DNA from: Guptibacillus hwajinpoensis
GTDB lineage: Bacteria; Bacillota; Bacilli; Bacillales; Guptibacillaceae
Direction: 5' to 3'
Length of the DNA: 64,000 nt
Assembly: GCF_020171785.1 (NCBI RefSeq)
Contig: NZ_JAIVAE010000009.1
Location: 62,001 to 126,000, forward strand
The notes beneath the pieces are model-generated. The model saw nothing but the letters and a program-made list of their open reading frames with translations. It was not told the origin of the DNA and did no database searches. Of the stretch, positions 1 to 64,000 are shown piece after piece; position 1 is the stretch's first letter; every line of letters begins with the position of its first letter. Position numbers and translations under genes: made by a program.

Positions 1-1
1 G

Positions 2-901
2 CTGGTCGAGACAGGTTTAAATATATTTGAAAATAAAGTCCTTCAAGAAGAACTAGATGCTGATACGGTTGTACGCCTTAAAAATCTGTATGACGCTTGT
101 AGTCTTGATGGAGCGGAACAGGAGACAGTGCGGAAAGGTATTCAACTGGCCCTGCTTAAAGGAATGAAAAAAGGTATTCAACCTCACCATGCAATGACAC
201 CAGATAGCGTGGCGCATTTAATTGGGTATCTTGTGAAAAAATATAAAGAGGTTCTAAATCTTGATCATATGAAGATTCTTGATCCTGCTGTTGGTACAGG
301 GAATTTGCTAACGTCAGTCCTCAATCAATTGGATGGAGAGAACGTAGAAGCGTATGGTGTAGAACCCGACGATCTACTCTTGCACCTTGGATTTGTTAAT
401 GCTAACTTGCAAAAGCATCAGGTGGAATTTCTTCATCAGGATAGTGTGAAGCCACTCTACATTCCTCAAGTAAATACTGTAGTGACAGATTTACCTGTCG
501 GATATTACCCACACGAAGAGGCAGCTGCGAAATATGAGTTGAAAGCGGAAGAGGGCATGTCTTATGTTCATCATCTCTTGATCGAACAAAGTTTAAACAT
601 GACGGAAGACTCCGGTATGCTTTTCTTTATGATCCCAAACTTTCTCTTTGGAGATGATGGTGCAAAGCAAGTAAGAAATTTGCTCAACGATCGGTCTGTT
701 ATTCATGGCATTATTCAGTTGCCAACTAGCTTGTTTGCCAATGAATCACAGGCAAAAAGTATCCTGGTTACTCAGAAAAAAGGGGAACACACGTTAAAAC
801 CTAAGCAAGTGATGATGGCGAAACTTCCGTCGTTCTCAAATCGTGAAGCAATGCTGAACATGATGCAACAAATCAATGGTTGGTTTTCACAGCTTTCTTA
901 A
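2..901 (+). CDS. ytxK: Class I SAM-dependent methyltransferase YtxK (5' end outside window)
   Basis: The reading frame is open from base 2, so the gene begins upstream of the window; 299 codons are visible and about 30 N-terminal residues are missing if it has the usual YtxK length. A Rossmann motif I (DPAVGTGNLL) lies near base 281 and a degenerate N6-methylase motif IV (DLPVGYYP in place of the usual NPPY) near base 488, resembling the N6-adenine methylase family. The Asn-to-Asp and Pro-to-Leu changes at motif IV are typical of YtxK as I recall it, and no substrate is known to me. It precedes ackA as in B. subtilis. The GTG at 128 is internal, not the start. Confidence 0.85.
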   Translation: MVETGLNIFENKVLQEELDADTVVRLKNLYDACSLDGAEQETVRKGIQLALLKGMKKGIQPHHAMTPDSVAHLIGYLVKKYKEVLNLDHMKILDPAVGTGNLLTSVLNQLDGENVEAYGVEPDDLLLHLGFVNANLQKHQVEFLHQDSVKPLYIPQVNTVVTDLPVGYYPHEEAAAKYELKAEEGMSYVHHLLIEQSLNMTEDSGMLFFMIPNFLFGDDGAKQVRNLLNDRSVIHGIIQLPTSLFANESQAKSILVTQKKGEHTLKPKQVMMAKLPSFSNREAMLNMMQQINGWFSQLS

Positions 902-907
902 CAGAAG

Positions 908-920
908 TGAAACGTTTACA
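908..920. promoter_or_regulatory. cre-like CcpA half-match upstream of ackA
   Basis: TGAAACGTTTACA resembles the catabolite-responsive element (TGWAANCGNTNWCA) but is one base short in the left half. It lies 38 bases upstream of a second cre-like box. B. subtilis ackA is activated by CcpA from an upstream cre, so the location makes sense, but the match is imperfect. Confidence 0.3.
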
Positions 921-945
921 AATCTGAATTGGCGGAATACTTGAA

Positions 946-960
946 TGTAAGCGGTTTTCA
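946..960. promoter_or_regulatory. cre-like CcpA box of ackA
   Basis: TGTAAGCGGTTTTCA matches the cre consensus except for one extra T in the right half. It ends 2 bases upstream of the predicted -35 element, which is where CcpA-activated promoters such as B. subtilis ackA carry their box. Confidence 0.45.
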
Positions 961-962
961 TC

Positions 963-991
963 TTGAATAAAGTAATGGTCGATGTTTAAAT
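963..991 (+). promoter_or_regulatory. Candidate sigma-A promoter of ackA
   Basis: TTGAAT (963-968) is followed after 17 bases by TTAAAT (986-991). Transcription would start near 998, leaving a leader of about 80 bases that contains a strong hairpin. The -10 match is only four of six. Confidence 0.4.
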
Positions 992-1007
992 AATAAGAGT
1001 GCTAAAG

Positions 1008-1030
1008 ATAGAAGGGTCTTACCCTTCTAT
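1008..1030 (+). other. Perfect 10-bp hairpin in ackA leader
   Basis: ATAGAAGGGT (1008-1017) pairs perfectly with ACCCTTCTAT (1021-1030) around a 3-base loop; TTT follows. It may terminate ytxK transcripts, attenuate ackA, or protect the ackA mRNA 5' end. The T run is short, so I do not call it a plain terminator. Confidence 0.6.
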
Positions 1031-1076
1031 TTTCGTGTCGTATTCTAATTTTATTGAATTAAAGGAGCTGTCACAT

Positions 1077-2264
1077 ATGGCGAAAATAATCGCAATCAAC
1101 GCCGGTAGTTCTTCGTTGAAGTTTCAACTATTAAATATGCCGGAAGAAACTGTTATCACTAAAGGACTCGTGGAGAGAATCGGCCTTGATGACGCCATTT
1201 TTACAATAGAAGTGAACGGTGAAAAGAAAGAAGAAATTACTGATATTCCTGATCATGGAGTTGCGGTTAAAATGCTTCTAGATAAGCTGATTAGCTTCTC
1301 AATCATTTCTTCTTACGATGAAATTGAAGGTGTTGGACACCGTGTGGTTCATGGTGGTGAGAAATTTGATGACTCTGCATTGATTACGGATGATGTACTA
1401 GCTAGCATTGAAGAAGTATCAGAACTCGCTCCATTGCATAACCCTGCTCACCTTGTTGGGATTCGTGCATTCCGTGAAATTCTACCAGATGTTCCATCTG
1501 TAGCCGTATTTGATACAGCTTTCCATCAGTCTATGCCTGAGCAGTCGTTCCTATATAGTCTCCCTTACGATTATTATAAAGATTATGGAATTCGTAAGTA
1601 CGGCTTCCACGGTACTTCTCACCAGTATGTATCAGAGAGAGCGGCAGAGATGCTTGGTCGCCCGCTTGATCAATTGCGTCTCCTTTCTTGCCACCTTGGT
1701 AACGGTGCGAGTATTGCAGCTATTCAAGGCGGAAAGTCAATTGATACATCAATGGGCTTCACTCCACTAGCTGGTGTAACAATGGGAACTCGTTCAGGTA
1801 ACATTGACCCTGCTTTGATTCCATTTATTATGGACAAGACTGGTCAAACAGCAGAAGAAGTTATGAATACATTGAATAAGAAAAGTGGTCTTCTTGGAGT
1901 GTCTGGTTTCTCAAGTGATCTTCGCGATATCACTAGTAAAGCAGAAGCTGGAAATGAACGTGCTGAATTAGCACTAGAAGTATTTACTTCTCGTATTCAT
2001 AAATACATTGGGTCTTATGCAGCACGCATGTCAGGACTAGACGCTATTATTTTCACAGCAGGTATCGGTGAAAATAGTGATGCGGTTCGTGCACGTGTGT
2101 TACGTGGCCTTGAATTTATGGGCGTTTATTGGGATCCAGCTTTAAACAAGGTGAAAGGGAAAGAAGCATTCATTAACTATCCTCACTCACCTGTAAAAGT
2201 TATGATTATTCCAACAAATGAAGAAGTCGTGATTGCGCGAGATACTGTTCGACTTTCTAAATAA
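1077..2264 (+). CDS. ackA: Acetate kinase
   Basis: Acetate kinase (ATP + acetate <-> ADP + acetyl phosphate), the last step of overflow acetate production through the Pta-AckA pathway in the cytosol. The 395-residue product has the ASKHA-fold family motifs in order: NAGSSSLKF near the N-terminus, [37 protein letters not shown] and FTAGIGEN. The start is the ATG at 1077, with AAAGGAG 9 bases upstream and a length equal to B. subtilis AckA; an in-frame start at 999 would add 26 unrelated residues. Transcribed alone, with cre-like boxes upstream and a strong terminator downstream. Confidence 0.98.
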
Positions 2265-2267
2265 ATC

Positions 2268-2295
2268 AAAGCACCCGAAAAGGGTGCTTTTTTTT
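2268..2295 (+). terminator. Intrinsic terminator of ackA
   Basis: AAAGCACCC (2268-2276) pairs with GGGTGCTTT (2282-2290) over a 5-base loop and runs into eight T residues. Confidence 0.93.
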
Positions 2296-2378
2296 GTGTG
2301 TCCTTTTTTCACCTTTGTTGGAAGTTTTTGAAGGGAAAAGATACAATATAGGAAAGGGGTTGAAGGGAGCGGTTTCAA

Positions 2379-3233
2379 TTGGTGTGGACAAAAAGAGAAC
2401 AAAAAAGAATGTCGGTTATTCATTTATGGGAAGAAGAGCATTTTGCACATGAAGCAACTGACATAGAGCGAACATTTCACAAGTTGTATAACCACCAGCT
2501 CAATCAGCTGGATTCTAAAGCTAAAACTCGTTTGTATGCTGTAATGGACTCAGCGCTTTTTCATATGCATTCGCTTATACAAAATTCACAATCTCAGGTC
2601 GATGCCAGTCATCGACTCTTAACTGATGCACGCTTGTTTCATCCAGAGATCGAACAAATCCAGGATATGAAGAACTTGTCTGTTGATCAGCTTGTCTATA
2701 TTGCTGATCAACAAATTGCGCGACAGCGAATGGTTTCATTTGCGCAAGGGGGACTTGCTGGTACGGGAAGTTTTTTATTATTAGGTCTTGATTTACCAGC
2801 GGTGCTTGCCATTAACCTAAGAACGGTACAGCTTATCGCGATGACTTATGGTTACCCTGTCAATTACCCTTCTGAAATGATGATAGCCCTTAAAGTTTTC
2901 CACATGGCTACTCTTCCTAAAGGTTTACAAGAGCGAGCCTGGCGAGAATTAGAGCAGGAGGTAAAGCAAGAGCAGGCACATCCATATTTTTATGAAGGTC
3001 CTGAAGGAATTGCTGATGCCAACTGGTTACAGGGTCCGATGAAGCAAATGATAAAAGGTACGGTACTAATGATGTTACGGAAAAAAATGATTCAAGGAAT
3101 TCCGATTCTTGGCATAGCGATTGGAGCAGCCGTGAACTATCGATTTACACGGTCTGTCAGTGAAATTGCTCATAAGTTCTATGAGAAACGTTTTCTAAAT
3201 GAACTTAGAGAGGAGTATGGAAATGAGCTTTAG
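2379..3233 (+). CDS. EcsC family protein
   Basis: A 284-residue protein that I place in the EcsC family (PF12787-like). It has a charged helical N-terminal half and a conserved glycine/aliphatic centre around residues 125-165 (GTGSFLLLGLDLPAVLAINL). EcsC-type proteins are cytoplasmic or membrane-associated and their biochemical role is unclear to me. The start is the TTG at 2379 (a GTG codon follows directly), preceded by GGGAG at 2365-2369. The stop overlaps the start of moaB by 11 bases, so the two are probably translationally coupled. No promoter is obvious in the 80 bases after the ackA terminator. Confidence 0.8.
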   Translation: MVWTKREQKRMSVIHLWEEEHFAHEATDIERTFHKLYNHQLNQLDSKAKTRLYAVMDSALFHMHSLIQNSQSQVDASHRLLTDARLFHPEIEQIQDMKNLSVDQLVYIADQQIARQRMVSFAQGGLAGTGSFLLLGLDLPAVLAINLRTVQLIAMTYGYPVNYPSEMMIALKVFHMATLPKGLQERAWRELEQEVKQEQAHPYFYEGPEGIADANWLQGPMKQMIKGTVLMMLRKKMIQGIPILGIAIGAAVNYRFTRSVSEIAHKFYEKRFLNELREEYGNEL

Positions 3234-3729
3234 TGAACATAAATCCAGTGCGCCGGCAGTTATTTATTGTTTGATTATCACTGTCAGTGACACAAGAACA
3301 AACGAAACAGATAAAAGCGGACAAATCATTTCCTCTCTACTAGAAGAAAAAGGTCATAAGGTAATCGAGCGCACCATTGTAAAAGATGATCAAGAGGAAA
3401 TTTGGACGGCCATTCAGCGAGGGATTGCTGCTAGTGATGTGGATGCTGTTTTATTAAATGGAGGAACGGGCATTTCTAAAAGAGATGTCACCTATGAAGT
3501 TGTTGAAGGAGTGCTTGAGAAGGAGCTAGCTGGGTTTGGTGAGCTGTTTCGTATGATTAGCTATACAGATGACATTGGCACCCCAGCTATGCTAAGCAGA
3601 GCCATTGGAGGGGTCACGAAGGAAACGGCCATCTTTGCTATGCCAGGTTCTTCAGGTGCTGTGAAATTAGCGATGTCTAAGTTGTTAATCCCAGAGCTTC
3701 CTCACATTGTGCGAGAGCTTCGTAAATAA
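3223..3729 (+). CDS. moaB: Molybdenum cofactor biosynthesis protein MoaB (MogA-like)
   Basis: A MogA/MoaB-family protein of 168 residues that adenylylates molybdopterin before molybdate insertion; in Bacillus the MoaB branch sits in this role. Visible signatures are TVSDTRTNETDKSG near residue 20, NGGTGISKRDVT near 75, and MPGSSGAVKLAM towards the C-terminus. The start at 3223 (MSFSEHK) is preferred over 3199 because AGGAG lies 7 bases upstream and B. subtilis MoaB begins in the same way. No other moa/moe genes are in the window, which matches B. subtilis, where moaB stands apart. Confidence 0.92.
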   Translation: MSFSEHKSSAPAVIYCLIITVSDTRTNETDKSGQIISSLLEEKGHKVIERTIVKDDQEEIWTAIQRGIAASDVDAVLLNGGTGISKRDVTYEVVEGVLEKELAGFGELFRMISYTDDIGTPAMLSRAIGGVTKETAIFAMPGSSGAVKLAMSKLLIPELPHIVRELRK

Positions 3730-3886
3730 CTGCTTATTCCTTCTAATTGCACTCAGACTCGATACATAAGATATCTTTTGTTATAAATTTCCTCACTTGT
3801 TTTGAATTAATCCTCAATCAATAAGTAAACCGTCCTGTTGTTGGAAAGAATACGAAAGCAAGACTGAAACGACAGGAGGCTACGTG

Positions 3887-4045
3887 ATGACTGATAAGAA
3901 GAAGGAATTGATTTATGATGAAAGTGGTGAAATGGCTGTTCACCAACAGTTAAGTGAATCGTATCAGAGTGGTGTGATCGATGAGGAAGAACAAAAAGAA
4001 GCAAAAAAGCTTCCTCGTAAAGCTGATCGGAAAAGTTATTATTAA
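3887..4045 (+). CDS. Small charged protein of 52 residues, possibly YozQ/DUF4025-like
   Basis: This short frame starts at an ATG 7 bases after a strong AGGAGG (3874-3879) and ends at TAA 4043-4045, just before a perfect terminator. The product is hydrophilic, with many Lys and Glu and no cysteine or membrane segment. The central segment MAVHQQLSESYQSGVID is reminiscent of the small DUF4025/YozQ proteins of Bacillus, but I recall that family only loosely. The excellent ribosome site plus a dedicated terminator support it as a real gene. A GTG directly before the ATG is an alternative start. Confidence 0.7.
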   Translation: MTDKKKELIYDESGEMAVHQQLSESYQSGVIDEEEQKEAKKLPRKADRKSYY

Positions 4046-4050
4046 TAAGG

Positions 4051-4083
4051 AAAAAAGTTCATGCCGTGAGCATGAACTTTTTT
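4051..4083. terminator. Bidirectional terminator
   Basis: AAAAAAGTTCATGC (4051-4064) pairs perfectly with GCATGAACTTTTTT (4070-4083) over loop CGTGA. A-rich and T-rich ends serve both the small gene on the plus strand and the converging permease on the minus strand. Confidence 0.93.
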
Positions 4084-4089
4084 ATGGTA

Positions 4090-5418
4090 CTATTCAGTGA
4101 AACTTCTTTTCTTAAAACGGTGGAACGAAAGGTACAGTATGCTTGTTAATAGAAAAGATAAAAATCCTGGTGAATAATCAGTAGGTAGCAAAAGATAGAA
4201 TAAAACACCCAATAAAATGGCGAGGAATCCTGATCGATTTAATGTTCTTTCTGATAAAGTCTCAAGCATGGCAGATGTGAAGCTTCCTTTTTTTATTACC
4301 ATAAAATCAGTCACAATTACGGCAGATAAAGGAATAACAAAAGCACCGAGCAAAGAAATAAACGATTCCGCTTCATCCACAAAGGCTGGAAATGCACTTA
4401 ACGCTACAGCGGCGAAACCTAATAAAAGGGCACTTTTCACTCGTCCGAGAGACGGAAACGTGTTTAGAAGGCTATATCCTCCTGTGTACGCATTGCTGAT
4501 GTTGATCATGATCATTGAACAGAGTGCGGATGCAAAGATCAGGATTAACAGAAGAGTAGATTGCGTCTGTTGACTTGTGATTAAAAAAGGATTCCACGTT
4601 CCTGCTACTGTAGCGGTATAGGCACCGAGAAGTGCGGTTAATGTAAACCCGAAGGTATTTCCAGAAAATATGCCCCAGAATGCATGCTGAGGAGATTTGG
4701 CGTATCTTGCCATGTCGGAAGAGCTGCTAACTCCAGATACATACTGAACAAATGCAAGGCTAGCGAAGAAAAAGAATGATCTGTTTGGTTCTTCATGAAA
4801 TGAGATAACGGATGAGTAGCTGCTGCCGTTTATAGAAGTAGTGAAATAAACAAAGAACATCGCAACGCCTCCAGCAAATAAAAGGGGAAGAAAATACTTG
4901 GTTACTTTTTTTACCGCATCAAAACCGACTAACGCAAGTAACGCCATTATAGTAGCAAGTACCAGTGACGTCGGCAGAAACAGAAGCTTTATTGAAAAAG
5001 CGCGCTTCATTAACTCAACGACCATATAAGTACCGCCTATGGTTTGAACGGAAAACCAGTATAGTGACGTGATGGTTCTAACTGGTGAAGCAAAGTATTG
5101 GGCTCCTTTTACACCAACAAATGCTCGCACTGCATATTGAGAGGGGATTCCGCGTCTTGCTCCTGGAAAGGATAGGAATGAGACAAATAGAAAAGCGACA
5201 GTTGCTCCGAATACGGTTGCAAGCACAGCCCAAACGAAGCTAAGTCCTCCTTCGAGAACGGCAAGAGCAGGCACAAGGAAATTCCCCGCATTCACGGATA
5301 CAGCCATTTGAATCATAGTATATTCGTACCAGCGAGTCGTACGCGACGTTTCTGGAACGGATTCAAGTCCATATCGTTCAATTTGAATAGAATTAGATGA
5401 TTTCGGTAAACTGCTCAT
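4090..5418 (-). CDS. NCS1-type cytosine/purine permease
   Basis: A 442-residue integral membrane protein with about twelve hydrophobic segments, resembling the nucleobase:cation symporter 1 family (CodB/purine-cytosine permease branch). The cytosolic N-terminus (IERYGLESVPETSRTTRWYEY) and the first membrane segment with SVNAGNFLVPA follow the NCS1 pattern in which these transporters begin. The substrate cannot be read; cytosine, a purine or a hydantoin-like compound are all possible. On the minus strand the start is preceded by AAAGGAGAG. It stands alone, facing the terminator at 4051-4083, and no nucleobase catabolic gene is adjacent. Confidence 0.82.
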   Translation of the reverse strand: MSSLPKSSNSIQIERYGLESVPETSRTTRWYEYTMIQMAVSVNAGNFLVPALAVLEGGLSFVWAVLATVFGATVAFLFVSFLSFPGARRGIPSQYAVRAFVGVKGAQYFASPVRTITSLYWFSVQTIGGTYMVVELMKRAFSIKLLFLPTSLVLATIMALLALVGFDAVKKVTKYFLPLLFAGGVAMFFVYFTTSINGSSYSSVISFHEEPNRSFFFFASLAFVQYVSGVSSSSDMARYAKSPQHAFWGIFSGNTFGFTLTALLGAYTATVAGTWNPFLITSQQTQSTLLLILIFASALCSMIMINISNAYTGGYSLLNTFPSLGRVKSALLLGFAAVALSAFPAFVDEAESFISLLGAFVIPLSAVIVTDFMVIKKGSFTSAMLETLSERTLNRSGFLAILLGVLFYLLLPTDYSPGFLSFLLTSILYLSFHRFKKRSFTE

Positions 5419-5543
5419 AGACTCTCCTTTTACAACAAATATAGTTTTATTTTAGTTGTGATTTTAAGCGGAAGCAATTCTAATCATACGTTTAGGAATA
5501 ATATTCATCACTTTCAGTCAGCATAAGGAGGAGGTGATGAATA

Positions 5544-5918
5544 ATGAGGAAACTTACGATCATAACTTTTGCTGTTTACTTATGCCTGTTTACAATTCGA
5601 GCGGAAGCTTCTACACTTCAGAACAGTTTTTCATTTAAATGTATGGTTGTCTCTAATGGAATTGAACATGAATGGGAGTTCTCTAGTCCGAATGAATTTG
5701 AAGTTGAGAACGGAAATGTTGTTGAAAAAGGAGAGCGTGCAAAAAAGGAAGTCGAAGCTTTGTTTCAACATCTAGAAGTAACCGAAATTGCAAGAGTAGA
5801 AGAACTTGTGAAAAAAATGGACAGCTTTGGTTATCAAAACGCAGAAAGATTTGAATTAAAGTGGATGGATGCGAGCGGAAGGTTATACACCTGGGTATGG
5901 GATGAAAACGATCAGTAG
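5544..5918 (+). CDS. Predicted secreted protein of unknown function
   Basis: A 124-residue protein with an N-terminal signal peptide: basic MRK, a hydrophobic stretch to about residue 18, and a likely cleavage after AEA near residue 22. The rest is acidic and helical, with a pair of tryptophans near the C-terminus (YTWVWDEND) and a single cysteine. I do not recognise a family. The ribosome site (AAGGAGGAGGTG, 5526-5537) is close to a perfect complement of the 16S tail. It precedes the crcB pair by 56 bases on the same strand and might be co-transcribed; a role in fluoride handling would be speculation. Confidence 0.7.
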   Translation: MRKLTIITFAVYLCLFTIRAEASTLQNSFSFKCMVVSNGIEHEWEFSSPNEFEVENGNVVEKGERAKKEVEALFQHLEVTEIARVEELVKKMDSFGYQNAERFELKWMDASGRLYTWVWDENDQ

Positions 5919-5974
5919 ACTTTGAATAGCGGTTTCGATAAGATGAGGAAAGACGAGAAAGGAGCCGCATTCAA

Positions 5975-6343
5975 GTGAAAAATAGTTTTGCTGTCATAGC
6001 TGGTGGAGCCATTGGAGCCTCTGTTAGAGGGGGGATTGGTACAGTGATGAATGGCAGTCCGATCGCTACTTTTATTGTCAATATCGTCGGCTCCATTCTT
6101 CTAGGTTTTTTCTATCAATTTGTAAGTACGAACCCTCGCCTTTCAGATTCAGTGAAAAAATTTATTGCGACTGGTTTGTTAGGATCATTTACAACCTTTT
6201 CCACATACTCTCTCGATTTGTTCGTTTACATAAGAGATGGACACTTTTGGGGATTAGCTTTGTATGGTGGCGGTAGTATTCTAGCTGGAATCTTAAGCGT
6301 CATCATAGGGGTTTCCTTAGCGAAAAAAGTGGGGTGGGACTAA
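5975..6343 (+). CDS. crcB: Fluoride ion channel CrcB/Fluc, first subunit
   Basis: A 122-residue membrane protein with four hydrophobic helices and the Fluc signatures: GAIGASVRGG in helix 1, FIVNIVGSILLG with the conserved Asn in helix 2, and GLLGSFTTFSTYSLD in helix 3. Fluc channels export fluoride as dual-topology dimers. The start is GTG 5975 with AAAGGAG upstream. A second, divergent crcB follows only 2 bases after the stop, so the two likely form an antiparallel heterodimer as known for paired Fluc genes. I looked for a fluoride riboswitch upstream and saw none. Confidence 0.93.
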   Translation: MKNSFAVIAGGAIGASVRGGIGTVMNGSPIATFIVNIVGSILLGFFYQFVSTNPRLSDSVKKFIATGLLGSFTTFSTYSLDLFVYIRDGHFWGLALYGGGSILAGILSVIIGVSLAKKVGWD

Positions 6344-6345
6344 GG

Positions 6346-6684
6346 ATGGATTGGTTAATGATTGCTATTGGTGGCGGAGTTGGGGCATGGCTTCGTTATG
6401 TCACAGCACTAGGCGTAAACCGCTTTAATCAATTTCATTTCCCACTAGCAACTCTTTTAGTAAATCTATTAGGAAGTTTCTTAATGGGGATGGCGTTTGG
6501 AGCGGGAGATTGGGGGCCGGGGATCTCAACAGGTTTTCTCGGAGCGTTTACGACCTTTTCGACATTTATGTACGAAGCATTTGAGCTAGCTGCAACTAAG
6601 CTTTGGCTCTCGGTTGTTTACATCGTTGTTAGCTTAATTAGCGGGTTGTTAATGGTCACTGTGGGGTATATGATAATAGTGTGA
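6346..6684 (+). CDS. crcB: Fluoride ion channel CrcB/Fluc, second subunit
   Basis: A 112-residue Fluc homologue with four membrane helices. It shows GGGVGAWLRY in helix 1, LLVNLLGSFLMG with the pore Asn in helix 2, and GFLGAFTTFSTFMYE in helix 3. Sequence identity to the first subunit is low outside the motifs, as expected for a heterodimer pair. ATG 6346 lies 2 bases after the first subunit's stop, with GGGGTGGG as ribosome site; an alternative GTG at 6334 would overlap the first gene by 10 bases. Co-translation with the partner is likely. Confidence 0.92.
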   Translation: MDWLMIAIGGGVGAWLRYVTALGVNRFNQFHFPLATLLVNLLGSFLMGMAFGAGDWGPGISTGFLGAFTTFSTFMYEAFELAATKLWLSVVYIVVSLISGLLMVTVGYMIIV

Positions 6685-6731
6685 AGATTAAGAAAATAGA
6701 CTTATGTTGTTGCGTTATAGAGAATCGTCTT

Positions 6732-6759
6732 TTGGATTATTTTGGTAACTTTTTAGAAT
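6732..6759 (+). promoter_or_regulatory. Candidate sigma-A promoter of ald
   Basis: TTGGAT (6732-6737) and TAGAAT (6754-6759) are separated by 16 bases and lie about 50 bases upstream of ald. Confidence 0.4.
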
Positions 6760-6807
6760 GGTTAGGTGATTTTATACGGACCAAAGAGAGACGAAGGAGG
6801 AGTATGC

Positions 6808-7926
6808 ATGCATATTGGCATTCCTGTAGAAGTGAAAAACAATGAGAACCGAGTAGCGATGACACCTGCTGGCGTATTAAGTTTAAAGAACTTCGGCCAT
6901 GAAGTATATATCGAAAAAGGGGCGGGGGTGGGTTCTGGTTTTGGAGATGAGCAGTATCTCGAAGCTGGCGCTCATCTTGTTGAAACGGCCGCAGAAGCGT
7001 GGTCGAAGGAAATGGTTATGAAAGTAAAAGAGCCGCTTCCTCAGGAATATGGCTATTTTCGTGAGGGGCTAATTTTGTTTACATATTTACACCTAGCTGC
7101 GGAGTCTGAGCTGACACGAGCGCTTGTCGAAAAAAAAGTGATTGGCATTGCGTATGAAACGGTTCAGCTATCAAATGGCTCGTTACCTCTTCTAACTCCT
7201 ATGAGTGAAGTGGCCGGCCGGATGGCTGCACAGATCGGTGCTCAATTTCTTGAGAAACCCAAAGGTGGACTTGGCATTCTATTAGGTGGCGTCCCGGGGG
7301 TAAAGAGAGGGAAAGTTACTGTCATTGGCGGCGGAGTTGTAGGAACGAATGCAGCTAAAATTGCAATGGGACTTGGAGCAGACGTAACGATTATGGATTT
7401 AAGCCCAGAAAGAATGCGACAGCTTGATGATATTTTTGGAACTGAAATAAATACGATGATGTCCAATCCACTAAATATAATAGAAGCGGTGAAAGAATCA
7501 GATCTTGTTATCGGTGCTGTTCTTATTCCAGGAGCAAAGGCGCCAAAACTCGTAACGGAAGAGATGATTAAAGAAATGAAGCCCGGTTCCGTCATCGTTG
7601 ATGTTGCAATTGATCAGGGAGGTATATTCGAAACAACGGATCGCATCACAACTCATGATAATCCAACCTATACGAAGCACGGTGTTGTGCATTACGCTGT
7701 AGCCAATATGCCAGGCGCTGTGCCACGTACATCCACGATTGCCTTAACAAATGTGACTGTTCCTTATGCGGTTCAGCTTGCGAATAAAGGATACAAGAAA
7801 GCCTGTCTTGAAAATGAACCTTTGTTAAAGGGGATTAACACGATGCATGGTTTTGTAACGTATGAAGCAGTAGCTGAAGCACAGCAGCTTGATTATAAAA
7901 GTGCGCGTTCACTTCTTGAAAAGTAA
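6808..7926 (+). CDS. ald: Alanine dehydrogenase
   Basis: NAD-dependent alanine dehydrogenase (L-alanine + NAD+ + water <-> pyruvate + ammonium + NADH), used in alanine catabolism and needed for normal sporulation in Bacillus. The 372-residue product shows the substrate Arg at residue 15 ([10 protein letters not shown]), Lys74 in MKVKEP, His95 in YLHLAAES, and the Rossmann loop [20 protein letters not shown]. The start at 6808 (MHIGIPVEV) follows AAGGAGGAG with ideal spacing; an upstream in-frame ATG at 6766 adds an unrelated tail. A perfect terminator follows, so the gene is monocistronic. Confidence 0.97.
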
Positions 7927-7933
7927 AAGAAGT

Positions 7934-7964
7934 ATAAAGCAGCTAGTAGCTGCTTTATTTTTTT
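7934..7964 (+). terminator. Intrinsic terminator of ald
   Basis: ATAAAGCAGCT (7934-7944) pairs perfectly with AGCTGCTTTAT (7948-7958), followed by a T run. Confidence 0.93.
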
Positions 7965-7991
7965 ACGCCTTGAATGACGGCTCGTTATTAT
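7962..7991 (+). promoter_or_regulatory. Weak candidate promoter of the PspA/polyamine operon
   Basis: TTTACG (7962-7967) and TATTAT (7986-7991) are 18 bases apart. I looked for a sigma-W type TGAAAC/CGTA pair upstream of this operon and did not find one. The assignment is tentative. Confidence 0.3.
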
Positions 7992-8058
7992 AAGAAGAGT
8001 GAATATAGAAGAGGATTTTCTTCATTCAATACGGAACTGTGTATGGGGAGGTGAAAAC

Positions 8059-8523
8059 ATGGCATTTTGGAGGAAAAAGAATGAAAACCGCAAAGTGGAT
8101 CACCCTACGATGATAGAAGCAAGCCTTCATGAAATACGGCAGGCGGTCGGTAAATTCGCAGAAAAGAAACGTGATGGTATTTCGTTAAAAGTTCTTGTAA
8201 AAGATAACAATGAACTCGATGCTTCTTTTCTTATATCTCACCTTGGAGGTATTCCGTCTAAACCATTTTATATGTCGAAAGAGACGTTTGAACTTTTTGA
8301 AGAACAACACCGCCATATTCCATTTTGGATTGATACAGTTCAGAGAGCTGTGGACTCATACATTCATTCTGAGAAAGAAGCTCCAGTCATCGAAGGAGAT
8401 CCTTTTCAGAAAATCAGCTTTTTTAAACTGGAAAAGAAAGCTCTCTTAACAGAACGACCCCCACTGGATTTCTATTATACTGAGCAAGAGGGAATGGTTT
8501 CTCATCGAAAACCAGAAAAATAA
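8059..8523 (+). CDS. Unknown protein, first gene of PspA operon
   Basis: A soluble 154-residue protein with a basic N-terminus (MAFWRKKNENRK), then a mixed alpha/beta region and no membrane segment or cysteine. I do not recognise the family. By position it could correspond to YjfI-like partners found beside PspA homologues in other bacteria, but this is only inference from context. ATG 8059 follows GGGGAGGTG at the right distance; the longer frame from 7999 has no ribosome site. It is followed after 55 bases by the DUF4178-like gene. Confidence 0.72.
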   Translation: MAFWRKKNENRKVDHPTMIEASLHEIRQAVGKFAEKKRDGISLKVLVKDNNELDASFLISHLGGIPSKPFYMSKETFELFEEQHRHIPFWIDTVQRAVDSYIHSEKEAPVIEGDPFQKISFFKLEKKALLTERPPLDFYYTEQEGMVSHRKPEK

Positions 8524-8578
8524 CCGGAACTTTTATAGCGATGATTCGTATAAAGCTTTGAGGATGGGAGGCGAGGGT

Positions 8579-9085
8579 ATGAGTTTTTTATCAAAATTAT
8601 TCGGAAAGAAGGAAGAAAACACGATTAAAGAAAGGACCGTTTTTTCAATTCAAGTTGGTGATATCGTCACTTATGATCTAGAAGATTATGAAGTTGTGGG
8701 ATCACTGACGTATCAGGATAATGGCTATAAGTGGTACGCCTACCAGCTGAAATCGGGAGCATCCTCGGTATGGCTAAGTGCCGAAATGGATGACGAACTT
8801 GAGCTAGGCATTTATCGTAATGTGAAGGAAAAGCTGGCAAGACCCATACCAGAAAAGCTAACCATAGACGATGTTACGTATTATAGAGAAGAACATGGTC
8901 GAGCAAAAGTGTTAGGGACTGGGCGTGGTAGTAATTTAAATGGGCAGGAAGTAGAATACCACGATTTTTCAAATGAAGATGAAACAAACTTTCTATCAAT
9001 AGAAATTTGGGGTTCTGAAGTAGAAGTAAGCAAAGGGTATGCTATTGAAGAATATGAGATTAAAATTCTTGCTGGAAGTAAATGA
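8579..9085 (+). CDS. DUF4178-like protein
   Basis: A 168-residue soluble, beta-rich acidic protein. It opens with MSFLSKLFGKKEE, an amphipathic basic start that is common in membrane-peripheral proteins, then has VGDIVTYDLEDYEVVGSLTY and a repeated pattern of short strands with tryptophans (YKWYAYQL, SSVWLSAE, LSIEIWGSEVEVSKG) that matches my memory of DUF4178. Proteins of this family occur next to PspA, DUF350 and spermidine-synthase-like genes. The start at 8579 follows GGGAGGCG; the frame from 8558 lacks a site. Fifteen bases separate it from the pspA-like gene. Confidence 0.8.
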   Translation: MSFLSKLFGKKEENTIKERTVFSIQVGDIVTYDLEDYEVVGSLTYQDNGYKWYAYQLKSGASSVWLSAEMDDELELGIYRNVKEKLARPIPEKLTIDDVTYYREEHGRAKVLGTGRGSNLNGQEVEYHDFSNEDETNFLSIEIWGSEVEVSKGYAIEEYEIKILAGSK

Positions 9086-9099
9086 GAGGATGATAGCAA

Positions 9100-9771
9100 A
9101 TGTTTAATATGTTCAAACGAGTTAAAACGATCATGTCTTCTGAATTAAATGCTGCACTAGATAAGGCGGAAGATCCGGTAAAGATGCTAGAACAGTTTAT
9201 GAGGGATATGGAAGCAGATATTCGAGATGCTGAAACAGCAGTAGCGAAACAAATATCGAATGAGAAAATGTTGAAAAAGAAATGGGACGATGCGAACGCA
9301 ATGGTTTCAAAGCGCCAGGATCAAGCGATGAAAGCATTGGAATCTGACAATGATGATTTAGCCAGAAGAGCGCTTCAAGACAAAAAAGATCATGAAGCAA
9401 AAGCGGAAACACTGAAGACATCTTATGAAAGAGCCAAGACTGATGCAGATTCTCTTCGTTCAAAGTTAGATGAGATGAAAGAAGAGTATCGTCAAATGCA
9501 GCTGAAGAAAGATAGTCTAAAGGCTCGTGCAGAGTCAGCCAAAACGAAAACGAAGATAAATCGTGCCATGTCTGATATTGGCGGTGATGATTCGAAACGT
9601 GGTTTTGAACGGATGGAGGAAAAAGTTCTTCAGTACGAAGCTGAAGCTGAGACAAGTGAAGATATGCGTTCGAAAAGTCGCTCTCTTGATGATGAGCTTG
9701 ATGCACTTGACAAAAATGACGGTATCGATGATGAATTGGCAGAGCTTAAGAAAAAAATGGGGAAAGAATAA
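9100..9771 (+). CDS. PspA/IM30 family protein
   Basis: A 223-residue, almost entirely helical coiled-coil protein. It begins with an amphipathic helix (MFNMFKRVKTIMSSELNAAL) and continues with DKAEDPVKMLEQFMRDME, the signature of PspA/IM30/LiaH proteins, which form ESCRT-III-like polymers on damaged membranes. It is closer in genetic setting to E. coli YjfJ than to B. subtilis LiaH, because it is flanked by DUF4178, DUF350 and aminopropyltransferase genes rather than lia genes. Its last codons form one arm of a hairpin that overlaps the stop. Confidence 0.93.
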   Translation: MFNMFKRVKTIMSSELNAALDKAEDPVKMLEQFMRDMEADIRDAETAVAKQISNEKMLKKKWDDANAMVSKRQDQAMKALESDNDDLARRALQDKKDHEAKAETLKTSYERAKTDADSLRSKLDEMKEEYRQMQLKKDSLKARAESAKTKTKINRAMSDIGGDDSKRGFERMEEKVLQYEAEAETSEDMRSKSRSLDDELDALDKNDGIDDELAELKKKMGKE

Positions 9772-9790
9772 GCTTTCCCCTTAAATGGGG
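9759..9790 (+). other. Mutually exclusive hairpins at the pspA stop
   Basis: GGGGAAAG (9759-9766) pairs perfectly with CTTTCCCC (9773-9780) across the pspA stop. The same CCCC can pair instead with GGGG (9787-9790), which belongs to the ribosome-binding region of the next gene. No T run follows, so it is not a standard terminator. Confidence 0.55.
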
Positions 9791-9797
9791 TGGAAGA

Positions 9798-10358
9798 ATG
9801 AAATGGCTCACTGGATTACTGACAGCATTCATTCTGCTCTTATCGGCATGTGGGATTACGAAGGATATTCAAGAAATCGTCGAAGATCGCTATCAGCTTG
9901 AAGATGTCGTTGAAAGCAGCGTGGATTCAAGCGATGTCTCAAAGGTTTACAATGCTGAGGAAGATATCCCTACTGTTGCCTCCTACTTACAGGAACAAAT
10001 AAAGCCGAATGAAGTCAGTGAATTAAAAGAAGGCAAACAAATTCTCGTTTATGATGACTATATCGTAACGTTGCAAGAAAATGATGACGCATCGAATACC
10101 CTCGTCGAAGTCGCTACAGTTGGATTTGTACGAGATAACTACCAACCTAATTTCTTTGATGGGTTACTAGCTTATTATATTCTAGATGAAATACTAGATG
10201 TAGATGACTGGGGGAAAAAACAAAAAAACCGCTGTTTGAACGCAACCGGGAATTGTTATGGAGGATATGGCGCCACGGGTGGTACATATAAAGGACCGAC
10301 AACGATTCCGTCTTTTCGAGGATCGAGTCGCGGTGGCGGTCCGGGAACAGGGAAATAA
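9798..10358 (+). CDS. DUF4247-like lipoprotein
   Basis: A 186-residue lipoprotein: the signal peptide MKWLTGLLTAFILLLSAC ends in a lipobox with Cys18 as the lipidated residue. The mature part is acidic and helical to about residue 140; a basic linker and a glycine-rich tail with two cysteines follow (NRCLNATGNCYGGYG and a Gly/Ser-rich end). I believe this is the DUF4247 family, which recurs beside DUF350 and spermidine-synthase-like genes. It would sit on the outer face of the membrane. Twenty-six bases separate it from the pspA stop, with alternative RNA hairpins in between. Confidence 0.82.
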   Translation: MKWLTGLLTAFILLLSACGITKDIQEIVEDRYQLEDVVESSVDSSDVSKVYNAEEDIPTVASYLQEQIKPNEVSELKEGKQILVYDDYIVTLQENDDASNTLVEVATVGFVRDNYQPNFFDGLLAYYILDEILDVDDWGKKQKNRCLNATGNCYGGYGATGGTYKGPTTIPSFRGSSRGGGPGTGK

Positions 10359-10377
10359 TTGAAGGAGGATCATCTTA

Positions 10378-10773
10378 ATGGGACCATTTTTATTAACATT
10401 TATTTATTTTATTGCAGCGATTGTTGTTGTAGTTGTTGGATTAATAATTTTTGAATTGATTACGACAAAATACAAGGATTGGGAACAAGTTGAAAACGGA
10501 AATACGGCAGTTGCGCTATCCATAGGTGGTAAGATTATTGGAATTTGTCTTATCTTAGCTTTCGCTATTTATCATAGTTCAGATGTTCTCGATACAGTCA
10601 TATGGGGGGCTTATGGCGTGGTTCTTCAATTGGTGGCTTATTATATCTTTGATTTTCTTACAAGGCGTTTCTCAGTGGAACAAAAGCTTAGTGAAGGTGT
10701 TGTATCAGTAGGTGTACTCTCCATGTGCGTTTCCATTGGTCTAGCATTAGTAGTAGGAGCATCAATCACGTAA
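10378..10773 (+). CDS. DUF350 membrane protein
   Basis: A 131-residue protein with about four membrane helices and very short loops, fitting DUF350 (YjfL-like). The first helix is strongly hydrophobic (IYFIAAIVVVVVGLIIFELI), followed by a polar segment TTKYKDWEQVENGNTAVALSI and the repeated glycine/serine pattern of the family. No function is established to my knowledge; the association with PspA-like and polyamine enzymes suggests a membrane partner of that system. The ribosome site is GAAGGAGG before ATG 10378, and the next gene follows after 30 bases. Confidence 0.85.
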   Translation: MGPFLLTFIYFIAAIVVVVVGLIIFELITTKYKDWEQVENGNTAVALSIGGKIIGICLILAFAIYHSSDVLDTVIWGAYGVVLQLVAYYIFDFLTRRFSVEQKLSEGVVSVGVLSMCVSIGLALVVGASIT

Positions 10774-10803
10774 AAAAGAAATGAACAGCTGAAGGTGAAA
10801 GTC

Positions 10804-12348
10804 ATGAGCAGGACGTTTAGTAAAAGCAGTCAGTTGTACTGGGCTTCAGGAATTGTATCGATCTGCGGAATTATTTTTGAAGTGCTGTTCGGCGCTCTAG
10901 GATCATACATACTAGGTGATGGTGTAAAGCAATATACGTTAACCATTTCGCTCTTTCTGACTGGAATGGGGATTGGCGCATCCCTGAGTGAAAAAGTTGT
11001 AAAAAACTTGATTACAAGATTTATTGCGATAGAACTTCTTATTGGTGTGATAGGTGGATTTTCTAGTTTTACTGTGTTTGGAATTATGGCAATTGCAGGA
11101 GAAGAAGCAACTACTATTGTACTCTATACGACCATTCTTATTGTAGGCGGATTAACGGGCCTTGAACTACCAATTTTGATCCGAAAAGCGAATGAAATTG
11201 GTGTAGAAATGAATAAAAGTACAGCAAGAGTGCTCTTTTCTGACTATGCAGGAGGGCTTGTAGGGGGGCTATTATTTGCCTTTTACCTTCGACCAGAATT
11301 TGGGCTTGTAAAATCAGCTTTCCTTGTCGCTCTCGTGAACATTCTTGTGGCATTTTGGATGATTTATTCATTTCGAAAAGAGATCGTTTATCAAGCTGTT
11401 TATATTGGAATAGCAATCCTTTTGTTCTTACTAATGGTTGTCGGTACAATTTTCGGTGAGGAAATGGCTTTCTCTTTTGAGCAGCGTTTATACAAAGATC
11501 CAATTATTTATTCGGAAGAAACTTCTTATCAAAAAATCACCTTAACGAGGGAACAGGGAGATCTTAGACTTTTTTTGAACGGACAGCTTCAGTTTAGTTC
11601 AAGTGATGAACATCGATACCATGAAACGCTCGTTCACATCCCGATGGCGACAGTTCAAAATGCTGAAAATGTATTATTACTGGGAGGCGGAGATGGACTA
11701 GCTGTTCGAGAGCTTTTAAAATATGATCGCGTGAAATCGATAACAGTAGTGGATTTAGATCCTGAAATGGTGACACTTGCGAAAGAACATCACTTATTGA
11801 CGGAATTAAATAAGCATGCACTTGAAGATAAACGTGTCCAAATACGTAATGAAGATGCTTTTCAATACATTAAGGAAGAACAAAAAACGTTTGATGTAAT
11901 TATTGCTGATCTTCCTGATCCAAATAATGAATCGTTAAACAAATTGTATACGTGGGAATTCTATTCGTTGTTACGTAATCATTTGGAAATCAACGGAGCG
12001 TTAATGGTACAAGCAACAAGTCCATTGTTTGCAAGAGAAGCTTATTGGACAATTGATCGCACGATCGCAGAGACTGGTTTAATCACTTCCAATTACCACG
12101 TCGATATCCCAAGTTTCGGAGACTGGGGTTTTGTGATGGCTACAAGAGAGCCGGTCGATCCAGAGAAGCTAAAGCTTACTGTAAAAACCAAATTTCTATC
12201 AAGTGAGATGATTCCTTCCCTTAGCGTGTTTGGGAAAGATGAAGATCAACAGATGATGAAAGAAGGGAAAGAGGTTCGATTTGAACCGAATACACTTATT
12301 CAACCTCATCTAATCGAAAAATACGAACGAGCATGGTTGTATTACTAG
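10804..12348 (+). CDS. Membrane-anchored spermidine-synthase-like aminopropyltransferase
   Basis: A 514-residue fusion: about seven membrane helices in residues 1-220, then a cytosolic spermidine-synthase fold. The catalytic half keeps the substrate region FLNGQLQFSSSDEHRYHE, the nucleotide loop LLLGGGDGLAVRE (around residue 294), the ribose-binding acidic VVDLDPEMV, and the catalytic aspartate motif IIADLPDP. These are the residues that bind decarboxylated SAM and polyamine in true synthases, so it is probably active. It ends the PspA operon. ATG 10804 follows GAAGGTGAA; a GTG at 10795 is an alternative. The acceptor, whether free polyamine or something at the membrane, is unknown. Confidence 0.9.
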   Translation: MSRTFSKSSQLYWASGIVSICGIIFEVLFGALGSYILGDGVKQYTLTISLFLTGMGIGASLSEKVVKNLITRFIAIELLIGVIGGFSSFTVFGIMAIAGEEATTIVLYTTILIVGGLTGLELPILIRKANEIGVEMNKSTARVLFSDYAGGLVGGLLFAFYLRPEFGLVKSAFLVALVNILVAFWMIYSFRKEIVYQAVYIGIAILLFLLMVVGTIFGEEMAFSFEQRLYKDPIIYSEETSYQKITLTREQGDLRLFLNGQLQFSSSDEHRYHETLVHIPMATVQNAENVLLLGGGDGLAVRELLKYDRVKSITVVDLDPEMVTLAKEHHLLTELNKHALEDKRVQIRNEDAFQYIKEEQKTFDVIIADLPDPNNESLNKLYTWEFYSLLRNHLEINGALMVQATSPLFAREAYWTIDRTIAETGLITSNYHVDIPSFGDWGFVMATREPVDPEKLKLTVKTKFLSSEMIPSLSVFGKDEDQQMMKEGKEVRFEPNTLIQPHLIEKYERAWLYY

Positions 12349-12371
12349 TTTAGATCATTACTCAAAGGGAA

Positions 12372-12401
12372 TTTACTGACTAGAGTCAATCCTTCTATAT
12401 T
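12372..12401 (+). promoter_or_regulatory. Candidate promoter of ytkL
   Basis: TTTACT (12372-12377) and TATATT (12396-12401) are 18 bases apart in the 98-base gap after the polyamine operon. Confidence 0.35.
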
Positions 12402-12446
12402 TTTCATGGAGGTTGAAAATTCCAACCGTTAAAGGAGCGATACCAA

Positions 12447-13127
12447 ATGAAAGTTACATTTCATGGTCATTCAGTTGTTGAGATTGTTACGGAAAAAGCA
12501 AAAATTTTAATTGATCCTTTTATTTCAGGTAATGGACAATGTAAGTTAGACGCTAGCGAAGTGAAGTGCGACGTTATTTTATTGACACACGGACATAATG
12601 ATCACGTCGGAGATACAGTTGATATTGCGAAACGAAATGATGCTTTAGTCGTAGCTCCATTTGAATTGGCTACATACCTTGAATTTAAAGGGGTTAATGC
12701 TCATCCTATGGCAATTGGTGGCGCTCACGAATTTGAATTTGGTAAGGTGAAGTTAACGCAAGCATTCCATGGCTCAAGCTATACAGAAGAAGAAAATCAG
12801 CAAATTATTTACACGGGCATGCCATCAGGTATTCTGTTTAGTGCAGAAGGAAAAACGGTTTATCACGCTGGTGATACAGGACTCTTTTCAGATATGAAGC
12901 TATTGTCTGAGAAGTCGATTGATCTTGCGTTCTTACCGATTGGTGATAATTTTACAATGGGACCAGAGGACGCTGCTGTTGCTGCGAAATGGATTAACGC
13001 AGATGTAACTGTCCCAATTCACTACAATACATTTCCACTTATTGAACAAGATGGTGAGGCGTTTGCAGATAGCCTTAAAGGAACGAGAGGTAAAGTTTTA
13101 CAATCAGGCGAAACAATCGAATTATAA
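12447..13127 (+). CDS. ytkL: UPF0173 metal-dependent hydrolase (beta-lactamase fold)
   Basis: A 226-residue metallo-beta-lactamase-fold protein. The zinc motif HGHNDHVGD is near residue 50, with further ligand regions at HGSSYTEE (about 110), [10 protein letters not shown] (about 140) and a C-terminal PIHYNTFP (about 193). This matches the compact UPF0173/YtkL family of the RNase Z-like branch; the substrate is unknown to me. It sits upstream of ytoI, in the same neighbourhood as B. subtilis ytkL. The ribosome site is AAAGGAG. The gene ends inside a long inverted repeat that acts as terminator. Confidence 0.92.
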
Positions 13128-13169
13128 TCCAACACAAAACCGATGCACTGCATCGGTTTTGTGTTGGAT
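13127..13169. terminator. Long inverted repeat after ytkL
   Basis: Bases 13127-13147 pair perfectly with 13149-13169, giving a near loopless 20-bp stem. The GC-rich core CCGATGCA/TGCATCGG followed by TTTT can act as a terminator in either direction; the last base of the stop codon is in the stem. Confidence 0.8.
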
Positions 13170-13231
13170 AAGCGTATTAAATTAGCCAATTCAAACATAT
13201 CCTTTTAGAAAGGCTGTAGGGGGGAATTGGT

Positions 13232-13468
13232 GTGAAACAACGATTGTTTTTATCTGTGTTGTGTATTTTGTTTTTAATGTATGATGCTGTACCACGTTTT
13301 CAAATTGATTTAACGCTTGAAGGTGCTTTCTTTAGTCTCTGGCTTCTCTTTGCTGTCATGGCGCTTGGTGGAAATCTTGCTGGCTTGTTCTTTGGGAGAA
13401 GAGAAACTCAGTTTATAACAGAAGAGGATTTACCAGTTGATTTAAGAAAAAAACAATACAGTCGTTGA
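13232..13468 (+). CDS. Small membrane protein of unknown function
   Basis: A 78-residue protein with a GTG start (13232) after GGGGGAA. Two hydrophobic helices are visible (residues 3-16 and about 30-54, with FFSLWLLFAVMALGGNLAGLFFG), followed by a charged cytosolic tail. I do not recognise it. It lies between ytkL and ytoI on the same strand and has its own ribosome site, which supports expression. Confidence 0.62.
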   Translation: MKQRLFLSVLCILFLMYDAVPRFQIDLTLEGAFFSLWLLFAVMALGGNLAGLFFGRRETQFITEEDLPVDLRKKQYSR

Positions 13469-13575
13469 AGTTATAGGGATGAGTTATGTATAATGAAGTC
13501 AATTCAAACACCACTATAACAGAAGTAGCATATCTACTGATACAGATGTGAACGTAGAAAGTATGGTGAAAGAAA

Positions 13576-14886
13576 TTGACAACGAAACATGAACAGATTC
13601 TCGAATATATTGAGACGCTAGAAGTGGGAAGTAAAATATCTGTGCGTCAAATTGCAAGAGAGCTGAAAGTGAGTGAAGGGACAGCCTATCGAGCGATCAA
13701 GGATGCTGAAAATAAAGGTACGGTCAGCACAATTGAACGTGTGGGCACAATCCGAATTACAAAAAAAGAAAAAGAAAACATTGAAAAACTCACTTATGCT
13801 GAAGTGGTGAACGTAGTGGATGGACAAGTGCTTGGAGGGAGAAACGGCCTACATAAAACCCTTCACAAGTTCGTTATCGGAGCGATGAAATTGGAAGCAA
13901 TGATGCGCTATGTTGATCCTGGGAGTTTACTCATCGTAGGTAATCGAGACAATGTTCACAAAATTGCACTTGAAGCAGGCGCCGCCGTTTTGATTACGGG
14001 TGGATTTGACGCGCAGGACGATGTGAAAAAAATGGCAGATGCCTATGATTTACCGATTATTTCAACATCCTACGATTCCTTTACAGTAGCCACCATGATT
14101 AATCGAGCGATATATGACCGGTTGATCAAAAAGGAAATTGCTTTAGTTAGTGATATCTTAACGCCACTTACGAAAACAAGTTTTCTGGTTACGACGGAAA
14201 ACGTAGGTCGCTGGCACGAGTTAAATGAGAAAACGCTCCATAGTCGTTATCCTGTTGTGGACCCCAATATGAAAGTGCAGGGTATTGTGACTTCAAAAGA
14301 TATTCTTGGAGAGCGTAACGAAACACCAATCTCAAAAGTAATGACGAAACATCCTTTGACAGTAAATGAACAAACATCGGTTGCATCTGCTGCCCATACA
14401 ATGATTTGGGAAGGAATCGAAATGCTGCCCGTTCTCGATCAATACCACCGACTGATAGGGATTATTAGTAGACAAGATGTGTTAAAAGCGCTTCAAATGA
14501 TTCAGCAACAGCCTCAAATCGGTGAAACGTTTGATGACCTGATTACGAGTCAAATTAAAGATGTGTCAACACCATCAGAAAGTCGGTACAGCTGTGAAAT
14601 AACGCCACAAATGACAAGCCTACTTGGAACTTTATCATATGGGGTAGTGACTACCCTTGTAACCGAAGCTGGTAGCCGAGTATTAAAGAAATACAAAAAA
14701 GGTGATTTGGTTGTTGAAAATATTACGCTTTATTTTATAAAACCCGTTCAAATCGATCATACAATTGAAATTGTTCCTAAAGTACTCGAGGTCTCACGTA
14801 AATTTGGGAAGGTCGATGTTGAAATTTATCATGAAGGGTCAGTTGTAGGCAAGGCGCTCATGATGGCGCAGCTTATCGATCGATAA
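13576..14886 (+). CDS. ytoI: CBS-domain regulator YtoI (HTH, DRTGG, CBS pair, hotdog)
   Basis: A 436-residue multidomain protein. Residues 1-65 form a helix-turn-helix (SVRQIARELKVSEGTAYRAI), then a DRTGG-like domain around 70-180, two CBS repeats around 190-310 (VVDPNMKVQGIVTSKDIL and VLDQYHRLIGIISRQDVL), and a C-terminal MaoC/hotdog domain. The architecture equals B. subtilis YtoI, a putative ligand-sensing transcription factor; CBS pairs often bind adenine nucleotides. The TTG start at 13576 is chosen because the translation matches the YtoI N-terminus, although the ribosome site is weak. A terminator shared with ytpI follows. Confidence 0.9.
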   Translation: MTTKHEQILEYIETLEVGSKISVRQIARELKVSEGTAYRAIKDAENKGTVSTIERVGTIRITKKEKENIEKLTYAEVVNVVDGQVLGGRNGLHKTLHKFVIGAMKLEAMMRYVDPGSLLIVGNRDNVHKIALEAGAAVLITGGFDAQDDVKKMADAYDLPIISTSYDSFTVATMINRAIYDRLIKKEIALVSDILTPLTKTSFLVTTENVGRWHELNEKTLHSRYPVVDPNMKVQGIVTSKDILGERNETPISKVMTKHPLTVNEQTSVASAAHTMIWEGIEMLPVLDQYHRLIGIISRQDVLKALQMIQQQPQIGETFDDLITSQIKDVSTPSESRYSCEITPQMTSLLGTLSYGVVTTLVTEAGSRVLKKYKKGDLVVENITLYFIKPVQIDHTIEIVPKVLEVSRKFGKVDVEIYHEGSVVGKALMMAQLIDR

Positions 14887-14888
14887 AA

Positions 14889-14920
14889 AAACCGCCAACG
14901 AATGTGGCGGTTTCATTTTC
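14889..14920. terminator. Terminator between converging ytoI and ytpI
   Basis: AAACCGCCA (14889-14897) pairs with TGGCGGTTT (14905-14913); A and T runs flank it on both sides. Confidence 0.88.
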
Positions 14921-14936
14921 ATTATTCATATCGTGC

Positions 14937-15242
14937 TTAATTTTGCTTCATCATATTTGCCTCTTCAATGGCAAAAGGAAGGTAGTGACGGTATTTTTTG
15001 TAGCCGACTACAACGTTTGCAAGGCCGAGTAAAATAAAGACAGCAGCGACGATAAACGTTACAGTTGATAAAGAAACAGTGAGTGAATTAATCGCAAAAA
15101 AGATAAGGAACAGTCCTAATGCAATACTTGCTTTTGAATGAAGCCACTGTGTCGTTGCTACACCGCTATGACGTACAGCTTTCACTTTGTAGAACAAATA
15201 GAAAACAATTGAAAAAACAATAAAAATAACAAAGATAGGCAT
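14937..15242 (-). CDS. ytpI: YtpI-like membrane protein
   Basis: A 101-residue protein with three hydrophobic helices: residues 2-17, about 38-53 and about 60-82. Basic loops (KVKAVRHSG, GYKKYRHY) lie between and after them. Size, helix pattern and its location between ytoI and nrnA identify it as YtpI, whose function is unknown. On the minus strand it has GGAAAGCAGCC before the ATG. It is transcribed towards ytoI. Confidence 0.85.
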   Translation of the reverse strand: MPIFVIFIVFSIVFYLFYKVKAVRHSGVATTQWLHSKASIALGLFLIFFAINSLTVSLSTVTFIVAAVFILLGLANVVVGYKKYRHYLPFAIEEANMMKQN

Positions 15243-15350
15243 GGCTGCTTTCCTCCATATTCAAGGTTCTTTTCTATTGTATAGAAGATGATAGGGAAAA
15301 TCTATGTCAGAACAATAACAATTAGGAACGCAGTCGAAAGGAGAAGCTTC

Positions 15351-16286
15351 ATGAAAGAAAAAATACTAGATGCTATTGAACAATATGAAACGATTATTAT
15401 TCATCGCCACGTGCGTCCAGATCCTGATGCATTAGGATCACAAGGCGGTCTTGCTGAGCTTATTCGAACTTCTTTTCCTAAGAAGAAGGTCTATACTGTC
15501 GGTGAAGAAGAACCTTCACTCACATTTCTAAATCGAATGGACAAGATATCAAATGAGACTTATGAAGATGCCCTTGTCATTGTTTGTGATACGGCTAACC
15601 AGCCGCGTGTAAGTGATGAGCGCTATCGAAATGGCAAGCTTCTCATTAAAATTGATCATCATCCGAACGAAGATCCTTACGGTGATCTTCTATGGGTAGA
15701 TACCTCTTCAAGTTCTGTAAGTGAAATGATTGTTGATTTATATTTAACAGCAAAGGACCGAGGATACGAGCTATCCGAAAAAGGAGCTTTTCTTCTGTAT
15801 GCAGGAATTGTAGGGGATACTGGGCGTTTTATGTTTTCTAATACGACTCAACGTACCTTTATGTATGCTGGAGAGCTTTTAAAGTTTGGTGTTGACACGG
15901 GCTTTCTTTATAAAGAACTATACAGGACAGAGCAGCATATTGCCCGTTTAAATGGCTATGTTCTGCAACATTTTGAAACATCAGAAACGGGTGCAGGATG
16001 GATGAAAATCACAAAAGAAACCGTTGCTTCATACGGAGTAACCGCTAGCGAAGCATCCCAGCTAGTAAATAGTTTCTCCAATGTAGCGGGATTAAAAGCG
16101 TGGGTATTCTTTATTGAGGAGGCAGACCAAATTCGCGTTCGCCTTCGTTCGAAAGGTCCTGTTGTAAATCAAATCGCAGCACAGTTTAACGGAGGTGGAC
16201 ATCCAATGGCTGCGGGTGCCACAGTGTATACATGGGAAGAAGCGGACGAGGTTCTTGCTGAACTTGAAAAGGTGTGCAACGAGTAA
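15351..16286 (+). CDS. nrnA: Bifunctional oligoribonuclease / pAp phosphatase NrnA
   Basis: DHH/DHHA1 phosphoesterase of 311 residues that degrades 2-5 nt RNA fragments and dephosphorylates pAp. Motifs: RHVRPDPDALGS near residue 18, VIVCDTANQPR near 80, IDHHPNED near 104, the aspartate-containing GIVGDTGRFMFSNTT near 155, and the C-terminal DHHA1 motif FNGGGHPMAAGA near 285. The start at 15351 follows AAAGGAG at good spacing; the longer frame from 15288 adds 21 non-homologous residues. It lies divergent from ytpI and convergent with a small minus-strand gene. Confidence 0.95.
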   Translation: MKEKILDAIEQYETIIIHRHVRPDPDALGSQGGLAELIRTSFPKKKVYTVGEEEPSLTFLNRMDKISNETYEDALVIVCDTANQPRVSDERYRNGKLLIKIDHHPNEDPYGDLLWVDTSSSSVSEMIVDLYLTAKDRGYELSEKGAFLLYAGIVGDTGRFMFSNTTQRTFMYAGELLKFGVDTGFLYKELYRTEQHIARLNGYVLQHFETSETGAGWMKITKETVASYGVTASEASQLVNSFSNVAGLKAWVFFIEEADQIRVRLRSKGPVVNQIAAQFNGGGHPMAAGATVYTWEEADEVLAELEKVCNE

Positions 16287-16295
16287 GTCATAAAA

Positions 16296-16333
16296 AAGAC
16301 CGGTATCTCCTTTTTAAAGGGATTTCCGGTCTT
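16296..16333. terminator. Terminator between nrnA and a converging small gene
   Basis: AAGACCGG (16296-16303) pairs with CCGGTCTT (16326-16333). On the minus strand it is followed by a run of six U, so it mainly serves the small gene; the plus-strand tail (CCTTG) is poor. Confidence 0.75.
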
Positions 16334-16339
16334 CCTTGT

Positions 16340-16531
16340 TTACATCTGATCGTGTGATTTAGGAATAAACCATGAACCAAAGCTTGTCACGTCTTCGTGC
16401 ACGTCGATGTTAAGTGATTGCAGCTCCTTTTTAATAAGGGCAGTCATTTCATGGGACTCTGCGTAAGCGGATCGTCCATTCATTAGATCAGCGATTTTTG
16501 CTCTCGCGATTTGTTTGCGATCAATAACCAT
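16340..16531 (-). CDS. Small protein of 63 residues, possibly YtzJ-like
   Basis: A hydrophilic 63-residue product with an N-terminal basic helix (MVIDRKQIARAKIADLMNG) and a C-terminal part containing two tightly spaced aromatic residues (SFGSWFIPKSH). On the minus strand the ATG is preceded by GGAGGTGG at good spacing, and a strong terminator follows, both supporting a real gene. Its place downstream of ytrI fits a small conserved Bacillus protein (YtzJ by position), but I cannot confirm the name. No domain is recognised. Confidence 0.72.
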   Translation of the reverse strand: MVIDRKQIARAKIADLMNGRSAYAESHEMTALIKKELQSLNIDVHEDVTSFGSWFIPKSHDQM

Positions 16532-16627
16532 CGCGCCACCTCCACAATTTCTATACTCTTATCATATACTACGCTTGTGAAAATTGCGACTTGTCTGACA
16601 AAAGGTCACAAAATAGATCTATTTTCG

Positions 16628-17134
16628 CTATTGGACGAGCTTGATTGCAAGTTCTACCTCGACTGTTGTCCAGAGAATAAATTGTTTTACTTCAAATCCA
16701 TATTTTACGTCATCAATGATTAACGTTTTATTTTCGAGGGACGAGATGATAAAGCTTCTTGTCCTCGATATCGCTCCAAGATCTTTGTTGAGAAGATCAT
16801 TCAATTCACTTTGAATTTCTTTTTTGAGCTCATGGCGGGTTAAGGAGTTAAGCGGTAATTCCTTATCTTTTTCAAAAGCTACGTCAATTTTTTTTACAAG
16901 CAGTGTTTTCTCAATATCGGTGCTATTGTAATTTTCTTTATCGTCGAGCAGGGTTTGATTCTGCATGCTTAGATCAGAAATTTCAATTTTTTGCTCTTTG
17001 ATTGTCGTAATCTGCTTTTCGTACATGATACCAAAAAGCATAAGAAAGAAGAGCCAACCAAAAATCACCCCTACACAAAGACCGGCTAGAAATCGCTGCC
17101 AGCCCTTTCTAGAATAAAGAGGGGGGACTCTCAT
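16628..17134 (-). CDS. ytrI: Sporulation membrane protein YtrI
   Basis: A 168-residue protein with one N-terminal membrane helix (residues 14-36, FLAGLCVGVIFGWLFFLMLFG), then a coiled-coil region and a basic C-terminal domain exposed on the other side. Length and layout match YtrI, which with YtrH is made in the mother cell under sigma-E and is needed for normal B. subtilis sporulation. The start overlaps the ytrH stop by 4 bases (ATGA), a coupled pair. No terminator is seen before the next small gene, which may belong to the same transcript. Confidence 0.88.
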   Translation of the reverse strand: MRVPPLYSRKGWQRFLAGLCVGVIFGWLFFLMLFGIMYEKQITTIKEQKIEISDLSMQNQTLLDDKENYNSTDIEKTLLVKKIDVAFEKDKELPLNSLTRHELKKEIQSELNDLLNKDLGAISRTRSFIISSLENKTLIIDDVKYGFEVKQFILWTTVEVELAIKLVQ

Positions 17135-17466
17135 AACGTGGAGCGTTCCTGTGTTAGCCAGTTAATAATTTCCATTCCAGCTTGGGCGCCACCGAGCGCA
17201 CAGAATATCCATAAAAACTGACGCATGATTTCGTCTGGTGAACCGCTGAGAAAACTTCTTTCCATATTATTGATTGTGTCGAAAGTACCTCCAATCGCTG
17301 CTGCGATCGCCCAGATTTTTAATCGTTGTGCCACAATAAACATCCAATGTAGCGGAGGTTCACCAGAGAGAAAAGCTCCAATACCTCCGATGAGAGAACC
17401 TCCAACAATCACTCCAAAGGCTACAAAAAAAGCAATAATCAAGGTAACGAGCGTTACTCTCTCCAT
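17131..17466 (-). CDS. ytrH: Sporulation membrane protein YtrH
   Basis: A 111-residue membrane protein with about three helices and a glycine-rich first segment (FFVAFGVIVGGSLIGGIGAFLSG), followed by an amphipathic region and CALGGAQAGMEII near the end. It matches YtrH, the sporulation partner of YtrI. The start at 17466 follows AGAAGGAA; an upstream in-frame ATG at 17496 lacks a site. The gene is divergent from dnaE, with a sigma-E-like promoter about 100 bases upstream. Confidence 0.88.
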   Translation of the reverse strand: MERVTLVTLIIAFFVAFGVIVGGSLIGGIGAFLSGEPPLHWMFIVAQRLKIWAIAAAIGGTFDTINNMERSFLSGSPDEIMRQFLWIFCALGGAQAGMEIINWLTQERSTL

Positions 17467-17569
17467 TTTTGATTCCTTCTTTCTAATCAGTTTCATTTAG
17501 GATCTTCTTATAAATGAACGAAAAATAACTTGGCGTATTTAAAGCGGAGCAAATGATTGCATTTAGTAC

Positions 17570-17599
17570 AGCCTATGCAACCATGAGAGAATGTTATGC
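17570..17599 (-). promoter_or_regulatory. Candidate sigma-E promoter of ytrHI
   Basis: On the minus strand GCATAAC (17599-17593) is followed after 15 bases by CATAGGCT (17577-17570), which fits the sigma-E -10 pattern CATAnnnT. Sigma-E control of ytrHI is known in B. subtilis; the -35 match here is loose. Confidence 0.4.
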
Positions 17600-17609
17600 T
17601 TGATAATGT

Positions 17610-17638
17610 TTGTTTGAGAAGCTTGAAGTATCTATAAT
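17610..17638 (+). promoter_or_regulatory. Sigma-A promoter of dnaE
   Basis: TTGTTT (17610-17615) and a perfect TATAAT (17633-17638) are 17 bases apart, 34 bases before the dnaE start. The elements adjoin the ytrH promoter on the other strand. Confidence 0.7.
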
Positions 17639-17672
17639 AGAGGATAACAGCAAATTGAGAGTGGGATAAACT

Positions 17673-20600
17673 ATGGAATTCGTGCATCTTCGTGTCTACA
17701 GTGAATATAGTCTTCTAGACAGTCCGAGTCGTATTGAAGCGTTGATAGAATCAGCAAAACAAAAAGGGTATCAGTCGCTTGCTCTAACGGATAAAGGAAC
17801 CATGTTTGGAACAATCCCTTTCTACAAAGCATGTAAAGCAAAGGGCATAAAACCGATCATTGGCCTGGATGTCCGCGTGGGAAACCGTACTGCTCTTCAT
17901 ACGCGCGATCAATTCGACCATCTTGTTTTACTGGCTGTTAATAAAGTTGGGTACGATAATTTATTAAAGATCAGCACACACATGCAGTGTGCAACAGGTA
18001 ATATCCCTTACATAGAAAAAGAAGATTTAGTTAAAAACGCAAGCGGGCTTATCGCTCTTTCAGGGTCTATTTTAAGCAAGATCGGACAGGAACTTTTACA
18101 TGGTGAAGAAACGACCGCATTTGAAATGGCGATGGAGTATCAGCGTATCTTCAAGGAAGGGTTTTATCTTGAAATGCAAGATCATTCGTTACGAGAAGAA
18201 AGGCAACTCAACTTATTGCTCTCGACGTTTGCGAACAAGGTCAATCTTCCTTTAACGGTGACAAATGCTGCGCATTATATTAACCGGGAAGATGGAGAAG
18301 CGCATGATTGTTTGAGGTGTATAGACGCAGGGCAGCGGTTTGAAGACAAAAATCTCGTTGCGCTACCTAACCATGAGTACTATTTAGCACCTCCGGAAGA
18401 AATGACGCAGCGATTTAGAGGGTATGAGACAGCTCTTATAAATACAACTGATATTGCGGCAAAGTGCAATGTCGAATTAAATTTTAATCAAACACATTTG
18501 CCTCTTTATCCGGTACCTGATGAAGGAACGGCTTTTGACTATTTAAAGAAAATTTGTTTCGATAATCTTTCTGAGCGCTATTCATGTGAGGATGAACGCG
18601 TCACTGAACGATTGAATTACGAACTTTCTGTTATTAACAAAATGGGTTTCAATGATTATTTTCTAATTGTTTGGGACTTCATGAAATACGCGCATGAGCA
18701 TCAAATGATTACTGGTCCAGGTCGAGGGTCTGCAGCAGGTTCTCTTGTTGCTTACTTATTGAAGATAACAGATGTGGACCCTATTAAACACAATCTTTTA
18801 TTTGAGCGATTCTTGAATCCAGAGCGCGTCACCATGCCTGATATTGATATAGATTTTCCTGACGTTAGACGAGATGAAGTGATTGATTATGTACATGAGA
18901 AATATGGTCATGATCGAGTCGCTCAAATAGTTACGTTTGGAACGCTTGCAGCAAAGGCTGCCATTCGAGACGTGGGACGAGTATTAGAGGTAGACAACAA
19001 GCTTCTTGATGCCATGTCTAAAGCAATCCCCTCACGACCCGGTTTGACGTTAAATCAGGCGAAAAAAGAGTCGAAGGTTCTTAGTAATCTCGTCTCTTCA
19101 TCCGAAGAAGGGAAACGCGTATTTGAGATAGCTAGTACAATTGAGGGGCTGCCACGACATACGTCCACTCATGCTGCTGGAGTGGTGATTTCAGCAGAGC
19201 CTCTGACGCATCATGTTCCTTTGCTTGGTGGTCATCACATTAACTTAACCCAATTTCCGATGAATGATTTAGAAGAGATTGGTTTATTGAAGATGGATTT
19301 CCTGGGACTTCGGAATTTAACCTTAATTGAAGGTATATTAAATGACATTGAAGACGAAACGGGTCAAAGGCCTTCTCTTTCAACGCTACCAATGGATGAT
19401 GAAGCTACTTTCTCTCTACTACAAAAAGCCGATACGACTGGTGTATTTCAACTTGAATCTGATGGAATGCGTCAAGTACTTAGAAAGCTAAAGCCAACTG
19501 AGTTTGAAGATATTGTCGCAGTTAATGCACTTTATCGTCCGGGACCGATGGAGAATATTCCTCTTTTTATTTCTGGGAAGCACAAAGAAAGGACAATTGA
19601 ATATCTCCACCATGACCTTGAGCCTATTCTTGAATCAACGTATGGGGTTATTGTGTATCAAGAACAAATTATGCAAATTGCTTCTAAGTTAGCTGGTTTT
19701 TCTCTGGGAGAAGCTGATCTATTGAGGAGAGCTGTATCTAAAAAGAAGCGTGAAGTTCTTGAGTCAGAAAGAGAGCACTTTGTGAGGGGATGTCTTGAGA
19801 AGGGATATCCGAAAGATACAGCTCTTAAAGTATATGAGTACATTGTTCGGTTTGCAGATTATGGCTTTAACAGAAGTCATGCGGTTGCTTATAGTGTCAT
19901 TGCTTACCAGCTCGCTTATTTAAAAGCAAACTATTCGCGCTATTTCTTTTCAAGTCTTCTGAACTCTGCCGTTGGAAACCAGGATCGACTTGCGACGTAT
20001 TTAGCTGAAGCGAAACAAAAAGGCATGATAGTTCAACCTCCATCGATTAATAGTAGTCAGGAAACGTTCACGGTGGAGAAGAATGCCATTCGATTCGGAC
20101 TTCTACCGGTAAAAAATGTCGGAAGAAATGCGATTGAAGAGATCGTGCAAAAAAGAACGCATCCTTACAAAAGTCTTTTTGATCTATGTACGAGGATTTC
20201 GCTGAAAGTGGTGAACAAGCGCGCTCTTGAATCACTTATATTTGCAGGGGCAATGGATGAGTTTGGGGTAAGTCGTTCTTCTATGCTTGCATCATTAGAA
20301 GGGGCGATGAATTACGGTTCTGAACAAAGGGGTCAGGAAGGCTTCTTCCAAGATGGCGAAACGGAACCAGCTTACGAAAGCGTCCCCCCTTTTGATGAAG
20401 CGGAAATGCTCGCTTTTGAAAAAGAAGCGATTGGTTTTTACTTAACCGCTCATCCGCTTGATCCTTATTTGGATAAATTAAAAGGTTATGTAAGGAACGT
20501 TACGAAAGATGCGATAGAGGCTGAGGATCGTGCCCCGCTTAGGTTGGCCGTAGAGGTATTGAAGGTGCGAAGTATTCGAACGAAAAAAGGTCAAATGATG

Positions 20601-21023
20601 GCCTTTCTAACACTTGGTGATGAAACAGGAGAAATTGAAGGAGTAGCCTTTCCTGACGTCTGGGAGAAAATGGAGGGCCTGTTGACTAAAGGAGAATTTC
20701 TATATGTTGATGGGGTGGGACAAAAGAGAAATGATCAGACGAATATCATTATATCAAGGGTCATGAAGTTAGCGGATATTAAGCCTAAAAAAGCAAAACA
20801 AACTTTGTTTCTTAAAATTGAACCGCATCACGAAAGCGTCTTAAGTGAAGTGAAGAAAGTGCTTCATCAACATTCAGGTGATACAGAGGTTGTTATATAT
20901 TATAGTAAAACAGATAAAACAGTTAAATTAGGTGAAGGATGGCTAGTGAACCCTGATCCAGACTGTGTTCACACGTTGAAAAAATTACTTGGTGAACGCA
21001 ACGTCGTAAAAAAGCCGCGATGA
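17673..21023 (+). CDS. dnaE: DNA polymerase III alpha subunit DnaE
   Basis: Low-fidelity C-family polymerase that extends primers on the lagging strand before handing over to PolC in Firmicutes. The 1116-residue protein has an N-terminal PHP domain (residues 1-200, with RVYSEYSLLD and LALTDKGTMFG), palm motifs GPGRGSAAGSL (about 350) and PDIDIDFPD (about 389) carrying catalytic aspartates, the helix-hairpin-helix region NRSHAVAYSVIAYQLAYLKA (about 735), and a C-terminal OB fold (LTLGDETGEIEGVAFPDVW, about 985). No intein or proofreading insertion is present. It has its own promoter and is followed by the malic enzyme gene ytsJ, as in B. subtilis. Confidence 0.97.
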   Translation: MEFVHLRVYSEYSLLDSPSRIEALIESAKQKGYQSLALTDKGTMFGTIPFYKACKAKGIKPIIGLDVRVGNRTALHTRDQFDHLVLLAVNKVGYDNLLKISTHMQCATGNIPYIEKEDLVKNASGLIALSGSILSKIGQELLHGEETTAFEMAMEYQRIFKEGFYLEMQDHSLREERQLNLLLSTFANKVNLPLTVTNAAHYINREDGEAHDCLRCIDAGQRFEDKNLVALPNHEYYLAPPEEMTQRFRGYETALINTTDIAAKCNVELNFNQTHLPLYPVPDEGTAFDYLKKICFDNLSERYSCEDERVTERLNYELSVINKMGFNDYFLIVWDFMKYAHEHQMITGPGRGSAAGSLVAYLLKITDVDPIKHNLLFERFLNPERVTMPDIDIDFPDVRRDEVIDYVHEKYGHDRVAQIVTFGTLAAKAAIRDVGRVLEVDNKLLDAMSKAIPSRPGLTLNQAKKESKVLSNLVSSSEEGKRVFEIASTIEGLPRHTSTHAAGVVISAEPLTHHVPLLGGHHINLTQFPMNDLEEIGLLKMDFLGLRNLTLIEGILNDIEDETGQRPSLSTLPMDDEATFSLLQKADTTGVFQLESDGMRQVLRKLKPTEFEDIVAVNALYRPGPMENIPLFISGKHKERTIEYLHHDLEPILESTYGVIVYQEQIMQIASKLAGFSLGEADLLRRAVSKKKREVLESEREHFVRGCLEKGYPKDTALKVYEYIVRFADYGFNRSHAVAYSVIAYQLAYLKANYSRYFFSSLLNSAVGNQDRLATYLAEAKQKGMIVQPPSINSSQETFTVEKNAIRFGLLPVKNVGRNAIEEIVQKRTHPYKSLFDLCTRISLKVVNKRALESLIFAGAMDEFGVSRSSMLASLEGAMNYGSEQRGQEGFFQDGETEPAYESVPPFDEAEMLAFEKEAIGFYLTAHPLDPYLDKLKGYVRNVTKDAIEAEDRAPLRLAVEVLKVRSIRTKKGQMMAFLTLGDETGEIEGVAFPDVWEKMEGLLTKGEFLYVDGVGQKRNDQTNIIISRVMKLADIKPKKAKQTLFLKIEPHHESVLSEVKKVLHQHSGDTEVVIYYSKTDKTVKLGEGWLVNPDPDCVHTLKKLLGERNVVKKPR

Positions 21024-21028
21024 AAATC

Positions 21029-21056
21029 TTTACAGCAAATGGTGATTTGTTATAAT
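21029..21056 (+). promoter_or_regulatory. Sigma-A promoter of ytsJ
   Basis: TTTACA (21029-21034) and a perfect TATAAT (21051-21056) are 16 bases apart. Transcription would begin near 21063, directly before an operator-like palindrome. Confidence 0.7.
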
Positions 21057-21067
21057 GGGGAAAATAG

Positions 21068-21082
21068 AGTGGTCTGACCACT
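21068..21082. promoter_or_regulatory. FadR-type operator palindrome at ytsJ
   Basis: AGTGGTCTGACCACT is a perfect 7+1+7 inverted repeat. Its core TGGTCTGACCA has the TGGTNNNACCA form typical of FadR-subfamily GntR operators. It lies at about +6 to +20 relative to the predicted ytsJ start, a repressor position. A FadR-family gene starts about 1.45 kb downstream. Confidence 0.7.
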
Positions 21083-21148
21083 GCCCAAATGTCCTAGGGA
21101 AATTGTTAAACATAGTCTAATGCTTCTGAAAAAAGGAGAGTGGAATGA

Positions 21149-22393
21149 TTGTCCATTACAAGAGAAGAAGCCCTACATATTCACAGAGTAAGGCAAGGAA
21201 AGTTAGAATCAAAATCAAAAGTACCTGTTCGTAATGCCACTGATTTAAGCCTGGCTTATTCACCTGGTGTAGCAGAGCCGTGTAAAGAAATTTATGATGA
21301 TAAGAATAAAGTATATGAATATACAATGAAAGGCAACATGGTGGCGGTTGTATCAGACGGTACTGCCGTACTCGGTCTTGGAAATATTGGCCCTGAAGCT
21401 GCTCTTCCCGTAATGGAAGGAAAGGCGGTTCTTTTCAAGAGTTTTGCCGGGGTTGATGCCTTTCCAATTTGCTTAAACACAACAGATGTCGATCAAATCG
21501 TGCAAACTGTTAAGTTAATGGAACCTACTTTTGGTGGAATAAATCTCGAAGATATTGCTGCTCCAAACTGCTTTGTCATCGAAGAAAGACTAAAAAAAGA
21601 AACAAATATTCCGATCTTTCATGATGATCAACATGGTACAGCAATTGTAACCGTAGCGGGATTAGTTAATGCTCTGAAACTATCAGGTAAAAAGATGAGT
21701 GAAATTAAAGTTGTTATTAATGGTGCAGGAGCAGCGGGCATTGCCATTATTAAACTTTTAAATCGTTTCGGCGTAAAAGACATTATTATGTGTGATTCAA
21801 AAGGGGCTATTTACGAAGGTCGTTCTTACGGAATGAATGATGTAAAAGCGGAAGTAGCTAAATATACAAATCGTGATAAAGCTGAAGGATCCCTGAAAGA
21901 AGTGATTGTGAATACAGATGTTTTTATTGGGGTGTCCGTTGAAGGCGCATTGACAAAAGAAATGGTGGAGTCAATGAATGAGGATCCTACCATTTTTGCT
22001 ATGGCGAACCCAAATCCTGAAATCATGCCTGACGATGCGAGAGAAGCGGGAGCTAAAGTGATTGGTACAGGCCGTTCAGATTTCCCAAATCAAATTAATA
22101 ACGTGCTTGCATTTCCTGGTATCTTTAGAGGTGCTCTTGATGTTCGCGCAACTCACATTAACGAAGATATGAAAGTAGCTGCTGTACAAGCCATTGCAGA
22201 GTTAGTTGCTGAGGAAGATCTAAATGCAGATTACGTGATTCCTGCTCCATTTGATCCGCGTGTGGCACCTGCAGTTGCTGCAAGCGTAGCGAAAGCTGCT
22301 ATGGAAACCGGAGTAGCTCGAATAAATGTTGATCCGGAAGCTGTGAAAGAAAAAACGCGTTCTCTTGCAATCATTGAAGCAGATAATGAATAA
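21149..22393 (+). CDS. ytsJ: NAD(P)-dependent malic enzyme
   Basis: Malic enzyme decarboxylating malate to pyruvate with NAD(P) reduction; B. subtilis YtsJ is the NADPH-forming main isoform. The 414-residue product shows the catalytic Tyr region [13 protein letters not shown] (about residue 35), [22 protein letters not shown] with the catalytic Lys, metal-binding [12 protein letters not shown] and FHDDQHGTA, and a Rossmann loop [15 protein letters not shown]. The TTG start at 21149 follows AAAAGGAGAG and gives the family N-terminus; the ATG at 21145 is out of frame. It has its own promoter, an adjacent FadR-type operator and a terminator at the stop. Confidence 0.95.
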
Positions 22394-22424
22394 GTGGGGA
22401 AGAGCTTGACTTTCTCACTTTTTT
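22392..22424 (+). terminator. Intrinsic terminator of ytsJ
   Basis: AAGTGGGGAAG (22392-22402) pairs with CTTTCTCACTT (22410-22420) with two G-U pairs, and six T residues follow. It overlaps the ytsJ stop, so the regulator downstream probably has its own start of transcription. Confidence 0.8.
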
Positions 22425-22533
22425 CTTGCATTTTACGTATGAGTGCGGATTGTATTGTAAGAATACCTGGTGAAAAGCCGGGTTATTCTAACGTTCTCCT
22501 GTTCTTAGAGCTAAGAAAGGGTGTTGACTTCCA

Positions 22534-23181
22534 ATGACAACCCAGGGGAAAGTCTATCAGAATATTCTTCAGAAGATAAAGGCGATTATCTATAATGATG
22601 GTTTACAAACCGGTGATAAGCTCCCTTCGGAAAGGGAGCTTTCTGATCGCTTAAATGCCGGAAGATCTTCTATAAGGGAAGCGTTAAGATCAATGGAAAT
22701 GCTAGGTCTTATTGAAACGCGACGCGGTGAAGGGACTTTTATCGCCAATGCTAGAGATCATCGGCTTGTAGAAGTGATTGCATCTTTCATTTTAAAAGAT
22801 ACCAAGTCGAAAGAAGATTTGCTTGAAACGAGGAAATTAATCGAAAAAGATATACTAAGAGTGGCTTGTGAACGGATTTCAGATGAATATATTGATCGAT
22901 TAAGAACTATGATGGAACATAAGGACAACTCTTCAGATCGAGACATTTTTTCGACTGAGTTTGATACTGCCTTCTTCCGTGTCATTGTTTCATCCACACA
23001 TAATCACTTGCTTATGCGCTTATGGTCAGAGCTTGCGGATTATCACCAGACAATATGGCATCAATTGACATTTCGTCCAACTCATTATTATGAGGCAATG
23101 ATTCAAGCGCTCGCTTCTCGAAATCAAGAAGCAGCAATTAATCTTTTGGATAAGTATGAAATGAAAAAAACGGAAGAATAG
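22534..23181 (+). CDS. FadR-subfamily GntR transcriptional regulator
   Basis: A 215-residue regulator with an N-terminal winged helix (residues 5-72; GDKLPSERELSDRLNAGRSSIREALRSMEMLGLIETRRGEGTF in continuous register) and a helical C-terminal FCD domain (about 85-210) with acidic and histidine residues that in this family bind metal and a carboxylate ligand. The gene stands between ytsJ and accD, an arrangement I do not recall from B. subtilis itself. A perfect FadR-type palindrome at the ytsJ promoter is a likely target, and accDA, 32 bases downstream, may be co-transcribed. The ligand is unknown; an organic acid or acyl-CoA would fit the neighbours. Confidence 0.92.
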   Translation: MTTQGKVYQNILQKIKAIIYNDGLQTGDKLPSERELSDRLNAGRSSIREALRSMEMLGLIETRRGEGTFIANARDHRLVEVIASFILKDTKSKEDLLETRKLIEKDILRVACERISDEYIDRLRTMMEHKDNSSDRDIFSTEFDTAFFRVIVSSTHNHLLMRLWSELADYHQTIWHQLTFRPTHYYEAMIQALASRNQEAAINLLDKYEMKKTEE

Positions 23182-23212
23182 CCATTAGGATAAGTGAAAG
23201 GAATGGTCAACA

Positions 23213-24070
23213 TTGTTAAAGGATTTGTTCAACAAGAAAAAAAAGTATGCGACAGTTCCTTCAGATAAAATAAAACAAGATGTCCCTGAAGGCATTATGA
23301 CAAAGTGCCCAGGGTGCAAAAGTATTATTTATACGAAAGAACTTGAAAAATCCCATAAGGTTTGCGTGAAATGTGGCTATCATCACCAGATGTCTGCTCC
23401 TGAACGCTTAAAAAATACACTTGATCAAGGTTCATTTAGAGAACTGGACGCAGAGATGATTTCTGAGAATCCTCTCTCTTTCCCTGGTTATGTTGAACGC
23501 TTGGAAAAGGATCAAAAGAAATCTTCATTGAACGAAGCGGTGGTAACAGGTGAAGGAACGATTGATGGTTACCGAACAGCTATTGCTGTGATGGATGCAC
23601 GTTTTCGAATGGGTAGCATGGGGTCTGTGGTAGGAGAAAAAATCACAAGAGCGATTGAACATGCACATAAAGAAAAAATTCCTTTCATCATTTTTACAGC
23701 CTCCGGGGGAGCTAGAATGCAGGAGGGTGTACTTAGTTTAATGCAAATGGCGAAATCCAGCGTAGCTCTTAAACGCTTTAGCAACGATGGTGGATTGTTC
23801 ATATCTATTATGACGCATCCAACAACTGGCGGAGTTTCTGCGAGTTTTGCTTCTGTAGGTGACTTTAATTTCGCTGAACCTAAGGCTTTAATTGGATTTG
23901 CTGGGCGAAGAATTATTGAGCAAACGATTCGTGAAGATCTTCCAGAGGATTTTCAAACAGCTGAGTTTTTGTTACATCATGGTCAATTGGACCGTGTTAT
24001 TCATAGAGCTGATATGAAGAAAACACTTAGCCAAGTTTTAATGATTCATGGAAATAGAGGTGAGAAATAA
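23213..24070 (+). CDS. accD: Acetyl-CoA carboxylase carboxyltransferase beta subunit
   Basis: Beta subunit of the carboxyltransferase that makes malonyl-CoA for fatty acid synthesis. The 285-residue product carries the N-terminal four-cysteine zinc ribbon ([15 protein letters not shown] and VCVKCGYH) and the crotonase-type core with [20 protein letters not shown]. The TTG start at 23213 follows GAAAGGAA and gives the usual N-terminus [11 protein letters not shown]. The stop shares one base with the accA start (TAATG), so equal synthesis of the two subunits is expected. Confidence 0.96.
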
Positions 24071-25047
24071 TGGGGCAAAGGCTTGATTTTGAACGACCGC
24101 TTCAAGAGTTAGAAGATAAAATCAAAGAGCTTCATTCTTTTATGGAAGAGAAGAAAGTGGACCTTACTGATGAAGTTTCACGACTTGAAAAACGACTTTC
24201 TAAAATGGAAAGTGAAATTTACGAGAATTTAACCGCGTGGAACCGTGTTCAATTAGCAAGACACCCTGAGCGACCAACGACATCAGATTACATCGATCGT
24301 ATTTTTGATGATTTTCTTGAATTGCATGGTGACCGTCTGTTTGGAGACGATGAAGCCATTGTAGGGGGGATCGCTACGTTTGAAGGCAATCCTGTAACAG
24401 TTATTGGTCATCAGCGCGGTAAAGACACAAAAGAAAATCTTAGAAGAAACTTTGGGATGCCACATCCGGAAGGGTATCGGAAAGCGCTTCGATTGATGAA
24501 GCAAGCTGAAAAATTTCAGCGTCCGGTTATTTTCTTACTAGACACGAAAGGGGCATTTCCTGGTAAAGCTGCAGAAGAACGGGGCCAGAGTGAAGCGATT
24601 GCTAGGAACCTGATTGAGATGGCTGGATTAACAGTTCCAATTATCTGCATTGTTATTGGGGAAGGCGCGAGTGGGGGAGCACTTGCCATTGGTGTAGGTA
24701 ACCATGTGCACATGCTCGAAAATTCGTGGTATTCCGTTATTTCCCCTGAAGGTGCTGCGGCTCTTTTGTGGAAAGATTCAAGTTTGGCACAACAAGCGGC
24801 AGATACAATGAAGATTACAGCACCAGATTTGAAAGAGTTAAATGTCATTGATGAGATTATCCCTGAAGTAAAAGGTGGAGCGCATCGTAATGTGGAAGAA
24901 CAGTCAAAAGCTATTCAGAGCGCACTAACTAAATCTCTCAAAGAATTGACACAACTTACCAAAGAAGAGTTGGTGGATCATCGCTATGAAAAATACAGAA
25001 ATATTGGACAATATACGTTTGTAACCGATACCATTGGCTTGAAATAA
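24070..25047 (+). CDS. accA: Acetyl-CoA carboxylase carboxyltransferase alpha subunit
   Basis: Alpha subunit of the acetyl-CoA carboxylase carboxyltransferase, working as an alpha2beta2 complex with AccD. The 325-residue protein has an N-terminal coiled coil (residues 8-55) and a crotonase-fold core with [27 protein letters not shown] read in pieces, [19 protein letters not shown] and [14 protein letters not shown], the oxyanion-hole region. It overlaps accD by one base and ends before a strong terminator, closing the regulator-accD-accA unit. Confidence 0.96.
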
Positions 25048-25049
25048 GG

Positions 25050-25084
25050 AAAGTGCTTTCTCGCAAAAGAGAAAGCACTTTTTT
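25050..25084 (+). terminator. Intrinsic terminator of accDA
   Basis: AAAGTGCTTTCTC (25050-25062) pairs perfectly with GAGAAAGCACTTT (25069-25081), followed by T residues. Confidence 0.95.
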
Positions 25085-25156
25085 GCGATGTACCTTTGCT
25101 ATTGTATTAAGGGGCTGTATTTGATATTTTAATAACACAAAGAACTAATGAGGTGA

Positions 25157-26122
<966 letters not shown>

Positions 26123-26133
26123 CAATATGCGGG

Positions 26134-26158
26134 GCACCCCTTCATAGGTAAGGGGTGT
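26134..26158 (+). other. Hairpin between pfkA and pyk
   Basis: CACCCCTT (26135-26142) pairs with AAGGGGTG (26150-26157) over a 7-base loop. There is no T run, so it looks like a processing or stabilising stem within the pfkA-pyk transcript rather than a terminator. Confidence 0.6.
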
Positions 26159-26240
26159 ATCGTAATGCCTGAAAAAATACATAACATTTCTGTTATGAAG
26201 AAAACTAATTGAAGCATAGCTTTTAGGAGGAGACAGACCC

Positions 26241-27995
26241 ATGCGCAAAACTAAGATTGTCTGTACGATAGGACCAGCAAGTGAAAATGAACAAACATTA
26301 GAGAAATTGATTAATGCAGGAATGAACGTTGCTCGTTTGAATTTCTCACACGGTGATTTCGAAGAACACGGTAACCGTATTAAATCAATACGTTCAGTGG
26401 CTGAGAAGCTAGGTAAAAACGTAGCGATTCTTTTAGATACGAAAGGCCCAGAAATCCGTACGAATAATATGGAAAATGGCGGTATCGATCTTGAAGCAGG
26501 TCAACAGCTTATCGTATCTATGGAAGAAGTTCTAGGTACAACAGAAAAGATTTCTGTTACGTATCCCGAACTTGTTAACGATGTTCACGTAGGATCTAAA
26601 ATTCTACTTGACGATGGATTAATTGAACTCGAAGTAAAACAAATCGAAAAGAATGAACTTTATACTGAGGTTCTAAATAATGGAACGTTGAAAAATAAAA
26701 AAGGTGTTAACGTACCGAACGTAAGTGTTAACCTTCCTGGTATTACGGATAAGGATGCTGCAGATATCGAATTCGGTATTGAGCAAGGTGTAGACTTTAT
26801 TGCTGCGTCATTCGTTCGTCGTGTATCCGATGTTCTTGACATTCGTAAACTTCTTGAGAAGCATAAAGCAACTGATATTCAAATCATCCCTAAAATTGAG
26901 AACCGTGAAGGTGTCGATAATATCGATTCTATTCTTGAGATCTCTGACGGCTTAATGGTTGCACGTGGTGATCTTGGTGTTGAAATTCCAGCTGAAGAAG
27001 TGCCTCTAGTACAAAAACAGCTTATTAAGAAATGTAATGCACTTGGTAAACCAGTAATTACAGCAACACAAATGCTTGATTCTATGCAGCGTAATCCACG
27101 CCCAACACGTGCGGAAGCAAGTGATGTTGCCAATGCAATCCTAGATGGCACAGATGCGATCATGCTTTCAGGTGAAACAGCAGCTGGATCATATCCAATC
27201 GAAGCTGTACAAACGATGCATAACATTGCATCATACACTGAAAAATCACTAAACTACCGTGATCTTCTTTCTGTAAGAAGTAAAGAAACCGAAACAAATA
27301 CTACAAATGCGATCAGTGAATCTGTTGCACACACAGCTTATAACTTAAATGTGCCTGCTATCATTACAGCTACAGAAAGCGGTCATACAGCTCGTATGAT
27401 TTCTAAATATCGTCCGAAGGCACCAATTGTTGCTGTAACGAATACTGCTAGCGTATGCCGCAAGCTTGCTCTTGTATGGGGCGTTCACGCACAAGAAGGA
27501 CATAAAGTCTCGACTACGGATGAAATGCTAGAAGTGGCTGTAGACGCTTCAATCCAATCTGGTATTGTTAATCACGGAGATACTGTTGTTATTACAGCGG
27601 GTGTACCGGTTGGAGAATCTGGTACAACAAACTTGATGAAAGTTCACGTGATCGGTGATATTCTTGCAAAAGCACAGGGTATTGGCAAAACATCTACTTC
27701 AGGACGCATTGCGATTGCAAAAACTGCTGAAGAAGCGATTCAAAAAGCAGATGCTAACACAATCCTTGTGACGATTGCTTCTGATAAAGATATGGTTCCT
27801 GCATTAGAAAAAGCAGCTGGACTTATTACAGAAGAAGGCGGTCTTACGTGCCATGCTGCTGTTGTCGGCTTAAGTCTTGGGCTGCCGGTAGTCGTTGGTC
27901 TTGAGAATGCTACTGAGCTATTTGAAGAGGGTCAACAAGTAACATTAGATGCAACAACAGGAATTATTTACAACGGGAAAGCAAGTATCCTATAA
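26241..27995 (+). CDS. pyk: Pyruvate kinase with extra C-terminal PEP-utiliser domain
   Basis: Pyruvate kinase (PEP + ADP -> pyruvate + ATP), 584 residues. The barrel begins [14 protein letters not shown], with [10 protein letters not shown] near 32, the catalytic-lysine segment [17 protein letters not shown] and the metal site [12 protein letters not shown] near 240, and [10 protein letters not shown] near 272. After the standard kinase ends near residue 475, an additional domain carries [21 protein letters not shown] (about 532-552), homologous to the PEP-utilising mobile domain with its histidine; this extension is normal for Bacillaceae. It is preceded by TAGGAGGAG and ends before a strong terminator. 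Confidence 0.97.
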
Positions 27996-28011
27996 GTATG
28001 TTGTAAGCTTT

Positions 28012-28042
28012 AAAGGCTGTCGAGTAAATCGACAGCCTTTTT
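28012..28042 (+). terminator. Intrinsic terminator of pyk
   Basis: AAAGGCTGTCGA (28012-28023) pairs perfectly with TCGACAGCCTTT (28029-28040), followed by T residues. Confidence 0.95.
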
Positions 28043-28099
28043 CCATACTCCAAAACCTCTAGTGGGTATTCTTTATAATGAACGAATGAGGCAATTGAG

Positions 28100-28128
28100 T
28101 TCGAAAAAAATTGAAAAACACGTATAAT
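28100..28128 (+). promoter_or_regulatory. Candidate promoter of fxsA
   Basis: A perfect TATAAT (28123-28128) stands 47 bases before fxsA; the best-spaced -35 is TTCGAA (28100-28105, 17 bases), which is a weak match. Confidence 0.5.
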
Positions 28129-28174
28129 AGGGATAACGGGACACTTTCCCGATTATAATTGAGGGAGCTATGTC

Positions 28175-28567
28175 ATGTTTCGTATTTTGTTGCTTTTTAT
28201 TATCATCGTACCGGCTCTAGAAATCGCTTTGTTACTTCTGTCAGGAAGAACACTGGGGCTTATTCCAACAGTATTATTGATTATAGGTACCGGAATCCTC
28301 GGGGCCTGGCTTGCCCGTAAAGAAGGAGCAGAGACGATCCAGAAGGTGAACAGACAAATGCAGACTGGTCAAATGCCCGGTGAAGCTATTCTAGATGGTT
28401 TGTGTATACTTGTAGGTGGTGTCGTTCTACTCACACCGGGATTTATTACAGATGCAGTCGGCTTTTTGCTTCTTATACCGGCAACTAGAAAACCATTTAA
28501 GAGATGGATTAAGAAATTCCTTGAACGTCGAATGAATAATGGACAGTTTATGTTTATTAGAAGGTAA
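28175..28567 (+). CDS. fxsA: FxsA family membrane protein
   Basis: A 130-residue membrane protein with about three or four helices: residues 2-20, 27-45 (TLGLIPTVLLIIGTGILGAWLARKEG read in pieces) and 75-103. The conserved pattern GxxLARxEG and the central segment GQMPGEAILDGLCILVGGVVLLTPGF identify the FxsA family, named for suppression of F-plasmid exclusion of phage T7 in E. coli. The normal role in Bacillus (YtzA) is unknown. It lies after pyk as in B. subtilis and is followed by a terminator. Confidence 0.9.
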   Translation: MFRILLLFIIIVPALEIALLLLSGRTLGLIPTVLLIIGTGILGAWLARKEGAETIQKVNRQMQTGQMPGEAILDGLCILVGGVVLLTPGFITDAVGFLLLIPATRKPFKRWIKKFLERRMNNGQFMFIRR

Positions 28568-28617
28568 GAAAATTGTGCTCTATGCCTTATATAATCATCA
28601 TAGAAAACATGTCTTTA

Positions 28618-28650
28618 AGGAGCTTGAGTCTACATTCAAGCTCCTGTTTT
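28618..28650 (+). terminator. Intrinsic terminator downstream of fxsA
   Basis: AGGAGCTTGA (28618-28627) pairs perfectly with TCAAGCTCCT (28636-28645); GTTTT follows. Confidence 0.85.
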
Positions 28651-28704
28651 AGTGCGAGTAGTGAGCGGTTAGTTGATATAAAAACCATTCGTGTGCTAAT
28701 TTAA

Positions 28705-28731
28705 TTGAGTAGTCAATGATTGATCTATCAA
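28705..28731. promoter_or_regulatory. MarR operator copy 1 (upstream)
   Basis: An imperfect inverted repeat centred near 28718 shares 20 of 22 bases (28711-28732) with the copy at 28786-28807. It lies 18 bases upstream of the -35 element. Confidence 0.65.
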
Positions 28732-28748
28732 TAGTTAGTGTTTTCGAG

Positions 28749-28777
28749 TTGACATTCAGGAATACAGCTAGTATATT
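28749..28777 (+). promoter_or_regulatory. Sigma-A promoter of the marR operon
   Basis: Perfect TTGACA (28749-28754), 17-base spacer, TATATT (28772-28777). Transcription would begin near 28784, inside the second operator copy. Confidence 0.85.
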
Positions 28778-28779
28778 AG

Positions 28780-28806
28780 TTGATGAGTCAATGATTGACC
28801 CATCAA
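28780..28806. promoter_or_regulatory. MarR operator copy 2 (overlaps start of transcription)
   Basis: A 27-base near-perfect palindrome of the form TTGATG-n-GTCAAT-n-ATTGAC-n-CATCAA. Its position over the predicted start site, just before the marR gene, is that of an autorepressor site. Confidence 0.75.
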
Positions 28807-28828
28807 TTGATTGAAGGGAGAGGATGCG

Positions 28829-29263
28829 TTGAAAGCTTCTTGCACAGATGAAGGTAAAATATTATACCAGTTAAATAATATATACAAACAAATGAGCCCG
28901 AAATTCGAAAGATGTACCGGCATCAGTCAGTCTCGCTTAGAGATCCTGCATAAATTGTTTGAGGTTGAGGAGATTAGCCAAACAGCTTTGCAGAAAGAAG
29001 TGAATATTGATAGTGCTGCTGTCACAAGACATTTAAAGCAGCTTGAGGTAAAAGAAATGGTTACTCGACGCAAGAGTCCGGATGATAACCGCTTTACCTT
29101 TGTAAGGTTAACAGAAGAAGGTAGAGAGAAAATTGCTTCTTTTCGAATAGAGAAAGAAGAGTTCATTCGGAAAGTGTTAAAAGACTTTAGTGAGAAGGAA
29201 CAAACCGAATTATCGGACATGCTAAGCCGTATTCAAAACAACATTGAAGAAATTCAATACTAA
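28829..29263 (+). CDS. MarR family regulator, probably of the downstream nitroreductase operon
   Basis: A 144-residue winged-helix regulator. Recognition region: SQTALQKEVNIDSAAVTRHLKQLEVKEMV, then the wing RRKSPDDNRFTFVRLTEEG, both typical of MarR. Two cysteines occur, Cys5 and Cys29, the latter at the end of the first dimerisation helix (ERCTGIS); redox or electrophile sensing through them is possible but unproven. The TTG at 28829 is chosen because GGGAGAGG lies about 7 bases upstream; TTG 28811 is an alternative. It is transcribed with a nitroreductase and an ABM protein from a promoter flanked by two matching palindromes. Confidence 0.9.
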   Translation: MKASCTDEGKILYQLNNIYKQMSPKFERCTGISQSRLEILHKLFEVEEISQTALQKEVNIDSAAVTRHLKQLEVKEMVTRRKSPDDNRFTFVRLTEEGREKIASFRIEKEEFIRKVLKDFSEKEQTELSDMLSRIQNNIEEIQY

Positions 29264-29290
29264 CAAGAAATGACATAAGGAGATTTTACG

Positions 29291-29926
29291 ATGAATGCTA
29301 CCAAAATAAATGATTTTAATGAAATTATTACAGGACGACGCTCAATTCGCCATTACGATCCATCAGTCAAAATTACGAAAGAAGAGATGACGGAAATATT
29401 AACGGAAGCTACGTTGGCGCCATCTTCAGTTAATCTTCAACCATGGCGTTTTGTCGTTATCGATAGCGAAGAGGGAAAAACAACTTTAGGCCCACTTGCT
29501 AAATTTAATCAATCACAAGTTGAAACGTCTGCAGCTGTTATTGCGGTATTTGTAGATATGAACAGCCTCGACTATGCTGATGAAATTTATGACACTGCTG
29601 TACAAAAAGGGTATATGCCTGCAGAAGTAAGAGATCAACAACTTCCAGCGATAAAAGGGTTGTTAGAAGGTATGTCAACTGAGCAATTTAGAGAAATGAA
29701 TATCATTGACGGTGGATTAGTGTCCATGCAATTGATGTTAGCGGCTCGAGCACACGGATATGATACAAATCCAATTGGTGGATATGAGAAAGATCAGATC
29801 GCTGAAGCATACGGTATGGATAAAGAGCGTTACTATCCAGTGATGCTGATTTCAATTGGTAAAGCAGCAAACGAAGGATACAAATCTGTTCGCTTACCTG
29901 TTGAATCAATTACAGAGTGGAAATAA
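29291..29926 (+). CDS. Nitroreductase family protein
   Basis: A 211-residue FMN-dependent nitroreductase-family enzyme, likely reducing quinones or nitro compounds with NAD(P)H. The FMN phosphate-binding signature GRRSIRHYDPSVKI occurs at residues 13-26, and the second cofactor region APSSVNLQPWRFVVID follows near 43. The C-terminal half has GLVSMQLMLAARAHGYDTNPIGGY, the usual cofactor cap. It lies 27 bases after marR with AAGGAG before its ATG, and 27 bases before the ABM gene. The set resembles the quinone-detoxification operons of Bacillus. Confidence 0.93.
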   Translation: MNATKINDFNEIITGRRSIRHYDPSVKITKEEMTEILTEATLAPSSVNLQPWRFVVIDSEEGKTTLGPLAKFNQSQVETSAAVIAVFVDMNSLDYADEIYDTAVQKGYMPAEVRDQQLPAIKGLLEGMSTEQFREMNIIDGGLVSMQLMLAARAHGYDTNPIGGYEKDQIAEAYGMDKERYYPVMLISIGKAANEGYKSVRLPVESITEWK

Positions 29927-29953
29927 AAAAACATTGAAAAGAGGATGTAACAA

Positions 29954-30250
29954 ATGATTATTATTCATGCAGGATTACAAATTAACCCGGCTAAGGAAGA
30001 AGCGTTTCTTAACGAAGTAGCTACTCTTATTGAAGAAGCTAGAAAAGAAGAAGGAAATCTTTCATATACGTTGACGAAAGAAATTGAAAAAGAGAGCACT
30101 TATAAAATGATTGAAGCTTATGAAGACATGGCTGCAGTTGAAAAGCACAATCAAAGTGCTCATTTCCAAGCATTTGTTGGAAAAGCGCCAGAATATTTGG
30201 TGGCCCCATTAGACGTTAAAGTGTATGACGCTACTGAAGTACAAAAATAA
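29954..30250 (+). CDS. ABM-domain quinol monooxygenase-like protein
   Basis: A 98-residue ferredoxin-like dimeric alpha/beta barrel protein of the antibiotic biosynthesis monooxygenase family (YgiN/HmoB-like). The pattern AGLQINPAKEEAFLNEVATLIEEARKEEGNLSY, read in pieces, followed by IEAYEDMAAVEKHNQSAHFQAF is characteristic. Members oxidise quinols or degrade haem; with a nitroreductase and a MarR regulator, quinone or electrophile handling is the likeliest role. It ends the operon before a strong terminator. Confidence 0.9.
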   Translation: MIIIHAGLQINPAKEEAFLNEVATLIEEARKEEGNLSYTLTKEIEKESTYKMIEAYEDMAAVEKHNQSAHFQAFVGKAPEYLVAPLDVKVYDATEVQK

Positions 30251-30285
30251 TGGTTGAGCTGAAAGGTTCAAGGATGTAACAAATT

Positions 30286-30335
30286 AAACCATAGGAGCAA
30301 CGTACAAATGAACAGTTGCTCCTATGGTTTTTTTT
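30286..30335. terminator. Terminator of the marR-nitroreductase-ABM operon
   Basis: A 16-bp perfect stem (30286-30301 with 30315-30330, core CATAGGAGCAAC) followed by eight T residues. It also faces the converging ytvI gene. Confidence 0.95.
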
Positions 30336-30383
30336 ATGCTTTTTGCCTTCAATACGCTTTGTTGATTTATAACCTTGTTTGCG

Positions 30384-31502
30384 CTATTTACAGGATGTCC
30401 CTTTTATATAACCCCAAATATCTTTAAAAACATTCGCTTGATAAAGTGTTTTAAGAACAACGAGAAGAACTGGCCCGATAATCAGACCGATGAATCCAAA
30501 TAGTTGAAAGCCTACGAATAACGCAATTAATGTTGCGAGGGGATCAAGACCTATATTAGAAGATAGGACTTTTGGCTCCATAACCTGGCGTTGGATGACG
30601 ACGACTCCGTAAAGAATAGAAAGTCCAATTGTTAGAGCATAATTGCCGGTTAAAAAAGAATAGATCATCCACGGTACAAAAATTGCTCCAGTCCCAAGGT
30701 AAGGTAAGAGATCTACTAGGCCAATAATAATCGCAATTGTGATCGCATAATCAACTCTCAAAATAAATAGACCGATAAGGACGATAACAGCCGTCATGGA
30801 GATCAGCGTAAGCTGCGCCTTAAGAAAGCCAAACAAAGCCCGTCTTAAATCAACATAGACCGTACCAATACTTCTTTGGATATCACTACGCACTTTCTTT
30901 TTAAGCCAATTAATGAATTTATACCAGTCTTTACTGATAAAAAAAGTAGCCAACATCGAGAAGACAAGCACAGTTAAAATAGTTGGTAAACTAACGATAA
31001 TCGAACGTATTCCTTCAACGAGAGATTGAAGAATATCTGTTACAGCAGTAGTAACAGTTGTTCCGATTGATTGAATATTGTCAAGAACAGTTGTTTGCTG
31101 ATCTTTATTTAAATCTTTAAACAAGTCCTCTAATTGATTGTAAAGCGGCATAACATGTGACACGAAGAGTTCTTCTACGAAACGAACGATTTCTTGAAAG
31201 TTTCCTGGTAATACGCTAGCGATATAAACGATGCCCTGGACAAGCTCATTTACGAGCAGGGCAATAAAAGCTGCTAGCACCCCAATTAGAAATAAAATGG
31301 AGAGAGCTACAGCAAAGGGTCTTGGAATTTTTCCTCTTCTTTCTAGTAAGTCGACCATTGGATTGATTAAAAAAGCAAGAAGTAGAGCAATTACAAAAGG
31401 GTAAGCGAGATGCCAAATATAATAAAAGGCAATTAAGGAAAGAATAATAAGAAAGATTACAAGGAAAAACCGTAAAACTCTATGTATATATTTCCAATTC
31501 AT
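30384..31502 (-). CDS. ytvI: AI-2E family transporter, sporulation integral membrane protein YtvI
   Basis: A 372-residue protein of the AI-2E/PerM transporter family. An N-terminal membrane pair (residues 10-60) is followed by a cytosolic or extracytosolic coiled region (about 80-150), then further helices with the conserved block GLVDLLPYLGTGAIFVPW near 265 and GLIIGPVLLVVLKTLY near the C-terminus. B. subtilis YtvI is a sporulation-associated member and lies in the same place between fxsA and citZ. On the minus strand it is preceded by AGGAGGGTTG. The transported substrate is unknown. Confidence 0.88.
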   Translation of the reverse strand: MNWKYIHRVLRFFLVIFLIILSLIAFYYIWHLAYPFVIALLLAFLINPMVDLLERRGKIPRPFAVALSILFLIGVLAAFIALLVNELVQGIVYIASVLPGNFQEIVRFVEELFVSHVMPLYNQLEDLFKDLNKDQQTTVLDNIQSIGTTVTTAVTDILQSLVEGIRSIIVSLPTILTVLVFSMLATFFISKDWYKFINWLKKKVRSDIQRSIGTVYVDLRRALFGFLKAQLTLISMTAVIVLIGLFILRVDYAITIAIIIGLVDLLPYLGTGAIFVPWMIYSFLTGNYALTIGLSILYGVVVIQRQVMEPKVLSSNIGLDPLATLIALFVGFQLFGFIGLIIGPVLLVVLKTLYQANVFKDIWGYIKGTSCK

Positions 31503-31642
31503 TTCAACCCTCCTAGGATCCCTTTCCTATATTTTACACTGCTTGCTTTAAAACAAGCAATTGTAGTAAACCAGTTTCGTGCTTATTTTCCAAAAGTTTG
31601 TTATGCTAAAAGAGTTCTTGCTAATGTGAAAGAGGGAGCGTT

Positions 31643-32110
31643 ATGTCAATTTTTTCTCAACCTACTATTTTTCTACTTATTTTACTTGCAATCGCGCTTA
31701 TTGCGAAAAATAGCTCGCTCATTATTGCCGTAGCGGTCTTGGTGATTGTGAAAACGGTGGGACTTGGTGATAAAGTCTTTCCGATCTTTCAATCAAAAGG
31801 AATCTCCTGGGGAGTAACAATCATTACGATTGCAGTGCTGGTACCAATTGCAAATGGAGAAATAGGTTTTAAGCAACTTGGTGAAGCAGTTAAATCTTCT
31901 TATGCATGGATTGCAATGGGAGCTGGTATCTTTGTTGCGATTATCGCTTCAAAAGGGATTATTTTACTGCAAAATGATCCGCATATTACGACAGCGCTTG
32001 TATTTGGTACAATTCTTGCTGTAGCTGTTTTTCAAGGAATTGCCGTTGGTCCATTGATTGGAGCGGGCATTGCTTATATGGCGATGAAGGTTGTTGAATT
32101 TTTCACCTGA
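31643..32110 (+). CDS. ytwI: DUF441 membrane protein YtwI
   Basis: A 155-residue membrane protein with four to five helices, beginning MSIFSQPTIFLLILLAIALIAKN and containing the DUF441 pattern GVTIITIAVLVPIANGEIGF near 55 and PHITTALVFGTILAVAVFQGIAVGPLIGAGIAY read in pieces near the end. It matches YtwI, which precedes citZ in B. subtilis. No function is known to me. The ATG follows AGAGGGAGCG. Confidence 0.9.
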   Translation: MSIFSQPTIFLLILLAIALIAKNSSLIIAVAVLVIVKTVGLGDKVFPIFQSKGISWGVTIITIAVLVPIANGEIGFKQLGEAVKSSYAWIAMGAGIFVAIIASKGIILLQNDPHITTALVFGTILAVAVFQGIAVGPLIGAGIAYMAMKVVEFFT

Positions 32111-32211
32111 ACGTCTGCTCAGAGGGGCATAACGTTTTCGTGATTCGCTTCTTTATTATCATTTTTCAAACATTTGAGAAAAAAAGGAATCGACGAAATT
32201 ATGCATATTCA

Positions 32212-32240
32212 TTCACAAATATCGGAGAATTGTTTATAAT
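32212..32240 (+). promoter_or_regulatory. Sigma-A promoter of citZ
   Basis: TTCACA (32212-32217), 17-base spacer, perfect TATAAT (32235-32240). The leader to citZ is about 115 bases and contains a cre box. Confidence 0.8.
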
Positions 32241-32291
32241 GAGAACTGACGCACCATCTTGTACATAGGTTCTTATTTTTTTGGAGCGTTT

Positions 32292-32305
32292 TAAAAGCGT
32301 TATCA
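32292..32305. promoter_or_regulatory. cre box in the citZ leader
   Basis: TAAAAGCGTTATCA matches 13 of 14 positions of TGWAANCGNTNWCA. It lies about 45 bases downstream of the predicted transcription start, the arrangement of a CcpA roadblock; citZ of B. subtilis is CcpA-repressed. Confidence 0.7.
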
Positions 32306-32362
32306 AAGCAGAATTTTTAGAAAATATTAGAGCCAATAATATGGAAAAGGAGAGGGAGACGT

Positions 32363-33478
32363 ATGACGACTACTCGCGGATTAGAAGGCGTAGTTGCAAC
32401 AACATCATCGATTAGTTCTATTGTAAATGATGTCTTAACATACAGAGGGTATAATATCGATGACCTCGCTGAAAATGCTAGTTTTGAAGAAGTAATCTAT
32501 CTATTATGGAACGATAAACTTCCTAATAAGAATGAACTTGAGGAATTTACAGCAGAATTTGCTAGTAACGCTTCGATTCCTGAAGAGATTGTGAATCAAA
32601 TGAAATCGTATCCAATTGATAAGGTGCATCCGATGGCGGCTCTTCGTACCGCAGTTTCTACACTTGCACTGTATGATGAGGAAGCAGACGATATGAGCGA
32701 AGAGGCGAATTACCGTAAAGCGATCCGTCTTCAAGCAAAAATCCCAACTGTTGTAACCGCTTTTTCACGTATTCGTGAAGGGAAAGCTCCAGTAGAGCCT
32801 AAGAAAGATCTTAGCTTTGCTGCAAACTTCTTATATACGTTAACAGGAGAACTTCCAGAAGAAGTTGCTGTTACAGCGATCAATAAAGCGCTAGTGCTCC
32901 ATGCCGATCATGAGCTAAATGCATCAACATTTACTGCCCGCGTATGTGTTGCAACACTTTCAGATATGTATTCAGGCGTAACAGCTGCAATTGGGGCACT
33001 GAAAGGACCACTTCATGGTGGAGCAAACGAACGCGTTATGGCTATGTTAAGTGAAATCGATCGCGTTGATAACGTAGAACCATATTTGCAAAATGCGTTT
33101 GAAAACAAAGAAAAGATCATGGGCTTTGGACATCGCGTATACAAAACTGGTGATCCTCGTGCAAAGCATTTGCGTGAAATGTCTCGCAAGCTAACAGAAC
33201 TTACTGGAGAAACAAAGTGGTACGAGATGTCGACGAAAATGGAAGAAATCGTGACAAGTGAAAAGGGTCTCCCACCTAATGTCGATTTTTATTCGGCTTC
33301 TGTTTACCATAGTCTTGGGATTGATCACGATTTGTTCACACCGCTATTTGCGGTCAGTCGTGTATCCGGTTGGATTGCTCATATTCTTGAGCAGTATAGC
33401 AATAACCGTTTAATCCGCCCGCGTGCTGAATACGTAGGCGCCACAAATCAAACGTATGTAAAAGTAGAAAATAGATAA
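32363..33478 (+). CDS. citZ: Citrate synthase
   Basis: Citrate synthase (acetyl-CoA + oxaloacetate -> citrate + CoA), entry step of the TCA cycle, 371 residues. Active-site regions: the first His in ADHELNASTFTARV (about 178), the second in GFGHRVYKTGDPRA (about 256), and the catalytic Asp in NVDFYSASVYHSLGI (about 308). AAGGAGAGGGAG precedes the ATG. It begins the citZ-icd-mdh cluster; a modest terminator follows, so icd and mdh probably receive partial read-through plus other transcription, as in B. subtilis. Confidence 0.97.
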   Translation: MTTTRGLEGVVATTSSISSIVNDVLTYRGYNIDDLAENASFEEVIYLLWNDKLPNKNELEEFTAEFASNASIPEEIVNQMKSYPIDKVHPMAALRTAVSTLALYDEEADDMSEEANYRKAIRLQAKIPTVVTAFSRIREGKAPVEPKKDLSFAANFLYTLTGELPEEVAVTAINKALVLHADHELNASTFTARVCVATLSDMYSGVTAAIGALKGPLHGGANERVMAMLSEIDRVDNVEPYLQNAFENKEKIMGFGHRVYKTGDPRAKHLREMSRKLTELTGETKWYEMSTKMEEIVTSEKGLPPNVDFYSASVYHSLGIDHDLFTPLFAVSRVSGWIAHILEQYSNNRLIRPRAEYVGATNQTYVKVENR

Positions 33479-33481
33479 TAA

Positions 33482-33505
33482 AAAAGGGAAGGTTTCTTCC
33501 CTTTT
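33482..33505 (+). terminator. Partial terminator between citZ and icd
   Basis: AAAAGGGAAG (33482-33491) pairs with CTTCCCTTTT (33496-33505) over a 4-base loop; the T run is four long. Confidence 0.75.
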
Positions 33506-33540
33506 ATTCAATGCTTATCATTCACTAGGAGGAATATAAA

Positions 33541-34812
33541 ATGGCTAATGGAGAGAAAATTACCGTAAATAATGGTGTACTAAACGTTCCAGATCATGCA
33601 ATTATTCCATACATTGAAGGGGACGGAACGGGACCTGATATTTGGGCGGCGGCTTCGAAAGTATTAGAAGGCGCAGTTGATAAAGCTTATGGTGGTAAGA
33701 AAAAAATCGTATGGAAAGAAGTATATGCAGGTCAGAAAGCATTTGATAAAACAGGTGAATGGCTCCCTGCAGATACGCTTGATGCGATTCGTGAATACAT
33801 AATTGCAATCAAAGGACCACTCACTACACCAGTTGGGGGAGGCATTCGTTCGCTGAATGTTGCCCTACGACAAGAGCTAGATTTATTTACTTGTCTTCGT
33901 CCAGTTCGTTATTTTAAAGGCGTTCCTTCGCCTGTAAAGCGTCCTGAGGATACCGATATGGTTATTTTTCGCGAAAATACAGAAGATATTTATGCAGGAA
34001 TCGAATTCCAAAAGGGTACTGATGAAGTCAAGAAAATCATTTCATTCCTTCAAGATGAAATGGGTGCAAAAAATATCCGCTTCCCTGAAACATCTGGTAT
34101 TGGTATTAAGCCTGTTTCAGAAGAAGGTACTAAGCGCTTGGTTCGTGCAGCTATTCAGTACGCAATTGATGAGGGGCGCAGAAATGTAACGCTCGTTCAT
34201 AAAGGGAATATTATGAAATTTACTGAAGGAGCTTTCAAAAACTGGGGTTACGAAGTAGCAGAGCAAGAGTTTGGAGACAAAGTTTTCACTTGGTCTGAAT
34301 ACGATCGCATCGTTGAAGAAAAAGGAAAAGATGCTGCGAACGAAGCGCAGTCCAAGGCAGAAAGCGAAGGCAAGCTAATTGTTAAAGATGCCATTGCAGA
34401 TATCTTCTTGCAACAAATTCTAACTCGTCCAGCTGAGTTTGACGTAGTTGCTACAATGAACTTGAACGGTGACTATGTTTCTGATGCTCTAGCAGCTCAG
34501 GTTGGTGGAATTGGAATTGCTCCTGGAGCAAACATTAACTACGAAACTGGACACGCTATTTTTGAAGCAACACATGGAACGGCGCCGAAATACGCTGGTC
34601 TTGATAAAGTAAACCCTTCCTCCGTTATTCTTTCAGGAGTCCTTATGCTTGAGCATATCGGATGGAATGAAGCTGCGAAGCTTGTACTTGATTCTATGGA
34701 AAAAACAATTGCGAATAAAGTTGTTACTTATGACTTCGCACGTCTTATGGAGGGTGCAACAGAAGTGAAAACATCTGAATTTGGTGATGAACTCATCAAT
34801 AATATGGACTAA
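33541..34812 (+). CDS. icd: Isocitrate dehydrogenase (NADP)
   Basis: NADP-dependent isocitrate dehydrogenase, 423 residues, oxidatively decarboxylating isocitrate to 2-oxoglutarate. Substrate phosphate loop [18 protein letters not shown] around residue 100 with the Ser that HprK-like or AceK kinases phosphorylate in other bacteria, catalytic [13 protein letters not shown] near 143, and the metal and cofactor region [23 protein letters not shown] near 310. The C-terminal [16 protein letters not shown] carries NADP-contact residues. It lies 62 bases after citZ with AGGAGG before the ATG. Confidence 0.97.
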
Positions 34813-34856
34813 AATAAAATCACTATTTTTCCTTGTATGAAAGGAGTGGCATTTAA

Positions 34857-35795
34857 ATGACAGTGAAACGTAAAAAAGTTTCCGTAATTGGTGCAGGTTT
34901 TACTGGGGCAACAACAGCTTTTCTTTTAGCCCAAAAAGAACTTGCTGACGTTGTACTTGTTGATATCCCAAATCAGGAGGGCCCAACAAAAGGGAAAGCA
35001 CTTGATATGTTTGAAGCAAGCCCCGTTCAGGGTTTTGATTCTAAAATAACCGGTACATCAAATTATGAAGATACAGCAGGTTCAGATATTGTTGTGATTA
35101 CGGCTGGTATTGCAAGAAAACCAGGAATGAGCCGGGACGATCTTGTGAATACAAATGCGAAAATTATGAAAAGTGTGACTCAGGATATTGTAAAATATTC
35201 TCCTGAAACGACCATTGTTGTGTTAACAAATCCTGTTGATGCCATGACTTATACGGTGTTTAAGGAGTCTGGGCTTCCTAAAAATCGCGTCATTGGCCAG
35301 TCGGGAATTCTCGATTCTGCCCGATTCCGTTCATTTATTGCTGAAGAGTTGAACCTTTCCGTTAAAGATATTACAGGGTTCGTCCTCGGTGGGCATGGTG
35401 ATGATATGGTTCCACTTGTTCGCTATTCGTTTGCTGGTGGTATTCCACTTCAGAGCCTTATTTCTGAAGAACGCCTTGCTGAAATTGTAGAACGAACGCG
35501 CAAAGGTGGCGGCGAAATTGTAAGTCTTCTAGGAAATGGTAGTGCATACTATGCTCCTGCTGCATCACTTGTTGAGATGGTAGAGGCGATCCTTAAAGAT
35601 CAGCGTCGTGTTCTTCCAACAATCGCCTATCTCGAAGGCGAGTATGGTTATGACGGGCTTTACCTCGGTGTACCGACAATTCTTGGCGGTGGCGGTATTG
35701 AAGAAATCATTGAACTTGATTTAACAAATGAAGAGAAGAAAGAGCTAGATAAATCAGCTGATTCCGTTCGTAAAGTAATGACGGTATTAGGGTAA
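34857..35795 (+). CDS. mdh: Malate dehydrogenase
   Basis: LDH-like malate dehydrogenase, 312 residues. N-terminal NAD loop [17 protein letters not shown], substrate-binding arginines in [16 protein letters not shown] (about 85-98), [14 protein letters not shown], and the catalytic His in [16 protein letters not shown] near 178. It converts malate to oxaloacetate with NAD, supplying CitZ. AAAGGAG precedes the ATG; 44 bases separate it from icd. A terminator follows. Confidence 0.97.
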
Positions 35796-35801
35796 CAACG
35801 T

Positions 35802-35830
35802 AGATCCGGTGTGAGAACCGGATCTCTTTT
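35802..35830 (+). terminator. Intrinsic terminator of mdh
   Basis: AGATCCGGT (35802-35810) pairs perfectly with ACCGGATCT (35817-35825), then CTTTTT. Confidence 0.9.
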
Positions 35831-35840
35831 TAAAACAAGA

Positions 35841-35854
35841 AGAAAACGCTTTCA
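35841..35854. promoter_or_regulatory. cre-like box before the hotdog gene
   Basis: AGAAAACGCTTTCA matches 13 of 14 positions of the CcpA consensus. It lies directly upstream of the ribosome site (AAAGGAGG), so if bound it would block transcription into the gene; no promoter is evident. Confidence 0.35.
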
Positions 35855-35869
35855 AAAGGAGGATTAGCG

Positions 35870-36349
35870 ATGTTACTAGGAAAAAAACGTAAACTTGGAC
35901 GAATGATCGATGAAATGTCAGTAGGTGAAAAGCTTGAGGTGACAGAAAAAATAGAGGATCGGGACCTTCTTTTATATCTCGGGCTGTCAAATGACAATAA
36001 TCCTCTTTTCATTCAGCATGATTATGCTTCGATGACACCTTTCAAAAAACCGATTGTCCCGCAAATTATGCTTCTTGCTATCGTAACAGGTGCTATATCT
36101 AAGTATTTGCCTGGGCCTGGAAGTAGTATTAAAAAGCAGGAAGTCATTTTCGAGAATCCCGTCCATCATTATGAGACACTTCATTTTCAGTTTGAAGTTA
36201 TGAATGTCTTTACAAAAGAACATGAAGTTGAAATAAACGTTAAGGGCATGAATGAATCAGGAGAAGCTATCTTAGACGGTTTGTTTACTGTCTGCCCCCC
36301 ATATCCTGCAAAACCATTAACAAAGTCAACATCCTTCGAGAATTTTTAG
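35870..36349 (+). CDS. MaoC-like hotdog-fold protein
   Basis: A 159-residue single-hotdog protein resembling MaoC dehydratases/enoyl-CoA hydratases: LGLSNDNNPLFIQHDYA near 40 corresponds to the Asp/His hydratase loop, and FKKPIVPQIMLLAIVTGAISKYLPGPGS to the central helix and following strand. The basic start (MLLGKKRKLGRMIDEM) and proline-rich end are not typical of the enzyme. MaoC-like proteins between mdh and phoP are common in Bacillaceae; the substrate is unknown. The ATG follows a strong AAAGGAGG. Confidence 0.82.
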   Translation: MLLGKKRKLGRMIDEMSVGEKLEVTEKIEDRDLLLYLGLSNDNNPLFIQHDYASMTPFKKPIVPQIMLLAIVTGAISKYLPGPGSSIKKQEVIFENPVHHYETLHFQFEVMNVFTKEHEVEINVKGMNESGEAILDGLFTVCPPYPAKPLTKSTSFENF

Positions 36350-36374
36350 AGCCTGAATAAGGCTCTTTTTTTTT
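36348..36374 (+). terminator. Terminator after the hotdog gene
   Basis: AGAGCC (36348-36353) pairs with GGCTCT (36361-36366), followed by nine T residues; the stem overlaps the stop codon. Confidence 0.85.
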
Positions 36375-36542
36375 CACATTTTACATTTGTTTTTGATAAA
36401 AGCGCTTCATACTGCTAAAAAAGTCAAGTTTTTCTTTTGCCTTTATGAAAATAATAGTATGATGAGGGTATTCAGGCTAAAATAAAAGAAAAGCCTGGCA
36501 TCGGCATTGATGAATGGGGAAATTCGTTAGGGGGATTTTACG

Positions 36543-37262
36543 ATGGCTCAAAAGATACTAGTTGTAGACGACGAAATGTCGATTTTAACATTGCTTCAAT
36601 TTAATCTGGAACAAGCTGGTTATGATGTTGTGACAGCTGAAGATGGTGCAGAAGCATTGAAAGTAGTTGAGGCTGAGAAGCCAAATTGCATTATTCTTGA
36701 TCTTATGCTACCTGAAATGGATGGGTTAGAGGTGTGTAAAGAATTGAGACAACGCCACATTCATACGCCTGTTTTAATGCTGACTGCCAAAGATGATGAA
36801 TTTGATAAAGTACTTGGTCTCGAACTGGGTGCTGATGATTATATGACAAAGCCGTTTAGTCCTAGAGAAGTCGTTGCGCGTGTTAAGGCGATTCTTAGGC
36901 GGGTAAAACAGCTTGAAGAATCGAAAGTAGCTAACCAGATGGAAGAATCAGAGAAAATCCAGGTGGGTGAATTAGAGGTTTATCCAAATAATTACGAATC
37001 ATTTTTCCAGGGGGAAATAATGGAGGTTACTCCTAAAGAATTTGAATTATTAGTGTATCTTGTACGTCATAAAGGTCGTGTTCTTACGAGAGAACAGCTT
37101 TTGAGTGCCGTTTGGAATTATGATTTTGTTGGTGATACCCGGATTGTAGATGTCCATGTTAGTCATTTAAGAGAAAAAATTGAACAAAATACGCGTAAAC
37201 CTGAATACATTAAAACAATTAGAGGCCTTGGCTATAAGTTAGAGGAGCCTTCTGTTAAATGA
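36543..37262 (+). CDS. phoP: Two-component response regulator PhoP
   Basis: OmpR-type response regulator of 239 residues, master regulator of the phosphate-starvation response. Receiver domain with acidic pocket DDE near residues 9-11, phospho-acceptor Asp53 in ILDLMLPEMDG, and Lys in MTKPFSPRE; then a winged-helix DNA-binding domain (residues 140-235; EVTPKEFELLVYLVRHKGRV, VDVHVSHLREKIE). The gene overlaps phoR by 4 bases. I looked for PhoP boxes (TT-A/T-ACA repeats at 11-base spacing) in the 170 bases upstream and saw none of convincing spacing. Confidence 0.96.
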   Translation: MAQKILVVDDEMSILTLLQFNLEQAGYDVVTAEDGAEALKVVEAEKPNCIILDLMLPEMDGLEVCKELRQRHIHTPVLMLTAKDDEFDKVLGLELGADDYMTKPFSPREVVARVKAILRRVKQLEESKVANQMEESEKIQVGELEVYPNNYESFFQGEIMEVTPKEFELLVYLVRHKGRVLTREQLLSAVWNYDFVGDTRIVDVHVSHLREKIEQNTRKPEYIKTIRGLGYKLEEPSVK

Positions 37263-38677
37263 AGCGGTTCCGCTCACGTTTTCTGAATGCTCAATTCGTT
37301 ATTCTTTTTCTTGTCTTTTCAATCTTAGTTGTTTTCATAGGTAATTTATTTGAAGGCATTCTATTCGATAATGCTAGTGAAGAGGCTTTGTCAAATATGT
37401 GGCTAACCTTAATTCTTTCATTTACAGGGGCTTTTTTCATTAATGTTTACCTTAGTCTTCGCATCTCAAATCAGTTAACAAAACCTTTAGAGGGTGCCTT
37501 GAATGTTGCCAATGAGCTTGCTTCTGGGAATTTTAAAGCACGAACTTATGAATATAAGCTGGATGAGACGGGGCAACTTAGTCATGCCTTAAACATTCTC
37601 GCACGCAATTTACAAAACATGACAAATTCTTATGAAATTCAGCAAAACCGGTTGATGACATTAATTGAAAATATGGATAGTGGCCTAATTTTGATTGATA
37701 CAAAAGGTCATATTAACCTTGTTAATCGTTTTTATAAAGAAACGTTTCATATCAAAACCGAAGAATACTTAGATTTGCTCTATTATGAAGCACTTCCGTA
37801 TAGGGAAATCATTCGATTAGTGGAAGAGACGCTACTTGTTGAGCAAACTGTTCGGAAGCAAGTTGAGTTGCAGGTTGGAATTGAAATGCGTCACTTTGAC
37901 GTCTCAGGTGCGCCGATCCTTAACCATGATGAAAAGCTAAAAGGTGTTGTTCTTGTTTTCCACGATATTACAGAGTTGAAAAAGCTCGAACAAATGCGAA
38001 AGGATTTTGTAGCAAATGTATCTCATGAGTTAAAGACGCCTGTCACTTCGTTGAAAGGCTTTGCAGAGACATTACTTGATGGAGCTATGGAAAATAAAGC
38101 TTTTCGCACTCGTTTTCTTACAATAATTTTAAATGAAAGTGATCGTCTTCAGAGCCTCATTCAGGATCTTCTCGACCTATCAAAGATGGAACAAAAGCAT
38201 TTTGCGTTAAATTGGCAAGATGTCGATTTAAGAGAAGTGATTGATGATTGTCTCTTAATGACAAAAAGTAAAGCAGATAAGAAAGGCATTGAAGTTGAAA
38301 TTACCTATAATGGGGATCTTCAAATTAAAGGAGATGCAAACCGTTTAAAACAGGTGTTTCTTAATTTAATTGCCAATAGTATTACGTATACTCCTGAAGA
38401 AGGGAGCGTTACGATTTTCGTTAACGAGGAAAAAGATGCTGTTCAGTTTACGATATCGGATAATGGTATTGGAATACGACAAGAAGAGCTTCCCCGAATC
38501 TTTGAACGCTTTTACAGAGTAGATCGTGCAAGAAGTAGAAATTCTGGTGGGACTGGTCTTGGACTTGCTATAGTGAAACACCTCGTCGAAGCTCATCAGG
38601 GTCACATCGCAGTTAACAGTCAACCTGGTGAAGGGACAACTTTTGTTATCACGTTAAATAAAGAGAGGCAATATTAA
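37259..38677 (+). CDS. phoR: Sensor histidine kinase PhoR without large extracytoplasmic domain
   Basis: Histidine kinase of 472 residues pairing with PhoP. Two membrane helices occur at residues 11-29 and about 46-66 with only about 16 residues outside, then HAMP (about 67-120), PAS (about 125-235), the HisKA box with phospho-acceptor His256 (VANVSHELKTPVTS) and the ATPase motifs N (ANSITYTPEEG), G1 (ISDNGIGI) and G2 (GGTGLGLAIVK). B. subtilis PhoR is about 579 residues and carries an extracytoplasmic sensor domain of about 100 residues that is absent here. The start overlaps the phoP stop by 4 bases. Confidence 0.94.
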   Translation: MKRFRSRFLNAQFVILFLVFSILVVFIGNLFEGILFDNASEEALSNMWLTLILSFTGAFFINVYLSLRISNQLTKPLEGALNVANELASGNFKARTYEYKLDETGQLSHALNILARNLQNMTNSYEIQQNRLMTLIENMDSGLILIDTKGHINLVNRFYKETFHIKTEEYLDLLYYEALPYREIIRLVEETLLVEQTVRKQVELQVGIEMRHFDVSGAPILNHDEKLKGVVLVFHDITELKKLEQMRKDFVANVSHELKTPVTSLKGFAETLLDGAMENKAFRTRFLTIILNESDRLQSLIQDLLDLSKMEQKHFALNWQDVDLREVIDDCLLMTKSKADKKGIEVEITYNGDLQIKGDANRLKQVFLNLIANSITYTPEEGSVTIFVNEEKDAVQFTISDNGIGIRQEELPRIFERFYRVDRARSRNSGGTGLGLAIVKHLVEAHQGHIAVNSQPGEGTTFVITLNKERQY

Positions 38678-38770
38678 TCTTTACGATTTCTTTACAGTCT
38701 GTTTATATGTTCTTTAAATTATTTCTGTAAAGTAACAATTGACCCCTTCATCATGACGAGAGCACATTTT

Positions 38771-38801
38771 AGAGACGAGATTTTCTCGTCTCTCTTTTTT
38801 T
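38771..38801 (+). terminator. Intrinsic terminator of phoPR
   Basis: AGAGACGAGA (38771-38780) pairs perfectly with TCTCGTCTCT (38784-38793), followed by a T-rich run. Confidence 0.92.
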
Positions 38802-38859
38802 GTCTTTCAATATCATTAGCAAAACCGGATGTATCAGTTGGACGCTTGTTTTTCATTCT

Positions 38860-38878
38860 TTTTACCATCGTGGTAAAA
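38860..38878. other. Perfect short palindrome upstream of polA
   Basis: TTTTACCA (38860-38867) and TGGTAAAA (38871-38878) form a perfect inverted repeat around TCG, overlapping a TAAAAT that could be a -10 element for polA. It could be an operator or incidental. Confidence 0.35.
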
Positions 38879-38952
38879 TATATGGAGCAGGCGTCTTTTG
38901 GGATGTACAGTGATCGATAAAATGCATAATGAATGAAATGGAGGACTTCCTA

Positions 38953-41580
38953 TTGAAGAACAAGTTAGTTTTAATTGATGGAAACAGCATTGCCTACCGT
39001 GCGTTTTTTGCATTGCCGTTGTTAAATAATGATAAAGGTGTCTATACAAATGCCGTACTAGGATTTACAACGATGTTGCTGAAAATTATAGAAAATGAGT
39101 CGCCAACACATATGCTCGTTGCGTTTGATGCCGGTAAAACAACGTTTCGCCATAAAACGTATACAGAGTATAAAGGCGGGCGACAGAAAACCCCTTCAGA
39201 ATTAAGCGAACAGTTCCCTGTTATACGTGAAGTGCTGGACGCATTTCAAATTAAGCGATATGAAATTAAGAATTATGAAGCAGATGATATCATCGGAACC
39301 GTATCGGATCTTGCGAGTAAAGAAGATTGGGAAGTGAAAATCTATTCGGGAGACAAGGATCTTCTCCAACTTGTTTCAGATAACGTTCATGTAGCCTTAA
39401 CGAAAAAAGGAATAACTGACATCGATACATATGACCCGGCCTTTCTTCGTGAAAAATACGGCCTTAGCCCCGATCAAATTATTGATATGAAGGCGCTTAT
39501 GGGTGATAACTCTGACAATATTCCAGGTGTTCCTGGTGTTGGGGAGAAAACGGCTCTTAAATTATTAAAACAATTTGGCACAGTGGATGCCGTTTTTGAA
39601 TCGCTTGACGATGTTTCTGGTAAAAAGCTAAAAGAAAAATTGGAAGAAAATCAAGAGCAGGCGATGATGAGCAAAGAGCTTGTAACAATTTTTAAAGAAA
39701 CGCCACTTGAACTAGGGATAACTGATTTAGGCTACAGCGGTTATGATCATGAAGCAGTCGCTACACTGTTTAGTGAACTTGGATTTAAGTCTCTACTTAA
39801 TCGAATCGGGGGGACAGAAGTAGAAGACGAGAAAATCGACGATTTAGATTTTGAGACGATCAACGAGATAGAAGCTAAGCATCTCGTTAGTCCTTCTGCG
39901 ATGATTGTCGAAGTGATGGAAGAAAATTACCACAATGCAGAGATTCAAGGAATCTCACTTGTAAATGAAAACGGAAATTATTTCATTCCAACAGATTTAG
40001 CGTTACAGTCTCAATTGTTCCGCGACTTTTTGGAAGATGGCACTCAGAAAAAATGGGTATTTGATGCGAAAAGAGCCGTTGTAGCTTTAGGTTGGAAGGA
40101 CATTTCATTAGAAGGGATTACGTTTGATTTAGTAATTGCTTCTTATCTCTTAAACCCATCTGAATCGACGCATGATCTATCTGCTATTTCGAGACGAGAG
40201 GGCTTTTCTATTGTTTCTTCTGATGAGAGCATCTATGGAAAAGGCGCGAAACGTAAACTTCCTGAAGTAGAAGAGTTTTCGGATCACCTTGTTCGAAAAG
40301 CCTATGCCGTCTATCAGTTAAAAGAGAAGCTTGAAGAACAGTTGAAGCACAATGAGCAGTATGAACTGTTCCATGACCTAGAAATGCCTCTGACGCTTGT
40401 GCTAGGTGAAATGGAAACAAAAGGTGTTTCTGTGGATACTAACTTCCTAGAAAAAATGGGCGAAGAGTTAAATGAAAAATTGAGTAAGATCGAAGCAAAG
40501 GTTTTTGAACTCGCGGGAACTGAATTTAATATTAACTCGCCTAAACAGCTTGGTGAAGTCCTGTTTGAAAAGTTGGAGCTTCCGGTTATTAAGAAAACAA
40601 AAACGGGATACTCCACCTCTGCAGACGTGTTAGAAAAGCTTGAAAGTAAGCACGAGATCATTCCTGAAATTCTTCTTTATCGTCAGCTAGGGAAATTAAA
40701 TTCGACTTACGTTGAAGGTTTGTTAAAAGTAATCTATTCAGATACAGGTAAAATACACACAAGGTTTAATCAAGCACTTACTCAAACCGGTAGACTTAGT
40801 TCAACGGATCCAAATTTGCAGAATATCCCTATTCGTCTTGAAGAAGGCCGCAAAATCAGAAAAGCATTTATTCCATCTCAAAAAGACTGGGTGATGTTTG
40901 CAGCAGATTATTCTCAAATTGAGCTACGCGTTCTTGCACATATCGCGCAAGATAAGAATTTGATTGAGGCTTTCCAGCACGATGAAGACATTCATACAAA
41001 AACAGCGATGAACGTTTTTAATGTAGACAAAGAAGATGTTACGTCGAATATGCGCAGACATGCAAAGGCTGTTAACTTTGGAATTGTGTATGGCATTAGT
41101 GATTATGGCTTGTCACAAAGTATCGACGTTTCGAGAAAAGAAGCGGGTGAATTTATTGACCGCTATTTAGAAAGCTTTCCAGGCGTAAAAAACTATATGG
41201 AAGACGTTGTCACAAAAGCGAAAGAAGACGGATATGTCTCAACGATGTTACAGAGAAGAAGGTATCTACCCGAAATTAATTCACGGAATTTCAATCAGCG
41301 CGGTTTCGCTGAAAGAACAGCGATGAACACACCAATACAGGGAACGGCTGCGGATATTATTAAGCTCGCCATGGTTCAAATGGAGACACGCTTAAAAGAA
41401 GAAAAGTTAGAAACACGTATGTTGCTTCAAGTACATGATGAATTGATTTTTGAGGCACCACAAGATGAGATTGAAACGTTAAAACGTATCGTACCTGAAG
41501 TAATGGAATCTGCAATCAAACTGGACGTCCCACTGAAAGTTGATTATGAGTATGGCTCCACCTGGTATGATGCGAAGTAG
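38953..41580 (+). CDS. polA: DNA polymerase I
   Basis: Family A polymerase of 875 residues for repair and Okazaki-fragment processing. Domains: 5'-3' exonuclease (residues 1-290; LIDGNSIAYRAFFALP, EADDIIGT, GDKDLLQL), an inactive 3'-5' exonuclease-like domain (about 300-460, lacking the metal-binding acidic residues typical of the E. coli enzyme, as in Bacillus), and the polymerase domain (DYSQIELRVLAHIAQD, RRHAKAVNFGIVYGIS, LLQVHDELIFE with catalytic Asp). The TTG at 38953 is chosen since TGGAGG lies 8 bases upstream and KNKLVLIDGNS is the family N-terminus; the ATG at 38929 has no ribosome site. Confidence 0.95.
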   Translation: MKNKLVLIDGNSIAYRAFFALPLLNNDKGVYTNAVLGFTTMLLKIIENESPTHMLVAFDAGKTTFRHKTYTEYKGGRQKTPSELSEQFPVIREVLDAFQIKRYEIKNYEADDIIGTVSDLASKEDWEVKIYSGDKDLLQLVSDNVHVALTKKGITDIDTYDPAFLREKYGLSPDQIIDMKALMGDNSDNIPGVPGVGEKTALKLLKQFGTVDAVFESLDDVSGKKLKEKLEENQEQAMMSKELVTIFKETPLELGITDLGYSGYDHEAVATLFSELGFKSLLNRIGGTEVEDEKIDDLDFETINEIEAKHLVSPSAMIVEVMEENYHNAEIQGISLVNENGNYFIPTDLALQSQLFRDFLEDGTQKKWVFDAKRAVVALGWKDISLEGITFDLVIASYLLNPSESTHDLSAISRREGFSIVSSDESIYGKGAKRKLPEVEEFSDHLVRKAYAVYQLKEKLEEQLKHNEQYELFHDLEMPLTLVLGEMETKGVSVDTNFLEKMGEELNEKLSKIEAKVFELAGTEFNINSPKQLGEVLFEKLELPVIKKTKTGYSTSADVLEKLESKHEIIPEILLYRQLGKLNSTYVEGLLKVIYSDTGKIHTRFNQALTQTGRLSSTDPNLQNIPIRLEEGRKIRKAFIPSQKDWVMFAADYSQIELRVLAHIAQDKNLIEAFQHDEDIHTKTAMNVFNVDKEDVTSNMRRHAKAVNFGIVYGISDYGLSQSIDVSRKEAGEFIDRYLESFPGVKNYMEDVVTKAKEDGYVSTMLQRRRYLPEINSRNFNQRGFAERTAMNTPIQGTAADIIKLAMVQMETRLKEEKLETRMLLQVHDELIFEAPQDEIETLKRIVPEVMESAIKLDVPLKVDYEYGSTWYDAK

Positions 41581-41600
41581 GCATCAAAGGAGAGGGAAAT

Positions 41601-42431
41601 ATGCCTGAATTACCAGAAGTAGAAACGGTTAAACGAACTTTAGAAGGTTTGGTTGTAGGGAAGAAGGTCACAAATGTTGTTGTAAAGTGGCCAAAAATCA
41701 TTAAAAAACCAGATGATGTTGAAGCCTTCAAAATGAAAGTGATTGGTCAGACTTTCACAGGTGTTGAAAGAAGAGGAAAGTTTTTAAAACTGATACTTGA
41801 AGACGATGTAATCGTCTCTCACCTTCGTATGGAAGGAAAATATAAATTATCTGCTATCGATGAAGAATTTGATCATCATACCCATGTGTTTTTTACGTTC
41901 GAAGATGGAACGGAGCTTCGTTATCATGATGTGCGGAAGTTTGGTACAATGCATCTTTTCCCTATTGGATTAGAAGAAAATGAGTTGCCACTCGTGCAGC
42001 TGGGACATGAACCGTTTTCAGAACAATTTACCTCTGAAGTATTACAAACAGGGTTTCAGAAAACGTCTCGAAAAGTTAAAACAGTGTTGTTAGATCAAAC
42101 CCTCGTTGTTGGACTGGGGAATATTTATGTCGATGAAGCGCTGTTTAAAGCTAGAATACACCCTGAGCGAATCGCGTCGACGCTTACAAACAGAGAAATT
42201 GAAACACTTAGAGAACAGATCGTTCATACGTTATCTGATGCTGTGAATAAAGGTGGTAGTACAATCCGTTCCTATGTTAATAGTCAGGGAAAAGTAGGCA
42301 CTTATCAGGATAATCTCTTTGTCTATGGACGCGTCGGCCAGGGATGTAAAAACTGTCAAAGTGAGCTAGAGAAAATTGTTGTAGGGGGAAGAGGAACAAC
42401 ATTTTGCCCAACCTGTCAAGTAAATGAGTGA
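41601..42431 (+). CDS. mutM: Formamidopyrimidine-DNA glycosylase
   Basis: Fpg/MutM, 276 residues, removes 8-oxoguanine and nicks abasic sites. Catalytic Pro2 and Glu3 in MPELPEVETVKR, the conserved lysine in ERRGKFLKL (about residue 58), the H2TH region VGLGNIYVDEALFKARIHPE near 170, and a C-terminal zinc finger CKNC...CPTC (about 247-272). It follows polA by 20 bases with AAAGGAGAGGG as ribosome site, so the two repair genes are co-transcribed. Confidence 0.97.
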   Translation: MPELPEVETVKRTLEGLVVGKKVTNVVVKWPKIIKKPDDVEAFKMKVIGQTFTGVERRGKFLKLILEDDVIVSHLRMEGKYKLSAIDEEFDHHTHVFFTFEDGTELRYHDVRKFGTMHLFPIGLEENELPLVQLGHEPFSEQFTSEVLQTGFQKTSRKVKTVLLDQTLVVGLGNIYVDEALFKARIHPERIASTLTNREIETLREQIVHTLSDAVNKGGSTIRSYVNSQGKVGTYQDNLFVYGRVGQGCKNCQSELEKIVVGGRGTTFCPTCQVNE

Positions 42432-42446
42432 TTCGTAGCGTTGGAT

Positions 42447-42492
42447 GGGCTCCTTTCATATACTATTTAAGATTTTAGTATGGAAGGAGCTC
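42447..42492 (+). promoter_or_regulatory. Hairpin sequestering the ytaF ribosome-binding site
   Basis: Bases 42447-42460 pair with 42479-42492 in a 14-bp stem with two G-U pairs. The 3' arm contains the whole Shine-Dalgarno GGAAGGAG (42482-42489) of ytaF. No T run follows, so a terminator is unlikely. Confidence 0.65.
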
Positions 42493-42496
42493 GCCT

Positions 42497-43129
42497 ATGT
42501 ACTGGGTTTCTCTTTTTTTCTTAGCATTTGCCGTAAGTGTAGATGGATTTGGAGTTGGCTTAACGTATGGCCTCAGAAGGATGAAAATTCCTTTTAAGTC
42601 GATTCTTATTATTTCGATTTGTTCGGCGATCTCCATGTTAATCGCAATGGGGTTTGGCTCACTTTTACAGTTATGGATTTCAGATATAGTAGCTCAGCGA
42701 ATTGGTGGCGGCATTCTTATTGCGCTAGGTGGATGGGTATTATATCAAATGATTCGTAACAACAAAGAGGTTGAAAAAACGGTTTCTGAGCGAATTCTTC
42801 TTCATTATGAAATACGCTCACTTGGGGTGGTTATCAGCATTTTGAGAAAACCGACAACGGCAGACTTTGATGATTCTGGTACAATTACAGGTATTGAAGC
42901 AATTATGCTCGGTGCTGCATTGTCTCTTGATGCGTTTGGAGCAGGCATAGGTGCGTCAATGGTTGGTTTTCCTCCTATTGAAACGTCACTATTGATTGCT
43001 TGTATGAGTTCGCTGTTTTTGCTCTTAGGATTAAAGTTCGGAAACCTTACTTCAAACATTAAATGGATGGATAAACTATCACTTTTACCGGGATGCCTAC
43101 TCATTATCTTAGGATTCCTTAGAATGTAG
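42497..43129 (+). CDS. ytaF: Sporulation membrane protein YtaF
   Basis: A 210-residue membrane protein with about six helices in two repeats, related to the manganese exporter MntP: FFLAFAVSVDGFGVGLTYG at the N-terminus and AALSLDAFGAGIGASMVGFP in the second half both carry the Asp of the DxFxxG motif. B. subtilis YtaF is annotated as a sporulation protein and lies between mutM and coaE as here. Its Shine-Dalgarno is buried in a stable leader hairpin, suggesting controlled translation. Substrate unknown; a divalent metal is possible. Confidence 0.9.
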   Translation: MYWVSLFFLAFAVSVDGFGVGLTYGLRRMKIPFKSILIISICSAISMLIAMGFGSLLQLWISDIVAQRIGGGILIALGGWVLYQMIRNNKEVEKTVSERILLHYEIRSLGVVISILRKPTTADFDDSGTITGIEAIMLGAALSLDAFGAGIGASMVGFPPIETSLLIACMSSLFLLLGLKFGNLTSNIKWMDKLSLLPGCLLIILGFLRM

Positions 43130-43145
43130 TGAAAGGAGGAGAACG

Positions 43146-43739
43146 ATGGATATTGGACTTACCGGTGGAATCGCTAGTGGAAAAAGTACTGTAGCAGAGA
43201 TGATTCGCCGCTATGACCTACCAATCATTGATGCAGACGTCATGGCAAGAAAAGTAGTTGAACCTGGTGAGCCAGCACTTCAAGACATCTTTCGATTATT
43301 TGGAGATGACATGAAAGCAGAAGATGGCGGGCTTGATCGGAAGAAGTTAGGAGCTGTCATTTTTAAAGATGAGGAAAAGCGTAAAGTATTAAATCGTATT
43401 CTTCATCCTGCAATTCGGAAAGGAATGCTTGATCAAGCAGCAGCTCTAAAAGAACAGGGAAGCGCGCATATTGTTTTCGATATTCCGCTTTTATTCGAAA
43501 GTCAGCTAACTCATATGGTTGATCAAACCCTTCTCGTTTATGTCGATGCAAAAACTCAGCTATCGAGATTAGTTGAAAGGGATGGGAGTTCGGAAGAAGA
43601 GGCTTTCGATCGTATCCAATCGCAAATGCCTATTGAAGAAAAGAAAGAACTGGCTGATGATGTGATTGATAACACGGGAACACGTGAAGAAACGGAAGAA
43701 CAACTTACCAACATTCTAAAAAAATGGGGAATAATATAA
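43146..43739 (+). CDS. coaE: Dephospho-CoA kinase
   Basis: Last enzyme of CoA synthesis (dephospho-CoA + ATP -> CoA), 197 residues. P-loop GLTGGIASGKSTVAEM at the N-terminus, the DADVMARKVVEPG substrate region near 31, HPAIRKGM near 85 and FDIPLLFE near 108 with the lid arginines later. It follows ytaF by 16 bases with AAAGGAGGAG, and a strong terminator closes the polA-mutM-ytaF-coaE unit. Confidence 0.96.
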   Translation: MDIGLTGGIASGKSTVAEMIRRYDLPIIDADVMARKVVEPGEPALQDIFRLFGDDMKAEDGGLDRKKLGAVIFKDEEKRKVLNRILHPAIRKGMLDQAAALKEQGSAHIVFDIPLLFESQLTHMVDQTLLVYVDAKTQLSRLVERDGSSEEEAFDRIQSQMPIEEKKELADDVIDNTGTREETEEQLTNILKKWGII

Positions 43740-43743
43740 ACAA

Positions 43744-43777
43744 AAACACGTCTGAAAACGACGTGTTTTTTGTTTTT
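43744..43777 (+). terminator. Intrinsic terminator of the polA-coaE operon
   Basis: AAACACGTC (43744-43752) pairs with GACGTGTTT (43760-43768), followed by a long T-rich tail. Confidence 0.9.
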
Positions 43778-43830
43778 TAATCGTCATGCGCTTAGAGAAA
43801 GACGTTCTACAAAAATAGTGTAAATTAATC

Positions 43831-43858
43831 TTTTCATTTGCATATTATATGTTATACT
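43831..43858 (+). promoter_or_regulatory. Promoter of gapB with extended -10
   Basis: TTTTCA (43831-43836), 16-base spacer, and TATACT (43853-43858) preceded by TGT, an extended -10. The -10 overlaps the first CcpN box. Confidence 0.65.
43848..43858 (+). promoter_or_regulatory. CcpN box 1 at gapB
   Basis: TATGTTATACT matches the CcpN consensus TRTGHYATAYW, as I remember it, at every position. It covers the -10 element. Confidence 0.75.
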
Positions 43859-43879
43859 AATTTTGTGATAGGGGAAATA

Positions 43880-43890
43880 AGTATAACACA
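43880..43890 (-). promoter_or_regulatory. CcpN box 2 at gapB (inverted)
   Basis: On the minus strand TGTGTTATACT also matches the CcpN consensus fully. The two boxes form an inverted pair (TTATACT ... AGTATAA) flanking the predicted transcription start, as in B. subtilis gapB and pckA control. Confidence 0.75.
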
Positions 43891-43912
43891 TATGTGGCGG
43901 GAGGAACGCTGA

Positions 43913-44941
43913 ATGAAATCAAGAGTAGCAATTAATGGCTTTGGAAGAATTGGGCGAATGGTATTTAGAAAGGCAATAATGGAAGATAGTTTGGAAGTTG
44001 TAGCAATTAATGCTAGCTATCCGCCAGAAACGCTCAGCCATTTAATTAAATATGATAGCATTCACGGTACATTTGATGGAGAGGTTACACCAATTGAGAA
44101 TGGGATAAAGATTAACAATAAAAAAGTGGTTGTTTTAAATAATCGTGATCCAAAAACTCTTCCATGGAAAGAGATGGGAATCGACATTGTGATTGAAGCT
44201 ACCGGCAAGTTTCGTACGAAGGAAGAAGCTGGTTATCATATTGATGCAGGAGCAACGAAAGTAATCATTACAGCACCTGGTAAGAATGAAGATCTTACAA
44301 TTGTGATGGGCATTAATGAAAGCGAATACAATGATCAGAAACATCATGTTTTATCAAATGCATCTTGTACAACCAATTGTCTGGCTCCTGTTGTTCAAGT
44401 GCTTGATAAGTCCTTTGGAATTGTTTCGGGTATGATGACAACAGTTCATGCATATACGAATGATCAGAAAAACATCGATAATCCGCATAAAGATTTAAGA
44501 AGAGCACGTGCCTGTGGCCAATCAATTATCCCAACGTCGACAGGTGCAGCTAAAGCGATTTCAAAAGTATTGCCTCATTTAGAAGGGAAACTTAACGGAA
44601 TGTCGCTTCGCGTACCGACACCAAATGTGTCATTAGTCGACCTTGTGGTTGATCTTAAGAAAGAAGTGACCATTGATGAAGTTAATGATGCTTTAAAAGC
44701 TGCTTCTGAAGGGCCCCTAAGAGGTATTCTTGCTTACTCTGATGAACCATTAGTCTCAATTGACTACAATGGTAATGCTCATTCTTCTATAGTAGATGGT
44801 CTATCGACAATGGTCGTTGAAAATAAAAAAGTAAAGGTACTTGCTTGGTATGACAATGAGTGGGGATATTCTTGTCGAGTCGTTGACATGGCGAAGTATG
44901 TTGGGGAAAGAATTCCCGAAAGGTTGAAAGTAAGCGTATAG
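43913..44941 (+). CDS. gapB: NADP-preferring glyceraldehyde-3-phosphate dehydrogenase GapB
   Basis: Gluconeogenic GAPDH, 342 residues. NAD(P) fold with INGFGRIGRMVFRKA at the start, catalytic Cys152 in SNASCTTNC, and the substrate loop TVHAYTNDQKNIDNPHKDLRRARA. At the cofactor-specifying loop it has AINASYPPETL instead of the Asp-containing segment of NAD-type GapA, which indicates NADP preference, as in B. subtilis GapB. Paired CcpN boxes predict repression during glycolysis. Unlike the gapB-speD operon I recall from B. subtilis, a strong terminator and a new promoter separate it from speD here. Confidence 0.96.
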   Translation: MKSRVAINGFGRIGRMVFRKAIMEDSLEVVAINASYPPETLSHLIKYDSIHGTFDGEVTPIENGIKINNKKVVVLNNRDPKTLPWKEMGIDIVIEATGKFRTKEEAGYHIDAGATKVIITAPGKNEDLTIVMGINESEYNDQKHHVLSNASCTTNCLAPVVQVLDKSFGIVSGMMTTVHAYTNDQKNIDNPHKDLRRARACGQSIIPTSTGAAKAISKVLPHLEGKLNGMSLRVPTPNVSLVDLVVDLKKEVTIDEVNDALKAASEGPLRGILAYSDEPLVSIDYNGNAHSSIVDGLSTMVVENKKVKVLAWYDNEWGYSCRVVDMAKYVGERIPERLKVSV

Positions 44942-44950
44942 GTGAAAAGG

Positions 44951-44984
44951 AAAGAAGTGGGAGAACGTCTCCCGCTTCTTTTTT
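44951..44984 (+). terminator. Intrinsic terminator of gapB
   Basis: AAAGAAGTGGGAGA (44951-44964) pairs with TCTCCCGCTTCTTT over a 3-base loop with one G-U pair, then more T. The bases from 44985 to 45129 hold nothing else I can identify. Confidence 0.93.
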
Positions 44985-45129
44985 GATTTGGATCACTCAT
45001 GACAACTTTTGAAATAAAGGATAAGTCTCGACAGTTTTGGACATGTTTTAATTATCGCGGAATAAGTAGCAAGTACACTGTATTTTTGAGGTTGAGGATA
45101 CAAAAGCAAAATAAGCATTTAATTTATTC

Positions 45130-45158
45130 TTGCAAAAAAAAAATAAAAGCCTTATACT
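45130..45158 (+). promoter_or_regulatory. Sigma-A promoter of speD
   Basis: TTGCAA (45130-45135), 17-base spacer, TATACT (45153-45158). The predicted start near 45166 gives a leader of about 136 bases before speD. Confidence 0.8.
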
Positions 45159-45165
45159 ATTTTTC

Positions 45166-45301
45166 GTGAACTTCTTTTATAGCAATTTGGCATTGAAAAC
45201 TACTTAAAGGGTTAGGACCTCATCGGACTAACTTTCCCCCGTGGTGGATTTTCAATACCGCATGCTTTAGGCATGAGTAAAAATAAAGGGGGAATTTTGC
45301 T
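45166..45301 (+). ncRNA. Structured leader of speD with Shine-Dalgarno pseudoknot (candidate riboswitch)
   Basis: Pairings read by eye: P1, ATTGAAAA (45192-45199) with TTTTCAAT (45249-45256), extended by GG/CC past a mismatch; P2 inside it, GTTAG (45211-45215) with CTAAC (45228-45232), optionally longer by G-U pairs; a 3' hairpin CATGC (45261-45265) with GCATG (45271-45275); and TTCCCCC (45234-45240), inside P1, with GGGGGAA (45288-45294), which is the speD Shine-Dalgarno. The last pairing crosses P1, so it forms a pseudoknot that would hide the ribosome site. There is no terminator, so control would be translational. I cannot match it to a named riboswitch class. Confidence 0.6.
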
Positions 45302-45691
45302 ATGGATACAATGGGACGTCACGTCATTGCTGAACTATGGGGCTGTGACACTGAAAAATTAAACAACATGAAATTTATTGAAGAAACGTTTGTTGAAGCT
45401 GCTCTTAAGTCTGGTGCTGAGGTTCGAGAAGTAGCATTTCATAAATTTGCACCTCAGGGTGTAAGTGGTGTTGTGATTATTTCTGAATCACATTTAACAA
45501 TTCACAGTTTCCCGGAACATGGTTACGCAAGTATTGATGTGTATACTTGTGGTGATCTTGATCCAAACGTAGCTGCAAACTACATTGCGGATGCACTTGG
45601 AGCGGATACGCGTGAGAACATCGAACTTCCACGAGGCATGGGACCTGTAAAACCAAAAGTGAGAGAAGAACAGTCTGCGTTTACTTCATAA
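45302..45691 (+). CDS. speD: S-adenosylmethionine decarboxylase proenzyme
   Basis: Self-cleaving pyruvoyl enzyme that makes decarboxylated SAM, the aminopropyl donor for spermidine. The 129-residue proenzyme closely follows B. subtilis SpeD: cleavage is expected between Glu62 and Ser63 in [13 protein letters not shown], with the catalytic His and Cys in [20 protein letters not shown] 45302 follows GGGGGAA, which is captured by a leader pseudoknot. Product supply links this gene to the aminopropyltransferase-like enzyme of the PspA operon at 10804-12348. Confidence 0.97.
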
Positions 45692-45705
45692 TAATACAGC
45701 GATTG

Positions 45706-45733
45706 AAGGGTGCCTCCTCTGGCACCCTTTTTT
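45706..45733 (+). terminator. Intrinsic terminator of speD
   Basis: AAGGGTGCC (45706-45714) pairs with GGCACCCTT (45721-45729), followed by T residues. Confidence 0.93.
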
Positions 45734-45842
45734 ATATTCTTTGTGGGATGATGTCGACATCACATCCATGTAATACCGGTCGATCTCATTGATTTATCAG
45801 TTATTTATTGCTATTCTTAAAAAAAATAGAGGAGGACCTGGG

Positions 45843-46232
45843 GTGGGTATAAAAGATTTTTTCAGCAATCGTTCTGAAACAGGGGAAAGACATCATATTG
45901 ATGCATTGAAAACGCATTATTTTAAAGCGACAAAAGAACAGGCTTTTACAGAAGCGAAAGCAATTCTTCAAAAACACTACAAAGGCGAAATCGTGACCAA
46001 TTCACCCGAACGTGGAGAGTTTGTATTTCAAGTAAAGGGACCTAAAAAAGCGTTAATCGTCGTAACCGTCGTAACGGTGCGCGCTTATAAAACAGCGGTA
46101 GATTTTTCCGTTTCGACTGAGACTCCTTTACCAGTAGATTTCGGTTTTAGCAAAAAAGTAATTGAAACGATTTATTCAGATTTGAAGAAAAAGCTAACGT
46201 TGATTGGAACAGGCATTTCAGAGCAAATATAG
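45843..46232 (+). CDS. Uncharacterised cytosolic protein upstream of nrdR
   Basis: A 129-residue soluble protein, basic and alpha/beta, with a beta-rich middle (GEIVTNSPERGEFVFQVKG, ALIVVTVVTVRAYKTAVDFSV) and no cysteine or membrane helix. I recall small proteins of this type annotated only as cytosolic protein next to nrdR in Bacillaceae, without a known function. The GTG at 45843 (MGIKDFFSN) is preferred because GGAGG lies 7 bases upstream; the ATG at 45789 has none. It may share a transcript with nrdR, although a weak terminator-like hairpin intervenes. Confidence 0.75.
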   Translation: MGIKDFFSNRSETGERHHIDALKTHYFKATKEQAFTEAKAILQKHYKGEIVTNSPERGEFVFQVKGPKKALIVVTVVTVRAYKTAVDFSVSTETPLPVDFGFSKKVIETIYSDLKKKLTLIGTGISEQI

Positions 46233-46237
46233 TAGGA

Positions 46238-46257
46238 TGTGTGTCGTCGCACATTTT
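46238..46257 (+). terminator. Weak terminator-like hairpin before nrdR
   Basis: TGTGTG (46238-46243) pairs with CGCACA (46248-46253) over TCGT, followed by four T residues. Read-through is likely. Confidence 0.4.
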
Positions 46258-46306
46258 ATGCTAAAATAAGAGATAGAAATCTTGTTCGTTTAGTGGAGAT
46301 GATCTA

Positions 46307-46765
46307 ATGCGCTGTCCCAACTGCAATCATAATGGTACAAGAGTGCTTGACTCCAGACCGGTTCATGAAGGCCGATCGATACGCAGGCGCCGCGAATGTG
46401 AATCGTGTACCTATCGATTTACAACGTTTGAAACAGTTGAAGAAATACCGCTTATTGTCGTGAAAAAAGATGGAGCTAGGGAAGAGTTTAGCCGGGAAAA
46501 AATTCTCAGAGGTTTAATTAAAGCCTGCGAGAAAAGACCCGTGCCACTTGAAAAACTTGAAACCATCGTAAATGAAATAGAACGGGACCTTCGTAATCAG
46601 GGAGCATCCGAGATCAGTAGTGATACTGTCGGTGAGCTTGTGATGGATCAACTGGCAAAAGTTGACGAAGTGGCTTACGTTCGATTTGCTTCCGTTTATC
46701 GTCAGTTTAAAGATATCAATGTTTTTATTCGTGAGCTTAAAGAATTAATTAACAGAGCAGAGTAA
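46307..46765 (+). CDS. nrdR: Transcriptional repressor NrdR
   Basis: Repressor of ribonucleotide reductase genes, 152 residues. N-terminal zinc ribbon with [18 protein letters not shown] and [12 protein letters not shown], then an ATP-cone domain (about 49-139; [21 protein letters not shown]) that senses ATP/dATP. It stands directly upstream of dnaB-dnaI, a position conserved in Bacillus and linking dNTP supply to replication initiation. No NrdR box is nearby because its targets are elsewhere. Confidence 0.96.
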
Positions 46766-46772
46766 GGAAAAG

Positions 46773-46797
46773 GAGCTTAGTGTAAGCTCTTTTTTTG
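46773..46797 (+). terminator. Intrinsic terminator of nrdR
   Basis: GAGCTTA (46773-46779) pairs with TAAGCTC (46783-46789), followed by eight T residues. Confidence 0.85.
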
Positions 46798-46897
46798 TAC
46801 GTTAATAAGACAAATGCCATGATGAGTCAAGGCCTTGCTATGTCTCAGGCTATCAGTTAGTTAGAAAAATCTATGAAGGAATATAAAGGTGAAGCAT

Positions 46898-48250
46898 ATG
46901 CATTGGAAAGAACTCCTTCCTGTTGACACGCTTCAAATTGAGGCGTTCGGGTTATTGCATGATTATGATAGGAATGTCCTTACCCTGTTATACCAGCCTC
47001 TAATTGGTGCGGGGGCCTACAGTCTCTATATGACGATGTGGAGCGCCCATGAGCAACAGGACAGTCTTGTTACAAAAATGACTCATCATCATTTATTACT
47101 GATGATGAGATGGGATACAAAAAAACTACTTGAAGAACGACGAAAGCTAGAGGGGATCGGCTTATTAAAAACATTCCTCAAAAACGGAGAAGATCCGAGA
47201 CACTTTACTTACGAGCTTCAGCCACCGCTAACACCTGATCGTTTTTTTAATGACGGTGTTTTAAATATTTATTTGTTCAATCGATTAGGGCGTAATCGAT
47301 ACCAGGATTTAAAGAAGTATTTCTCTGTTGAAAAGCCAGATTTGTCAGAGTATAAGGATATGACTGCTTCGTTTAACGAAGTTTACGATTCCCTGCATCC
47401 TTCTGAGATGACGACAAGTTATGAGGAAGAAGATGATGTTCGAGAGATCGCAAGTCGAAATGATAATAAGGGTCTTGTTTTCACTTCATCTGAATTTGAC
47501 TTTGATGTGATGAAACAGCACATTTCTGATATGATTGTAACAGAGAAAATGTTTACTGATTCGGTTAAGAAAACAATTGAGCGACTGGCTTTTGTCTATA
47601 AGATTGAGCCTTATGAAATGGGGCGAATCGTGGAACAGGCGGCCATTCATCACGATGAGCTATCAGATGATCTTCTCCGAAAAGAAGTAAGCAGCTGGTT
47701 TGCTCTTGAAAATCGAGGGAAGGTACCTGCGCTTCAATATAGGCGACAGCCTGCTGCACTGCAAGAATTCCATACAAAAGCGCCTGTAACGGAAGAGGAG
47801 AAGGCCGCTCAGCGTTATGAGCAAATGACACCTTATGATATTCTTCAACGTGCAGCAGAAGGCGGTAAGCCATCAGAAGCAGATATGAAACTTGTCGAGC
47901 GCATTATGGATGAACAAAAGCTAACTCCTGGTGTAATGAACGTTCTTCTTGATTTTATTATTGAAACACAGGATAAAAAACTCTCGAAAAACTACGTTGA
48001 AAAATTTGCGAGTCACTGGGCAAGAGCCAGGGTAAAGACAGTGAGAGAAGCGATGGATCTTGCCATAAAAGAACTTCAGCAGCCCAAGAAAAAGGCGAGT
48101 CCAGCCTCTCGAGGAAAAGGAAGTTCTTCAGCTCGAAAAGACAAAGTTCCTGAATGGATATCGGATCAAAAAGAACCGGATATGTCTCATGAAGAACGCT
48201 CAGAAAAACAAGATCAGCTCAAAAAAATGCTAAGCAAATACAAAAAATAA
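46898..48250 (+). CDS. dnaB: Replication initiation and membrane attachment protein DnaB
   Basis: Firmicute DnaB (not the helicase), which with DnaD and DnaI loads the replicative helicase at oriC and at restart sites. The 450-residue protein begins MHWKELLPVDTLQIE with YQPLIGAGAYSLYMTMW near 35, the winged-helix region of DDBH1, and has a C-terminal DDBH2 domain (about 310-400; TPYDILQRAAEGGKPSEAD) followed by a basic, disordered tail. ATG 46898 is chosen with AAAGGTG 7 bases upstream; a GTG at 46889 is possible. It overlaps no gene; dnaI begins 15 bases later. Confidence 0.93.
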   Translation: MHWKELLPVDTLQIEAFGLLHDYDRNVLTLLYQPLIGAGAYSLYMTMWSAHEQQDSLVTKMTHHHLLLMMRWDTKKLLEERRKLEGIGLLKTFLKNGEDPRHFTYELQPPLTPDRFFNDGVLNIYLFNRLGRNRYQDLKKYFSVEKPDLSEYKDMTASFNEVYDSLHPSEMTTSYEEEDDVREIASRNDNKGLVFTSSEFDFDVMKQHISDMIVTEKMFTDSVKKTIERLAFVYKIEPYEMGRIVEQAAIHHDELSDDLLRKEVSSWFALENRGKVPALQYRRQPAALQEFHTKAPVTEEEKAAQRYEQMTPYDILQRAAEGGKPSEADMKLVERIMDEQKLTPGVMNVLLDFIIETQDKKLSKNYVEKFASHWARARVKTVREAMDLAIKELQQPKKKASPASRGKGSSSARKDKVPEWISDQKEPDMSHEERSEKQDQLKKMLSKYKK

Positions 48251-48265
48251 AGCGGGGTGAAACGT

Positions 48266-49198
48266 ATGGAGTCCATCCAAGAATCGTTTAATAAAATGCC
48301 GGGTAACAAGAAGTTCCAACAGCAATATCAAGAGATGAAAAAAGCGATCATGGCAGATAAAGATATTCAAGCATTTATTGAGGAACAAGATGAAGTCGAT
48401 GAAAAAATGATTGATCGAAGTCTTGCAAGGTTGTATGAATTTACGACTCAGTCTAAACGGTGTGAGGGGTGCCCGGGGCTCTCCAACTGTATTAATATGA
48501 TGCAAGGATACGAGCCGGAGTTATTTCTTAACCGTTCAGTCATCGATATTCGTTATAACCGCTGTCCAACAAGGATTGAAGAAGATAAAAATAAGAAGCG
48601 TAATGAAATGATTCAGAGCTACTATATTCCAAAAGAAATTCTTGAAGCGACATTTGCGGATTTGGATGATGAAGATCCTGTGCGAATTGAAGCGATTGGC
48701 ACAGCTATTCAATACGTCGAGGACTTTGTTCCGGGTGAAACGAAGAAAGGGCTCTATATTCATGGTGGTTTTGGTGTTGGCAAAACATTTATTCTAGGGG
48801 CAATTGCAAATCAGTTAGCGAAGGAAAAAGGCGTTCGTTCGCAGTTTATTTATACGCCTGATTTCTTTCGACAAATGAAGAGTGCCATACAAGATCAATC
48901 GATTGATGAAAAGCTAAATTACTTAAAAGAGACTCCTTTATTAATCCTTGATGATATTGGGGCTGAAAATATTTCGAGTTGGGTACGGGATGACATACTT
49001 GGTGCTCTGCTCCAATATCGCATGACAGAAGGATTACCAACCCTTTATTCTTCTAATCTAGATTATTCCTTGTTAGAGGAGCATCTCGCTTACTCTCATA
49101 AAAGTGGAATTGAAGAAACAAAAGCGAAGCGAATCATGGAAAGAATAAAGCATTTTACCACCCCAGTCTTTTTACAGGGGAAAAATAGACGAGTCTAA
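48266..49198 (+). CDS. dnaI: Primosomal protein DnaI (helicase loader)
   Basis: AAA+ helicase loader, 310 residues. The N-terminal helicase-binding domain has zinc ligands in RCEGCPGLSNCINMM and RYNRCPTR (about 70-110). The ATPase domain carries Walker A GGFGVGKTF near 170, Walker B LLILDDIGAE near 229 and the arginine-finger region near the end. ATG 48266 (MESIQESF) follows GGGGTGA and matches B. subtilis DnaI; a GTG at 48257 is a less likely start. A terminator follows. Confidence 0.95.
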   Translation: MESIQESFNKMPGNKKFQQQYQEMKKAIMADKDIQAFIEEQDEVDEKMIDRSLARLYEFTTQSKRCEGCPGLSNCINMMQGYEPELFLNRSVIDIRYNRCPTRIEEDKNKKRNEMIQSYYIPKEILEATFADLDDEDPVRIEAIGTAIQYVEDFVPGETKKGLYIHGGFGVGKTFILGAIANQLAKEKGVRSQFIYTPDFFRQMKSAIQDQSIDEKLNYLKETPLLILDDIGAENISSWVRDDILGALLQYRMTEGLPTLYSSNLDYSLLEEHLAYSHKSGIEETKAKRIMERIKHFTTPVFLQGKNRRV

Positions 49199-49223
49199 AG
49201 TCTTCCTCAGGGAAGGCTTTTTT
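49198..49223 (+). terminator. Intrinsic terminator of dnaBI
   Basis: AAGTCTTCC (49198-49206) pairs with GGAAGGCTT (49211-49219) with one G-U pair, followed by T residues. Confidence 0.88.
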
Positions 49224-49294
49224 ATTGTTCTATACATCATTTCCAATCTGGAGCCATATAGATTTTAGTAAGAAGGTGGACAGGGGGGAATATA

Positions 49295-50131
49295 TTGGTT
49301 TCAATAACATTTGATCAAAAAGAAGATTTTCAATTTGTTTATGAACATTTGATAAAGGATAGGGACGTTCAACAAAAAGTCTCCGTTAATGAAGAGGAAT
49401 TAACGCTCTCTGTACAAGTGGAACCATATAATGCCAAGTTGTGTTATCACATCTCCAAATGCATCGTCCGCTGTGTTAGCACCATCTATGAGAAGCGATG
49501 GATGAAACAAATATTAACAACAAAATATTACTATCACGATAAAGATGAAATTGGCGAAATTACAGCAATTGCAAAAAGTATTGGAGAGGGAGACAAAGAA
49601 GAACTCCCTCGCTCTGATCGCTACACAAAGCGGGTTGATTTATTGCATCGATCAACGTTTTCTTGTATTGAACAGGGCGGAACGATCTTATTTGACTCTT
49701 ATTTACGGTTTCGAACCGGTCCTTATCGAGCTCTGTTAACTGAGCTAATTGGCGAAGCGATTGACGAGTATAAACTTGAGCAAGAATATCAGAATTTTAT
49801 TGAAGCATTAAGGCTTCTTCTTAAATCAAGAGAGGCTCTCCAAGAAAAAGTTGTGCTTGTTTTTGATGGTCGCTACCAATTATATGATCTAAGTGGTCGT
49901 AAGCTTAATGGGATTCATGAAACACTTGATAACATTCCAAATGGACTTTCTTTGGAAGAAATAGATTCTGAAATACTTTTGCCGCTTCTGATTCTTGCTC
50001 CTAAAGAAATTTATTTATATACAGAAGACACGGAAGAAGGGTTGGCTCAAACCATTCGTAATGTTTTTGAAGAACGACTATGTTTTTTTTCGTTGTCACG
50101 GGTTAAAAACTTTTTTTCTGGCAATCATTAA
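49295..50131 (+). CDS. ytxC: YtxC-like sporulation protein
   Basis: A 278-residue soluble protein with a helical C-terminal half (SYLRFRTGPYRALLTELIGEAIDEYKLEQEYQNFIEALR in continuous register around 135-175) that matches YtxC, an uncharacterised putative sporulation protein found between dnaI and thrS in Bacillus. No catalytic motif is seen. The TTG start at 49295 follows GGGGGGAA. It ends about 45 bases before the thrS T-box region starts and may share its promoter-proximal terminator-free gap. Confidence 0.85.
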   Translation: MVSITFDQKEDFQFVYEHLIKDRDVQQKVSVNEEELTLSVQVEPYNAKLCYHISKCIVRCVSTIYEKRWMKQILTTKYYYHDKDEIGEITAIAKSIGEGDKEELPRSDRYTKRVDLLHRSTFSCIEQGGTILFDSYLRFRTGPYRALLTELIGEAIDEYKLEQEYQNFIEALRLLLKSREALQEKVVLVFDGRYQLYDLSGRKLNGIHETLDNIPNGLSLEEIDSEILLPLLILAPKEIYLYTEDTEEGLAQTIRNVFEERLCFFSLSRVKNFFSGNH

Positions 50132-50138
50132 AATAAGC

Positions 50139-50167
50139 TTGATTTTCATAAGTACACTACTTATAAT
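50139..50167 (+). promoter_or_regulatory. Sigma-A promoter of thrS
   Basis: TTGATT (50139-50144), 17-base spacer, perfect TATAAT (50162-50167), giving a start near 50174 and a T-box leader of about 270 bases. Confidence 0.8.
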
Positions 50168-50184
50168 ACCTACATACACGCATA

Positions 50185-50421
50185 TACGTTATTGTTACGA
50201 TAAGGACATGAGATGTTCTGTCTGCTTTAAGAGAGGGAAGGATTGGTGTGAACTTCCTAGCGAGACAAGCATTCTTACCACCTTTGAACTCTGCCCTGGA
50301 AATAGGGTAGCGTTTCTGCTACGTTACAGCAATCTGAGCCGTATAGGATTTCTCTATATGGGAAGCAGGGTGGAACCACGAGATAAAACACTCGTCCCTT
50401 TTTGGGATGAGTGTTTTTTTA
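50185..50421 (+). ncRNA. T-box leader of thrS (tRNA-Thr responsive)
   Basis: The T-box sequence AGGGTGGAACCACGAG lies at 50367-50382; its TGGA would pair with the 3' end of tRNA-Thr having discriminator U. A threonine specifier ACC followed by A is at 50277-50279, late in stem I. The terminator (AAAACACTCGTCCC at 50385-50398 with its complement at 50404-50417, then T) competes with an antiterminator that uses the T-box. Uncharged tRNA-Thr is expected to turn thrS on. It fills the gap between ytxC and thrS. Confidence 0.93.
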
Positions 50422-50444
50422 TATGCAAAAAGGAGTGAAGAAGC

Positions 50445-52382
50445 ATGGCTGAAATGGTAAAGATTACGTTCCCAGATGGTTCTGTGAAAGAATTTAATAA
50501 AGGAACAACAACTGAAGAGATTGCAAGCTCAATTAGTCCGGGCTTAAAGAAAAAAGCTCTTGCAGGAAAGGTGAATGGCGTTCTTTTCGATTTGCGTCGT
50601 GAAATTGAAGAAGATGCATCGATTGAAATCGTAACACAAGAAAGTGAAGACGGACTGGAAGTTCTTCGCCATAGTACGGCTCATTTAATGGCTCAAGCGA
50701 TTAAACGTCTCTATAGTGATGTGAAACTTGGCGTTGGCCCAGTCATTGATAGTGGATTCTATTACGATATTGATTGCCCTGTATCCATTACACCTGAAGA
50801 TCTTCCGAAAATCGAAAAAGAAATGAAAAAAATTATTAATGAAAATCTTGAAGTGAAGCGTATTGTTGTCAGTCGTGCTGAAGCAGAGAAAATGTTTAAG
50901 GAAATTGGCGATGATCTTAAGTTAGAATTGCTTGAAGCGATACCTGACGATGAACAGGTGACAATTTATGAACAAGGCGAATTCTTTGATCTTTGTCGTG
51001 GGCCACATGTTCCTTCAACTAGTAAGATCAAAGCCTTTAAACTACTATCGATTGCAGGTGCGTACTGGCGTGGAGATAGCGAAAATCAAATGCTACAACG
51101 CATTTATGGTACAGCATTTCCGAAGCAGTCCCAGGTTGAAGAGTACCTTCGTCTTTTAGAAGAAGCGAAAGAGCGCGATCACCGTAAACTTGGTAAAGAG
51201 CTGAAGCTATTTACGATTTCTCAAGAAGTTGGACAAGGGCTCCCAATCTGGTTGCCAAGAGGAGCGACGATTCGCCGTACGATTGAACGATACATTGTTG
51301 ATCTCGAGGAACGTCTTGGTTATAACCATGTTTATACACCTCACCTTGCGAACGTGGAGCTTTATAAAACAAGTGGTCATTGGGATCACTACCAAGACGA
51401 TATGTATCCACCAATGAAAATGGATGAAACAGAAGAATTGGTTCTTCGTCCAATGAACTGTCCCCACCATATGATGATTTACAAAAATGATCTGAAAAGC
51501 TACCGCAGTCTTCCGTATCGTGTGGCTGAGCTAGGAACAATGCATCGCTATGAAATGTCTGGTGCCCTAGCAGGACTTCAGCGCGTACGTTCAATGACGT
51601 TAAATGATGCTCATATTTTCTGTCGTCCAGATCAGATTAAGCAAGAATTTATTGAAGTTGTCGAGCTGATTCAGGAAGTTTATAAAGACTTCAATATTAG
51701 TGATTATTCATTCCGTCTTTCTTATCGTGACCCAGCTGATAAGAAAAAGTATATTGACAATGACGAAATGTGGGAAAAAGCACAAAAAATGCTGAAAGAA
51801 GCAATGGATGACCTTAACGTCGAATATATAGAAGCAGAAGGTGAAGCGGCATTTTATGGTCCAAAATTGGATGTTCAGGTGAAAACAGCTCTAGGTAAAG
51901 AGGAAACTCTTTCGACTGTTCAACTTGACTTCCTACTTCCAGAGCGATTTGACCTTTCTTACATCGGTGAAGATGGTAACCATCATCGTCCAGTTGTTAT
52001 TCACCGAGGTGTCGTTTCTACAATGGAACGCTTTGTAGCATTCTTGATTGAAGAATATAAAGGGGCGTTTCCAACATGGCTTGCTCCAATTCAGGCCGAA
52101 ATTATTCCTGTTTCGGAAGTACACCTGGAATATGCGAAGAGTGTTCAGAAAAAACTTCAACGCGCTGGAATTCGAGTGGAAGTAGACGAACGCAACGAAA
52201 AGATTGGGTACAAAATTCGTGAAGCACAAATGCAGAAAATCCCTTATATGCTCGTAGTAGGGGATAAAGAAGTTGAAGGTGAAGCGGTTAATGTTCGTCG
52301 CTACAGCCAGCAGGATTCTGAGACTGTTTCTCTAAACGAATTTACTGCTCGAATAGAAGACGAAATTAAAGACAAAAAGTAA
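50445..52382 (+). CDS. thrS: Threonyl-tRNA synthetase
   Basis: Class II synthetase charging tRNA-Thr, 645 residues. Domains: TGS (1-62; [12 protein letters not shown]), the editing domain with [10 protein letters not shown] (about 73-82) and the CRGPHVPST metal/His site near 185, catalytic core with motif 2 [13 protein letters not shown] (about 340), [10 protein letters not shown], motif 3 [15 protein letters not shown] (about 520) and an anticodon-binding domain (about 545-640). Zinc ligands (Cys in CPHH and two His) are present. It is controlled by the T-box leader and followed by a terminator. Confidence 0.97.
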
Positions 52383-52385
52383 CGA

Positions 52386-52414
52386 AAAGCCGGCGTAAAT
52401 GCCGGCTTTATTTT
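52386..52414 (+). terminator. Intrinsic terminator of thrS
   Basis: AAAGCCGGC (52386-52394) pairs perfectly with GCCGGCTTT (52401-52409), followed by ATTTT. Confidence 0.93.
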
Positions 52415-52504
52415 ATAAGATAAAACAAATTCACAAAAAACACTTGTCACAATGAAAAAGATTCGTTATGATAATCAAGTGCACTTCGAACGAATCTTAT
52501 CACC

Positions 52505-52534
52505 TTGACATAAATTTGGTCAGCATGGTATACT
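52505..52534 (+). promoter_or_regulatory. Sigma-A promoter of infC-rpmI-rplT
   Basis: Perfect TTGACA (52505-52510), 18-base spacer, TATACT (52529-52534) with an extended TGG before it. Transcription starts near 52541. Confidence 0.88.
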
Positions 52535-52540
52535 GTCTTA

Positions 52541-52676
52541 GGTAATTAAATATCGGAAACAAAGCAAGCAGAAGCGCCCGCTTCTCACCTGATTGACGCC
52601 GTAATGGTAGTTTGCAGGTACACTGTTCTTATAATTGTGTAATGTGTGGGTGTCGTATGCGCCGACGCTTTTTTTA
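52541..52676 (+). ncRNA. L20 leader of the infC operon
   Basis: The region between the promoter and infC has the layout of the Firmicute L20 leader: an early hairpin (AGAAGC with GCTTCT around 52570-52585), a stem region containing CACCTGATTGACGCCG, and a terminator with GTGTCG (52650-52655) pairing with CGACGC (52663-52668) before a T run. In B. subtilis ribosomal protein L20 binds such a leader and promotes premature termination, giving feedback control. I identify it by location and terminator, not by a covariance search. Confidence 0.85.
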
Positions 52677-52757
52677 TGCTTTGAACCGGATATAAACCAT
52701 TTAATGACATCATGTGAGATGATCATCATCGAACAATAACCATGGAGGTGGCTGATT

Positions 52758-53273
52758 ATTAGTAGAGATATGAACGTCAATGAGGGCATTCGTGCTCGGG
52801 AAGTACGTCTAGTTGGTGCAGACGGAAACCAAATTGGTGTGAAATCCAAAAATGAGGCATTAGATATGGCTCGTAATGCAAATCTTGATCTTGTGATGGT
52901 TGCTCCAAACGCGAAACCTCCTGTTTGTCGCATTATGGACTACGGAAAGTTCCGCTATGAGCAGCAGAAGAAAGAGAAAGAAGCGCGTAAGAAACAAAAG
53001 ATTATTACCGTTAAAGAAGTTCGCTTGAGCCCGAATATTGAAGAACACGACTTCAATACGAAACTTCGTAATGCACGCAAGTTTCTTGAAAAAGGTGACA
53101 AAGTGAAAGCATCGATCCGTTTCCGCGGACGTATGATTACACACTCTGATATCGGTAAAAAGGTGCTTGAGCACCTAGCAGAAGATTGCAAAGATATTGC
53201 AACTGTTGAGTCCAAACCAAAAATGGAAGGACGCAGCATGTTCCTAATCTTGGCACCTATCGCAGAAAAGTAA
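52758..53273 (+). CDS. infC: Translation initiation factor IF-3 (ATT start)
   Basis: IF-3 of 171 residues, prevents premature 70S formation and discriminates start codons. N-terminal domain [19 protein letters not shown], linker rich in [11 protein letters not shown], and C-terminal domain [15 protein letters not shown]. The best start is the ATT codon at 52758: GGAGGTG lies 7 bases upstream, and B. subtilis infC also uses ATT with a similar MIx-type N-terminus. ATG 52770 would put the ribosome site 19 bases away. Rare ATT starts let IF-3 limit its own synthesis. First gene of infC-rpmI-rplT. Confidence 0.95.
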
Positions 53274-53295
53274 TTCTTGAAGGAGGAACTCACTC

Positions 53296-53496
53296 ATGCC
53301 AAAAATGAAATCTCACCGTGGAGCTTCAAAACGGTTTAAGAAAACTGGATCAGGTAAACTTAAGCGCAGCCGTGCTTACACTAGCCATATGTTCGGTAAC
53401 AAGTCTCAAAAGCAGAAGCGTAAGCTTCGTAAAGCTTCTCTTGTTTCCGCAGGTGACTTCAAGCGCATTAAGACTTTAATCTACAACAAGAAGTAA
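53296..53496 (+). CDS. rpmI: 50S ribosomal protein L35
   Basis: A 66-residue, very basic protein with the L35 signature [24 protein letters not shown] and [18 protein letters not shown]. It lies 22 bases after infC with AAGGAGG before its ATG, inside the infC-rpmI-rplT operon controlled by the L20 leader. Confidence 0.98.
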
Positions 53497-53541
53497 TCGG
53501 TTTTCATATTATTTAGACACAGAAATTAGGAGGGGTTTAGT

Positions 53542-53898
53542 ATGCCAAGAGTAAAAGGTGGCTACGTAACACGTCGCAGACGTAAAAGAACGTTAAAACT
53601 CGCAAAAGGATATTACGGATCGAAATCTTTGCTTTTCAAAGTTGCTAATCAGCAAGTTATGAAATCAAACATGTACGCTTACCGTGACCGTCGTCAGAAA
53701 AAACGCGACTTCCGTAAGCTTTGGATCACTCGTATCAACGCGGCAGCTCGTTTGAACGGACTTTCTTACAGCCGTTTGATGTTTGGTCTTAAAACAGCTG
53801 GTATCGACATCAACCGTAAAATGCTTGCTGAGCTAGCAGTTAACGACGAAAAAGCGTTCGCTGAACTAGCATCAAAAGCAAAAGAAAACTTGAAATAA
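53542..53898 (+). CDS. rplT: 50S ribosomal protein L20
   Basis: A 118-residue basic protein beginning [29 protein letters not shown], read in pieces, with [21 protein letters not shown] in the globular part. L20 nucleates early 50S assembly and represses its own operon through the leader at 52541-52676. AGGAGGGG precedes the ATG and a terminator follows. Confidence 0.98.
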
Positions 53899-53905
53899 GT
53901 TCTCA

Positions 53906-53939
53906 AAAACCATTCTCACACCTTGAGGATGGTTTTTTT
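53906..53939 (+). terminator. Intrinsic terminator of rplT
   Basis: A 13-bp stem (53906-53918 with 53924-53936, one G-U pair) followed by a T run. Confidence 0.92.
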
Positions 53940-53971
53940 GTAGAAAGCTTTAAGTAAGGAGAAGATTAGAA

Positions 53972-54250
53972 GTGAACGGTCTTATTCTATTTATTATTTA
54001 TTTGGTTCTTATTAATAGTGGAAGTTTTATTCTAATGGGAGTAGACAAACGAAGAGCAAAAAAGAGAGCGCGAAGGATTTCAGAGAAGACGTTGTGGTTT
54101 TTTATTGTAATTGGAGGGAGTATCGGAGGCTATTTTGGTATGAAACGATTTAGACATAAAACGAAGCATTCTCAATTTATTTACGGCATTCCTGCAGTTA
54201 TAATTGTACATATCCTTTTGATAAGCGCTTCTGTTTACTTGAATAAGTAA
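53972..54250 (+). CDS. ysdA: DUF1294 membrane protein YsdA
   Basis: A 92-residue membrane protein with three helices and the DUF1294 pattern FILMGVDKRRAKKRARRISEKTL between helix 1 and 2, then GGSIGGYFGMKRFRHKTKHSQFIYGIPAV read in pieces. The conserved basic loop and the HKTxH element define the family, whose role is unknown. YsdA follows rplT in B. subtilis as well. The start is GTG 53972 after AAGGAGAAG. A terminator shared with cydB follows. Confidence 0.9.
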   Translation: MNGLILFIIYLVLINSGSFILMGVDKRRAKKRARRISEKTLWFFIVIGGSIGGYFGMKRFRHKTKHSQFIYGIPAVIIVHILLISASVYLNK

Positions 54251-54257
54251 AATGATA

Positions 54258-54284
54258 AAACGCAGCATAATGCTGCGTTTTTTT
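54258..54284. terminator. Terminator between ysdA and converging cydB
   Basis: AAACGCAGCA (54258-54267) pairs perfectly with TGCTGCGTTT (54271-54280), with A and T runs on both sides. Confidence 0.93.
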
Positions 54285-54288
54285 GTGT

Positions 54289-55329
54289 TTAAGATTCATT
54301 TTGTTTAAGGTACCGTTTATCTTTTAAGAAGAGGCGCCAGAAATAAATAAAGCCTGGTGTTAAGATAAAGAAAGCGACTATATACGTGACAATTAGTGCG
54401 CGAAAGGTAGCAGGATCTGTAAAGCCTGTTTCGATCGTAACATTTGGATAAACGATATAAGGCAGATGCGCTGATCCATAAGCATAGCTCGCTAGTAAAT
54501 ACTGAATAACAATACTAATCATAGCAAGTCTAGGGATGCCGACTCCTGTTTTTCTTGGAATAAAGAGAGCGAGATACCCGATCGCAAAAGTGATCATTGA
54601 ACCAATCAACCATGGCACATAGTCCATAAGCCTTTCATAAAGCCATGGCGCTTCTGTTCGAATGGTGAGAACGAGCAAACCTGCCATCGCAAGTGAGATT
54701 GGGCCAACGAGTATGGCATCTCTTCTATACGTTTGATAAGCTTCTTGATCTGCTGAAACATTTGAATAATCAGAGAGTAAAAGTGATGAAAGAAAAAGTG
54801 TGCTTGAGATAGCAAAAGCCATAAACGCGTAGACACTTGGACTTGTAAACAATTCACTCAATAACAAACGTTCAACTCCGTTTGTTGTTTTGATAAACCC
54901 ACCGTGTGTAATCGGTAACACGCAAATCAGAAGGGCTGGAATTAGGAAACCTGTAATTCCTGAAATGAGTGTTAAGATTCGCTTATAATTCTCCGATGCT
55001 GAATGGGAAAAGACGAGAAAGGCACTGCGTAGCGCAAGTAATAAAATAATTAAACTGCCAGGAATAAGTAGCACTGTCCCTAAAGTAAATGTCGCTCCAG
55101 GAAAGAAACTAAAGAGCGCTACAACGATAGCTACAATGAAAACATTTGTTACTTCCCAGGAAGGAGAAAGGTAGCGGTTTGCTATGTTCGTTGCTTTCGT
55201 GTTATTTCGATTTAAATATATCATCGACCAAAACCCAGCACCGAAATCGATAGTCGCCATAACCGCATAAATGAAAACAAGTCCCCAAATTAATGTGATG
55301 GCGTAGAATGCTTCTGACATGTTGTTCAC
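54289..55329 (-). CDS. cydB: Cytochrome bd-type quinol oxidase subunit II
   Basis: A 346-residue membrane protein with eight to nine helices resembling CydB/YthB. The start MNNMSEAFYAITLIWGLVFIYAVMATIDFGAGFW, read in pieces, contains the DFGAG motif of the family, and RYLSPSWEVTNVFIV near 50 matches the quinol-oxidase II pattern. It supports the haem subunit CydA encoded 33 bases upstream on the same strand. The ythAB-type pair in B. subtilis is the second, less studied bd-like oxidase; this one fits that branch better than cydABCD since no cydCD genes are adjacent. Confidence 0.9.
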   Translation of the reverse strand: MNNMSEAFYAITLIWGLVFIYAVMATIDFGAGFWSMIYLNRNNTKATNIANRYLSPSWEVTNVFIVAIVVALFSFFPGATFTLGTVLLIPGSLIILLLALRSAFLVFSHSASENYKRILTLISGITGFLIPALLICVLPITHGGFIKTTNGVERLLLSELFTSPSVYAFMAFAISSTLFLSSLLLSDYSNVSADQEAYQTYRRDAILVGPISLAMAGLLVLTIRTEAPWLYERLMDYVPWLIGSMITFAIGYLALFIPRKTGVGIPRLAMISIVIQYLLASYAYGSAHLPYIVYPNVTIETGFTDPATFRALIVTYIVAFFILTPGFIYFWRLFLKDKRYLKQNES

Positions 55330-55362
55330 CTCTTATTTTTAATAGACGTACGATTCCTAGGA

Positions 55363-56685
55363 TTATTGATCAAGTTCTTCACTAATTGGATTACGGTTGA
55401 AATAATAACGCAGCACGAGCACTGTTGAAATCATGAGAATAATATAAACAATGAGAAATAGAACAAATAGCAGTCCGATGTTTCCAGAGGTTGTCACCGC
55501 TTCTTCTGTTTTCATCACGTGATAAATAACCCATGGCTGTCTTCCGGTACAAGCGAAGATCCATCCGAATTCAATAGCAGTGATAGCAAGAGGACCAGCG
55601 GCAATAAATGCCCACATCAGCCAGCGTGGGAATTCTTTTCGTTTCAGAATTTTGTACCAAGTAAACCCCACGATGGATAGGAGCATCAATAAAGATCCGA
55701 TCCCAACCATTGCATTAAATAAAGTATGAACAAACAAGGGAGGCCACTCATCTTCTGGCCATTCTTCAAGCCCTAACACTTCTGTATCAAAAGAATCGTC
55801 AGCTAGAAAGCTGAGCGCCCAGGGAACTTCGATGGCCCACTTCACTTCACGTTCCTCTTTATCCGTATAGCCGCCTATGGCAAGTGGGGCATGCGTTTGT
55901 GTTTCAAATAAGCCTTCTGCTGCTGCCAGCTTTTCAGGCTGGTATTGATACAATTGCTGAGCAGATTCATGCCCATTTAATGCGGTTAGAATTGAAAAAA
56001 TTCCTCCAATAACGAGTCCCATCATTAAAGCTTTGTGATGAAATTTATATTCACGTGTATTTCCTCGTTGACGAATCATTTTATATGCAGCAATAGAAGC
56101 AATGACAAAAGCACCTGTCATAAGGGCAGATACTGTGACATGTCCTGCTGTAACAATGAAGGAAGGATTAAAAAATGCTTCCCACGGATCCACATTAACA
56201 AATTTCCCATCTACGATTTCAAATCCAGCTGGTGTGCCTTCAAAAGCGTGGACATTCGTAATTAGTATCGCTGAAGCACTTGCGCCAAAGGCAACGAGTG
56301 TAACACTAACGATCCGCATAAGCGGAGAAAGTCGATCTGCAGCATAAACATAAATCGACATAAAAAGTGCTTCGAGGAAAAAGGCATAAATTTCAATTTG
56401 GAATGGTAGGGCAATGACTCGTCCTACAACCTCCATAAATCCTGGCCATAACAGAGAAAGCTGCACGCCTGCAATCGTTCCTGTTGGAATAGCGACTCCG
56501 AGTAATACGGCAAACCCTTTTGTCCACCTGTTCGCCATGAGTGCATAATCCTTATCTTTTGTTTTTTGATACATCAGTTCAGCTACAAGCACCATTAAGG
56601 GTAGCCCTACTCCGAGAGTAGCGTAAATAATATGTACGCCCATTGTCATGCCAAACAATGAACGAGCAATCACGAGTTCATCCAT
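55363..56685 (-). CDS. cydA: Cytochrome bd-type quinol oxidase subunit I
   Basis: Haem-binding subunit of a bd-type terminal oxidase, 440 residues with about nine helices. His18 (MTMGVHIIYATLG) is the high-spin haem ligand position and VTAGHVTVSALMTG near 180 carries the low-spin ligand His; GRQPWVIYHVMKTEEAVT near 385 is the conserved C-terminal block. The quinol loop is short, as in Bacillus and cyanide-insensitive oxidases (YthA-like). It oxidises menaquinol and reduces oxygen at low oxygen tension without proton pumping. The minus-strand ATG follows GGAGGGG. It leads the cydAB unit. Confidence 0.93.
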   Translation of the reverse strand: MDELVIARSLFGMTMGVHIIYATLGVGLPLMVLVAELMYQKTKDKDYALMANRWTKGFAVLLGVAIPTGTIAGVQLSLLWPGFMEVVGRVIALPFQIEIYAFFLEALFMSIYVYAADRLSPLMRIVSVTLVAFGASASAILITNVHAFEGTPAGFEIVDGKFVNVDPWEAFFNPSFIVTAGHVTVSALMTGAFVIASIAAYKMIRQRGNTREYKFHHKALMMGLVIGGIFSILTALNGHESAQQLYQYQPEKLAAAEGLFETQTHAPLAIGGYTDKEEREVKWAIEVPWALSFLADDSFDTEVLGLEEWPEDEWPPLFVHTLFNAMVGIGSLLMLLSIVGFTWYKILKRKEFPRWLMWAFIAAGPLAITAIEFGWIFACTGRQPWVIYHVMKTEEAVTTSGNIGLLFVLFLIVYIILMISTVLVLRYYFNRNPISEELDQ

Positions 56686-56825
56686 CTAATATCCCCTCCA
56701 ATTACCGTTCTCATCAAATCTCCCCTTATTGTCCACGTATTTCCAGAAAATATTCTCTTGGAGGTTCACTTTTTGACATAACAGCTCGTCTCTTGTCATA
56801 AAGGTAAAAGGAAGGGGGGAACATC

Positions 56826-57398
56826 ATGAATGAGCTCGTCCTGCCGCTTGTTGAGGTTGTATCGAACAGCGGAATTTACGCCCCGTTCTATTTCATTATT
56901 TTTCATTTTATTCGTCAGTTTGTTTTTGTCCCAGTTAGTGTGGTCTGTGTGGCAGGCGGTGTATTGTTTGGAGCTATATATGGAACGATTTATTCGGTGA
57001 TTGGCATTACCGTTGTAAGTTCGGTTTTTTATCTGGTCGTGAAACGAACACCGGGTTTGTTCAAGAAAATCATTCGAATGAAGGAAAGATGGACGCGAAA
57101 GCATATGCCTATGTCAGTTGGGCAGATTGCCATTCTAAGACTGGTACCCTTTGTTCATTTTCATTTTATTTCGCTTTGTTTAATTGAGGTGTCAAAAGAT
57201 TTTCCCGATTATCTTCGCTCGTCTCTAATATCAAACTTGCCTCTTGCACTGTTTTATTCCTTCTTTGGAACAGCGATCAGTGGTTTTGACCCAGTACTTA
57301 TTCTATTAATGCTGTTAGGCCTTGTTATTCTTTTCTTTTTACTTAAAAGAAAGGAATGGGTTATGAAATGGGAGGATTTTTTTCAACCAGCAAGGTAA
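56826..57398 (+). CDS. VTT (DedA/TVP38-like) membrane protein
   Basis: A 190-residue protein with five to six hydrophobic segments. The VTT-domain signature GVLFGAIYGTIYSVIGITVVSSVFYLVVKR, read in pieces around 45-80, and ILRLVPFVHFHFISL near 108 match SNARE-associated Golgi/TVP38 proteins, which scramble or transport lipids. It resembles B. subtilis YtxB in family but not in location. A promoter-like pair (TTGACA at 56773-56778, CATAAA 18 bases later) stands upstream, divergent from cydA. The ribosome site is GGAAGGGGG. Confidence 0.8.
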   Translation: MNELVLPLVEVVSNSGIYAPFYFIIFHFIRQFVFVPVSVVCVAGGVLFGAIYGTIYSVIGITVVSSVFYLVVKRTPGLFKKIIRMKERWTRKHMPMSVGQIAILRLVPFVHFHFISLCLIEVSKDFPDYLRSSLISNLPLALFYSFFGTAISGFDPVLILLMLLGLVILFFLLKRKEWVMKWEDFFQPAR

Positions 57399-57424
57399 AT
57401 CGATTTCGAAATAGGATGATAGAT

Positions 57425-57457
57425 AAAATCCCCCTCCAATTTTTGGAGGGGGATTTT
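57425..57457. terminator. Bidirectional terminator between the VTT gene and ysdB
   Basis: A perfect 15-bp stem (57425-57439 with 57443-57457), GC-rich in the middle with A and T runs at the ends. Confidence 0.93.
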
Positions 57458-57461
57458 GACA

Positions 57462-57857
57462 TTATGAGTCTTCACGGTGGCGAAGAAATTCTTTCACAGG
57501 GCTTTTCCATTCAATCTTAGCGCTTGGATACCGGATGTCCATTTCTTTCTCTAGAAAATAGAAATCTTCCTTCTCAAGTAAATAAAGTTCTGAAGCGTTT
57601 TTTACGCCTATCGAAAGCGTGATAATATCAAAAGAATTTTTGGTTGTTCCAAGGTATTTTTCACCTTCAAAGAGAGCTCCTTTGTAAGTGACAAGAAAAT
57701 TCTTTCGAACATTGGACGAGTCATCGAAAAAATAGTATTCTTTATGATCGTAGGCCTTTTCGAGCTTGCGTTTTGGATCCATAAAAAAGCGAATGACAGA
57801 ATAAGCAATCAAAACCATGGCTACGAGAATGACAAGACGAAATAGGATAAGTATCAT
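57462..57857 (-). CDS. ysdB: Sigma-W pathway protein YsdB
   Basis: A 131-residue protein with one N-terminal membrane helix (residues 2-24, LILFRLVILVAMVLIAYSVIRFF), then a basic linker (MDPKRKLEKAYDHKEYYFFDD) and a soluble domain with VTYKGALFEGEKYLGTT, the YsdB signature. In B. subtilis ysdB lies downstream of ysdA and belongs to the sigma-W envelope-stress regulon. Here a textbook sigma-W promoter lies about 38 bases upstream of its start on the minus strand. The function is unknown beyond that regulon. Confidence 0.92.
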   Translation of the reverse strand: MILILFRLVILVAMVLIAYSVIRFFMDPKRKLEKAYDHKEYYFFDDSSNVRKNFLVTYKGALFEGEKYLGTTKNSFDIITLSIGVKNASELYLLEKEDFYFLEKEMDIRYPSAKIEWKSPVKEFLRHREDS

Positions 57858-57894
57858 TAGTCAGCACCTCATTTTCACTATGCTTCTATTCTCT

Positions 57895-57922
57895 ATACGT
57901 ATATGATAAAGAAAGGTTTCAT
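57895..57922 (-). promoter_or_regulatory. Sigma-W promoter of ysdB
   Basis: On the minus strand TGAAAC (57922-57917) is followed after exactly 16 bases by CGTATA (57900-57895). This is the sigma-W consensus (TGAAAC-N16-CGTA) without mismatch, so ysdB is expected to respond to cell-envelope stress. Confidence 0.9.
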
Positions 57923-57953
57923 AAAATGAAAAGATTTTGAAGGGACGATTGCA

Positions 57954-58436
57954 ATGAATTTTGAGTTATTATTTACATTACAAAAACAATTAGATGATCG
58001 AATTGTACAAGAACACCGGCTAGATGACGTTGATTTGTTTGAAAATAAGCTTCTTGCTCTTAAAGTTGAATTAGGAGAACTTGCGAATGAAACGCGCTGC
58101 TTTAAATATTGGAGTAAAAAAGAACCTTCACCGAAAGAAACGATTTTAGAGGAGTATGTTGACGGGATTCATTTTATATTATCATTAGGACTAGAGTTAG
58201 GTATCACTGAGTTTGAAGGCCTGCCAGAAAAAACGGCCTCTTCAGAAGTACAGGCCTTTCATGATGTCTATCGCGCGATTGATCGACTTGCTAGTAAGAA
58301 AGAAGAACCTTACTACAATTTAATGGAGAGTTACCTAACTTTGGGACAAACACTTGGACTTGAGTATAAAGAAATAGGTGAGGCGTATTTGAAAAAAAAT
58401 AAAGTGAATCATAATCGCCAGGACCAGGGATATTAG
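57954..58436 (+). CDS. All-alpha dUTP diphosphatase (dUTPase_2 family)
   Basis: A 160-residue helical protein with the MazG-like metal motif of dimeric dUTPases: ALKVELGELANETRCFKYW (residues about 37-55) gives EXXEXXXE, and LEEYVDGIHFILS (about 66-78) gives EXXD. This class (PF08761-like) hydrolyses dUTP and dUDP and is unrelated to trimeric Dut. It differs from the B. subtilis phage YosS type. It is divergent from ysdB, with the sigma-W promoter of ysdB in the gap; its own promoter is not obvious. Confidence 0.9.
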   Translation: MNFELLFTLQKQLDDRIVQEHRLDDVDLFENKLLALKVELGELANETRCFKYWSKKEPSPKETILEEYVDGIHFILSLGLELGITEFEGLPEKTASSEVQAFHDVYRAIDRLASKKEEPYYNLMESYLTLGQTLGLEYKEIGEAYLKKNKVNHNRQDQGY

Positions 58437-58454
58437 GGTTAAGACTGCTCTGAA

Positions 58455-58483
58455 TTGTTAAATATTTCGGAAACCGTTATAAT
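58455..58483 (+). promoter_or_regulatory. Sigma-A promoter of ysdC
   Basis: TTGTTA (58455-58460), 17-base spacer, perfect TATAAT (58478-58483), 33 bases before ysdC. Confidence 0.75.
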
Positions 58484-58516
58484 GAACAGTGAATACATAT
58501 TAAGGGGGCAATACAT

Positions 58517-59602
58517 ATGGCAAAGCTAGACGAAACGTTACAGATGCTAAAAGAACTTACAGATGCGAATGGTGTTCCAGGTAACGAACGTGAACCTCGC
58601 GAAGTAATGAAGAAGCATATTGAATCTCTTTCTGATGAAATCATGTATGATAACCTCGGCAGTTTAATTGCTGTTAAAAAAGGTAATGCAGAAGGCCCTA
58701 AAATTATGGTTGCAGGACATCTTGATGAAATTGGCTTTATGGTTACCCGCATCGACGATAAAGGATTCCTTTATTTCCAAACTGTTGGCGGCTGGTGGGA
58801 ACAGGTGATGCTTGCTCAACGTGTAAACGTGATGACTCGTAATGGCAATATTATGGGCGTGATCGGTTCAAAACCACCACATATTCTTCCTGCTGAGCAG
58901 CGTAAGAAATCAGTTGATAAGAAAGATATGTTTATTGATATCGGTGCATCAAGCAGAGAAGAAGCAATGGAATGGGGCGTAAAGCCAGGAGATTCCGTTG
59001 TTCCGATTTGCGAATTCACTGTCATGAATAATGAAAAAATGCTTATGGCAAAAGCATGGGACAATCGTATTGGCTGTGCAATTGCGATTGAAGTACTTCG
59101 TAAGCTAAAAGGTGAAACCCATCCAAATACCGTATATGGTGTTGGCACAGTCCAAGAGGAAGTAGGTCTTCGTGGAGCGACAACCGCAACAAACATGATT
59201 AAACCAGATATCGGTTTTGCTGTTGATGTTGGTATTGCTGGCGATACTCCTGGAGTGAGCGATAAAGACGCTCAATCGAAAATGGGGAAAGGTCCTCAAA
59301 TTATTATGTACGATGCTTCAATGGTCGGTCATAAAGGGCTTCGTGATTTTGTTACAGATACTGCTGACGAGAACAACATCCCTTATCAGTTTGACTCCAT
59401 TGCAGGTGGGGGTACGGATTCAGGAAAAATTCACTTAACAGCAAACGGTGTACCCGCTCTTTCTATCACTATTGCGACACGCTACATTCATACACACGCA
59501 GCGATTCTTCACCGCGATGACTTTGAAAATGCGGTTAATTTAATTGTTGAAGTGATTAAAAAGCTTGATGCTGATAAAGTAAAAGAAATTATTTTCAATT
59601 AA
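58517..59602 (+). CDS. ysdC: M42 family metallopeptidase YsdC
   Basis: Co-catalytic metal aminopeptidase of the M42 (glutamyl/deblocking) family, 361 residues. Metal ligands and catalytic residues appear in [12 protein letters not shown] (His and Asp, about 67-72), KAWDNRIGC (bridging Asp, about 183), [11 protein letters not shown] (Glu pair, about 215), [10 protein letters not shown] (Asp, about 238) and [11 protein letters not shown] (His, about 325). It trims peptides in the cytosol, probably as a dodecameric tetrahedron. The ATG follows TTAAGGGGG. A terminator shared with sspI follows. Confidence 0.95.
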
Positions 59603-59605
59603 ACA

Positions 59606-59637
59606 CAAAATCCGGTGGCTTTGGCCACCGGATTTTG
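59606..59637. terminator. Terminator between ysdC and converging sspI
   Basis: CAAAATCCGGTGGC (59606-59619) pairs with GCCACCGGATTTTG (59624-59637), GC-rich with A and T ends, usable in both directions. Confidence 0.92.
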
Positions 59638-59641
59638 CTCG

Positions 59642-59848
59642 TTAATTTACACCCTGAGCCATGTAAGAGAGCATCTGCTCTCGTTCATTTTCAGGTGCTT
59701 CTTTCCATAGTATTTCAAAAAGAACACCTAGTCCAGGGAGCATTTTCTCTTCGCCACTTTGGATGGCATCGAGGATCGTCGCTTCAATCTGTTCCTCGTT
59801 GTTGCCATTAATATTGGCGAGAATTGCTTTTCGTAAGTTAAGGTCCAT
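59642..59848 (-). CDS. sspI: Small acid-soluble spore protein I
   Basis: A 68-residue spore protein beginning [17 protein letters not shown] with [23 protein letters not shown], which matches B. subtilis SspI (ysfA), a minor SASP found in the spore core. The start at 59848 follows GGTGAGGTGG; the longer frame to 59887 adds 13 unrelated residues. A sigma-G-type promoter lies upstream, consistent with forespore expression. It proves the organism is a spore former. In B. subtilis sspI lies in the same place, after ysdC. Confidence 0.95.
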
Positions 59849-59894
59849 GCTTTCCACCTCACCTTTCTCATTCGCTTGTTGGATCAAGCATCAT

Positions 59895-59924
59895 TAGTAT
59901 GAGCGAATGCAATAAATTTCATGA
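59895..59924 (-). promoter_or_regulatory. Sigma-G promoter of sspI
   Basis: On the minus strand TCATG (59924-59920) is followed after 18 bases by CATACTA (59901-59895), a full match to the sigma-G -10 pattern CATWHTA. sspI is forespore expressed in B. subtilis. Confidence 0.75.
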
Positions 59925-59930
59925 GTACTA

Positions 59931-59960
59931 TTGGAATCTTCCCATTTAACCCTTTATAAT
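59931..59960 (+). promoter_or_regulatory. Sigma-A promoter of rlmP
   Basis: TTGGAA (59931-59936), 18-base spacer, perfect TATAAT (59955-59960). It stands back to back with the sspI promoter. Confidence 0.78.
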
Positions 59961-59989
59961 AGAAACATTGAAAACTGAAGGAGAGCATA

Positions 59990-60739
59990 ATGATTATTGA
60001 ATCCGCAAAAAATCAAAAAGTAAAAGATTGGAAAAAACTCCAAACGCGTAAGGGGAGAGAGAAAGCTCAAAGCTATCTCATTGAAGGACCGCATATCGTT
60101 GAAGAGGCGGCGAAGTTTGATGCGCCAATTATTGAAGTGATTGTAACGGAAGGCAATGATGTATCCATCTATCCGTTTAAAGAACGTCCTGTTGTGTATA
60201 CTGTAACTGAGAAAGTGATGCAAGAATTAACGGATACCGAAACGCCTCAAGGAATCATGGCGGTATGTGAAATGGTGGAACCTCATTTCCCAAGTGCAGG
60301 GAGATTCTTACTCCTTGATGCTATACAAGATCCAGGTAATTTAGGAACAATGATCCGTACAGCGGATAGTGCTGGCTACGACGGCATTCTTCTTGGACAT
60401 GGAACAGTGGATGCTTATAATAGTAAAGTGCTCCGTTCTACTCAGGGGTCTATCTATCACCTCCCTGTAAAAAAAGCAGATCTTGTAGAAGAAGTGCAAA
60501 AGTTCAAAGAGCTTAACATGCCGATCTACGCCACAGAAGTGAGTGGAGGAACTCCTTATGATGATTTAAAAGGACGTTCTCAGTTTGCGGTTATTCTAGG
60601 GAATGAAGCAAATGGCGTATCGGAAGAGCTTCAAAATCTTGCTGATGAGAACGTGTATATCCCGATTTATGGAAAAGCGGAGTCGCTTAATGTTGCTGTT
60701 GCTGCTGGAATTCTGATGTATGGGCTACTTCCTTCATAA
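59990..60739 (+). CDS. rlmP: TrmH/SpoU family 23S rRNA 2'-O-methyltransferase RlmP (YsgA)
   Basis: SPOUT methyltransferase of 249 residues. Small N-terminal substrate-binding domain (residues 1-90; IEGPHIVEEAAKF), then the knotted domain with motif 1 DAIQDPGNLGTMIRTADSAGYDGI (about 108), motif 2 AVILGNEANGVSEE (about 203) and motif 3 IPIYGKAESLNVAVAAGILMYG (about 222). By synteny it is B. subtilis YsgA, reported to make 2'-O-methylguanosine in the A-loop of 23S rRNA. It lies upstream of the pheS T-box. Confidence 0.92.
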   Translation: MIIESAKNQKVKDWKKLQTRKGREKAQSYLIEGPHIVEEAAKFDAPIIEVIVTEGNDVSIYPFKERPVVYTVTEKVMQELTDTETPQGIMAVCEMVEPHFPSAGRFLLLDAIQDPGNLGTMIRTADSAGYDGILLGHGTVDAYNSKVLRSTQGSIYHLPVKKADLVEEVQKFKELNMPIYATEVSGGTPYDDLKGRSQFAVILGNEANGVSEELQNLADENVYIPIYGKAESLNVAVAAGILMYGLLPS

Positions 60740-60745
60740 TTGCAC

Positions 60746-60774
60746 TTGCAGATATAGCATTTTTTTTCTATAAT
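60746..60774 (+). promoter_or_regulatory. Sigma-A promoter of pheST
   Basis: TTGCAG (60746-60751), 17-base spacer, perfect TATAAT (60769-60774). The leader holds a T-box. Confidence 0.85.
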
Positions 60775-60789
60775 TAAAAGCAACTTATA

Positions 60790-61040
60790 TATGATAAAAA
60801 CAATGATAGAGAGTAGTAAGCTGCCACTGCCTATTTAGGGAGGAAATGCCGTGACTGGAAGCATTTCTATAGGGACGTTGCCGAATTCACTCTGGAGTTG
60901 CCGCTTTGTTCGTTCGAAAGCGGATCGGTTTACAAGCCGTTATTCTTTGCTTAAGGCTGATAGTTGAAACCTATCGGTGAATTAGGGTGGTACCGCGAAA
61001 TCAAATCTTCGCCCCTTTCTGGGGAGCGAGGATTTTTTTA
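60790..61040 (+). ncRNA. T-box leader of pheST (tRNA-Phe responsive)
   Basis: A T-box element: AGAGAGTAG-like start near 60808, the specifier GAA-TTC-A with the Phe codon TTC at 60886-60888, the T-box sequence AGGGTGGTACCGCG at 60984-60997, and a terminator (61002-61015 pairing with 61021-61036 with a small bulge, then T). Uncharged tRNA-Phe should favour the antiterminator and switch on pheST. It accounts for the gap from rlmP to pheS. Confidence 0.95.
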
Positions 61041-61084
61041 TTGTCAAAAGAGAGTAACACGAAAATGAAGTGGAGGTTGAAACG

Positions 61085-62119
61085 ATGCAAGAACGTTTAC
61101 AAGCGTTAAAAGAAGAAGCGCTGTCGGAAATTCAGCAAGCTTCTTCCATGAAGGAAGTACAGGATATCAAAGTGAAGTTTCTTGGGAAAAAAGGACCGAT
61201 TACCGAAATTTCCAAAGGTATGGGGAAATTGTCAAAAGAAGAGCGTCCTAAAATGGGGCAGCTCGTTAATGAAATACGAAATGCGATTTCGGATCAACTT
61301 GAGGAGAAAATTGCTCGTTTAGAAAAAGCAGCCGTAGAAGAAAGATTAAAGAAGGAAACGATCGATGTTTCTCTTCCAGGTCGTCCAGTGAAAAGAGGAA
61401 ACCATCATCCATTAACAAGGGTAATTGAAGAAATTGAAGACTTGTTTCTTGGTATGGGCTTCTCAATTGCAGAGGGACCAGAAGTTGAAACAGACTATTA
61501 CAATTTCGAAGCGCTAAATCTTCCAAAAGATCATCCTGCTCGTGATATGCAAGATTCCTTCTACGTTACTGAAGAAACGTTATTACGTACGCATACATCA
61601 CCAATGCAAGCGAGAACAATGGAGAAGTTAAATGGTGAAGGCCCAGTAAAGATCATCGTGCCGGGGAAAGTTTACCGACGTGATACGGATGACGCGACTC
61701 ATTCTCACCAATTTATGCAGATTGAAGGATTAATGGTTGGCGAAAATGTTCGAATGAGTGACCTAAAGGGTGTTCTTCAATCATTTGCGAAGAAAATGTT
61801 CGGAGAAGAACGTGAAATTCGCCTTCGTCCTAGTTTCTTCCCATTTACAGAACCATCTGTAGAGATGGATATTTCTTGCTTTAATTGTGGTGGTAACGGC
61901 TGTTCTGTCTGTAAGGGAACTGGATGGATTGAAATTCTTGGTGGAGGCATGGTGCACCCTAATGTGCTACGTATGTCAGGATTCGATCCGGAGAAAGTGA
62001 CTGGTTTTGCATTTGGAATGGGGCCAGAGCGCATTGCAATGCTGAAATATGGCATTGATGATATCCGTCACTTCTATACAAATGACAGTCGATTTATTAA
62101 ACAATTTAACTCACTATAG
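61085..62119 (+). CDS. pheS: Phenylalanyl-tRNA synthetase alpha subunit
   Basis: Catalytic alpha subunit of the (alpha-beta)2 phenylalanyl-tRNA synthetase, 344 residues. N-terminal coiled coil that binds tRNA (residues 1-85), then class II core: motif 1 near [30 protein letters not shown] read in pieces, motif 2 [20 protein letters not shown] (about 198), a zinc-type [16 protein letters not shown] segment (about 262), and motif 3 [14 protein letters not shown] near 310. The start is ATG 61085, with GGAGG 8-12 bases upstream; ATG 61070 is an alternative without a site. It is followed by pheT after 24 bases. Confidence 0.97.
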
Positions 62120-62143
62120 AACGATTGGTAAGGAGGAGAACAA

Positions 62144-64000
62144 ATGCTTGTATCAATGAATTGGCTACAGCAGTATGTAGATTTAGATAGTTACTCAGCT
62201 GATGAACTGGCAGACCTAATCACAAAAGGTGGTATTGAGGTCGAGACAGTTGAACAGCTTAATAAAGGAATTAGCGGAGTGGTGATTGGTCACGTTCTTG
62301 AATGTCAGCAACATCCTGATGCTGACAAACTTAATATTTGTAAAGTTGAGATCGGTGAGGAAGAACCAGTCCAAATTATTTGCGGAGCACCAAATATTGC
62401 ACAGGGTCAATATGTTGCCGTTGCGAAAGTTGGCGCCGTACTTCCAGGCAATTTCAAAATTAAGAAAGCAAAATTGCGTGGAGAAGCTTCTCACGGTATG
62501 ATTTCCTCGCTACAAGAACTTGGAATTGAAAGTAAACTTGTTTCGAAGGAATATGCTGATGGAATCTTTGTATTTAGTGAAGATGTGACACCTGGGGAAG
62601 ATGCCCTTGAATATTTAAACCTTCATGATGAAGTTCTTGAGCTGGGTCTTACACCGAACAGAGCGGATGCGATGAACATGATTGGTGTCGCTTATGAAGT
62701 AGGTGCGGTATTGAATCGTTCGATTGAACTTCCGTCACCAGAGCTTGTTCGCTCAGATGAAGACGTAGAAGGATATGTGTCAGTTCGTGTAGAAAATGAA
62801 GGGGATAATCCTTATTACGGGGCTACCGTAATTAAAGACGTAACGATAAAACCTTCGCCACAGTGGCTTGTGAATCGTCTTGTTTCTGCTGGTATTCGTC
62901 CAATTAATAATGTTGTTGATATTACAAACTATGTTCTACTTGAATATGGTCAGCCGCTGCACGCGTTTGATTATGATCGCTTTGGATCAAAGGAAGTCGT
63001 TATCCGCCGAGCAATTGAAGGTGAAAAAATTGTCACTCTTGATGATGTGGAACGGTCGCTTTCAAGTGAACATCTTGTTATAACCAATGGGTCAACACCT
63101 GTTGCTGTTGCTGGTGTAATGGGTGGAGCTGACTCTGAAGTGCAAGAGGATACGACAACGATCCTACTTGAAGCCGCTTATTTTAATAGTAAGCTTGTCA
63201 GAAAGTCATCGAAAGACCTCGGACTCAGAAGTGATTCAAGTGCTCGTTTTGAAAAAGGAATTGACCGTAATCGCGTTGTTGGCGCAAGCGAACGTGCGGC
63301 TCAGCTTATTCAAGAAATTGCTGGAGGCACAGTTCTAAAAGGCATTGCTGAGCAAGGTGCTCGTACAATTGAAGCTCTTGACGTTAGCATTGAAGTAAAT
63401 CGAATTAATCAAGTTCTAGGAACAGAAATTACTGAAACAGAAGTTGCTGCAATCTTTGAGCGTTTGCAATTCTCTTATCAAAATTTTGGTGGCACGTTTA
63501 CGGTTCAAGTACCACCACGTCGCCCGGATATTACAATATCAGAGGACTTAATCGAAGAAGTAGGACGTCTTTACGGATATGATAATGTTCCTGCAACGTT
63601 ACCTCTTACAGAAAGTACACCTGGTCAGTTGTCAGAATATCAAGGGAAACGCCGCCATGTTCGCCGCACGCTTGAAGGTGCAGGTCTATACCAAACGGTT
63701 ACGTATTCACTTACTTCACCATCAAAGCGTCATTTCTTCTCTGATGAGTCAGTAGAAGCTGTTCGTCTGGCGATGCCAATGAGTGAAGAAAGAAGTGAAC
63801 TTAGAACGAGTTTAATCCCTCACTTATTAGAGGTTGCTCAATATAACCGAAACCGTCAGTTAGAGAATATTGCTTTCTATGAAACAGCTTCTGTATTCTT
63901 ACCAGGTGATGAGCTACCGGTTGAACAAGAACATCTTGCTGGTGTTGTGTCAGGACTGTGGCAAGAGCATCTGTGGCAAAAAGAAAAGAAAGCGGCAGAT
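62144..64000 (+). CDS. pheT: Phenylalanyl-tRNA synthetase beta subunit (3' end outside window)
   Basis: The frame is open from ATG 62144 (after AAGGAGG) to the end of the window, 619 codons without a stop or frameshift, so about 185 C-terminal residues are missing if it has the usual length of about 805. Visible: the N-terminal tRNA-binding EMAP-like domain (about 40-150; [21 protein letters not shown]), the B3/4 editing domain (about 205-390), the B5 domain (about 405-475; [22 protein letters not shown]) and part of the catalytic-like domain. It forms the tetramer with PheS and edits Tyr-tRNA-Phe. Confidence 0.96.

Follow-up and report, generated by a model that had tools for sequence, protein, structure and literature searches.

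The speD leader of Guptibacillus hwajinpoensis, a copy of a widespread cis-regulatory RNA and a candidate for a new class of translational riboswitches

The window analysed here, a stretch of 64,000 nucleotides from Guptibacillus hwajinpoensis, holds a gene for an S-adenosylmethionine (SAM) decarboxylase proenzyme, speD (45302-45691; 129 aa; TIGR03330, E 1.6e-40, above the cut-off), downstream of gapB (43913-44941). A leader at 45166-45301 is placed between both genes; all features of the window given below lie on the + strand. A sequence-only reading had proposed that this leader is an independently promoted, translational riboswitch which captures the speD Shine-Dalgarno (SD) sequence through a pseudoknot, and re-reading of the sequence confirmed all of its coordinates for the promoter, helix P1, the inner hairpin, the 3' hairpin, and the anti-SD. 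The same genome carries a second speD, 62% identical, and the SpeD of the Pseudalkalibacillus hwajinpoensis record L031 is identical to that of the window. Other RNA elements of the window are two T-box leaders (50188-50402 and 60794-61019) and an L20 leader (RF00558, 52560-52680), all above their gathering scores.

The leader is preceded by a promoter formed by TTGCAA, a 17-nt spacer, and TATACT (45130-45158), found by a promoter scan and read back from the sequence, and is independently promoted, as had been claimed. This site is one of two promoter-like sites in the 501 bases scanned (44900-45400), versus 1.4 expected by shuffling. No terminator-like site was detected on the + strand of 44900-45400, the leader included, in agreement with the earlier reading, by a scan that is not fully sensitive, since it also missed a hairpin with a T-run after gapB, on the + strand. 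As the leader shows no terminator-like site, terminator-based control was rejected and the control is taken as translational.

The core of the leader is made of nested helices. P1 pairs ATTGAAAA (45192-45199) with TTTTCAAT (45249-45256) through eight perfect base pairs and extends inwards by CUAC/GUGG (45200-45203/45244-45247), with A45248 bulged, giving the complete strands AUUGAAAACUAC (45192-45203) and GUGGAUUUUCAAU (45244-45256). The inner pairs are common to other families, where they covary, and the outer 8 bp are confined, among the leaders viewed, to the genus of the window and its near kin. Within P1, the near-invariant core loop UUAAAGG (45204-45210), which resembles the SD context UAAAGGGGG, is followed by P2 (GTTAG/CTAAC, that is, GUUAG/CUAAC in the RNA; 45211-45215/45228-45232) and by P3 (CC/GG) with its terminal loop (45218-45226). 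This P3 loop is enlarged by an insertion of about 50 nt in L172 (reverse strand, 1499-1617), where both halves of the core are intact. On the 3' side lie the anti-SD CCCCC and a conserved GUG (45236-45243). Outside P1, the helix P0 counts approximately three pairs here (5' strand, 45188-45190; 3' strand CCG, read from the sequence, 45258-45260) versus five to six in other families, and is followed by P4, the 3' hairpin (CAUGC UUUAG GCAUG, 45261-45275; CATGC/GCATG in the DNA), and by the speD SD GGGGG (45288-45292). The + strand of the window holds TTCCCCC only once, at 45234-45240, and this sequence is perfectly complementary to the ribosome site GGGGGAA (45288-45294), with 45236-45240 facing the five SD letters. 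Inside the core, UUAAAGGG (45204-45211) has the same letters as the SD context UAAAGGGGG.

Folding of this single sequence is unremarkable (z = -1.42; folds as stable in 18 of 200 shuffles). In the minimum fold without pseudoknots, the SD is bound by the 5' end rather than by CCCCC, and GGG 45209-45211 pairs with CCC 45236-45238. As the fold energy is not exceptional, the single sequence would be insufficient for any claim, and it is the comparison among leaders that raises this one above chance.

Close relatives were compared in 95 first-copy speD loci, comprising the best 80 of 578 confirmed loci (named records, close to each other and some of them nearly identical) and 15 others, with 78 distinct leaders among them. 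The core CUUAAAGGGUUAGGACCUCNNNGGACUAACUUUCCCCCGUGG is present with few changes in 95/95 loci, in 13 versions of a 45-nt stretch, and each of these loci also has a TATACT that precedes the core and lies no more than 260 nt from speD. In the 80 named loci (3,160 pairs), the identity of the 42-nt core reaches 97.2% versus 41.5% at the fourfold-degenerate sites of speD, a sign of purifying selection on the leader core. The core is absent from the second speD copy in 15/15 loci, and GGAGG precedes the start of each of the 15 printed; only one of the two paralogs therefore has the leader. One of these leaderless copies (L002, 1477-1896) is flanked, as judged by eye, by squalene-hopene cyclase-like and aldehyde dehydrogenase-like ORFs. 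Bacillus-type speD genes with the leader also appear under L060 (titled Chryseobacterium sp. ISL-80) and L088 (Pseudomonas sp. ISL-84), two genomes that are possibly mislabelled.

The predicted transcript starts with a conserved 5' end, GUGAACUUCUU (45166-45176), located outside the core and yet shared by most printed leaders of Bacillaceae. This element could pair in part with the SD, or with UUCAC farther 3', and might act as a second anti-SD or as part of an outer helix. Its complementarity to the SD has a mean z of -1.54 (equalled by no more than 5 of 100 shuffles in 32 of the 78 distinct leaders) and that to the linker a mean z of -1.14 (18 of the 78), values that are only a hint because the leaders are related. 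The 5' end also bears on the proposal that a short GUG-started ORF is translated and regulates speD as a leader peptide. In the window, a frame of 13 codons begins with the GUG at 45166 and terminates at the core UAA. This frame extends to that UAA in only 18 of the 78 distinct leaders, however, and in none of the 78 is the speD SD preceded by another SD-like site with its own start. Attenuation by a uORF or leader peptide was rejected on the poor conservation of the ORF, and we regard such a mechanism as extremely improbable.

Of 50 distinct cores, 39 were used to build the covariance model R1, and 39 of the 67 columns, the core loop UUAAAGG among them, are invariant across these cores. P1 covaries already within this training set, where P2 never varies; RNAalifold favours a shifted register of P1 on the same sequences, and the register adopted here is, unlike that preference, the covarying one. 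Support for the model was counted on 98 R1 matches (93 distinct), which were hand-chosen for spread and fitted to R1, and whose counts therefore lean towards the model. In this set, 93.0% of the cells are paired versus 18-43% when the strands are slid (maximum 43.1%), both-sided changes occur at 11 of 14 pairs, and the covariation score is 0.367 versus at most 0.101 for slid strands. Within P2 and P3, two of seven pairs are invariant, and one departs only through unpaired cells. Most near-identical loci were excluded from the set, as were 15 of the 44 rows of one batch (L148, L150, L152, L160, L162, L165, L167, L168, L183, L184, L187, L188, L190, L191, and L194). P0, together with an asymmetric internal loop, is seen in other families: a set of 30 sequences (26 of 29 printed ones plus four others) holds both-sided changes at two of its six pairs, with 91.7% of the cells paired, and in the genus of the window only about three pairs of the helix are left.

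Diverged leaders were sought with a second covariance model, R2, trained on six of them, with G1092 also a training genome. In the Bacillota class of G1092, a structure drawn by eye on the aligned sequences, after the Bacilli model, has 99.1% of its cells paired over 11 distinct sequences and both-sided changes at 11 of 29 pairs, versus three or fewer when slid (P0 1/5, P1 5/6, P2 2/7, P4 3/6). None of these sequences took part in the training of R1; G1092 (L169 = L282) belongs to that of R2, and L284 is nearly identical to it. The 11 were taken from 13, leaving out L280, which is near-identical, and L278 (G843), with a long and different inner hairpin. The core-loop sequence UUAAAGGG is kept in 8 of the 11. 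Regarding L278 (reverse strand, 1501-1633), ACCAGG-UUCA, ACCCACCCCC, and the GGGGG site before speD are kept, and a cobalamin riboswitch lies close to this leader (L278, 1792-1973, + strand).

P1, P2, the 3' hairpin, and the outer helix are therefore conserved by covariation, also in a class outside the training of R1, which supports the earlier reading as to P1 and the inner hairpin. P0, P1, P2/P3, and P4 are nested around a near-invariant internal loop (5' UUAAAGG, 3' UUCCCCCGUG) in a promoter-proximal leader, whose internal loop is complementary to the speD SD. The conserved covarying structure, together with the near-invariant letters of its loop, gives the leader an aptamer-like character.

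These patterns also bear on the possibility of an element without a ligand, such as an RNA thermometer, a pocketless fold sensitive to Mg2+ or polyamines, or a target of Hfq and small RNAs. Polyamines generally stabilise RNA folds. Nevertheless, 39 invariant columns exceed what a thermometer would be expected to need, and P1 (as well as P2 in some families) is compensated while the letters of the loop are largely kept, which makes a ligand-free element decidedly unlikely in our view. Support for it comes from B. subtilis, where a sequence of 79 nt separating gapB and speD, listed as 'Unknown or speD leader region', was enriched together with Hfq (PMC3574147); according to the same report, a speD leader had been suggested in this species by earlier work. 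This listing is also an early indication of a leader RNA at speD, and as such counts for the riboswitch reading as well.

The distribution of the leader is wide. R1 matches 323 of 397 genomes sampled in the order, 190 of 398 in the class, and 9 of 398 in the phylum, three samples that overlap, with eight of the nine phylum matches falling in Bacilli. Among the matches listed, each matching genome has a single one, and the positive genomes include species of the Bacillus subtilis group. R2 matches seven of 299 phylum genomes, one of which (G843) is outside the class, and 12 of 61 genomes in the class of G1092, the training genome G1092 included. It also matches six of 20 chosen leader-negative genomes, a result that is not independent, because all six are training genomes whose leaders it was trained on. 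The leader thus reaches at least one other class of Bacillota, and G843 may represent a further one. Spread by viruses was rejected, as the exact core pattern had no match in viral_contigs.

The link to the gene is exclusive in the loci tested. In 162/162 loci, the RNA is immediately followed by a SpeD gene in the same orientation; these loci represent 161 distinct places (L169 = L282) and comprise 89 (L111-L199), 60 (L200-L259), and 13 (L278-L290) loci. They were fetched by the RNA models without protein information, from better-scoring or hand-picked matches rather than from all of them. The distance from the RNA to SpeD is positive in 161 loci; in L278, SpeD follows the R2 match at a distance of zero. 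The gap between an R1 match and the projected SpeD start measures 32-69 nt. No polyamine gene was recognised by eye 3' of speD in the ORFs of L192, L178, L169, and L171.

This exclusive association favours a signal specific to SpeD, either decarboxylated SAM (dcSAM), spermidine, or SpeD itself. Ribosomal proteins and some enzymes repress their own translation by binding to their leaders, and the chief rival to a riboswitch is such an autogenous control, in which the SpeD protein or its proenzyme would bind the leader. Finding only speD downstream, and one match per genome among those listed, also fits this explanation. However, the RNA core varies little across loci whose SpeD proteins are as little as 40% identical to that of the window (range 40-100%; below 50% in 39 of the 162 loci), the second speD copy of the genus goes without the leader, and we know of no RNA-binding role of SpeD, which is counted against it. 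Control by SpeD itself is accordingly considered unlikely.

The leader does not accompany every speD, nor is its loop always kept. SpeD scored above the cut-off in 15 of 37 leader-negative genomes searched, and 12 of such loci were viewed by eye. Six of them (L263, L264, L265, L268, L270, and L271; Paenibacillales-type, an order guessed from the sequences) keep an outer module, UAGGAACCAGG-UUCAC/GUGAAUGRCGYAGGUCC, in which the inner core has been changed or lost. L266 retains just CCCCC and GGGGG, and the other five show no core, including L262, with a GGGGG site and no CCCCC. A Bacillaceae-1 RNA match (RF01690) was also found in L264 (2384-2450, reverse strand), inside an RNase P RNA match.

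The complementarity between the anti-SD and the SD is nearly constant. CCCCC is present in 97 of the 98 leaders, and so is GGGGG with a start codon at SD distance, as judged by pattern, L195 being the exception in both cases. The contiguous complementarity in the 95 near loci spans 8 bp in 48, 7 in 27, 6 in 11, and 5 in 9, with GGGGG beginning 75-104 nt after the start of the core. In the second class, the five CCCCC:GGGGG pairs are invariant (5/5). Since both partners are so constant, the pairing rests on invariance rather than on covariation and the pseudoknot is inferred: the complementarity called for by the earlier reading is kept in 97/98 leaders, and the lack of variation neither supports nor refutes the pair. 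GGGGG is uncommon as an SD but not unique, as a rough count over 64 window ORFs assigned it to four, among them speD, versus 15 with GGAGG. The other starts scored with a GGGGG SD are those at 49295, 56826, and 58517.

The diverged leaders bring some variation to this pairing. In favour of it, both the anti-SD and the SD have changed in L264 and a 9-pair duplex persists, with 3% of 300 shuffles as good. The inner segments of L263, L264, L265, and L270 pair with their own SD better than approximately 97-99% of 300 shuffles, that of L271 better than 90%, and that of L268 better than 55%; in L268, CCCCC is absent and shuffled sequences do as well as its best duplex (0.45), which, like L195, counts against the pairing.

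The sequence-only reading had placed the leader in no known class, and the Rfam search agrees. Against Rfam 15, the + strand of 45166-45301 gave nothing up to E 10, and on the opposite strand one match, below threshold, overlaps it by the ten bases at its 5' end. Searches within other leaders returned no match in 20 loci (E <= 0.1), in 10 loci (E <= 1), or in a further 10 leaders (E <= 2), six of which are without the motif or most of it. Assignment to any Rfam 15 family was therefore rejected for the leaders scanned, which had no match to SAM-II, SAM-III, SAM-V, SAM-VI, SAM/SAH, or preQ1-II, whose models were presumably all in the library searched. A SAM-I riboswitch, or the spermidine variant of SAM-I, was also rejected, with no RF00162 match at the leader. 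In the titles and abstracts of the open-licence papers that the searches listed, no structural or functional account of the motif was found, and the main text of PMC2784878 does not mention speD. Knockout strains of speD and speE are listed for B. subtilis 168 (PMC10853860).

SAM itself deserves attention as a ligand, since it is the substrate of SpeD, and a SAM riboswitch could turn speD on when SAM is plentiful, either as an independent class or as a relative of a known one; the SAM/SAH class, for instance, is an H-type pseudoknot that acts on translation (PMC7367207, PMC10516623). Nevertheless, no SAM family of Rfam matches the leaders scanned, and the genome is already equipped with 14 SAM-I riboswitches (RF00162), none of them on the contig with speD. 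Moreover, SAM sensing should also have placed the element at further SAM genes, but speD follows it in each of the 162 loci tested. A SAM-activated switch is for these reasons held to be rather unlikely.

Taken together, the speD leader is a real and widespread cis-regulatory RNA, apparently uncatalogued, and probably a translational riboswitch, with dcSAM, spermidine, and SAM as candidate ligands. As for the riboswitch claim of the earlier reading, a structured, independently promoted, covarying leader of the translational type is borne out, with an anti-SD:SD pairing and a small-molecule sensing that are putative. We consider it quite probable that 45166-45301 is one copy of this 'speD leader RNA', controlling the translation of speD through SD sequestration as a candidate for a new class of translational riboswitches.

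In the mechanism proposed, CCCCC would pair with the SD, forming a pseudoknot that closes the translation of speD. The conserved loop would act as a putative binding pocket, whose occupancy decides whether the SD is held by CCCCC or free, with UUAAAGG/CCCCCGUG as the letters proposed to respond to the ligand. Because UUAAAGGG repeats letters of the SD context, this internal sequence could compete with the SD for CCCCC. The most likely ligand would be a product of the SpeD pathway acting as an off-signal, either dcSAM or spermidine, ahead of SAM as a substrate signal, as product-driven off-control would be the simplest economy. The most specific version of this model has somewhat less than an even chance, in our estimation: a new, widespread class dedicated to speD, where dcSAM or spermidine would occupy a putative UUAAAGG/UUCCCCCGUG pocket that includes the anti-SD, so that binding and SD capture would be a single folding event.

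If the leader is a riboswitch, its presence in 323 of the 397 order genomes sampled would place it among the more widespread unrecognised ones, and it would explain how the committed aminopropyl-donor step of spermidine synthesis is set. We know of no dcSAM riboswitch, and this RNA, should dcSAM be its ligand, would be the first RNA sensor of this metabolite known to us.

Several known systems resemble the speD leader in part. SAM-II, SAM-V, SAM/SAH, and preQ1-II are pseudoknot riboswitches that sequester the SD, and the speD leader would similarly control translation by pairing an anti-SD of its core with the downstream SD. Unlike in those classes, its anti-SD lies between P2 and P1, a separate P4 hairpin precedes the SD, and the leaders scanned show no Rfam match. 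SAM-III (the SMK box) and SAM-VI also control translation through the SD and regulate metK; they would share with the speD leader this SD-based control of a gene of SAM metabolism, but differ from it in fold, again with no Rfam match. The L20 leader and other autogenous leaders share the association with a single gene and would share the control of that gene; however, the speD leader does not match the L20 family in Rfam, and SpeD is not a ribosomal protein.

Among the RNAs of polyamine genes, the odc1 motif (PMC8632094) is likewise a structured leader with a pseudoknot, which is inferred in the case of speD, although it belongs to an ornithine decarboxylase gene and has a uORF, whereas the speD leader keeps none. 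The closest parallel in function is the spermidine riboswitch, a variant of SAM-I with 13 reported examples (PMC10853860), which is also a cis-regulatory RNA of polyamine genes, including speD, in Gram-positive bacteria, and which works as an off switch. Unlike that riboswitch, which keeps the SAM-I architecture, the speD leader shows no SAM-I match, adopts another fold, and occurs in more than 300 of the genomes searched. Further classes of polyamine riboswitches are expected by PMC10853860.
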